A DNA stretch of 32,815 bases, taken from an uncultured Erysipelotrichaceae bacterium. GTDB lineage: Bacteria > Bacillota_I > Bacilli_A > Erysipelotrichales > Erysipelotrichaceae. Shown one piece after another: positions 1 to 32,815 of the stretch. The stretch is from contig CALVFL010000006.1 in assembly GCA_944326825.1 (NCBI GenBank), positions 1 through 32,815 of the forward strand, read 5' to 3'. The notes beneath the pieces are model-generated. The model was given only the letters and a program-made list of their open reading frames with translations, was not told where the DNA came from and did not search any database. Every line of letters starts with the position of its first letter. Positions within the stretch are counted from its first letter, which is position 1. The position numbers were made by a program, and so were the translations under genes.

Positions 1-32
1 CACAGATACAAATCCACAGTACACATACATCA

Positions 33-122
33 AGCATAACAGTCGGCCAACCGTTATGCTCAATGAATTATATTTGTTGGCCAGAAAGGAATATATTATC
101 TATCTGACCTATATAGATAATA
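33..122 (+). promoter_or_regulatory. Structured leader upstream of serS (predicted pseudoknot plus hairpin)
   Basis: An 8-bp perfect stem (AGCATAAC 33-40 with GTTATGCT 53-60) carries GGCCAAC (45-51) in its 12-nt loop. That loop sequence is perfectly complementary to GTTGGCC at 76-82, so the RNA could fold as an H-type pseudoknot. A second, AT-rich 10-bp hairpin (94-103 with 113-122) ends just before the serS Shine-Dalgarno GAGG (124-127). No T-box hallmark (AGGGTGGNACCGCG) is seen, although serS genes of Bacillota are often T-box controlled. The complementarity is seen directly; a regulatory role is inferred. The window starts at base 1, so the 5' end may be cut off. Confidence 0.45.
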
Positions 123-131
123 CGAGGAAAC

Positions 132-1409
132 ATGATTGATATTAAATTGATTAGAGAAAATCCTGAATTGGTTAAAGAAAACATCAAAAAGAAATTCCAG
201 GATGAAAAGCTGGTTTTGGTAGATGAGGTAAAAGATCTTGATGAGAAGTTTCGTTTATCCAAGACCAGAGCTGATGAATTAAGAGCGAAAAGAAATCACG
301 ATTCCAAAGAGATCGGCCTTTTGATGAAAGAGAAAAAGATCGCTGAAGCGCAAGCTTTAAAAGAAACCATCAAAAAGATCAATGATGAGATCGCTGATCT
401 GGAAGTAAAAGAAGAGGAACTTCAAAAAGAGATCAGAAACCGGATGATGGTCATTCCTAATATCATTGATTCATCTGTTCCTATCGGTAAAGACGACAGT
501 GAAAATGTGGTTTTGGAAGAGTATGGGGTTAAAAAGGAAAAGAACTTCGAGATCCCTTATCATACCGAGATCATGGAAAGATTAAACGGGATCGATCTTG
601 ACAGCGCCAGAAAGACAAGCGGCAACGGATTCTATTATCTGCTAGGTGATATTGCCCGCTTACACTCAGCAGTCTTGACTTATGCCCGCGATTTTATGAT
701 CGATAGAGGTTTTACTTATGTTATTCCTCCTTATATGATCAGAAGCGATGTAGTCAATGGAGTTATGTCCTTTAGTGAAATGGAAAATATGATGTATAAA
801 ATCGAGGGGGAAGATCTCTATCTGATCGGAACATCAGAACATTCGATGATCGGTCGTTTCATTGATACGATCATTGATGAAGATAAATTACCTTTGACTC
901 TGACTTCTTATTCACCTTGTTTCAGAAAAGAGGTTGGTGCACACGGTATTGAAGAAAGAGGTGTTTATCGTATCCACCAGTTTGAAAAACAGGAGATGAT
1001 CGTAGTATGCAAGCCGGAAGAATCGATGGCCTGGTATGATAAACTATGGCATAATTCAGTAGATTTCTTCTTATCTTTAGATATACCAGTCAGAACGATC
1101 GAGTGCTGTAGCGGCGATTTGGCCGATCTTAAAGTTAAATCCTGTGATGTTGAGGCATGGTCGCCACGCCAGAAGAAATATTTTGAAGTTTGTTCATGCT
1201 CTAACTTAGGCGATGCCCAAGCCCGCCGTTTACAGATCAGGGTAAATGGCAAAGACGGCAAGTATTTTGCTCATACACTCAACGATACTGTTGTCGCTCC
1301 GCCACGTATGCTGATCGCCTTCTTGGAAAACAATCTGAATGAAGATGGAACGGTCAATATACCGGTTGCTTTAAGACCTTATATGGGCGGTAAAGAAAGG
1401 ATAGGTTAA
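132..1409 (+). CDS. serS: Seryl-tRNA synthetase
   Basis: Charges tRNA-Ser (and tRNA-Sec where present) with serine in the cytoplasm. At 425 aa it has the usual family length. Residues 1 to about 105 form the N-terminal coiled-coil tRNA-binding arm, rich in Lys and Glu. The class II core follows: a TSE serine-binding segment near 234-236, motif 2 (FRKEVGAHG...RIHQFEKQE) from about 264, and motif 3 near 386-397 containing PPRM. The ATG at 132 is preceded by GAGG at 124-127. Motif 3 reads LNDTVVAPPRMLIAFLEN rather than the common bacterial LNGSGLAVGRTLVAILEN, and the preceding block reads SGDLADLKVKSCDVEAWSPRQ-like, so this is a divergent SerRS subtype. The family call is secure; the subtype origin is open. 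It is followed at once by tandem parS sites. Confidence 0.97.
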   Translation: MIDIKLIRENPELVKENIKKKFQDEKLVLVDEVKDLDEKFRLSKTRADELRAKRNHDSKEIGLLMKEKKIAEAQALKETIKKINDEIADLEVKEEELQKEIRNRMMVIPNIIDSSVPIGKDDSENVVLEEYGVKKEKNFEIPYHTEIMERLNGIDLDSARKTSGNGFYYLLGDIARLHSAVLTYARDFMIDRGFTYVIPPYMIRSDVVNGVMSFSEMENMMYKIEGEDLYLIGTSEHSMIGRFIDTIIDEDKLPLTLTSYSPCFRKEVGAHGIEERGVYRIHQFEKQEMIVVCKPEESMAWYDKLWHNSVDFFLSLDIPVRTIECCSGDLADLKVKSCDVEAWSPRQKKYFEVCSCSNLGDAQARRLQIRVNGKDGKYFAHTLNDTVVAPPRMLIAFLENNLNEDGTVNIPVALRPYMGGKERIG

Positions 1410-1410
1410 T

Positions 1411-2133
1411 ATGTTTCACGTGAAACAAGGGATCAGAAATGTTTCACGTGAAACTATTTTATATATGCAGGCAGTTATATTTGATTTTAACGGAACATTA
1501 TTCCAGGACACTCAGATCCATTATGATATATGGAAAAACTTATATCGTGATCTTTTCGGCAGGGATAAAAACTTTAAAGAGATCTTTGCGAAGGTTAAAG
1601 GTTTTGATAACGAAAATATCATTACCTATTTTTATAAAGCAAACGGCCAAATAATATCTTCATCAGAAAATGAACGATTATCAAAACTGAAAGAAAAGAT
1701 GTACCGGGATCACTGTATTGAAAATAAATTATGTCACTTGACTAAGGGGGCTGAAGGCTTGCTGAATTATCTGAAAGAAAAAGAAATACCGATCAACTTA
1801 GCCAGTGCTTCCATCAAGGAAAATGTCGATTTCTTCTTTGAAGAATTCGGTATCGGCAGATGGTTTGAAAGGGATCTCGTAACTTATGATGACGGCATTC
1901 TTAAAAATAAAACGGAAATGTATTTAAAAGCCTGTCAAAACATCAAGGCAAGACCAAACGAATGTCTGGCATTTGAAGATTCGGTTTATGGTTTGAACAG
2001 CGCTAAAGAAGCTGGTATTAAAGAAGTTATCATCATTGGTAATGATAAAACCGATTTTAAAGGTGTGAAGGTCATTTCCGACTTTGATGAAGTAGACAGA
2101 AGTAAATTTGCCAATTATAAGAAATTATGTTAG
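1411..2133 (+). CDS. HAD-superfamily hydrolase (phosphoglucomutase/phosphatase-like)
   Basis: A 240-aa HAD subfamily I protein. The nucleophile motif is FDFNGTLF with Asp25. Motif II is LASAS, and the acidic motif is FEDSVYGLNSAKEAG near the C-terminus, typical of beta-phosphoglucomutase-like phosphatases. The usual second Asp of DxD is Asn27 here, seen in some HAD branches. The first 18 codons are simply the two parS sites read as protein (MFHVKQGIRNVSRETILY), and the conserved domain begins at Met19 (ATG 1465). I keep the ATG at 1411 because AAAGGA (1396-1401) lies about 9-10 nt upstream, whereas nothing SD-like precedes 1465. The substrate is unknown. Its stop codon TAG overlaps the likely -10 of the SRP RNA promoter. 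Confidence 0.8.
   Translation: MFHVKQGIRNVSRETILYMQAVIFDFNGTLFQDTQIHYDIWKNLYRDLFGRDKNFKEIFAKVKGFDNENIITYFYKANGQIISSSENERLSKLKEKMYRDHCIENKLCHLTKGAEGLLNYLKEKEIPINLASASIKENVDFFFEEFGIGRWFERDLVTYDDGILKNKTEMYLKACQNIKARPNECLAFEDSVYGLNSAKEAGIKEVIIIGNDKTDFKGVKVISDFDEVDRSKFANYKKLC
1412..1427. promoter_or_regulatory. parS site 1 (ParB binding)
   Basis: TGTTTCACGTGAAACA is a perfect 16-bp palindrome matching the conserved bacterial parS consensus (TGTTNCACGTGAAACA). The cognate parA/parB genes lie at 15214-16830. The site falls immediately after serS and inside the first codons of the HAD reading frame. It is expected to load ParB/Spo0J clamps for chromosome segregation. Confidence 0.95.
1440..1455. promoter_or_regulatory. 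parS site 2 (ParB binding)
   Basis: TGTTTCACGTGAAACT keeps the 14-bp palindromic core perfect (1441-1454) and differs from consensus only at the last base. It lies 28 bp centre to centre from parS site 1, giving a tandem pair. The core strictly matches the ParB recognition sequence. Confidence 0.92.
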
Positions 2134-2136
2134 ATT
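2128..2136 (+). promoter_or_regulatory. Likely extended -10 promoter of the SRP RNA
   Basis: TGT followed by TAGATT (2131-2136) sits 5 nt before the predicted SRP RNA 5' end at 2142. The -10 includes the TAG stop codon of the HAD gene. No clear -35 is seen, consistent with an extended -10 element. Confidence 0.5.
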
Positions 2137-2141
2137 AAATA

Positions 2142-2226
2142 AGGTACAACAGATATGATCTAATTTGGTCAGGTCCGGAAGGAAGCAGCCATACGACCCT
2201 CTATCTGTGTGTGCCTTTTTATTTTT
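2142..2226 (+). ncRNA. ffs: Signal recognition particle RNA (small bacterial type) with its terminator tail
   Basis: The near-invariant SRP RNA core GGTCAGGTCCGGAAGGAAGC at 2167-2186, followed by AGCC, is present. The flanks pair into the long closing helix: AGGTAC (2142-2147) with GTGCCT (2211-2216), and CAGAT with ATCTG further in. The helix runs straight into TTTTTATTTTT (2216-2226), so the outer stem and T-tract probably act as the terminator. The molecule is about 75-80 nt, the short 4.5S-like form rather than the long Bacillus form with an Alu domain. It scaffolds Ffh for co-translational targeting of membrane proteins. It sits just before tadA-dnaX, a neighbourhood common in Bacillota. 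Confidence 0.95.
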
Positions 2227-2682
2227 ATGACAAAGACAAATTATATGAAAGAGGCTTTGAAAGAAGCGATCAAAGCCAAAGAAATAGATGAAGTCCCAGT
2301 GGGTTGTGTAATAGTGTATAACGGCGAGATAATCGCTAAAGCTCATAATTTAAAGGAAAGTAAACATTCATCTCTATATCATGCCGAGATTAACGCTATT
2401 AAGATAGCGTGCGATCATTTTAATAATTGGCATCTTGATGATTGTGAACTATATGTAACATTAGAACCATGTCTGATGTGTACAGGTGCGATCATCAACT
2501 CAAGGATCAAAAAAGTCTATTTCGCTGCTTCTGATCCCAAGGGCGGAGCCTTCATCAGTAATGTAAGGATCGATGAGATTCCAAACCTGAATCATTATCC
2601 TGAATATGAAACCGGTCTTTTAAAAGAAGAAGCAGCTGCACTTTTAAAAGAGTTTTTTAAAAGTAAACGGAGAAGAAAATAA
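2227..2682 (+). CDS. tadA: tRNA-specific adenosine deaminase
   Basis: Deaminates A34 to inosine in the anticodon wobble position of tRNA-Arg(ACG). The 151-aa protein has the zinc/catalytic signature HAE (His52-Ala-Glu54) and PCLMC (Cys82, Cys85), plus the conserved NGEIIAKAHN segment. The start ATG at 2227 gives MTKTNYMKEALKEA, which lines up with the N-terminus of Bacillus TadA. A longer frame from GTG 2209 would lie inside the SRP RNA. No Shine-Dalgarno is visible: the 16 nt upstream are the SRP RNA 3' end and its T-tract. An ATG at 2245 is an alternative. It is followed by the dnaX promoter. Confidence 0.93.
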   Translation: MTKTNYMKEALKEAIKAKEIDEVPVGCVIVYNGEIIAKAHNLKESKHSSLYHAEINAIKIACDHFNNWHLDDCELYVTLEPCLMCTGAIINSRIKKVYFAASDPKGGAFISNVRIDEIPNLNHYPEYETGLLKEEAAALLKEFFKSKRRRK

Positions 2683-2694
2683 GGCCCCAACCTG

Positions 2695-2703
2695 TGCTAT
2701 AAT
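2695..2703 (+). promoter_or_regulatory. Extended -10 promoter for dnaX
   Basis: TGC followed by a perfect TATAAT (2698-2703) lies 18 nt before the dnaX start, with SD AGAGGG at 2711-2716. No convincing -35 is found. It drives dnaX-ebfC-recR and probably fhs and the genes beyond. Confidence 0.7.
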
Positions 2704-2721
2704 AGTAGCAAGAGGGATCTT

Positions 2722-4365
2722 ATGACATATCAGGTATTATATCGCAAATATCGTCCATCAACATTTGCAGATGTCGTTGGACAAGAATATATAGTAAAAA
2801 CATTAGAAAATATTATCAATAATGACAAGATAGCTCATGCCTATCTTTTTTGCGGGCCAAGAGGTACCGGCAAGACTTCGATCGCTAAATTATTTGCCAA
2901 GGCGTTGAACTGTACAGACAAAGATCATAAGCCATGCGGTAAATGTGAAAATTGCCGCTCTTTTGATGAAAACAATCATCCTGACATCATTGAGATGGAT
3001 GCCGCCAGCAACAATTCTGTCGAAGACATCAGAGAACTGATCGATAAGGCTGGTTATGCGCCGATCCTTGGCAATTACAAAGTTTATATCATCGATGAAG
3101 TGCACATGCTTTCCAATAGCGCTTTTAATGCTTTGCTCAAGACTTTGGAAGAGCCGCCGACCAATGTGATCTTTATTTTAGCCACCACCGAGCCGCATAA
3201 GATATTGCCGACAGTGTTATCAAGATGTCAAAGATATAATTTTGCCAAGATAGCACCCAAAGACATGAAAAAAAGACTGATCGATATTTTAAAGGCTGAA
3301 AATATTGAATATGAAGATAAAGCACTGGATCTGATCGTTTCTTTGGCAAAGGGCGGAATGAGAGATGTTTTATCGATCCTCGAACAGCTGCTTGCCTATG
3401 GCAACTACACTTTAAAAGCTGATGATGTTGAAAAGGTCTACGGACTAATGAGTGATGAAGAAAAAGGCGAACTCATCAATGAGATCGAAAAACACTCTAC
3501 CAAGATCGTGCTTGATAAAGTGAATGAAATGAATGATTCCGGTATTGACTTGAAGCGATCGATCAGTGATCTGATTGCCATTTATAAAGATGTACTGCTT
3601 TATAAAGAAGGTGTCGAAGCTAAAAATCTTAATTACGACGAAAAGCTGATAGCCCAATTAAACAATGAATTAACCAAAGAGAGATGTTTGAAGAATATCG
3701 ACATTCTGATCGATGTTTTAAAAGAAGCTCTCATGACTAAGGAAGAACTGCTGCCTTATCTTGAAGTCGCTTTGATCAGGATGATGAGTGAAGAGCGATC
3801 TGAAACCGCTCTAAAAGTATCTTTAGATAAAGTGAAAGACACAGAAACTGAAGTCGAAATCAAAGAAGAAGTAAAAAGCGATGATCTTGATGAAGTCGTC
3901 TTTACAATGGTCGATACCAACAAGGAATTCCTGCTTTCAATACTAAAAAGAGCCACCAAGGAATATAAGAACAGCGATCTTAAGATCTATCATCATCTTA
4001 TCGACTACAACAATTCTTCCGATTCCCGCAAGTTTTTCAATATGTTAAAAGGCAGCGAGATCTTTGCCAGCGCTGATGATGCGATCATCTTCAAATGTCC
4101 TAACAACTATCAAAAGGACAATATTAATGATCTGGCTTCCAACAAAGAGTTATATGAGTTTATATACAATGAGTTTAATATCGACAAAATGGTTTATGCC
4201 ATCAATGATGATGATAAAGAAAAACTGATCGGCATGTACCGCCATCTGGCCAGTTATGATCTGGATGGTTATAAAGTCAATAAATATCCGCATACCAAAA
4301 AAGATAAGATTGAAGACAAACTGATCGATCTGTTTGGTAAAGAAACAGTAGAAATAAAAGAGTGA
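2722..4365 (+). CDS. dnaX: DNA polymerase III subunits gamma/tau
   Basis: The ATPase of the replicative clamp loader, 547 aa. The N-terminal AAA+ module has Walker A GPRGTGKT (45-52), a zinc module with Cys64, Cys72, Cys75 and Cys78, Walker B IIDEVH (123-128), and sensor 1 in LATTEP. The C-terminal tau part (from about 370) is divergent and ends in a conserved-looking LxxYRHLASYDLDGYKVNKYP region. The ATG at 2722 follows SD AGAGGG with 5-nt spacing. I found no A-AAA-AAG frameshift signal in the correct phase, so a short gamma form is not supported. ebfC and recR follow, the usual order. Confidence 0.97.
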   Translation: MTYQVLYRKYRPSTFADVVGQEYIVKTLENIINNDKIAHAYLFCGPRGTGKTSIAKLFAKALNCTDKDHKPCGKCENCRSFDENNHPDIIEMDAASNNSVEDIRELIDKAGYAPILGNYKVYIIDEVHMLSNSAFNALLKTLEEPPTNVIFILATTEPHKILPTVLSRCQRYNFAKIAPKDMKKRLIDILKAENIEYEDKALDLIVSLAKGGMRDVLSILEQLLAYGNYTLKADDVEKVYGLMSDEEKGELINEIEKHSTKIVLDKVNEMNDSGIDLKRSISDLIAIYKDVLLYKEGVEAKNLNYDEKLIAQLNNELTKERCLKNIDILIDVLKEALMTKEELLPYLEVALIRMMSEERSETALKVSLDKVKDTETEVEIKEEVKSDDLDEVVFTMVDTNKEFLLSILKRATKEYKNSDLKIYHHLIDYNNSSDSRKFFNMLKGSEIFASADDAIIFKCPNNYQKDNINDLASNKELYEFIYNEFNIDKMVYAINDDDKEKLIGMYRHLASYDLDGYKVNKYPHTKKDKIEDKLIDLFGKETVEIKE

Positions 4366-4369
4366 TCCT

Positions 4370-4654
4370 ATGGAATATGATAAAGTGATGGATTATATCG
4401 TCAGTATCGATAAAAGATTAAGATATGAGTACGATGAAATAAACAAGACGATTTTCAAAGGCAGTGACCGCAACGATCTGGTAACAGTCGATATGACCGG
4501 CAACTTCTGTATTGAAAAGATAACTTTCAATGAAGAGATGAAAGATGTTGAAAAGATGAGTGATGCCGTCAAAGAAGCCTTTAATAATGCCCTTGAAAAC
4601 ATTAAAAAGACCAGAATCGAAACAGTTAAAGAGATATTGAAGGAGATAAGATAA
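4370..4654 (+). CDS. YbaB/EbfC family nucleoid-associated DNA-binding protein
   Basis: A 94-aa protein between dnaX and recR, the standard position of ybaB/ebfC. Family features include a central beta region (LVTVDMTGNFCIEKITFNEE) followed by long helices (MSDAVKEAFNNALENIKKTRIETVKEILKEI). It is about 10 residues shorter than typical members (about 105 aa) and lacks their Gly/Met-rich N-terminus, so part of the call rests on context. Members bind DNA as dimers. The gene begins 4 nt after the dnaX stop, with recR 1 nt downstream, so translation is probably coupled. Confidence 0.8.
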   Translation: MEYDKVMDYIVSIDKRLRYEYDEINKTIFKGSDRNDLVTVDMTGNFCIEKITFNEEMKDVEKMSDAVKEAFNNALENIKKTRIETVKEILKEIR

Positions 4655-4655
4655 G

Positions 4656-5252
4656 ATGTACCCGGAGTTATTTGATAAACTGATTGAACATTTAAGAAGG
4701 CTGCCGGGAATCGGGGAAAAGAGCGCCGAACGCTTCGCTTTTTTTCTTTTAGATCAGGATGAGGAATACTTAACGGAATTCGGCAACACCTTATACGATC
4801 TGAAAGACAAGATCGGTTTTTGCCCTGTTTGCGGATTTATCTCGGATAAAAATGAGTGTGAACTTTGCAAGGATGAAAACCGTGACCGATCTAAGATACT
4901 GGTAGTATCTTATTCTAAAGATGTGATCGCTATTGAAAAAACCAAAGCTTATAATGGTCTGTATCATGTTTTAAATGGAGTAATCTCATCCAAAAAAGGC
5001 ATCTATCCAGATGATCTTAATATTGAAGCTCTTTTAAAAAGGATCGATGGCGAAGTAAAAGAAGTGATCGTTGCAACATCACCGACTTTTGATGGCGAAA
5101 CGACTGCTTTGTATTTGGATAAGATCCTCAATAGTAAAGGTGTCTTAGTCACAAGACTGGCCAGCGGCTTGCCGATGGGAGCCAGTTTGGATTATGCCGA
5201 TGAATTAACGCTGATCAAAGCGATGAATAACAGAAGAAAGTTTGAGGGCTAA
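4656..5252 (+). CDS. recR: Recombination mediator protein RecR
   Basis: Works with RecO (and RecF) to load RecA onto SSB-coated gaps. The 198-aa length is the family norm. The sequence shows an N-terminal helix-hairpin-helix (LPGIGEKSAERFAFFLL), a C4 zinc finger (Cys56, Cys59, Cys68, Cys71), a Toprim domain (KILVVSYSKDVIAIEKT...), and the C-terminal VTRLASGLPMGASLDYADELTL signature. The start at 4656 follows AAGGAG at the end of ebfC. It is the last gene of the dnaX-ebfC-recR block; fhs follows after 4 nt. Confidence 0.97.
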   Translation: MYPELFDKLIEHLRRLPGIGEKSAERFAFFLLDQDEEYLTEFGNTLYDLKDKIGFCPVCGFISDKNECELCKDENRDRSKILVVSYSKDVIAIEKTKAYNGLYHVLNGVISSKKGIYPDDLNIEALLKRIDGEVKEVIVATSPTFDGETTALYLDKILNSKGVLVTRLASGLPMGASLDYADELTLIKAMNNRRKFEG

Positions 5253-5256
5253 ACTT

Positions 5257-6924
5257 ATGAAAAAAGACATTGAGATCGCTAATGAAAGTAAATTGGAACC
5301 GATCGAAACGATTGCCAAAAAGGCTGGCATCAAAGATGAGTATCTGATCAAATATGGCAACGACAAAGCCAAGATCGATCTGGCTATCATGGATGAACTG
5401 GCTTCAAAAAAAGACGGCAAGCTGATCTTAGTCACAGCCATCAATCCCACTAAAGCCGGTGAAGGCAAGTCAACGACGACGATCGGATTAGTGGATGGAC
5501 TGGCTCTTTTAAACAAGAATGTGATCGGATGTCTTAGAGAACCCTCAATGGGACCGGTATTCGGTTTAAAGGGTGGGGCAACCGGCGGCGGTTATGCCCA
5601 GGTCATGCCCATGGTCGATATAAATTTGCATTTTACCGGCGATATGCACGCCATCACTTCTGCCAATAATCTGGTATCGGCGGTTTTGGATAATTCGATA
5701 TATCAGGGCAATCCTTTAAATATCGATCCTGAAAAAGTAGTCTTTAAAAGATGTCTGGATATGAATGACCGCACTTTAAGAGATGTGACGATCGCTCAGA
5801 ATAAAAAGAGTAACGGTGTTGAAAGAAAAGACCATTTTTCAATAACGGTCGCTACCGAAACAATGGCTGTCTTATGTTTGGCCAAGGATGAAAAAGACTT
5901 TGAAAGAAGGATCGGCGAATGTGTAGTCGCCTATACCTATGATGATAAAGAGGTAAAGATCAAAGATCTGGGTATCGTCGGCTCGCTTGGCGTACTCATG
6001 AGAGATGCCTTAAAACCAAATCTCGTTCAGACCTTGGAACACAATCCTGTTTTGATTCATGGCGGCCCTTTTGCCAATATCGCTCACGGCTGCAACAGCC
6101 TCATCGCCACCAAGCTGGGCTTAAAACTGGCTGATTATGTCGTGACTGAAGCCGGCTTCGGCAGCGACCTGGGTGCGGAAAAGTTTTTAGATATAAAATG
6201 CCGGATCGGCGAACTAAAACCAAGTGCGATCGTTATCGTGGCCACTTGCCGCTCTTTAAAACTTAACGGCGGACTAAGCGAAGATGAGATCGACAGCGAG
6301 AATTTAGATGCTCTTCAAAAAGGTATCGTCAATTTAGAAAAACATATTGATTCGATGAAACATTACGGCACCCCACTTTGTGTCGCTATCAACCGCTATT
6401 TGACCGATACACCAAAAGAGATCGCTTATCTGAAAGATTGGTGCCTGTCACAAGGGGTTGAAGCTGTTATCTGTGAAGGATATGAAAAAGGCGGCAAAGG
6501 TGCCATGGCTCTTGGTGAGAAAGTCATCGAACTATGTGAAGAAGAAAATCACTTTAAACCCTTATATCCTTTAAATAAAAAACTGACAGAAAAGATAGAA
6601 ACAATTGCCAAGGAAATATATGGAGCTGCTAAAGTGGAATATACAGCTGAAGCTTCAGAAAAACTGGCTCGCTTTGAAAAAGAAGGCCGGGGCAATTATC
6701 CGATCTGTATCGCCAAGACCCAGAATTCTTTGAGCGATGATCCTAAACTGTTAGGACGTCCTAAAGATTTTAGTATTCATGTCAAAGATGTATCTTTGTC
6801 TAACGGCGCCGGTTTTATCGTGGTCTATACCGGAAATATTCTAACGATGCCAGGACTTCCTAAACATCCTAATGCCTTAGATATAGGCATCAAAGATAAT
6901 GGAGAGGTATATGGTATATTCTGA
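5257..6924 (+). CDS. fhs: Formate-tetrahydrofolate ligase
   Basis: ATP-dependent synthesis of 10-formyl-THF from formate and THF, feeding one-carbon metabolism. The 555-aa length matches the family. The nucleotide-binding signature PTKAGEGKST is at 64-73, followed by conserved LREPSMGPVFGLKGGATGGG and the C-terminal GAGFIVVYTGNILTMPGLPKHPNA. The start is ATG 5257 (SD GAGGG at 5244-5248), not the in-frame TTG at 5242 inside recR. A downstream accessory gene starts inside its 3' end. Identification is secure. Confidence 0.98.
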   Translation: MKKDIEIANESKLEPIETIAKKAGIKDEYLIKYGNDKAKIDLAIMDELASKKDGKLILVTAINPTKAGEGKSTTTIGLVDGLALLNKNVIGCLREPSMGPVFGLKGGATGGGYAQVMPMVDINLHFTGDMHAITSANNLVSAVLDNSIYQGNPLNIDPEKVVFKRCLDMNDRTLRDVTIAQNKKSNGVERKDHFSITVATETMAVLCLAKDEKDFERRIGECVVAYTYDDKEVKIKDLGIVGSLGVLMRDALKPNLVQTLEHNPVLIHGGPFANIAHGCNSLIATKLGLKLADYVVTEAGFGSDLGAEKFLDIKCRIGELKPSAIVIVATCRSLKLNGGLSEDEIDSENLDALQKGIVNLEKHIDSMKHYGTPLCVAINRYLTDTPKEIAYLKDWCLSQGVEAVICEGYEKGGKGAMALGEKVIELCEEENHFKPLYPLNKKLTEKIETIAKEIYGAAKVEYTAEASEKLARFEKEGRGNYPICIAKTQNSLSDDPKLLGRPKDFSIHVKDVSLSNGAGFIVVYTGNILTMPGLPKHPNALDIGIKDNGEVYGIF

Positions 6925-8065
6925 TCGTATCCTGATCAAAGTCTATGATGAAAAGAGTTACCTAGATAACGTCATGGTTCCTTTAAGTTTAAAAGTAAAG
7001 GAAGTTATCTACTTTTATCGTGCCGAACCAGACAAGAAACGCAAAGAAGCCATCATTGCCATCTTTTCTAAAAATAAGATCAAAGCCACTTTTATAAAAG
7101 TGGTAAAAGATGAAGAGATCGATCCCTATCTTTTAAAATATACGAATGCCATCATAGATGTCAGTTCCCGTAAATATTTGATCCTTTATATCTTTGAAAG
7201 GATCATTAAAAGCGATAATATGATCGTCTATTATGACAACGAAGAAAATGTCATCAAAGATTACCGCCATCATAAACGCTTAGATATCTGCATCTATCGT
7301 TTGAATATCAAAGAGATCGTCAATTTAAGCGGAGCTGATTTCAGATACAATATGCATGAAAGTCCGGACATAAACGACAAAGAATTTGTAAACAGGTTTA
7401 AAGATATTATTTATGCCTTTAAAGACCGCTACAGCACTTTGACTAATTTCATCTCTTTTATGATCAGTCTTATGACTTATGAAAAAGATGACAAGATCAC
7501 GCTTAAATCTAAAAATAAAGAGCGATTGCGCTCAAGTGAAGTCTTTCGTTATTTTAAAGATGAACACATCCTGGATATGAAAGGTGATGTGCTCTTCATT
7601 AAAGACAAACGCTTTAAGAAACTGTTTTATAATGCCGGAGCCTGGCTTGAAACTTATCTTTATATCATGATCATTGAAAGCAGGCTCTTTGATGAATGTG
7701 CCATGAGTGTGATCATTGAGTTTAAGGACAGCGACATCCACTATCCGATCACCTGCGAGATCGATCTCATTGCTTTAAAAGATAATCATTTATTGTTTGT
7801 GTCGTGTAAGTCCAATAAAGTCGATGCCTATGCCGTCAATGAGATAAGACTGCACAATTATGTCTTTGGCAATGAATTATCTAAAGCGATGGTCTGCACT
7901 TTTGAAGATCTTAATGTCAAAAATCCGACGATCTATGAAAAGGCCAAAGAATTGGAAGTAGCCGTCATCGACTATCCCAATATTGTGAGCAAAGATCTGG
8001 GCGGGTTGATCTTAGATGTGATCAAAGAAGGATACAGATATGAAAAAGTGAGGATCAACAAATGA
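6911..8065 (+). CDS. CARF/DUF1887 (Card1/Can2)-like putative nuclease
   Basis: A 384-aa protein with two parts. Residues 1-140 look like a Rossmann-type sensor domain: VKEVIYFYRAEPDKKRKEAI, then a turn at NAIIDVSSRKYLILYIFERI (79-98) where CARF domains place their ligand-contacting loop. Residues about 205-375 resemble the PD-(D/E)xK nuclease domain of DUF1887: GAWLE (243-247), CEIDLIAL (282-289, Asp285), VSCK (297-300, Lys300), then a FGNELSKAMV segment. In Card1/Can2 the CARF domain binds cyclic oligoadenylate made by type III CRISPR systems and switches on the nuclease. Here no cas gene or repeat array is visible. Ser298 stands where most PD-(D/E)xK enzymes have Glu. The start is ATG 6911, because GGAGAGG (6901-6907) is its SD; ATG 6899 is an in-frame alternative. 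It overlaps fhs by 14 bp and the next gene by 4 bp. The fold assignment is from motifs only. Confidence 0.6.
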   Translation: MVYSDRILIKVYDEKSYLDNVMVPLSLKVKEVIYFYRAEPDKKRKEAIIAIFSKNKIKATFIKVVKDEEIDPYLLKYTNAIIDVSSRKYLILYIFERIIKSDNMIVYYDNEENVIKDYRHHKRLDICIYRLNIKEIVNLSGADFRYNMHESPDINDKEFVNRFKDIIYAFKDRYSTLTNFISFMISLMTYEKDDKITLKSKNKERLRSSEVFRYFKDEHILDMKGDVLFIKDKRFKKLFYNAGAWLETYLYIMIIESRLFDECAMSVIIEFKDSDIHYPITCEIDLIALKDNHLLFVSCKSNKVDAYAVNEIRLHNYVFGNELSKAMVCTFEDLNVKNPTIYEKAKELEVAVIDYPNIVSKDLGGLILDVIKEGYRYEKVRINK

Positions 8066-8940
8066 CAGCGATAGCCTATATTACTGATCCCAATTTATTG
8101 GAATTCAACCGCATTGACCGCAATCGGCAGATCAATTTCTGGCGTCTTAGCAGCACTAATAACTTTAGTGATTTTGGTGTCGGCGATCTTTTATTCTTTT
8201 TAAGCAAAGGCAAAGATCATTACCGCAACAAAGAAAAAGGCATCGTCGGCTATGGTATTGCCAAGGGTTTTGAATCCTGTTCGATCAATACGATGTGGAA
8301 AAAATATACGACCTTAAACGGATATGAAACAAAAAAAGAGTTTAAAGAAGCTATCTTAAAGGTTACTAAAGACCATAAACTCCCTTCTAAAATATCCTCG
8401 ATCCATTTAGAGGAAGTGACCTTCTTTGGTTCACCGGTCTATTTAAGCGATTGCGGCTTAAAGATATCAAACCGCATGGAAAGTTATACATATTTAGACC
8501 CTAAAGGCAAGATCGCTTTTAAAGTGCTCGATGAAGCTAAAGACTATGTCGATATCTGGTCTGATTATGAAGGTGGGGAAGATATGATCGAAAGAGCGAT
8601 GATCCGAAATGCCCTTTATTCAGCTTATGACATGATCGCTTTAAAAGAAGGCAATAAACCTAAAAAGTCACTAAGTGAATTGAAAAGATATATCTCTTTA
8701 AATGAAGGTTTTGAAAGGATCAAAGATTCAGCTTTTGAAGCTTACAAGATCATTGAAAACAATCTGATTATTGCCTTTGCTCCGCTGTACTTGAATGATA
8801 AACTGCTCATCAATAAACTGATGATCGGTCAGGCTAACTATTATAAGATGTTGCTGGAAGAGAATTATCCTTACGATCTCAATGTGATCTTTAAAACCAC
8901 CGATCATGATGTTGAACTTGAAAACTACATGAATCGCTAA
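8062..8940 (+). CDS. EVE/PUA-like domain protein, partner of the upstream CARF-like gene
   Basis: A 292-aa protein. Residues 1 to about 150 carry features of the EVE/PUA-like fold: Trp27 in FWRLS, a GVGDLLFF segment (39-46), GIVGYGIAKGF (60-70), and the second-half FFGSPVYLSDCGLKIS with a YLDP segment. Such domains bind modified bases in DNA or RNA and recur in McrB-type and other defence proteins. The C-terminal half (about 170-292) is mostly helical and unrecognised. Its ATGA start overlaps the stop of the CARF-like gene, so the two are probably translated together and may act together. The function is inferred; an ordinary RNA-modification reader is equally possible. Confidence 0.5.
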   Translation: MTAIAYITDPNLLEFNRIDRNRQINFWRLSSTNNFSDFGVGDLLFFLSKGKDHYRNKEKGIVGYGIAKGFESCSINTMWKKYTTLNGYETKKEFKEAILKVTKDHKLPSKISSIHLEEVTFFGSPVYLSDCGLKISNRMESYTYLDPKGKIAFKVLDEAKDYVDIWSDYEGGEDMIERAMIRNALYSAYDMIALKEGNKPKKSLSELKRYISLNEGFERIKDSAFEAYKIIENNLIIAFAPLYLNDKLLINKLMIGQANYYKMLLEENYPYDLNVIFKTTDHDVELENYMNR

Positions 8941-8947
8941 GTATAAT
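8918..8947 (+). promoter_or_regulatory. Promoter before the Hpt-like gene and mnmG
   Basis: TTGAAA (8918-8923), an 18-bp spacer and a perfect TATAAT (8942-8947) lie at the end of the EVE-like gene. The predicted +1 is near 8954, only about 4 nt before the ATG at 8958. It probably drives the Hpt-like gene, mnmG and the ThyX-like gene. Confidence 0.65.
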
Positions 8948-8957
8948 AGGTTAGGTT

Positions 8958-9266
8958 ATGGAAGATAAGTTATTTGATATGGAAGTGATGGATGACGAAA
9001 GAAAAGATCTTGAGGTCATCCGCATCTATTTAAAAGATGAGTTTTTTGAAGAACTTTTAGATTATATTGAAAAAGAAGATTATGCTTTGGCTAAAGATGC
9101 AGCCAAAGGTCTTTATATTTTGGCTTTAGAGTTTAAGTTATATCGTTTATATGAAACGCTTATCGATATTTATGAAGATCTTGAAGGAGAGTTTTATAAA
9201 GATCTTCTCACTCACTATCACACTATGAAAGCTGAACACGAGCGTCTTTTAAAGGAGTATTTTTAA
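8958..9266 (+). CDS. Small helical protein resembling an Hpt domain without its histidine
   Basis: A 102-aa acidic, all-helical protein. Residues 44-75 (LAKDAAKGLYILALEFKLYRL and following) resemble the core of histidine phosphotransfer domains (AHxLKGxxxxLGxxxL). Lys50-Gly51 match the KG, but Asp47 sits where the phosphorylated His would be. If the match is right, it is a pseudo-Hpt scaffold rather than a phosphocarrier. No kinase or response regulator is nearby. Its stop shares a base with the mnmG start (TAATG), so it is coupled to mnmG. The homology is tentative; the gene itself is well supported by its promoter and packing. Confidence 0.55.
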   Translation: MEDKLFDMEVMDDERKDLEVIRIYLKDEFFEELLDYIEKEDYALAKDAAKGLYILALEFKLYRLYETLIDIYEDLEGEFYKDLLTHYHTMKAEHERLLKEYF

Positions 9267-11128
9267 TGATCAAAGATGTTGTGGTAGTTGGGGCAGGACA
9301 TGCCGGATGCGAGGCGGCTAATGCGCTTGCCAAATGTGGTTTTGATACGGCTCTTATAACTTTGAATATCGAGCATATCGCTAAGATGCCCTGCAATCCT
9401 TCGATCGGCGGCCCGGCTAAAGGTATTGTCGTAAGAGAGATCGATGCCTTAGGCGGCATCATGCCGATCATCGCTGATAAGACAGCCCTGCAGTTTAAAA
9501 TGCTCAATACTACTAAAGGTCCGGGTGTCTGGTCTTTACGGGTCCAAAGCGACAAGCTGGCTTATTCAGAAATGATGAAAGAATATCTGCTCGGTTTAGA
9601 TAATTTGACAGTCATCGAAGATCTTGTCACAGGACTTGTTGTTAAAGATCACAAGATTCAAGGTGTGATTTGTCAAAAAAGCGGGGAAATTACGGCTAAA
9701 GCTGTTATCTTGACGACTGGCACATACATGGATTCAACGATCATGGTATCAAGCGATACTAAAAAAGAAGGACCGGATGGGGACATTACCGATAATGGTC
9801 TATCAAGATCGCTGAAAGATCTGGGCTTTAGACTGTTCAGATTAAAGACTGGCACACCAGCCAGAGTCTATACGGATTCAATCGATTTCACAAAGACAAA
9901 ACTGGAAAAAGGAACAGAGGGCTTTCTGTCTTTTTCGACGACCACCAAAGAGATCTTGCCTTACGATAAACAATTACCGTGCTATTTAACCTATACCACA
10001 GAAGAAACATTAAAGATCATCAAAGATAACCTCGATCGCTCTTCAATGTATTCAGGCGTTGTCAAAGGCGTCGGCCCCCGCTATTGTCCTTCGATCGAAG
10101 ACAAGGTGGTGCGCTTTGCCGATAAGGAAAGACATCAGATCTTTTTGGAGCCGGAGAGCTTAAGTTTAGATACCACTTATATCCAAGGCTTCAGCACTTC
10201 GATGCCTTATGATGTTCAAGAAAAGATGATCCACAGTCTGATCGGTCTTGAAAAGGCCAGGATTAAAAAATATGCTTATGCCATTGAATATGATGCGATC
10301 GATCCTTTGGAATTTAAAGCTAACTTAGAAGCTAAGAAGATCGAAAATCTTTTTATTGCCGGTCAGATCTTCGGCACATCGGGTTATGAAGAAGCAGCCG
10401 GACTTGGCATAATGGCTGGCATCAATGTCGCCAATAAACTGCGCGGCAAAGAACCTTTGATCTTAAAAAGAGATGAAGCTTATATCGGGGTCATGATCGA
10501 TGATCTTGTGACTAAAGGTACTAAAGAACCCTATCGTCTGCTCACTTCAAGGGCAGAATACCGGCTCTTATTAAGACACGATAACGCCGATCGAAGACTT
10601 ATGAAATATGGCGAAGCTGCCGGTTTAATATCGGATGAGCGCTATGAGGCTTTAAAGAATAAAGAAAAGACGATCGAAGAAACAAGTGAAGTTTTAAAAA
10701 ATAAATATTTTACTAAAAGCGACAAGATCAATGATCTGTTAAGATCACTGGGCTATGATGATCTAAACGAGAGGGTCAGCACTTATGACCTCATCAAAAG
10801 ACCGCCGGTAAAATTAAAAGAGCTGCTTCCTTATTTAGATCTTGAGATAGATGAAGAATTGCTTTCAGATATTGAAATAGAGATCAAGTATGAGGGTTAT
10901 ATCAGCAAAGCCCGCAAGGAAGCTTCCAGGATGCATAAGATGGAAAAGATGAAACTGCCGATAGACCTTGATTATGATCTCGTTTCTAATTTATCATTAG
11001 AAGCCAGAGAAAAATTAAACAAGACTAAGCCTTTGACTTTAGGTCAGGCTTCCAGAATATCCGGCATCAACCCCAGCGATATTCAGGTATTGGCGATATA
11101 TCAAAAGGAGCACAAGAATGAAGATTGA
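9266..11128 (+). CDS. mnmG: tRNA uridine-5-carboxymethylaminomethyl modification enzyme, FAD subunit
   Basis: With MnmE it installs the cmnm5 group on U34 of certain tRNAs. The 620-aa length is normal. The FAD-binding GxGxxG is at 9-14 (GAGHAG), followed by the family signature MPCNPSIGGPAKG (41-53), a second FAD signature (IAGQIFGTSGYEEAAGLGI) and the C-terminal helical domain ending LGQASRISGINPSDIQVLAIY. The SD AAAGGAG precedes the ATG. The partner gene mnmE, usually adjacent, is not in this window. The next gene starts inside its last codons. Confidence 0.98.
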   Translation: MIKDVVVVGAGHAGCEAANALAKCGFDTALITLNIEHIAKMPCNPSIGGPAKGIVVREIDALGGIMPIIADKTALQFKMLNTTKGPGVWSLRVQSDKLAYSEMMKEYLLGLDNLTVIEDLVTGLVVKDHKIQGVICQKSGEITAKAVILTTGTYMDSTIMVSSDTKKEGPDGDITDNGLSRSLKDLGFRLFRLKTGTPARVYTDSIDFTKTKLEKGTEGFLSFSTTTKEILPYDKQLPCYLTYTTEETLKIIKDNLDRSSMYSGVVKGVGPRYCPSIEDKVVRFADKERHQIFLEPESLSLDTTYIQGFSTSMPYDVQEKMIHSLIGLEKARIKKYAYAIEYDAIDPLEFKANLEAKKIENLFIAGQIFGTSGYEEAAGLGIMAGINVANKLRGKEPLILKRDEAYIGVMIDDLVTKGTKEPYRLLTSRAEYRLLLRHDNADRRLMKYGEAAGLISDERYEALKNKEKTIEETSEVLKNKYFTKSDKINDLLRSLGYDDLNERVSTYDLIKRPPVKLKELLPYLDLEIDEELLSDIEIEIKYEGYISKARKEASRMHKMEKMKLPIDLDYDLVSNLSLEAREKLNKTKPLTLGQASRISGINPSDIQVLAIYQKEHKNED

Positions 11129-11720
11129 AGATGTAATATCCAATGTGAACGTATATGGCTTAAATGATGCGATAAGAGGCAGCCGTTATCCGATGGCTAC
11201 CGATTTAAAAGAAGTCAGCGATGAGATAACCCCAAGACAAGTCAAGTTAGCTCAATGCAATTTGGGAGAGGGCCATGACAATTATTTAAACGGCATCATC
11301 GTTCAGTTTGATCTCACCTTTACCAACAAAGCCTGGGTCGAAGCAGAAAGATATCATTTCTTAGATTTCATATCTTCCCAATCAACAATGCACAGGATCT
11401 GCCGCTTTAATTTAGATGAAGCCTATATCGGTTATGTCGATAAACGAATGGTGGCAATCATGAAAGAGAAGGTTGCCGAATACAATAAACATCAAGCTGA
11501 AGATCCAAAAGATCCGTCATTAAAAGAAAAGTATTTAGAAATACTTTATTCTAATCCTGCCGGTTTCAGACTGACGGCCAAGATGACGACCAACTATCGG
11601 CAGTTAAAAACGATCTATGTACAAAGAAGACACCACCGTTTGCCAGAGTGGCAGGCTTTTTGTGATTGGATCTTAACTTTGCCGCACGCTGAACTGATCA
11701 CAAAAGACGCTGAAAGATAA
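11118..11720 (+). CDS. ThyX-like fold protein lacking the ThyX signature
   Basis: A 200-aa protein. A GEGHDNYLNGIIVQFDLTF segment (50-68) resembles the GHxSxLEHxxFTF part of flavin-dependent thymidylate synthase. RYHFLDFISSQSTMHR (78-93) lies where ThyX has RHRxxSxNExS, and NYRQLKTIYVQRR plus EWQAFCDWI (159-185) resemble the ThyX NxRxLxxFxxxR and AQxEIR segments. The RHR(x7)S signature itself is absent, so thymidylate synthase activity is doubtful. The start ATG 11118 has SD AAGGAG and overlaps mnmG by 11 bp. A rho-independent terminator follows. A real, conserved-looking gene of unknown function. Confidence 0.55.
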   Translation: MKIEDVISNVNVYGLNDAIRGSRYPMATDLKEVSDEITPRQVKLAQCNLGEGHDNYLNGIIVQFDLTFTNKAWVEAERYHFLDFISSQSTMHRICRFNLDEAYIGYVDKRMVAIMKEKVAEYNKHQAEDPKDPSLKEKYLEILYSNPAGFRLTAKMTTNYRQLKTIYVQRRHHRLPEWQAFCDWILTLPHAELITKDAER

Positions 11721-11731
11721 TTATTACCAAT

Positions 11732-11757
11732 AGCTGCACACAGCAGCTTTTTGTTTT
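11732..11757 (+). terminator. Rho-independent terminator after the ThyX-like gene
   Basis: AGCTGC (11732-11737) pairs with GCAGCT (11743-11748) around a 5-nt loop, followed by T-rich sequence. It ends the mnmG transcription unit. Confidence 0.8.
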
Positions 11758-11793
11758 GGTTATCCAGATAATATTTATGATGATAAATGGTTA

Positions 11794-11802
11794 TGTTATA
11801 AT
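11794..11802 (+). promoter_or_regulatory. Extended -10 promoter for the TagO/WecA-like gene
   Basis: TGT followed by a perfect TATAAT (11797-11802) lies 26 nt before the GTG start. The -35 is poor. The strong SD AGGAGG follows at 11814-11819. Confidence 0.7.
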
Positions 11803-11828
11803 TTTTAAAAGACAGGAGGTGAAAAGGT

Positions 11829-12941
11829 GTGCAAAATCTCTTTAACATGTTGCCGTTATTTTTGGCAGCAGCGATCATCTCTTTTCTTTTGGCACCTTTG
11901 ACCCGCAAGATCGGTCTTAAATATGGTATTTATGCTTTAGAAAATAAAAGAACGGTACATCATGGCAAGATCGTCAGGATCGGCGGTTTAGCCATCTATC
12001 TTTCGGTAGTTATCGTGATGCTCTTGTTTCATAAGATGGATCAAAGGATGACAATGGTCCTTCTTGGCGGTACGATCGTCTTCATTGGCGGTTTTCTGGA
12101 TGATGTCTTTAATTTGAAACCGATGGTAAAACTTGGCTTTATCATGGTCGGAGCTTTGGTGCCGATCTTATTTGGCAATGTCTTGCTTCATCATGTATCT
12201 TTATTCGGCTATGACATCGACATTGAACCTTTGGCCTATATCATCTCTTTTGTGTGGATCATCGGCGTGGCCAATGCCATCAATCTGATTGATGGTTTAG
12301 ATGGTCTGGCGAGCGGTATCAGCGTGATCGTTCTGATCACTTTTTGTATCATCGGTTCATTTTCATCACATTATAAAACAGCGATGATCGCTGCTATCTT
12401 AGCTGGCGCCATCATTGCCTTTTTACCTTACAACTTCCATCCGGCCAAGATCTTTTTAGGAGATTGCGGAGCACTTTTTATCGGCTATATGATCGCCTGC
12501 CTATCGCTTTTAGGTTTTAAGACCAGCACTTTTATATCATTGGCTTTTCCGATCATCATCTTATTTGTGCCTTTGGAAGATACGATTCTGGCGATCATCA
12601 GAAGAAAGGTCAAAGGTCAAAAGATAACCGAAGCTGACCGGCTGCACCTTCATCACATCATCATGTATAAGATCGGTCTGTCGCATGAACAAACTGTCTT
12701 GTTTTTGTATGGAGTAGCTCTTTTATTTGCGATCTCAGCGATCGTTTTATACTTTAATGTTCTGATCGGACTTGTGATGATCTTCATCCTTTGCTTGATT
12801 GCGTGGATCTTTATTGAATTGACGGGAATGATCTCGCCTTATTTCCATCCGCTGATTGGACTTTGCCGCAAGATCTTCAAAAGACCACGCCGATCTGATG
12901 ATGCTTTTTTTGAAGCCAATAAGATCAATCATCGCCAATAA
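11829..12941 (+). CDS. Undecaprenyl-phosphate GlcNAc-1-phosphate transferase (TagO/WecA/MraY superfamily)
   Basis: Transfers a UDP-sugar 1-phosphate, probably GlcNAc-1-P, to undecaprenyl phosphate at the membrane, the first step of wall teichoic acid or other wall glycopolymers. The 370-aa protein has about ten hydrophobic segments and all superfamily motifs: LDDVFNLKP with Asp91-Asp92, NAINLIDGLDGL with Asn149 to Asp155, FLGD (209-212), and HLHH (273-276). The His-rich motif fits the WecA/TagO branch better than MraY. It starts at GTG 11829, about 9 nt after AGGAGG. No tag or epimerase genes lie next to it, so the end product is open. Confidence 0.88.
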   Translation: MQNLFNMLPLFLAAAIISFLLAPLTRKIGLKYGIYALENKRTVHHGKIVRIGGLAIYLSVVIVMLLFHKMDQRMTMVLLGGTIVFIGGFLDDVFNLKPMVKLGFIMVGALVPILFGNVLLHHVSLFGYDIDIEPLAYIISFVWIIGVANAINLIDGLDGLASGISVIVLITFCIIGSFSSHYKTAMIAAILAGAIIAFLPYNFHPAKIFLGDCGALFIGYMIACLSLLGFKTSTFISLAFPIIILFVPLEDTILAIIRRKVKGQKITEADRLHLHHIIMYKIGLSHEQTVLFLYGVALLFAISAIVLYFNVLIGLVMIFILCLIAWIFIELTGMISPYFHPLIGLCRKIFKRPRRSDDAFFEANKINHRQ

Positions 12942-12972
12942 GACAAAAAGACTTAATCTATCATTTTAAATG

Positions 12973-12981
12973 TGCTAAAAT
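12973..12981 (+). promoter_or_regulatory. Extended -10 promoter for the exported protein
   Basis: TGC followed by TAAAAT (12976-12981) lies just upstream of SD AAGGAGG (12996-13002) and the TTG start at 13008. Confidence 0.6.
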
Positions 12982-13007
12982 AGAGGTTGTTTGATAAGGA
13001 GGACAGT

Positions 13008-13691
13008 TTGCGTAAACTAGCATTATTGATCTTGCCGTTAGTGTTATTATCGGTTCTTGTCATAAAACCTTCAGCTGTTGATGAAATAGCGGTTAAAAGC
13101 GGTGAACTTGATATAAGCAACTTAGGAGATTATCAAAGAGAATTTGACTATTACGATTATGGCGTCTGCTCGACCAGCAGCACCAAGACATATATGGATT
13201 ACCGCATGATCACATCACCAAGTTCCAGACAATACTGGTATATCCGTGAACACATGACAGTTGATCGCTCGACCGGCTTTCTTTATGATGAAGACGGTTT
13301 TATCGGTGTAGCTCTTGGTTCGTACTATGGAAATGTCGGTGACCGTTTCTACTTCACTTTAAGCAACGGCAACGTCTTGCCGCTTGTCAAGATCGAAGAG
13401 AAGGCGGATTCCGATACTCTTAACGGTTGTGCACATGGCAGTGACGGCAGTGTCATTGAATTTGTCATCCATACCGACTATGCCCGGAATTCCTTTACTT
13501 TATCAGGCAACGGTCTTATCTCATCTGGCAACTATAATAACTCTCCTACCTTTAGAGGTACGATAGTCAAAGTAGAAAAAGCCACCAATGAACCAAATCC
13601 CAATTATGTGGAATATTACGACAAGGAAAGTGTAGAACCACTACCGATCATTGATCCTAACGATATATTCCAATATGCCAGCGGTTATTAA
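13008..13691 (+). CDS. Exported protein of unknown function, possible beta-barrel domain
   Basis: A 227-aa protein with a Sec-type signal (MRKLALLILPLVLLSVLVI, cleavage probably near residue 23-25). Its central region, GFIGVALGSYYGNVGDRFYFTLSNGNVLPLVKIEEK..NGCAHGSDGSVIEFVIHTD, is rich in strands and resembles small secreted double-psi beta-barrel-like domains. Two cysteines (in GVCSTSS and NGCAHG) could form a disulfide. The start is TTG 13008 because AAGGAGG is 5 nt upstream; an in-frame TTG at 12987 would precede the SD. It has its own promoter and terminator, so it is monocistronic. A wall- or surface-associated role is only inferred. Confidence 0.7.
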   Translation: MRKLALLILPLVLLSVLVIKPSAVDEIAVKSGELDISNLGDYQREFDYYDYGVCSTSSTKTYMDYRMITSPSSRQYWYIREHMTVDRSTGFLYDEDGFIGVALGSYYGNVGDRFYFTLSNGNVLPLVKIEEKADSDTLNGCAHGSDGSVIEFVIHTDYARNSFTLSGNGLISSGNYNNSPTFRGTIVKVEKATNEPNPNYVEYYDKESVEPLPIIDPNDIFQYASGY

Positions 13692-13716
13692 AGAAGGTCA
13701 GACGATCTTCTTTTTT
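13691..13716 (+). terminator. Rho-independent terminator of the exported protein gene
   Basis: AAGAAGGTC (13691-13699) pairs with GATCTTCTT (13704-13712), with one G-U and a 4-nt loop, followed by a T-tract. It begins at the last base of the stop codon. Confidence 0.85.
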
Positions 13717-13739
13717 AAAGTCATTAAGAACTACTTATG

Positions 13740-13748
13740 TGATATAAT
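13740..13748 (+). promoter_or_regulatory. Extended -10 promoter for rsmG-noc-parA-parB
   Basis: TGA followed by a perfect TATAAT (13743-13748) ends exactly 6 nt before the GTG start of rsmG, so transcription should begin at or beside the start codon. No good -35 is seen. Confidence 0.7.
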
Positions 13749-13754
13749 TGTCGT

Positions 13755-14453
13755 GTGAATAAAGAGGAATTTATCAGAAGTGTTGAAGAACTGGGTTTAA
13801 AGCTTTCTTTAAGACAAATAGAGCAGTTTGAAAAGTACAGCGATCTTTTGATCGACTGGAATACCAGAATGAATTTAACAGCTATAGACGACAAAGAGGG
13901 GATCTGGGAAAAGCATTTCTATGATTCTCTTTTATCACTACAAGACTTTAATTATCAGGGAAAACTGGCAGATGTGGGTAGCGGTGCTGGATTTCCCGGT
14001 ATAGTGTTAAAGATCGCTTTGAATGATCTTGAAGTAGTATTGATCGAGCCGATCAAGAAGCGCTGCACCTTTTTAAATGAAGTGATCTATAAATTAGAAC
14101 TAAGCGGTATTGAAGTTTTAAATATCCGCTCTGAAGATTATTTAAAAAAATATCCTGCCGACTTTGATATCGTCACAGCCAGAGCAGTGGCTAATTTGAA
14201 TATTCTCAGCGAACTTTGTATCCCGCTTTTAAAAGTGGGCGGCAGTTTCATCATCCTGCGGGGAGCTAACGGCCTTGAAGAACTCAAGGAAGCCAAGAGC
14301 GCCCTTAAGAAACTGAATACCGAATTAGCCGATGTATCTTCACACACTTTAAAAGACGGTTCTAAAAGGATCATTGCGATCGCACATAAAGTAAAGAAAA
14401 ATGAAAAGCGTTACCCAAGGAATTATGGAGAGATAAAAAAGAAACCATTATGA
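13755..14453 (+). CDS. rsmG: 16S rRNA (guanine527-N7)-methyltransferase
   Basis: Methylates G527 of 16S rRNA using SAM. At 232 aa it is close to the usual 235-240. The Rossmann SAM-binding motif LADVGSGAGFPGIVLK is at 71-86, preceded by the family segment WNTRMNLTAI...KHFYDSLL. The GTG at 13755 gives MNKEEFIRSVEELG, matching the family N-terminus, and no Shine-Dalgarno precedes it: the -10 box ends 6 nt upstream. Its TGA stop overlaps the noc ATG by 4 bp. rsmG-noc-parA-parB is the classical order near Bacillota origins. Confidence 0.96.
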   Translation: MNKEEFIRSVEELGLKLSLRQIEQFEKYSDLLIDWNTRMNLTAIDDKEGIWEKHFYDSLLSLQDFNYQGKLADVGSGAGFPGIVLKIALNDLEVVLIEPIKKRCTFLNEVIYKLELSGIEVLNIRSEDYLKKYPADFDIVTARAVANLNILSELCIPLLKVGGSFIILRGANGLEELKEAKSALKKLNTELADVSSHTLKDGSKRIIAIAHKVKKNEKRYPRNYGEIKKKPL

Positions 14454-15208
14454 ATGAAGTTAGACTCATAGAGATAGACAAGATAGTACCAAATAAAAAC
14501 CAGCCCCGTTTAGACTTCTTTGATGATACGATCAAGAATCTGGCGTCATCGATCAAAGAAAACGGTCTGATCCATCCGATCGTGGTCAGAAGGATGGCTG
14601 ATAAATATGAGATCATTGCCGGCGAGAGAAGATGCCGGGCTTATGCCTACTTAAAAAAGAGCGATATTGAAGCTATCGTCGTTGATAAGGACGATGAAGA
14701 AAGTGCCAATATGGCTTTGATCGAGAATATGCAAAGGGAAGATCTGAGCGCCATTGAAGAAGCTTTGGCGATCAAGAAGATCATGAAATCAAGAGATCTT
14801 ACTCAAAAAGAGATGGCTAAAGAACTAGGTTATCGTCAATCCACCATCGCCAATAAACTGCGTCTTTTAAAACTTCCTGATTATATTCAAACAGCGATCG
14901 CCAGCGGCGAGATAACCGAAAGACATGCCCGTGCTTTGTTGAAAGTCGATAAGGATAAACTGGAAGAAGTATTTAAAACGATCATTCAAAGAGGCTATAA
15001 CGTTAAAAAGACGGAAGAATATATAAGTGCCCTGAATGATAAAGATAAAGTTAAAGTAAGAGGCATCTCTTCAAGTGTGCAGTTAGGTGTAAATACGATC
15101 AAACAGTCTTATGATCTATGCAAAAAGACTGGCCTGGATGTCGATTATAATGTGACCGAATACGAAAACGAAGTTAAGATAACGATCAGATTTAAAAAAC
15201 CGAGGTAA
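14450..15208 (+). CDS. noc: Noc-type ParB paralogue (nucleoid occlusion protein)
   Basis: A 252-aa ParB/Noc CTPase-fold protein. The N-terminal domain has GERR (58-61) and ENMQRED (92-98), the CTP-binding motifs. A helix-turn-helix spans about 118-142 ([26 protein letters not shown]). Specificity positions read Gln130 and Lys136, with Arg158 in [10 protein letters not shown], which match Noc and differ from ParB (Arg and Gly at the equivalent sites in the ParB encoded at 15985-16830). Noc normally binds ATTTCCCGGGAAAT sites and the membrane to block division over the nucleoid. The protein starts directly at the CTPase domain and lacks the N-terminal amphipathic helix of Bacillus Noc. The start is fixed by overlap with rsmG. 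Confidence 0.85.
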
Positions 15209-15213
15209 TAAAA

Positions 15214-15981
15214 ATGGGGAAAGTAATAGCGATAGCTAATCAAAAAGGCGGAGTCGGAAAAACGACCACCAGCATCAATCTGGCAGCCGGACTGGCTTAT
15301 TTAAAAAAGCGGGTCCTTTTAGTCGATTTCGATCCCCAGGGCAATGCCACTCAAGGAGTGGGTTTCAGGGTACAGGATGACTTTACAGTCTATGATATGA
15401 TCCTGAATGATAAAAGTCCTAAAGAATGTATCAAGACTTTGACAAAACCGCCGTTAGATCTGATCAGCGCCTCTATCTCTTTGGCTGGTGCTGATCTTGA
15501 AATGGTCAATATCCCCAAAGGCCGGGAAAGACTATTAAAGAATAAGCTTGATACGATCAAAGATCTCTATGATTATGTCATCATTGACTGTCCGCCATCA
15601 CTTGGACTTCTTAACACCAACGCTTTAACAGCGGCTGATTCAGTGATCATTCCGGTACAGTGTGAATATTATGCTTTAGAAGGTGTTACTCAATTGCTGC
15701 AGACGATCAGGATCGTTCAGAAACTGTATAATCGTGATCTGAGGATCGAAGGCGTCTTATTGACGATGTTTGATGCAAGGACTAATCTTTCAGTAGAAGT
15801 TCAGCAGGAAGTAATCAAACACTTTAAAGAAAAGACTTATAAAACTTATATCCCCAGAAATATCAAATTATCAGAAGCACCCTCATCAGGAGAATCGATC
15901 TTTGATTATGCGATCAGTTCCGAAGGTGCTAAAGCTTATGTACAGCTGACAAGAGAAGTTATCAAGAATAACGAGGAGTAG
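15214..15981 (+). CDS. parA: Chromosome-partitioning ATPase ParA (Soj)
   Basis: A deviant Walker-type ATPase that works with ParB-parS in origin segregation. At 255 aa it has the usual Soj length. It shows the P-loop KGGVGKTT (11-18), [20 protein letters not shown], and the C-terminal [20 protein letters not shown] signature. It follows noc by 5 nt and precedes parB by 3 nt, so the three are cotranscribed. Confidence 0.97.
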
Positions 15982-15984
15982 GAT

Positions 15985-16830
15985 ATGGCTAAAAGATTAA
16001 AAAAAGGTTTGGATCAAATATTCGGTGATATTGATGATGTCATAAATGACATCAGCGGTAAAAACGATCAGACAGAATTGCCTTTAGAAGAGATAAGACC
16101 CAATCCGTATCAGCCCCGCAAGACCTTTGATGATGACAAGATCAATGAACTTGCCGCATCGATCAAAGAACACGGCGTCTTTCAGCCGATCATCGTCAGA
16201 AAGTCGCTCAGCGGTTATGAACTGATTGCCGGCGAAAGAAGGCTCAGAGCTTCCAAGATCGCCCAAAAAGATACCATACCAGCTATCGTAGTGGATTTTG
16301 ATGATTCACAGATGATGGAGATCTCTTTATTAGAGAATATCCAGCGTGAAGACCTCAGTCCGCTTGAGGAAGCTGAAGCCTATGATCAGCTTTTGCATAA
16401 ACTTAATTATACGCAAGAAGAATTATCAAAAAGGATCGGTAAATCTCGTCCTTACATCACTAATATGTTAAGACTTTTAAAGCTGCCTTTAGGCATTAAA
16501 GAGCTGGTGAATTCTAAAAAACTTTCTTATGGACACGCCAGAACGCTCTTAGCTTTGGATGATGAAGACAGGATGCTGGAGTTAGCCAAAAAGACTGTAA
16601 AAGAAGATCTTAGTGTTAGAGAACTTGAAAAGATCATCAGCAATACTAAAAATAAACCTTCAGTAAAAGAAAAAAAGATCGACAAGAGTTTAGAAAATGT
16701 CCGCCAGATCATTGAAAACAAGTTTGGTACGAAAGTAGATATCAACGCTCATAAGATAGTTATATCCTATAAAGATGTCAAAGATCTCAACCGTATCTTA
16801 GAAATAATGGATTGTTTAGAAAAGGAGTGA
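15985..16830 (+). CDS. parB: Chromosome-partitioning protein ParB (Spo0J)
   Basis: A 281-aa CTP-dependent DNA clamp that loads at parS. The N-terminal MAKRLKKGLDQIFGD segment carries basic residues typical of the ParA-stimulating tail. The CTPase motifs are GERR (83-86) and ENIQRED (117-123). The HTH spans about 143-166 (YTQEELSKRIGKSRPYITNMLRLLKL), with Arg155 and Gly183 marking parS rather than NBS specificity. A C-terminal dimerisation domain follows. The predicted targets are the two sites at 1412-1455. Its stop codon lies in the arm of a bidirectional terminator. Confidence 0.96.
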   Translation: MAKRLKKGLDQIFGDIDDVINDISGKNDQTELPLEEIRPNPYQPRKTFDDDKINELAASIKEHGVFQPIIVRKSLSGYELIAGERRLRASKIAQKDTIPAIVVDFDDSQMMEISLLENIQREDLSPLEEAEAYDQLLHKLNYTQEELSKRIGKSRPYITNMLRLLKLPLGIKELVNSKKLSYGHARTLLALDDEDRMLELAKKTVKEDLSVRELEKIISNTKNKPSVKEKKIDKSLENVRQIIENKFGTKVDINAHKIVISYKDVKDLNRILEIMDCLEKE

Positions 16831-16852
16831 AACCAGATCACTCCTTTATTTT
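16821..16852. terminator. Bidirectional terminator between parB and the minus-strand HAD gene
   Basis: AAAGGAGTGA (16821-16830) and TCACTCCTTT (16838-16847) form a perfect 10-bp stem with a 7-nt loop, with T-rich sequence to the right and A-rich to the left. The two arms contain the TGA stops of both convergent genes. Confidence 0.85.
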
Positions 16853-17668
16853 AAAATAGTCGCTCAGATAACGGGCTACCCCATCTTCTTCGTTGGTGTA
16901 TTCAGTAATACGTTTACTGACATTTATAAGATCTTCTTTGCAGTTTTTCATAAGTACACCTCTGATCTTATCAGAAGCTAAAGCTGCTTCATCGTTATAG
17001 GAATCGCCAAAGAAGATAACATCGTCATAAGGCAAGTCAAGATGATCGGCCAGTTTCAATAAAGCCGTTTCTTTGTTGATGCCTAAAGGGGTTATCTCGC
17101 CATTGTACGGCATCGAAGAAGTAAAAGTAAAGGGCAATTCATATCTTCTTTTTAAAAGATACTTTCTGTCGTTTGGATCTTTAAAGAGTATATTGGCTCT
17201 ATTGATATATCTTTGATTGTTTATGATGTCGCTTTTAATATCCCCTTCAATGATGATCCGGGAACTTTTGATATATTGACTGGTCGCTTCCGGTATTGGG
17301 TATTCATCGAGATGTTCGATACTGTAACGGTCAGAATACATATAGTTATTGATGGAATAATCGATGTCCACTTCTTTAAATTGAGCCAGGAAATCAATGA
17401 TCTCTAAAAATTCTTCTGGTGTAAAGGCAGCATTCAGAAGATAATTATCTGCTTTTTTATCATAGATGATCGCTCCGGTACTGGTGATAGAATAGCGGAA
17501 AAGTTCATCACTTATAAAATAATCCGGCATACTGTAAAAGGCCCTGCCGGTACAAGGTACTAAAAGATGTCCTCTGGAAGCCAAGTTTAAAAAGATGTGT
17601 TTGGTATAATCAGAAACCGTTTTATCATCTTTTAGTATTGTTCCATCAAGGTCAAAAGCTATCAACAT
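16838..17668 (-). CDS. Cof-type HAD-IIB phosphatase
   Basis: A 276-aa sugar-phosphate or flavin-nucleotide-type phosphatase. It shows the nucleophile motif AFDLDGTILKDD (Asp6, Asp8), motif II in CTGR, a class IIB cap, a motif III lysine in GINKETALLKLADHL, and motif IV FFGDSYNDEAAL. The ATG at 17668 has no Shine-Dalgarno; a perfect minus-strand TATAAT ends 6 nt upstream of it. It stands between parB and rpmH, a place where dnaA or oriC might be expected. The substrate cannot be told from the sequence. Confidence 0.92.
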   Translation of the reverse strand: MLIAFDLDGTILKDDKTVSDYTKHIFLNLASRGHLLVPCTGRAFYSMPDYFISDELFRYSITSTGAIIYDKKADNYLLNAAFTPEEFLEIIDFLAQFKEVDIDYSINNYMYSDRYSIEHLDEYPIPEATSQYIKSSRIIIEGDIKSDIINNQRYINRANILFKDPNDRKYLLKRRYELPFTFTSSMPYNGEITPLGINKETALLKLADHLDLPYDDVIFFGDSYNDEAALASDKIRGVLMKNCKEDLINVSKRITEYTNEEDGVARYLSDYFKIKE

Positions 17669-17674
17669 AATTTA

Positions 17675-17680
17675 ATTATA
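17675..17680 (-). promoter_or_regulatory. -10 promoter element of the minus-strand HAD gene
   Basis: The minus strand reads TATAAT, then TAAATT, then the ATG. The -10 ends exactly 6 nt before the start codon, implying a leaderless transcript. Confidence 0.6.
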
Positions 17681-17752
17681 GACTAAATTCTTATAAAAGG
17701 CATATATTTAAAAGAAGCGATGTCACCCGTTTTCCCAAAATAACCGTAAATA

Positions 17753-17781
17753 TTGACAAATACAGCATATTTCCCTAAAAT
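17753..17781 (+). promoter_or_regulatory. Sigma-A-type promoter for rpmH
   Basis: TTGACA (17753-17758), a 17-bp spacer and TAAAAT (17776-17781) give the best -35/-10 pair in the window, fitting a ribosomal protein gene. Confidence 0.85.
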
Positions 17782-17822
17782 TAAAAGGCAACTTGGATAT
17801 TTAGGAATGGGGTGTATATTGT

Positions 17823-17957
17823 ATGAAAAGAACTTATCAACCAAGTAAGAGAAAACACCAAAAAACTCACGGTTTCCGTGCTCGCATGAAAACGGTTGGC
17901 GGACGTAAGGTACTTTCCAGACGTCGTGCTAAAGGTAGAAAGGTATTATCTGCATAA
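17823..17957 (+). CDS. rpmH: 50S ribosomal protein L34
   Basis: A 44-aa, extremely basic protein beginning [18 protein letters not shown] and ending GRKVLSA, the full L34 family pattern and length. It is preceded by a strong promoter and a purine-rich GGGGTG SD. It is followed by rnpA, the universal partner, but an attenuator-like hairpin lies between them. In most Bacillota it lies next to dnaA; here the upstream neighbour is a HAD gene. Confidence 0.98.
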
Positions 17958-17959
17958 AG

Positions 17960-17980
17960 GTCACTTTCCAGTGACTTTTT
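17960..17980 (+). terminator. Attenuator/terminator hairpin between rpmH and rnpA
   Basis: GTCACT (17960-17965) pairs with AGTGAC (17970-17975) around a TTCC loop, followed by TTTTT. It lies 2 nt after the rpmH stop and should reduce read-through into rnpA. Confidence 0.75.
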
Positions 17981-17987
17981 ATTAAGT

Positions 17988-18320
17988 ATGAAAAAAGAAA
18001 ATCGTATTCGTAAAAACGAAGAGTTTAAACGTATCATAGCTTTAAAAAAATCTTTTGCCTCACATGAATACATCATATATTATGATGATCGTCTTTTAGA
18101 TCATGCCCGCTTTGGTATAAGCGTGTCTAAAAAGCTCGGTAAAGCTCATATCCGAAACAAGATAAAAAGACAGTTGCGGATGATGATAAGTTCGCTGATC
18201 GACTTTGAAAACTGCAACTTTGATGTGATCGTTATCGTCAGAAAAGAATATTTAAACAATTCTTTTGAAGATAATAAAAAAAGTTTGGCAAAGGCTTTAA
18301 AAAAAGTTAGAATTATGTAG
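17988..18320 (+). CDS. rnpA: Ribonuclease P protein component
   Basis: The protein cofactor of RNase P, which matures tRNA 5' ends. The 110-aa basic protein has the family RNR signature within GISVSKKLGKAHIRNKIKRQLR (43-64). No Shine-Dalgarno is visible ahead of the ATG; the upstream 28 nt are the rpmH-rnpA hairpin, its T-tract and ATTAAGT. Low expression relative to L34 is expected for this pair, and the hairpin plus weak initiation would give it. Confidence 0.95.
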   Translation: MKKENRIRKNEEFKRIIALKKSFASHEYIIYYDDRLLDHARFGISVSKKLGKAHIRNKIKRQLRMMISSLIDFENCNFDVIVIVRKEYLNNSFEDNKKSLAKALKKVRIM

Positions 18321-18342
18321 TATCTTTAAAGGAGTAGTATAA

Positions 18343-19209
18343 ATGAATAAAAAGAAACTGTTAATCGTATTAAGTGTAATATTTATACTCTTTGCGGCTA
18401 CAGGATGTCAAATGCCTAGAGATAGTGAAGGAAATATCGTTTTGATAACTCTTGATACCACCTTCCAGCAGATGATGGATTCAGAAGGATTCTTCAGTGC
18501 TATCTTTGTTTATCCGCTTTCTCAATTTATAAACTTTATTACACCATATACCAATGTCGGTATTGCGATCTTGATCGTTACGGTAGTTGTCAACGGTCTG
18601 GTAATGCTTCTGACGCTTAAACAAAACATTCAGATGCAAAAGATGCAGCAGCTGCAGCCGGAGATGATGAAGATCCAAAGAAAGTATGAGGGACGTACTG
18701 ATCAGGCATCGAAGATGCGTATGGCTCAGGAAACCCAAAACCTCTACAACAAATATCACATCAATCCGTTCAGCTCATTTATCGGTCTGTTCATTCAATT
18801 CCCGATCCTTATCGCTATGTATAATGCCTGCCAAAGAGCAGAAGCAGTAGCGAAAGGTCAATTCCTGGGGGTATCTTTGGAACTTACGCCGATCGAAGGC
18901 GTTACATCAGGACAATGGATCTATATCGTATTCTTTGTGTTGATGTTTGCAATGCAGATCTGTTCAATGATGATGCCACAATGGTTACAGAAAAGAAGAG
19001 CGAAGATGGAAGCCGAGAAACATCACCGGGCTTATCATCCGACCAAGAATCCGATGAACTCTTCAATGTATGTCATGATGGCTATCGTATTGATCTTGGC
19101 AGTATCCTGGCCGACAGCCATGACTTTTTACTGGATGATCTCAAGCATGGTCAATATTGCTAAGTCTGTCTTGGTAGATATTATCGCTAATCGCAAGAAA
19201 GAGGCATAA
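18343..19209 (+). CDS. yidC: Membrane protein insertase YidC (lipoprotein form)
   Basis: Inserts and folds membrane proteins, alone or with Sec. The 288-aa protein has a lipoprotein signal with lipobox FAATGC (Cys22), then the five-segment YidC/Oxa1 core beginning FSAIFVYPLSQFINFI. It includes the conserved cytoplasmic hairpin (LKQNIQMQKMQQLQPEMMKIQRKY) and an NPFSSFIGLFIQFPILIAMY segment. The SD AAAGGAG precedes the ATG. It is cotranscribed with rnpA and jag, the normal order. Confidence 0.97.
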   Translation: MNKKKLLIVLSVIFILFAATGCQMPRDSEGNIVLITLDTTFQQMMDSEGFFSAIFVYPLSQFINFITPYTNVGIAILIVTVVVNGLVMLLTLKQNIQMQKMQQLQPEMMKIQRKYEGRTDQASKMRMAQETQNLYNKYHINPFSSFIGLFIQFPILIAMYNACQRAEAVAKGQFLGVSLELTPIEGVTSGQWIYIVFFVLMFAMQICSMMMPQWLQKRRAKMEAEKHHRAYHPTKNPMNSSMYVMMAIVLILAVSWPTAMTFYWMISSMVNIAKSVLVDIIANRKKEA

Positions 19210-19210
19210 G

Positions 19211-19846
19211 ATGAAAACATATACAGCAAAAACATTGGAAGAAGCCATTGAATTAGTGGCAAATGAAAAAGGTTGCTCGAAAGAAGAAGTGACCTATGAA
19301 GTTATTGAAGAAAAAAAGACTTTATTGGGCTTTGGCAATTCAGTAACGATCGAAGCCTATGTGCCTCAGGATATTAAAGATTTCATCTTTGATTACCTTG
19401 GCAATTATTTTACAGAACTGAATCAGGCTGTATCGATCGAGATCATCACGGAAGATGATGCTTACAAGATCATTCTCGATGCTGAAAACAACGCCATCAT
19501 CATCGGTAAAGGCGGTCAGACTTTAAGAGCGATCACCAATGTCTTAAAGGGTGCCGTAAACAATACCTTTAAAAGAAGAGTCAATTTATATGTTGATGTA
19601 AATCACTATAAAGAAGACCGTTACCGCAAAGTTAAAAGGATCGCCACAAGAGTAGCCAAAGAAGTCAGAAAGACTCATATCGATGCTGCTCTTGACCCGA
19701 TGCCAAACGACGAGAGAAAAGTGATTCATCAGTTCTTGAATGAATTTAAGAATATTAAAACTGAATCGGAAGGCGATGGAGCAAAAAGACATATCGTCAT
19801 CAAATATGCCGATGAAGGAGAAAATACTAATGAAGGTGCAAATTAA
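19211..19846 (+). CDS. jag: Jag/KhpB (EloR) RNA-binding protein
   Basis: A 211-aa protein with the three standard parts: a Jag_N domain (1 to about 50, LEEAIELVANEKGCSKEEVTYEV), a KH domain with GKGG at 99-102 (IIIGKGGQTLRAI), and an R3H domain (about 140-205) with DPMPNDERKVIH. In streptococci and others KhpB pairs with KhpA, binds RNA and controls cell elongation. It lies directly downstream of yidC. The terminator is built into its last codons. Confidence 0.93.
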   Translation: MKTYTAKTLEEAIELVANEKGCSKEEVTYEVIEEKKTLLGFGNSVTIEAYVPQDIKDFIFDYLGNYFTELNQAVSIEIITEDDAYKIILDAENNAIIIGKGGQTLRAITNVLKGAVNNTFKRRVNLYVDVNHYKEDRYRKVKRIATRVAKEVRKTHIDAALDPMPNDERKVIHQFLNEFKNIKTESEGDGAKRHIVIKYADEGENTNEGAN

Positions 19847-19857
19847 GCACCTTTTTA
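19833..19857 (+). terminator. Terminator overlapping the jag stop codon
   Basis: AAGGTGC (19833-19839) and GCACCTT (19847-19853) enclose a 7-nt loop that contains the TAA stop, followed by T residues. Confidence 0.85.
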
Positions 19858-19937
19858 GTTTAAAAAGACGATGTTTAAATGCGTTGCTGGCGCAATGAGC
19901 TGATATCATATAAGATGACAAGTGAAGAGGTAAAGAT

Positions 19938-20282
19938 ATGCTTAAAGAAAATATCAGACGATTAAGAAAAGATAAAGGCTATTCACAAGAAACTTTAGCT
20001 GAAGCTTAAGGTGTACTCAGACAGACTGTATCAAAATGGGAGAAGGGTCTATCTGTGCCAGACGCCGATCTTTTAGAAAAGATGGCTGAACTCTTGGAAG
20101 TGGATGTCAATACGCTTTTAGGTGCTTCTTTGCCAAGCGAGAGCCAAAGAAACAGTTTAGATGAGATCGCCAAGCAATTAGCAGTTATTAATGAACGCGG
20201 CGCCAGCAATATCAATAAAAGAAGGATGATCAATAGCTATGATCATATTGGCACGGTTATTCAAAGCCAGTATGAAAGATGA
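19938..20282 (+). pseudogene. XRE-family transcriptional regulator broken by an in-frame stop
   Basis: The ATG at 19938 (with GAAGAGG upstream) opens a classic HTH_3 sequence, MLKENIRRLRKDKGYSQETLAEA. It then meets TAA at 20007-20009, exactly where the family has Leu (LAExLGVSRQT). Beyond it the same frame continues GVLRQTVSKWEKGLSVPDADLLEKMAELLEV. One base change (TTA to TAA) explains the break. The C-terminal NSLDEIAKQLAVINERGA resembles XRE regulators that continue into a membrane domain, but the frame ends at 20282. Re-initiation at GTG 20055 would lack the recognition helix. Probably inactive; a sequencing error is possible. Confidence 0.8.
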
Positions 20283-20283
20283 T

Positions 20284-20518
20284 ATGCAAAGTATCGCTGA
20301 TCAAAAGATCAAAAGCTATGTCGTGGAATGTAGGAGCGAAGAAGTAACTTATCATTATGAAATAGAGACGATCGAAATGACGATGTGTTGAGTATTGCTT
20401 CATTAAATAATCCGGCTGATCTTAACTTGATACTTCTTTAAAAGCCAGCTATCTTTTAGAGATCATCACCGGCTATCATCAAAAAAGAGGTGTGGCTTGT
20501 CATATTCAGTACGAATAA
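20284..20518 (+). pseudogene. Frameshifted remnant of an unidentified gene
   Basis: This stretch has no intact gene, but protein-like segments follow one another in different frames: MQSIADQKIKSYVVECRSEE and on to TGA near 20391, then DVLSIASLNNPADLNLILL in a second frame, then KASYLLEIITGYHQKRG... to TAA at 20516-20518. This looks like one reading frame broken by at least two indels. I do not recognise the family. It lies directly after the broken XRE gene and may have been its partner or C-terminal part. Confidence 0.45.
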
Positions 20519-20537
20519 AGACAGATGATATAGCACT

Positions 20538-20563
20538 AAGGCGGTCTATTGGCCGTCTTTTTT
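20538..20563 (+). terminator. Rho-independent terminator after the pseudogene region
   Basis: AAGGCGGTC (20538-20546) pairs with GGCCGTCTT (20551-20559), with two G-U pairs and a TATT loop, followed by a T-run. Confidence 0.8.
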
Positions 20564-20581
20564 GATGTTCAAAGCCTTTAG

Positions 20582-20632
20582 ATATTCACAAGTGCCTATA
20601 AATCTAATATAATTATTTGCGTTTGTGAATAT
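20582..20632 (+). promoter_or_regulatory. pnuC-like gene promoter flanked by an inverted repeat (putative operator)
   Basis: TTCACA (20585-20590), a 17-bp spacer and TATAAT (20608-20613) form a good promoter. Perfect 10-bp inverted arms ATATTCACAA (20582-20591) and TTGTGAATAT (20623-20632) overlap the -35 and lie just past the predicted +1. Their centres are 41 bp apart, close to four helical turns. This suggests a repressor site. No member of a known NAD-regulator family is encoded nearby. Confidence 0.55.
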
Positions 20633-20651
20633 ATTTTAACGGGGGAAATAA

Positions 20652-21881
20652 ATGCTGGCCTTTTTTAAGAAAAATAAAGAAACCAATAAAAAAGTAAGGA
20701 CGATCGAACTTATCATCCTGATCGTTTTAGTGCTTGCTTCGCTGTTTGCCTATGCTGGTGCGACACTTAAGATGAGTGGTAATCATGAAACCATAACTTT
20801 CAATAAAGAGATTGAAATGGTGCGTGATCTGCAAAATGAAGACTGCGACGGGGCAGAAGTGAGCACTTGTCTTGTGACTTATACAGCAGATGAAGGATCA
20901 ATGACACTGAGCTATCCTTATGAAGAATATGAAAAGTTAGAAGATACTACTATAACTGCTTATGAATATAAGACGGCGGATGATCAAAGCCTTTTCTTTG
21001 ATCATAAAGATGTCAGCGTTAGTGAACTTAAAGCAGCTTATGGCGAACTGATGGCTGATCAGATGATGTCTGTCTTTAACTTTGCCAACGCTTCGCTAAT
21101 CTTGGCCTTGTCTTTAGCAGTCATGTATTTCTTTGGCAGATTGTTTACAACTTATGAAAAAAGCTGGTTTTTAAGCATCATGGTCTTAGCCACGATCTTT
21201 GCGGTCCTGTTTCCAGAAGAAAGCGCCAATGGCGTCAACGGCATCATTATCATGTGGTTATATCTTTTGGATACCTTTCTTAATATCTTGTGTGAGCTGC
21301 TTATCTCGAAACAGTCAAGATATAATTTTCTGGTATCGGTATTCGTAGAGATCGTAGAAATAGTGATCTCCATAGTTCTGATGTACCGTTTTGCGACTTT
21401 GGCCACGACTTTATTCTTCTGGCTGCCGATCGATATCATCAGCTACATCAACTGGTCTAAACATAAAGATGAAAATGAAGAAGAACTGACGATGGTAAGA
21501 AGGCTCAAAGGCTGGCAAGAAGTCATGGTCATCATCGGCATCATCGTCTGGACGATTGTTATCGGTTATTTTATCAGCGGTTTAGATATTGCCACCGACT
21601 TTTATAATAACGATACTTTATTGACAGCCATCATCTATATCGATGCCTGTGCTTCAGCGGTAGGTATCGCTAATGGTCTATTCATCTTCTTCAGATTCAG
21701 AGAACAGTGGATAGCCTGGTATATCTGCTCGGCTTTAGAAGCGATCATCAATATCTTATCCGGACAATATGTCTTGCTCATCTTAAAGCTGGGTTATTTT
21801 ACCAATACGACCTATGGTTATATCAAATGGACTAAATATATCAAGACCCATAAAGAAGAAAATAAGCTCTCAATCTTCTGA
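20652..21881 (+). CDS. PnuC-like transporter with an N-terminal membrane-anchored extension
   Basis: A 409-aa protein. Residues about 195-400 match PnuC nicotinamide riboside/vitamin transporters in layout and motifs: LDTFLNILCELLISKQSRYNF, FFWLPIDIISYINWSKH, then REQWIAWYICSALEAI and the terminal TYGYIKWTKY. PnuC proteins are usually 210-260 aa. Here about 190 residues precede the core: a TM helix at 19-37, a predicted extracytoplasmic beta-rich domain (about 40-140, with Cys65 and Cys73), and a second TM near 145-165. SD GGGGGA at 20641-20646. The substrate is not settled. It has its own promoter with an inverted repeat. Confidence 0.72.
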   Translation: MLAFFKKNKETNKKVRTIELIILIVLVLASLFAYAGATLKMSGNHETITFNKEIEMVRDLQNEDCDGAEVSTCLVTYTADEGSMTLSYPYEEYEKLEDTTITAYEYKTADDQSLFFDHKDVSVSELKAAYGELMADQMMSVFNFANASLILALSLAVMYFFGRLFTTYEKSWFLSIMVLATIFAVLFPEESANGVNGIIIMWLYLLDTFLNILCELLISKQSRYNFLVSVFVEIVEIVISIVLMYRFATLATTLFFWLPIDIISYINWSKHKDENEEELTMVRRLKGWQEVMVIIGIIVWTIVIGYFISGLDIATDFYNNDTLLTAIIYIDACASAVGIANGLFIFFRFREQWIAWYICSALEAIINILSGQYVLLILKLGYFTNTTYGYIKWTKYIKTHKEENKLSIF

Positions 21882-21886
21882 TAGAC

Positions 21887-21915
21887 TTGAGGTTATGGCT
21901 TGAGATTTGTAAAAT
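21887..21915 (+). promoter_or_regulatory. Promoter for efp
   Basis: TTGAGG (21887-21892), a 17-bp spacer and TAAAAT (21910-21915) lie just before the efp SD AAGGAG. Confidence 0.65.
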
Positions 21916-21946
21916 AAATATGTAGAAAAATGAAAAGGAGAAAATT

Positions 21947-22504
21947 ATGGCAATCGCAGCAGGAGATTTTAGAACAGGGTTGACCCTTATCGTAGATGAC
22001 GATCCATGGCAGGTATTAGACTTCCAGCACGTCAAACCAGGTAAAGGGGCCGCTATTTTAAAGACAAAGATGAAGAATTTAAGAAACGGCAATGTTCAAG
22101 AGCGCAATTTCAACGCTTCAACTAAGTTTGAACAGGCCAATATTTCCAAAAGAGCCGCTCAGTATTCTTATATGGCTGATTCGGTATATTACTTTATGGA
22201 TCTAGAAACCTATGATACTTATGAACTGAATGAAGATCAGATCGGCTTCAACAAGTATTTCATCGTTGAAGGATCAGAAGTAAGTCTGATGTTTTTTGAT
22301 GGAGATCTCTTATCAGTTTCAGTTCCAGAAAAAGTCGAACTTACTGTTACAGAAACCGATGCCGCTATTAAAGGTGCACCTTCTAACCAGACCAAAGATG
22401 CTGTTTTGGAAACCGGTTTAAAATTAAGAGTTCCGCAGTTTATTGAACCTGGTGAAAAGATCGTAGTCTTTTCAGAAGACGGCAAATACTCTGGAAGAGC
22501 TTAA
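21947..22504 (+). CDS. efp: Translation elongation factor P
   Basis: Relieves ribosome stalling at polyproline. The 185-aa protein has the three beta-barrel domains of the family: the tip loop KPGKGAA with Lys33 available for modification, the central NKYFIVEGSEVSLMFFDGDLLSV region, and a C-terminus ending in PGEKIVVFSEDGKYSGRA, very close to other EF-P tails. It has a clear SD and promoter. No lysine-modifying enzymes are seen nearby. Confidence 0.97.
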   Translation: MAIAAGDFRTGLTLIVDDDPWQVLDFQHVKPGKGAAILKTKMKNLRNGNVQERNFNASTKFEQANISKRAAQYSYMADSVYYFMDLETYDTYELNEDQIGFNKYFIVEGSEVSLMFFDGDLLSVSVPEKVELTVTETDAAIKGAPSNQTKDAVLETGLKLRVPQFIEPGEKIVVFSEDGKYSGRA

Positions 22505-22512
22505 ATACTATT

Positions 22513-23259
22513 ATGAGTAAAGTCGCATTCATCAGCGGCGGTGCAAGAGGGATCGGAGCTGCTATAGCGTATGAGTTAGCTAAAGATGGCTATGATATCG
22601 TCATCAACTATCTGACTTCAGCTAAAGCAGCCGATAAACTTAAAGCAAAGCTCATTGAAGAGTTTAAAATAAGAGTCCTTTGTGTCAAATGCGACATCAG
22701 TTATGAAGAGGCAGTCGATGAGATGATCGCACTTGTGGAAAAAGAGTTAGGCAGCGTGGATGTATTGATCAATAATGCCGCTGTCGATCTTTCCAATCTC
22801 TTTCATCTTAAAAATGCCAAGGAATTCAGAAGGACTTTAGATGTGAATGTGGTGGGAGCTTTCAATTTGGCTAAAAGGGTCTATCCCAATATGTTAAAGA
22901 AAGAATACGGCCGCATCATCAATATCTCTTCTACTAACGGCATCAATACTTATTATCCGATGTGTATCGATTATGATGCCTCTAAAGCGGCTTTGATCTC
23001 TTTGACTCATGATCTGGCAGCAGAGTTTGCCCCTTATATCAATGTCAACTGTATAGCTCCGGGTTTTATCGGTACCGATAATGAACTTGAGGGTTATGAT
23101 GAAGAGTTTTTAAAAGAAGAAGTTGATAAGATTATGGTTAAAAGATATGGCGATCCCAAGGAAGTCGCTTATCTGGTCAGTTTTTTAGTAAGTGATAAAG
23201 CTGACTTTATCAACAACACCGTCATCAGGATCGATGGCGGACAGATGGGAAGCGTTTAA
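22513..23259 (+). CDS. Short-chain dehydrogenase/reductase, FabG-like
   Basis: A 248-aa classical SDR: cofactor motif GGARGIG (9-15), NNAA (87-90), the catalytic Ser in INISSTNG (139-140), and Tyr154 with Lys158 in YDASK. The closest functional guess is 3-oxoacyl-ACP reductase, but no other fatty-acid synthesis genes are adjacent, so another carbonyl substrate is possible. It follows efp by 8 nt and is probably cotranscribed. Its TAA stop is the first base-paired triplet of the terminator. Confidence 0.85.
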   Translation: MSKVAFISGGARGIGAAIAYELAKDGYDIVINYLTSAKAADKLKAKLIEEFKIRVLCVKCDISYEEAVDEMIALVEKELGSVDVLINNAAVDLSNLFHLKNAKEFRRTLDVNVVGAFNLAKRVYPNMLKKEYGRIINISSTNGINTYYPMCIDYDASKAALISLTHDLAAEFAPYINVNCIAPGFIGTDNELEGYDEEFLKEEVDKIMVKRYGDPKEVAYLVSFLVSDKADFINNTVIRIDGGQMGSV

Positions 23260-23285
23260 AAAAGTACCGCAAAGGTACTTTTTTA
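23257..23285. terminator. Bidirectional terminator whose ends are the two stop codons
   Basis: TAAAAAAGTACC (23257-23268) and GGTACTTTTTTA (23274-23285) form a perfect 12-bp stem with loop GCAAA. The first triplet is the TAA stop of the SDR gene, and the last triplet is the complement of the TAA stop of the minus-strand gene. The 23-bp intergenic gap is wholly terminator, with T-runs on both strands. Confidence 0.92.
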
Positions 23286-24536
23286 TCTGGATCGGATATT
23301 GGAAAGAGCCAAAATGATCGACAGTTTGCCATATTCAACCGTCAGTCCGCCCTGCAGGTATAAACGATAGGGTTCAACGACTGGTGCATCGGCACTGAGT
23401 TCGATCGTGCTGCCCTGGGTGAAACTGCCGGCAGCCATGACTTCATTGAACGGATAGCCGGGCATTGGTGCACTGACTACTTTAACGAAAGAATCGATCG
23501 GACTCGAGGATTGAATACCTTGCGTAAAACGCACCAGATCATCTTCGTTTCCTAATTCTAAAGTCTGGATGATGTCGGTCCTTTCTTCATTATAAGAAGG
23601 ATCGACATTTTTATAACCGAGCTTTTCTAACATATAAGCAGCAAAGACAACGGTCTTTAAGGCATTTCTTACAGCATTAGGAGCCATGAAGATGCCTTTG
23701 AAGAAATTGATGTTTTGATTGAAATTGGCACCCAGATCCTTGCCGATGCCTGGTGATGTCAGTCTTTCAGCCACCATCTCTATAAGATCCCTTCTTCCGG
23801 CAATATAGCCGCCTGTAGAAGCGATGCCGCCGCCCAGGTTTTTCATAAGCGAGCCGATAACGATATCAGCACCGACATGGCCTGGTTCCTTCTTTTCAAC
23901 TAATTCGCCATAGCAGTTATCGACAGCGATGATGACTTTATCATCGACTTCTTTGATCTTTTGAATGATCTTTGCAATTTTAGCGATCGTTAGTGACTTT
24001 CTTGCAGCATAGCCTTTTGATCTTTGGATCTCAACGAGTTTTATCGGGCTTTCTTTTAATCTTTGGATAATAGCTTTATCATCAAAATCATTATCGACAA
24101 GATCGATCTTTTCATATTTGACACCATAAGCTTTAAGCGATTGTGTAGAATCACCGATGATACCGATCATCTCCTGCAAAGAATCATAAGGATCCCCGCT
24201 TATTGAAAGCATCGTATCACCATGTTTTAAAAGAGCGCTAAGACAAAGATAGATCGCATTGGTACCGCTCATGATCTGTGATCTTACCAGGGCATCTTCA
24301 CACCCCAATACCTTAGCAAAGATCCTTTCTAATTTATCACGGCCTTCATCATAATTTCCGTAACCGTTTATATCGGCAAAATCACTGTAAGAAACTTTAT
24401 TTTCAATAAATGCTTCCAAGATCCGATCAGAATTATATAAACAGACATCATCGATCTTTTGATAGATATCTTTTAAGACTTCGTCCGATCCTTCAGCAAG
24501 CTTTAATAGATCTTTATCAACTTTATCTAAAATCAT
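23283..24536 (-). CDS. Methionine gamma-lyase family PLP protein (aluminium resistance protein type)
   Basis: A 417-aa PLP-dependent protein of the Met_gamma_lyase family (Bacillus YnbB type). It shows SGTNAIYLCLSALLKHGD near 90-107, an aspartate in VIIAVDNCYGE (Asp206) and the Schiff-base lysine in GSLMKNLGGG (Lys232). The C-terminus has the typical ELSADAPVVEPYRLYLQGGLTVEYGK. The start is the ATG at 24536, because the minus strand reads GGAGG six nt upstream; longer in-frame starts lie before this SD. The physiological reaction is uncertain; C-S lyase activity is the family assumption. Confidence 0.88.
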   Translation of the reverse strand: MILDKVDKDLLKLAEGSDEVLKDIYQKIDDVCLYNSDRILEAFIENKVSYSDFADINGYGNYDEGRDKLERIFAKVLGCEDALVRSQIMSGTNAIYLCLSALLKHGDTMLSISGDPYDSLQEMIGIIGDSTQSLKAYGVKYEKIDLVDNDFDDKAIIQRLKESPIKLVEIQRSKGYAARKSLTIAKIAKIIQKIKEVDDKVIIAVDNCYGELVEKKEPGHVGADIVIGSLMKNLGGGIASTGGYIAGRRDLIEMVAERLTSPGIGKDLGANFNQNINFFKGIFMAPNAVRNALKTVVFAAYMLEKLGYKNVDPSYNEERTDIIQTLELGNEDDLVRFTQGIQSSSPIDSFVKVVSAPMPGYPFNEVMAAGSFTQGSTIELSADAPVVEPYRLYLQGGLTVEYGKLSIILALSNIRSR

Positions 24537-24555
24537 AACCGACCTCCACCGTACC

Positions 24556-24561
24556 ATTATA
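24556..24561 (-). promoter_or_regulatory. -10 element for the Met-gamma-lyase-type gene
   Basis: The minus strand reads TATAAT at 24561-24556, about 20 nt before the ATG with SD GGAGG between. The -35 is weak. Confidence 0.5.
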
Positions 24562-24617
24562 TATGATAATGCCGGATAAAACACGGTCTTTCAGATAGAA
24601 GAATAATGAGGATATTT

Positions 24618-24644
24618 TTAGCACTCTTATTGACAGAGTGCTAT
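24618..24644 (+). promoter_or_regulatory. CIRCE operator (HrcA binding site)
   Basis: TTAGCACTC (24618-24626), a 9-nt spacer and GAGTGCTAT (24636-24644) match CIRCE at 17 of 18 arm positions; only the final A is T. The -35 of the groES promoter lies inside the spacer, so HrcA binding should block it. hrcA is not in this window. Confidence 0.95.
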
Positions 24645-24657
24645 TCGTGAGTATAAT
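24630..24657 (+). promoter_or_regulatory. groESL promoter
   Basis: TTGACA (24630-24635), a 16-bp spacer and TATAAT (24652-24657), both hexamers perfect, embedded in and just after CIRCE. Confidence 0.9.
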
Positions 24658-24684
24658 ATACTTTGCAAGGTTAGGAGGGATAAA

Positions 24685-24975
24685 ATGATTAAACCTTTAT
24701 ATAACAATGTATTATTGAAGAAAGAAAAAGCTGCTAACGAAACAAAGAGCGGCATCATTTTAACACAGAAAGAAAAGAATGAAGACTATGCCATCGTTGC
24801 AGCTGTCAGCGATCTTAAAGAAGTCAAGATCAATGACAAGGTCTATACGATGCCTTTAAAAGTCGGTGACAAGGTAATGTATAAGAAGTATTCTGGTACC
24901 GACATCAAAGATCATGACAGTGAAGAAGAATATATTTTGATCAGTGCTGAAGATATTTTGGCAATAGTAGAATAG
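24685..24975 (+). CDS. groES: Co-chaperonin GroES
   Basis: A 96-aa heptameric lid of the GroEL chamber. It shows the family N-terminus IKPLYNNVLLKKEKA, a mobile-loop region (NETKSGIIL) and the closing VGDKVMYKKYSGTDIK segment. The SD AGGAGGG is strong. The gene lies under CIRCE control and 11 nt before groEL. Confidence 0.97.
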   Translation: MIKPLYNNVLLKKEKAANETKSGIILTQKEKNEDYAIVAAVSDLKEVKINDKVYTMPLKVGDKVMYKKYSGTDIKDHDSEEEYILISAEDILAIVE

Positions 24976-24986
24976 GAGTGATATAA

Positions 24987-26603
<1,617 letters not shown>

Positions 26604-26624
26604 GCGATCGCTGAATGATAAATT

Positions 26625-26655
26625 AAGCTCTCTTGTCTAAAGAGGGCTTTTCTTT
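26625..26655 (+). terminator. Terminator of the groESL operon
   Basis: AAGCTCTCTT (26625-26634) pairs with AAGAGGGCTT (26640-26649), with one G-U, followed by TTCTTTT. Confidence 0.85.
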
Positions 26656-26689
26656 TGACTAAAAGTCAGATACGCTAAAAGTGATTAGA

Positions 26690-26698
26690 TGTTATGAT
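26690..26698 (+). promoter_or_regulatory. Extended -10 promoter of ispD
   Basis: TGT followed by TATGAT (26693-26698) ends exactly 6 nt before the ATG at 26705, with no Shine-Dalgarno between, which suggests a leaderless mRNA. Confidence 0.6.
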
Positions 26699-26704
26699 AT
26701 AGGT

Positions 26705-27337
26705 ATGAAATATGATGCGATCGTATTAGCCGGGGGCAAAGGCAAAAGACTCGACCTTGGCTACAACAAAGTTTTCTATAAGATGCCAAATGGCAAAACG
26801 ATCTTGGAGAATGCCCTGAGTCCTTTTTTGGAAGATATAGAATGTCAAAGAGTGATCGTGGCTGTGAGTGATGAAGATCTTAAAAAGATTACCTTTGAAA
26901 AAAAGATGATCTTTGCAAGAAACGGCAAAGAACGCTTCTTTTCAGTATATAACGCATTAAAAGAAGTAAAAGAAGAATATGTGATGATCCATGATGGGGC
27001 CAGACCCTATATCACTTCTTTAGATCTTAACAATCTGAAAGAAACTTTAAAGAGCGAAGATGCCGCCATGCTGGGGATAAAAGCCAAAGATACCATCAAA
27101 GAAGTCAAGGACGGCTATGTGCTTAAGACTCTTGATAGAGATCATATCTATCTGGCCCAGACCCCGCAATGTTTTAAAAGTGCATTGATAAAAGAAGCCT
27201 ATTTAAAAGGTTATGAAGATCAGGGCAACTTTACCGATGATGCTTCGGTATTGGAAAGTTATTTTAAGACTAAGATCAAAATGGTCAATTCTACTACTGC
27301 CAACAACAAAATTACCTTTATTGATGATATACGTTAG
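26705..27337 (+). CDS. ispD: 2-C-methyl-D-erythritol 4-phosphate cytidylyltransferase
   Basis: Third step of the MEP isoprenoid pathway (CTP plus MEP to CDP-ME). The 210-aa protein shows the nucleotide-binding loop LAGGKGKR (8-15) with Lys22, HDGARP, and AQTPQCFK. The start is ATG 26705, which gives MKYDAIVLAGG; an in-frame GTG at 26681 lies upstream of the -10 box. ispF does not follow. A TarI-type pentitol-phosphate cytidylyltransferase is a less likely alternative. comFA begins 31 nt downstream. Confidence 0.88.
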   Translation: MKYDAIVLAGGKGKRLDLGYNKVFYKMPNGKTILENALSPFLEDIECQRVIVAVSDEDLKKITFEKKMIFARNGKERFFSVYNALKEVKEEYVMIHDGARPYITSLDLNNLKETLKSEDAAMLGIKAKDTIKEVKDGYVLKTLDRDHIYLAQTPQCFKSALIKEAYLKGYEDQGNFTDDASVLESYFKTKIKMVNSTTANNKITFIDDIR

Positions 27338-27368
27338 GAAAATTAAAAAAATATGACTATAAATCAGT

Positions 27369-28511
27369 ATGAGATGTCCAAGATGCGGGAATACTGACAA
27401 GTCATATTTTTATTTAGGTTCAAAGGGTTATTACTGCCGAAAGTGCATCAAGTTTAAAAGGATACTTTTAAACGAAGAATTATATCCTAAAGAATATCCG
27501 ATAAAGGAAGAGAGTTTTCATTATGATCTGAAGTATGCTCTTACTCCTAAACAAAAGATCATCAGTGATGAGTGTGCTTTACTTATCGATCAAAGTGATG
27601 TGATCTTGCATTGTGTTTGCGGAAGCGGGAAGACAGAGATCGTTTTAAAGACGATCAGCGAATATTTAAAAAAGAAAAAGAAAGTCTGCTACGCCATATC
27701 CCGCAGGGAAGTGGTGATCGATCTTTACGGACGTTTTAAAGCGATTTTTGATAAAGCTAAAGTGGTAATGGTATGTGAAGGACATACCAGTGACTTATAT
27801 GGTGATCTTATCGTTTGTACTACCCATCAGCTGTACCGCTATCCTAAGACTTTTGATCTTTTGATTCTGGATGAAGTCGATGCCTTTCCATTTAAAGGTG
27901 ATGAGGTCTTAAACAATATCGCTTTAAATGCCGCTAAAGGACATATCATCTATTCAACAGCTACGGTTGATGAAAAGATAATGGGCTTTATATCACAAAG
28001 AGAAAGCAGGACCTTATCTTTATATCAAAGACCGCACTTAAAACCGCTGATCGAACCAAAGATAATCATGACTCCTAAACTTATCGGCTACTGGTGGCTT
28101 TTATATCATCTCAACAACAGTCATGGCCAATACATCATCTTTTGCGAAACCAAAAAACAATGTCTATATACCTATTATCTTTTAAGATTGTTTTTTAAGA
28201 CGACTTATGTATATAGCGATCTAAAAGAAAGAGATGAAAATATCAAAGACTTTAAAGATAAAAAGTATCGTTTGATAGTTGCTACAACAGTTTTGGAAAG
28301 AGGGATAACGATCAAAGATGTGAATGTGATCCTTCTCATCAACAACCACTATGTCTTTGACAAAGCCTCGATCATTCAGATGACTGGAAGAGTGGGCAGA
28401 AACTATTATAATCCATTTGGGAAAGCCTATATCATCACTAATAAGATTTCCAAGGAAATAAAAGCAGCCTGTGCGGAGATAAGTTATGCCAATAAAATGT
28501 CGTTATTGTGA
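27369..28511 (+). CDS. comFA: ComFA-like DNA helicase/translocase
   Basis: A superfamily 2 ATPase that helps import transforming DNA. The 380-aa protein has an N-terminal zinc finger (Cys3, Cys6, Cys23, Cys26), Walker A GSGKT (85-89), Walker B LDEVDAF (166-172), and the helicase C-terminal motifs TTVLERGITIKDVNV and QMTGRVGRN. It is shorter than Bacillus ComFA (about 460 aa), but all motifs are present. The ATG 27369 has no SD; TATAAA at 27358-27363 ends 5 nt upstream. comFC overlaps its end by 26 bp. Confidence 0.93.
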   Translation: MRCPRCGNTDKSYFYLGSKGYYCRKCIKFKRILLNEELYPKEYPIKEESFHYDLKYALTPKQKIISDECALLIDQSDVILHCVCGSGKTEIVLKTISEYLKKKKKVCYAISRREVVIDLYGRFKAIFDKAKVVMVCEGHTSDLYGDLIVCTTHQLYRYPKTFDLLILDEVDAFPFKGDEVLNNIALNAAKGHIIYSTATVDEKIMGFISQRESRTLSLYQRPHLKPLIEPKIIMTPKLIGYWWLLYHLNNSHGQYIIFCETKKQCLYTYYLLRLFFKTTYVYSDLKERDENIKDFKDKKYRLIVATTVLERGITIKDVNVILLINNHYVFDKASIIQMTGRVGRNYYNPFGKAYIITNKISKEIKAACAEISYANKMSLL

Positions 28512-29100
28512 TGGTTATCGTTTTGAGAATAATGATCTTTGGCATTATCTCTTTGATGACGATCCCTTATGTATGAATTGCCGAAAAAGTTTGATGTTAA
28601 AGAAAAGGAAGATCAAGGTTAAGGATATGACGGTAGAGAGTTTTTATGTCTATGAGGATAATTTTAGAAGTATGATCCTGCAATACAAAGAAGCTCACGA
28701 TGAAGCTTTAAAGGATGTCTTCTTTCACCCTTTTAAAGACTGGCTGTATTTAAAATATCACGGCTACATTATGACTTATGTGCCAAGCAGCCCATCCAAA
28801 CTTTCACAAAGAGGGTTTGATCATATCGCCGAAAGTATAAAAGAGATAAGACTTGAAAAAAGATGTCTTTTTGAAAAAAGAAAAGATCGCTCGCAAAGTG
28901 CCAAAGGTGATCACCGTCTGATGGAAGATAATTTTCGACTTAAAGAAAATATCAGAAAAGAAGACAAGATCCTGATCGTTGATGATATCCTCACAAGCGG
29001 GGCTTCGATGTACGGGTGTTATAAACTCATCAAAGACAAATGCCGCAAAGTCAAATGTCTTACTTTAGCCTATTCTAAATATTATCTGGATAATAAGTAA
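28486..29100 (+). CDS. comFC: ComFC/ComF-family phosphoribosyltransferase-like protein
   Basis: A 204-aa competence protein. The N-terminal double CxxC zinc site (Cys5, Cys8, Cys29, Cys32) is followed by a PRTase-type domain with the PRPP loop VDDILTSGAS (165-174) and the family segment YVPSSPSKLSQRGFDH. It overlaps comFA by 26 bp, so translation is coupled. hpf (ribosome hibernation factor), which often lies between comFC and secA, is absent. Confidence 0.93.
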   Translation: MPIKCRYCDGYRFENNDLWHYLFDDDPLCMNCRKSLMLKKRKIKVKDMTVESFYVYEDNFRSMILQYKEAHDEALKDVFFHPFKDWLYLKYHGYIMTYVPSSPSKLSQRGFDHIAESIKEIRLEKRCLFEKRKDRSQSAKGDHRLMEDNFRLKENIRKEDKILIVDDILTSGASMYGCYKLIKDKCRKVKCLTLAYSKYYLDNK

Positions 29101-29144
29101 AAGTATCGCCAGGATATTCATTGTGGGTATATGAAATGATTATA

Positions 29145-29153
29145 TGATATAAT
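29145..29153 (+). promoter_or_regulatory. Extended -10 promoter for secA-prfB
   Basis: TGA followed by a perfect TATAAT (29148-29153) precedes SD AGGAGG at 29163-29168 and the secA ATG. Confidence 0.65.
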
Positions 29154-29175
29154 AACAAAGTTAGGAGGAAATGAA

Positions 29176-31521
29176 ATGGGTTTGATTTCTAGGCTGTTTA
29201 ATACAGATAAAAAAATACTCTCCGATATCGAAAAAGCTGTACGTCCTACAGAAGATTATTCAAAACAAATGGAAGCTTTGAGTGATGATGAACTTAAAGC
29301 TAAAACAGAAGAGTTTAGAGAACGTTTAAAAAACGGTGAAACTTTAGATGATATTATGTGCGAAGCTTTTGCGGTAGCCCGTGAAGCTGCCAGACGGGTG
29401 ATCGGCGAATATCCATATTTTTGTCAGCTGGAAGGCGCCTGCGTCTTACATCGAGGCGATATTGCCGAAATGAAGACCGGTGAAGGTAAGACGCTTACTT
29501 CGGTAATGGCGGTATATCTTAATGCCCTTGAAGGTAAAGGTGTGCACGTCGTTACGGTCAATGAGTATCTGGCTTCCCGTGACTGTGAATGGATGGGATC
29601 GATCCATCGCTTTTTAGGTCTGACGGTCGGTCTTAATTTAAGACAGCTTACACCAGCTCAAAAGAAAGCTGCCTATAATTGTGATATTACTTATACGACT
29701 AACTCGGAAGTCGGTTTTGACTATTTGCGTGACAATATGGTCACAAGGATCGAAGATAGGGTCTTAAGACCTTTAAACTTTGCCTTAGTGGATGAGGTGG
29801 ACTCGATCCTGATCGATGAATCAAGAACTCCATTGATCATTTCGGCTGGCGCTAAAAAGACAGCCAATCTTTATCTGAGTGCTGACCGCTTCGTTAAAAG
29901 GTTAAAGGCTGAAGAAGATTATGTGGTCGATATTAAAGAAAAAGGTGTTCAGTTGACGGAAGCCGGTGTAGCCAAGGCTGAAAAATCCTTTGGACTTGAA
30001 AACCTGTATTCAATGGAGAATACCAATCTAGTTCATTATATCTCACAGGCTTTAAAGGCTAACTACATCATGAAAAAGGATGTTGAATATGTCGTTGAAG
30101 AAGGGGAAGTTATCATCGTTGACCAGAATACCGGACGCAAGATGCCGGGCAGAGAATATTCTGATGGTCTGCATCAGGCTTTGGAAGCTAAAGAAGGCTT
30201 ACAGATCAAAGAAGAAAGCATTACTTATGCAACGATCACTTACCAGAACTTCTTCAGATTATATAATAAGCTGGCTGGTATGACTGGTACAGCTAAAACC
30301 GAAGAAGAAGAATTCCTGTCGATCTATAATATGCGGGTCGTCGAGATACCTACTCATCGTCCTGTAGCCAGGATCGATTATCCGGATCTGGTTTTTGGTA
30401 CCAAGAAAGCCAAGTTTGAAGCTTTGATCAAAGAAGTTGAAGAACTGCACGCCAAAGGACAGCCGGTATTGGTTGGTACGATTTCGGTTGAAACTTCAGA
30501 ACTCATCTCCAAGATGTTAAAGGCAAAAAGGATCAGGCATGAAGTATTGAACGCTAAAAACCATGCCCGTGAAGCAGATATCATCGCTAAAGCCGGTAAA
30601 GAAGGTTCGGTAACGATCGCCACCAATATGGCCGGTCGTGGTACCGATATCAAGCTTACTGAAGAGTCAAGAGCTTTGGGCGGATTAGCTGTCTTGGGCA
30701 GTGAAAGACATGAATCAAGACGTATCGATAACCAGTTGCGTGGCCGAAGCGGACGTCAGGGTGACCCGGGCTTCTCCCGTTTCTATGTATCGCTCGAAGA
30801 TGATTTGATGGTCAGATTCGGCAGTGAAAGAGTACAGGGCATGTTTGAGATGATGGGCGATGCCCCGATCGAAAACGGCATGGTGACTAAATCGATAACC
30901 TCTGCTCAAAAAAGAGTAGAAGGTCTTAACTTTGATATGCGTAAGACTTTACTTGATTATGATGATGTCTTGCGCCAGCAAAGAGAAACGATCTATGATC
31001 AGCGTAACTATATCTTAGAAAACGAAGACATCCATTCTGTCGTCTATGAGATGTTTAAAAGAGTGGTCGAAAATGTCGTTGATCTGAGAGTTTCAAAAGA
31101 CGGAAAAAAAGAAGTTATCAATTATGAAGAGATCGTTAATGTCTTTAAACGCATGGGCTTAAAAGAAGGTATGGAAGTTAAGGATATCGAAGGACTGGGC
31201 TATGATGACACTAAAGAGAAATGTCTGAATATCGTCTGGGGTTATTATGAAGATAAGATCAAAGATTATAAAGAACAGATCTTGCCGATCGAAAAGACAA
31301 TGGTGTTAAGAGTCATTGATAGAGCCTGGGTATTCCATATCGATACGATGGCTAAATTAAGGGATGGCATCGGTCTTAGAAGCTATGCTCAAAACAACCC
31401 GCTGCAGGCTTATGTCGAAGAAGGTTTTGAATTATTTGAAGAGATGATGAAGAATATCTCTACAGAAGTTGTTGTCTTCTGTTTAAATGTTAAAGTAGTA
31501 GTCAGAGGAAAGAAGGCTTAA
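29176..31521 (+). CDS. secA: Preprotein translocase ATPase SecA
   Basis: The motor of the Sec pathway. The 781-aa protein has Walker A TGEGKT (101-106), Walker B VDEVDSILIDE, the preprotein cross-linking domain, ATNMAGRGTDI and LRGRSGRQGDPG in NBD2, and the helical scaffold RVIDRAWVFHIDTMAKLRDGIGLRSYAQNNPLQAY. The usual C-terminal linker and Cys/His zinc tail are missing; the protein ends soon after the scaffold (VVVRGKKA). prfB follows 1 nt later, as in many Bacillota. Confidence 0.98.
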   Translation: MGLISRLFNTDKKILSDIEKAVRPTEDYSKQMEALSDDELKAKTEEFRERLKNGETLDDIMCEAFAVAREAARRVIGEYPYFCQLEGACVLHRGDIAEMKTGEGKTLTSVMAVYLNALEGKGVHVVTVNEYLASRDCEWMGSIHRFLGLTVGLNLRQLTPAQKKAAYNCDITYTTNSEVGFDYLRDNMVTRIEDRVLRPLNFALVDEVDSILIDESRTPLIISAGAKKTANLYLSADRFVKRLKAEEDYVVDIKEKGVQLTEAGVAKAEKSFGLENLYSMENTNLVHYISQALKANYIMKKDVEYVVEEGEVIIVDQNTGRKMPGREYSDGLHQALEAKEGLQIKEESITYATITYQNFFRLYNKLAGMTGTAKTEEEEFLSIYNMRVVEIPTHRPVARIDYPDLVFGTKKAKFEALIKEVEELHAKGQPVLVGTISVETSELISKMLKAKRIRHEVLNAKNHAREADIIAKAGKEGSVTIATNMAGRGTDIKLTEESRALGGLAVLGSERHESRRIDNQLRGRSGRQGDPGFSRFYVSLEDDLMVRFGSERVQGMFEMMGDAPIENGMVTKSITSAQKRVEGLNFDMRKTLLDYDDVLRQQRETIYDQRNYILENEDIHSVVYEMFKRVVENVVDLRVSKDGKKEVINYEEIVNVFKRMGLKEGMEVKDIEGLGYDDTKEKCLNIVWGYYEDKIKDYKEQILPIEKTMVLRVIDRAWVFHIDTMAKLRDGIGLRSYAQNNPLQAYVEEGFELFEEMMKNISTEVVVFCLNVKVVVRGKKA

Positions 31522-31522
31522 T

Positions 31523-32623
31523 TTGGAATTATACGAGATCAAACAAGGTCTTTTGGAAGCCAAGAAGAAACTGGAAGCGCTGGGCGAATCATTAGATCTG
31601 AACAAGCTTAAAGAAGAATTGCACTCTAAAGAAGAACTCCAGACCAGAGAGGACTTTTGGAATGATCCCAAAGAAGCTCAAAAGATCATCAAAGAATATA
31701 ATACGGCTAAAGATCTTTATGATAAGTATTATGTAAACTATAATTCGATAAGTGATCTTCTAAGCAGCGTCGATGATTTGAATAAAGAATATGACGAAGA
31801 GATGTTCGCTTTGGTAAGTGAAGAATATCCAAATGTATTAAAAGCTTTTGAAGACTATGAGATCAAAGTCCTGCTGTCAAATGATTATGATCATTCCAAT
31901 GCAATATTAGAGATCCACCCTGGGGCTGGCGGTACTGAATCGCAGGACTGGGCGATGATGTTATATCGGATGTATCAGCGTTATGCTGCTAAAAACGGTT
32001 TCGGTTTTGAAGTCATGGATTATCAGGTTGGCGATGAAGCCGGCATGAAGTCGTGCAGTGTTTTGATCAAAGGCGATCTGGCCTATGGTTATCTTAAAGG
32101 AGAAAGCGGTGTCCATCGTTTGGTCAGGATCTCGCCATTTGATGCCTCAGGCAGAAGACATACCTCTTTTGCCAGTGTAGAGATCACACCGGAATTCAAC
32201 GATGAGATCGAGATCGAGATCGATGAAAAAGATTTAGAGATCGATACGATGCGCTCAAGCGGAGCCGGCGGCCAGCACATCAACAAGACAGACAGCGCTG
32301 TAAGAATGAAACATATCCCGACCGGCATCGTGGTCTTTTCCCAGACAGAAAGATCGCAGATCGCTAACAGGGAAAGATGTTTGAACACATTAAAAAGTAA
32401 ATTATATCAAAGGGCTATCCTAGAAAACGAAGCCAAGATGAAAGAACTCAAGGGCGAACAGAAATCTATCGAGTGGGGATCGCAGATCAGATCTTATATC
32501 TTCTGTCCATATACCCTTGTGAAAGATCATCGCACCGGCTATGAAGAAGGCAATGTGGATAAAGTCATGGATGGCGACATCAATGCCTTCTTGTTCAGTT
32601 ATCTAAAAAGTCAGATCAACTAA
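31523..32623 (+). CDS. prfB: Peptide chain release factor 2
   Basis: Releases nascent chains at UGA and UAA. The 366-aa protein has the SPF stop-codon recognition tripeptide at 204-206 and the catalytic GGQ at 249-251. The start is TTG 31523, with GAAGG 6 nt upstream inside the secA end. Many bacteria autoregulate prfB by a +1 frameshift at an in-frame UGA near codon 25. Here the region reads GESLDLNKL with no stop, so that control is absent. Its presence shows UGA is a stop codon in this organism. Confidence 0.97.
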   Translation: MELYEIKQGLLEAKKKLEALGESLDLNKLKEELHSKEELQTREDFWNDPKEAQKIIKEYNTAKDLYDKYYVNYNSISDLLSSVDDLNKEYDEEMFALVSEEYPNVLKAFEDYEIKVLLSNDYDHSNAILEIHPGAGGTESQDWAMMLYRMYQRYAAKNGFGFEVMDYQVGDEAGMKSCSVLIKGDLAYGYLKGESGVHRLVRISPFDASGRRHTSFASVEITPEFNDEIEIEIDEKDLEIDTMRSSGAGGQHINKTDSAVRMKHIPTGIVVFSQTERSQIANRERCLNTLKSKLYQRAILENEAKMKELKGEQKSIEWGSQIRSYIFCPYTLVKDHRTGYEEGNVDKVMDGDINAFLFSYLKSQIN

Positions 32624-32648
32624 GACATGTTTGAAGCATGTCTTTTTC
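32622..32648 (+). terminator. Terminator of secA-prfB
   Basis: AAGACATG (32622-32629) and CATGTCTT (32637-32644) form a perfect 8-bp stem followed by T's. It begins within the prfB TAA stop. Confidence 0.88.
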
Positions 32649-32650
32649 AT

Positions 32651-32676
32651 AAAAAAAGTGATGTTTTAAACATCAC
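32651..32676 (-). terminator. Minus-strand terminator-like hairpin
   Basis: GTGATGT and ACATCAC (about 32658-32676) form a stem that, read on the minus strand, is followed by seven T's (32657-32651). No minus-strand gene ends here within the window. A TATAAT on the minus strand (about 32690-32685) lies only about 10 nt upstream of the stem. Confidence 0.55.
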
Positions 32677-32815
32677 CCCAACACTTTGATTATACCCCAA
32701 ATAAAAATTAAAATATAGACTTATATTATCTTGTATATGAAGTTATTATATAGGTGTAAGAAAGGAACGGTTATATATAAATACCGTATTAGGTATAGAC
32801 CAATGGACAAAGATC

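What the first reader, a model, noticed from the sequence alone, without database searches (positions are those of the whole stretch)
26690..26710. ispD and comFA share the leaderless promoter geometry
ispD: TGT-TATGAT then 6 nt then ATG, no SD. comFA (27358-27371): TATAAA then 5 nt then ATG, no SD. Together with rsmG and the minus-strand HAD gene (TATAAT, 6 nt, ATG at 17680-17666), this suggests leaderless initiation is a regular mode in this organism, not an accident of one gene.
Basis: partly seen in the sequence, partly recalled or inferred. Interest (0 to 1): 0.6.

Follow-up and report, generated by a model that had tools for sequence, protein, structure and literature searches.

The report
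Leaderless genes in an Erysipelotrichaceae genome
In this uncultured Gram-positive bacterium, roughly one gene in twelve appears to be transcribed from exactly the first base of its own start codon (no 5' leader, no ribosome-binding site), and ispD is a clear case while comFA is not; the phenomenon is known in other bacteria, but I found no report of it for this family.

Summary
In the host genome (Erysipelotrichaceae MAG, 1.38 Mb), exact TATAAT upstream of candidate start ATGs peaks at one spacing: 48 cases at 6 nt, against 1 at 5 nt and 11 at 7 nt. The base before those ATGs is a pyrimidine in 47/48. Leadered promoters in the same genome show a purine exactly where the ATG's A falls. A motif model of 1231 genes leaderless, against about 20 in shuffled sequence; 107 of the 115 have no Shine-Dalgarno (SD). 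In a congener, 43/70 orthologues of these genes keep the geometry, against 23/527 of the others (P=2e-30). ispD itself keeps it in 6 of 8 congeners and follows a groEL terminator. comFA is different: its TATAAA lies 5 nt from ATG, a spacing that is not enriched, and it lacks the conserved last T. Its start lies inside a strong, locus-specific inverted repeat. Leaderless initiation is well known in Actinobacteria and Deinococcus, and was predicted in Lactobacillales and Mycoplasma (Zheng 2011). I found no report for Erysipelotrichaceae: a new lineage for a known mechanism. All evidence is computational; TSS mapping is still needed.

The parts
26625..26649 (+). intrinsic-terminator-like hairpin between groEL and ispD (T-rich tail follows)
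   Evidence: 10-pair stem, loop 5, T-rich tail; it implies that ispD needs its own promoter
26693..26698 (+). -10 element TATGAT of ispD, preceded by TGn (26690-26692)
   Evidence: posterior 1.00, 11.2 bits; 6-nt geometry kept in 6 of 8 congeners
26699..26704 (+). 6-nt discriminator ATAGGT; pyrimidine at -1
   Evidence: -1 is a pyrimidine in 47/48 exact TATAAT-N6-ATG starts
26705..27337 (+). ispD, predicted leaderless; TSS = A of ATG 26705
   Evidence: IspD family (TIGR00453, 1.1e-50, slightly below its cut-off); N-terminus aligns from residue 1 in 15 species
27358..27363 (+). TATAAA 5 nt before the comFA start; weak, unproven -10
   Evidence: 5-nt spacing not enriched genome-wide; TATAnn at 5 nt in 5 of 6 congeners but without the -7 T
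27369..28511 (+). comFA-like helicase gene; leaderless status unresolved
   Evidence: Helicase_C 1.1e-19, DEAD 9.3e-11; six-nt score -9.3 bits
27347..27358 (+). left arm of a 12-nt perfect inverted repeat around the comFA start
27400..27411 (+). right arm of that inverted repeat
   Evidence: read-through RNA folds at -18.5 kcal/mol, z -3.98
13743..13748 (+). -10 element TATAAT of rsmG, 6 nt before GTG 13755
   Evidence: 13.0 bits, posterior 1.00
13755..14453 (+). rsmG (gidB), predicted leaderless with a GTG start
   Evidence: GidB 8.5e-51
17675..17680 (-). -10 element TATAAT of the HAD gene, 6 nt before ATG 17668
   Evidence: 11.5 bits, posterior 1.00
16838..17668 (-). Cof-type HAD-IIB hydrolase gene, predicted leaderless
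   Evidence: TIGR00099 3.9e-38

Best explanation
ispD, rsmG and the HAD gene are transcribed from housekeeping-sigma promoters, often of the extended TGn-TATAAT type. Their -10 box sits exactly 6 nt before the start codon, so RNA polymerase starts on the first base of that codon and the mRNA has no 5' leader. Such mRNAs would be translated without an SD, most likely by an initiator-tRNA-loaded 30S or 70S ribosome that recognises the 5'-terminal AUG. This is a regular second mode, about 8-10% of genes, beside the dominant SD mode. Shown here: geometry, spacing specificity, YR initiator signature, lack of SD, orthologue conservation. Inferred: the TSS itself and the ribosome mechanism.
For: Exact TATAAT before in-frame start ATGs: 48 at spacer 6, against 1, 1, 1, 11, 10 at spacers 3, 4, 5, 7, 8; internal in-frame ATGs give 1.6 at spacer 6. 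Base -1 is a pyrimidine in 47/48; genome-wide Y:R is 55:12 at spacer 6 and about 1:1.7 pooled over spacers 1-5. Leadered promoters show a purine peak at the 7th base after TATAAT, the same distance. EM model: 115 of 1231 genes; shuffles mean 20.5, max 28; internal starts 3; offset by one base 3 and 21. 107/115 have no SD, while 911 of 1116 other genes have one; 61 of 262 genes with a divergent neighbour upstream are in the set. Congener G008: 43 TATAAT at spacer 6, 0 at 5, 11 at 7; orthologue odds ratio 35, P=2e-30. ispD keeps the geometry in 6 of 8 congeners and follows a terminator.
Against: No transcript data. Gene starts were called by a simple hexamer method on a draft MAG (82.6% complete). 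About 20 of the 115 calls are expected by chance. ispD has a one-mismatch -10 (TATGAT) and no good -35. The true fraction is uncertain within about 7-10%.
Confidence: 0.9

Rival explanations
1. Start misassignment: the TATAAT-N6-ATG genes are leadered and really start at a downstream in-frame codon with an SD.
For: Starts in MAGs are uncertain; the YbaB call at 4388 (posterior 0.76) is probably of this type.
Against: Orthologous protein lengths from the 6-nt start agree in the congener; IspD aligns from residue 1 with M1 and Y3 invariant in 15 species; a start further down would not create a peak at exactly one spacing with a pyrimidine at -1.
Confidence: 0.05
2. The motif is a translational or other DNA signal that only resembles a -10 box, as with the non-SD signals of Bacteroidetes, and transcripts are leadered.
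For: Such non-SD AT-rich signals are known in other phyla (PMC5397173, PMC9581028).
Against: The motif is a full TGn-TATAAT promoter logo with a YR initiator at the TSS distance calibrated on leadered promoters of the same genome; it is concentrated at genes with a divergent neighbour upstream and absent from internal starts.
Confidence: 0.03
3. comFA is also leaderless, from a TATAAA box with a 5-nt discriminator, and the inverted repeat locks the start codon only in read-through RNA from ispD.
For: TATAnn 5 nt before the start and T at -1 in most congeners; read-through RNA buries the start in a stem, z -3.98, -2.46 and -4.82 in three species with different stems; so strong an upstream-downstream pairing occurs in 0/99 leaderless and 2/300 other genes.
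Against: Spacing of 5 nt is not enriched genome-wide; the hexamer lacks the -7 T in five of six species; no comparable stem in the folds of G002 and G005; comFA may simply be co-transcribed with ispD 31 nt upstream.
Confidence: 0.3

Closest known systems
Leaderless genes of Lactobacillales and Mycoplasma (Zheng et al. 2011, PMC3160421)
   Same: Low-GC Gram-positives; TAtAAT-type -10 about 12 bp before the start; a TG extension before the box, strongest in Lactococcus; a minority of genes
   Different: That survey names no Erysipelotrichaceae (no 'Erysipel' in its text) and reports an average of 4.2% of genes in the Firmicutes genomes where it detects them; here about 8-10% by my model, in one family and patchy among its genera
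Leaderless transcription of Deinococcus-Thermus (PMC12340547) and Mycobacterium tuberculosis (PMC3898074)
   Same: -10 region adjacent to the ORF, start codon at the 5' end, no SD
   Different: Much larger share of genes there (39% and 19% on average for Deinococcus-Thermus and Actinobacteria in Zheng 2011) and experimental TSS support in those organisms

Membership tests
Bacterial leaderless genes (TA-led, -10 adjacent) | -10 hexamer at the distance that puts the TSS on the start codon, above chance | tested here: met
   ispD, rsmG, HAD gene posterior 1.00; comFA not
Bacterial leaderless genes (TA-led, -10 adjacent) | No Shine-Dalgarno before the start | tested here: met
   107 of 115 have no SD match
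Bacterial leaderless genes (TA-led, -10 adjacent) | Pyrimidine-purine initiator at the start codon | tested here: met
   47/48 pyrimidine at -1; leadered promoters place the purine at the same distance
Bacterial leaderless genes (TA-led, -10 adjacent) | Mapped 5' end of the mRNA at the start codon | not testable with these tools
   no transcript data for this uncultured species
Bacterial leaderless genes (TA-led, -10 adjacent) | Translation of the leaderless mRNA | not testable with these tools
   needs ribosome profiling or reporter assays; anti-SD is intact, so SD initiation also operates
Leaderless genes: comFA as a member | -10 at the genome's leaderless spacing | tested here: not met
   spacer 5, not 6; -9.3 bits; 5-nt spacing not enriched

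The most novel reading that the evidence does not exclude
In this lineage the comFA promoter sits inside the loop of a hairpin that forms only in read-through RNA from ispD. Read-through transcripts would hide the comFA start codon, and only a leaderless transcript begun at the start codon itself would be translated, so that leaderless initiation acts as an insulator.
Probability: 0.12. Interest if true: 0.6.

Novelty: new member of a known kind. Interest (0 to 1): 0.42.

Why it matters
Leaderless initiation has been treated as a minority feature in Firmicutes, concentrated in Lactobacillales and Mycoplasma. Here it is a regular, orthologue-conserved mode in a family that includes gut and oral bacteria with reduced genomes. 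It is strong in several genera of Erysipelotrichaceae and absent in the sister family (Y:R 1.03), so gains and losses can be studied over short evolutionary distances. Practically, gene finders that expect an SD may misplace starts in these MAGs, and leaderless mRNAs respond differently to some antibiotics (noted in PMC9581028).

Tried and rejected
Window-only scan: not significant, so the claim had to be tested genome-wide. Spacers 5, 7 and 8 as further leaderless classes: no clear excess over the surrounding promoter background. General hypothesis that leaderless starts are sequestered in read-through RNA: rejected, no difference from other genes (P=0.76). Classical -35 as a requirement: only weak enrichment (33/115 with 4 or more matches, about 18 in shuffles), while 48/115 carry TGn. 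comFA relatives in viral contigs: none.

Full report
What the sequence shows. ispD has TGT-TATGAT at 26690-26698, six bases, then ATG 26705. The minus-strand gene has TATAAT 17680-17675, six bases, then ATG 17668; it is a Cof-type HAD-IIB hydrolase. rsmG (GidB) has TATAAT 13743-13748, six bases, then GTG 13755. comFA has TATAAA 27358-27363, five bases, then ATG 27369. None has a Shine-Dalgarno. In the window alone the pattern is not above chance.

The organism. The window is contig 6 of a 1.38 Mb, 48-contig draft. Named relatives from the IspD search are Erysipelotrichaceae; the contig of G001, a member of the same genus, matches a MAG titled 'uncultured Erysipelotrichaceae bacterium' (L123). 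The genus is otherwise unnamed here.

Genome-wide test. I rebuilt the genome from stretches, with contig 6 identical to the window, and called 1242 genes with a hexamer model. Exact TATAAT before in-frame candidate ATGs occurs 48 times at spacer 6, and 1, 1, 1 times at spacers 3, 4, 5 and 11, 10, 9 at 7, 8, 9. Internal in-frame ATGs, scaled to the same number, give 1.6 at spacer 6. In the 48 cases the base before ATG is C 25, T 22, A 1, G 0. In TATAAT boxes 14-120 nt upstream of non-leaderless genes, the seventh base after the box is a purine in 72% (79% with TGn) and the sixth is enriched in pyrimidine. This calibrates the start site of ordinary promoters of this genome to the same distance that the ATG's A occupies in the leaderless set.

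Size of the class. An EM motif model fixed at spacer 6 gives 115 of 1231 genes with posterior above 0.5. Shuffled upstream regions give 20.5 on average (maximum 28), internal starts 3, and one-base offsets 3 and 21. So about 95 genes, 7.7%, are in excess of the shuffle background, and 9.6% by the raw estimate. 107 of 115 lack an SD, whereas 911 of 1116 other genes have an SD match at some candidate start. 61 of the 262 genes whose upstream neighbour is divergent belong to the class. The 16S anti-SD is intact, so both modes operate. Genes in the class are ordinary housekeeping ones, among them uvrB, arginine deiminase, a NFACT protein and several RNA-modification enzymes.

Conservation. In 0.94 Mb of congener G008 the same peak appears (43 at spacer 6, 0 at 5, 11 at 7). 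Of 70 leaderless genes with a reciprocal best hit there, 43 are called leaderless, against 23 of 527 others (odds ratio 35, P=2e-30), with matching protein lengths and otherwise diverged upstream sequence. The motif model was trained on G000 only. ispD keeps a spacer-6 box in G000, G001, G003, G005, G007 and G008, and has an SD instead in G002 and G006. A terminator-like hairpin at 26625-26649 separates groEL from ispD, so ispD needs its own promoter, and the -10 at 26693 is the best candidate close to the start.

Spread. Across 295 genomes of the order, spacer 6 exceeds the codon-phase-matched spacer 3 by 3.5-fold in this genus, 4.2-fold in g3, 8.7-fold in g58 and 3.1-fold in g37, but only 1.17-fold in the sister family f2 (counts transcribed by hand, 30 genomes of g3). 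The pyrimidine:purine ratio at -1 is 189:33 for three genomes of this genus and 303:295 for f2; another family of the class, f8, is also high at 347:161. The mode is therefore patchy across this class. I did not build a tree.

comFA. It does not fit. Spacing 5 has no clear excess in either genome, and TATAAA lacks the -7 T that the leaderless boxes keep at 96%. Five of six congeners do keep TATAnn five bases before the start, so a weak promoter there is possible. What is unusual is the 12-nt perfect inverted repeat 27347-27358 / 27400-27411. Read-through RNA from ispD would bury the comFA start (z -3.98), and two relatives form different stems at the same place (z -2.46 and -4.82). This strength of pairing across a start is found in 0 of 99 leaderless and 2 of 300 other genes. 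No comparable stem was predicted in G002 and G005.

Known or new. Leaderless genes with a -10 box about 12 bp before the start were surveyed by Zheng et al. 2011 (PMC3160421). They reported 56 of 209 Firmicutes genomes, average 4.2% of genes, concentrated in Lactobacillales and Mycoplasma, with the TG extension in Lactococcus. The -10-next-to-ORF pattern is described for Deinococcus-Thermus (PMC12340547). Literature searches pairing leaderless with Erysipelotrichia, Bacillota, Erysipelotrichaceae, Bulleidia and related names found no report for this family; the library is open-access only, and the GeneMarkS-2 paper was not held, so a prediction for this family could exist there. The mechanism is known; the lineage, the strength of orthologue conservation and the contrast with the sister family are the additions.

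Noticed in passing
window 27347-27411: 12-nt perfect inverted repeat enclosing the comFA start codon; read-through RNA folds at z -3.98, with different stems at the same place in two congeners (G006, G007).
   Followed up: partly
L009:13025-15439 (-), contig 8 of the host genome: Predicted leaderless gene for an 805-aa protein that joins an EF-G-like GTPase (PF00009) to a C-terminal YacP/NYN domain (PF05991).
   Followed up: no
window 20652-21881: PnuC-type transporter (PF04973 at residues 202-395) with about 200 N-terminal residues without a Pfam match and a gap of about 800 nt upstream with only one small ORF call.
   Followed up: no
window 4370-4654: YbaB/EbfC gene: the model calls ATG 4388 leaderless at posterior 0.76, but the TATGAT lies within the frame that opens at ATG 4370; probably a false call.
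   Followed up: partly
family codes f8 and f16: Other families of the class also show a pyrimidine excess at TATAAT-N6-ATG (for example G459 18:0, G380 11:0, G463 26:5), suggesting further leaderless-using lineages.
   Followed up: no
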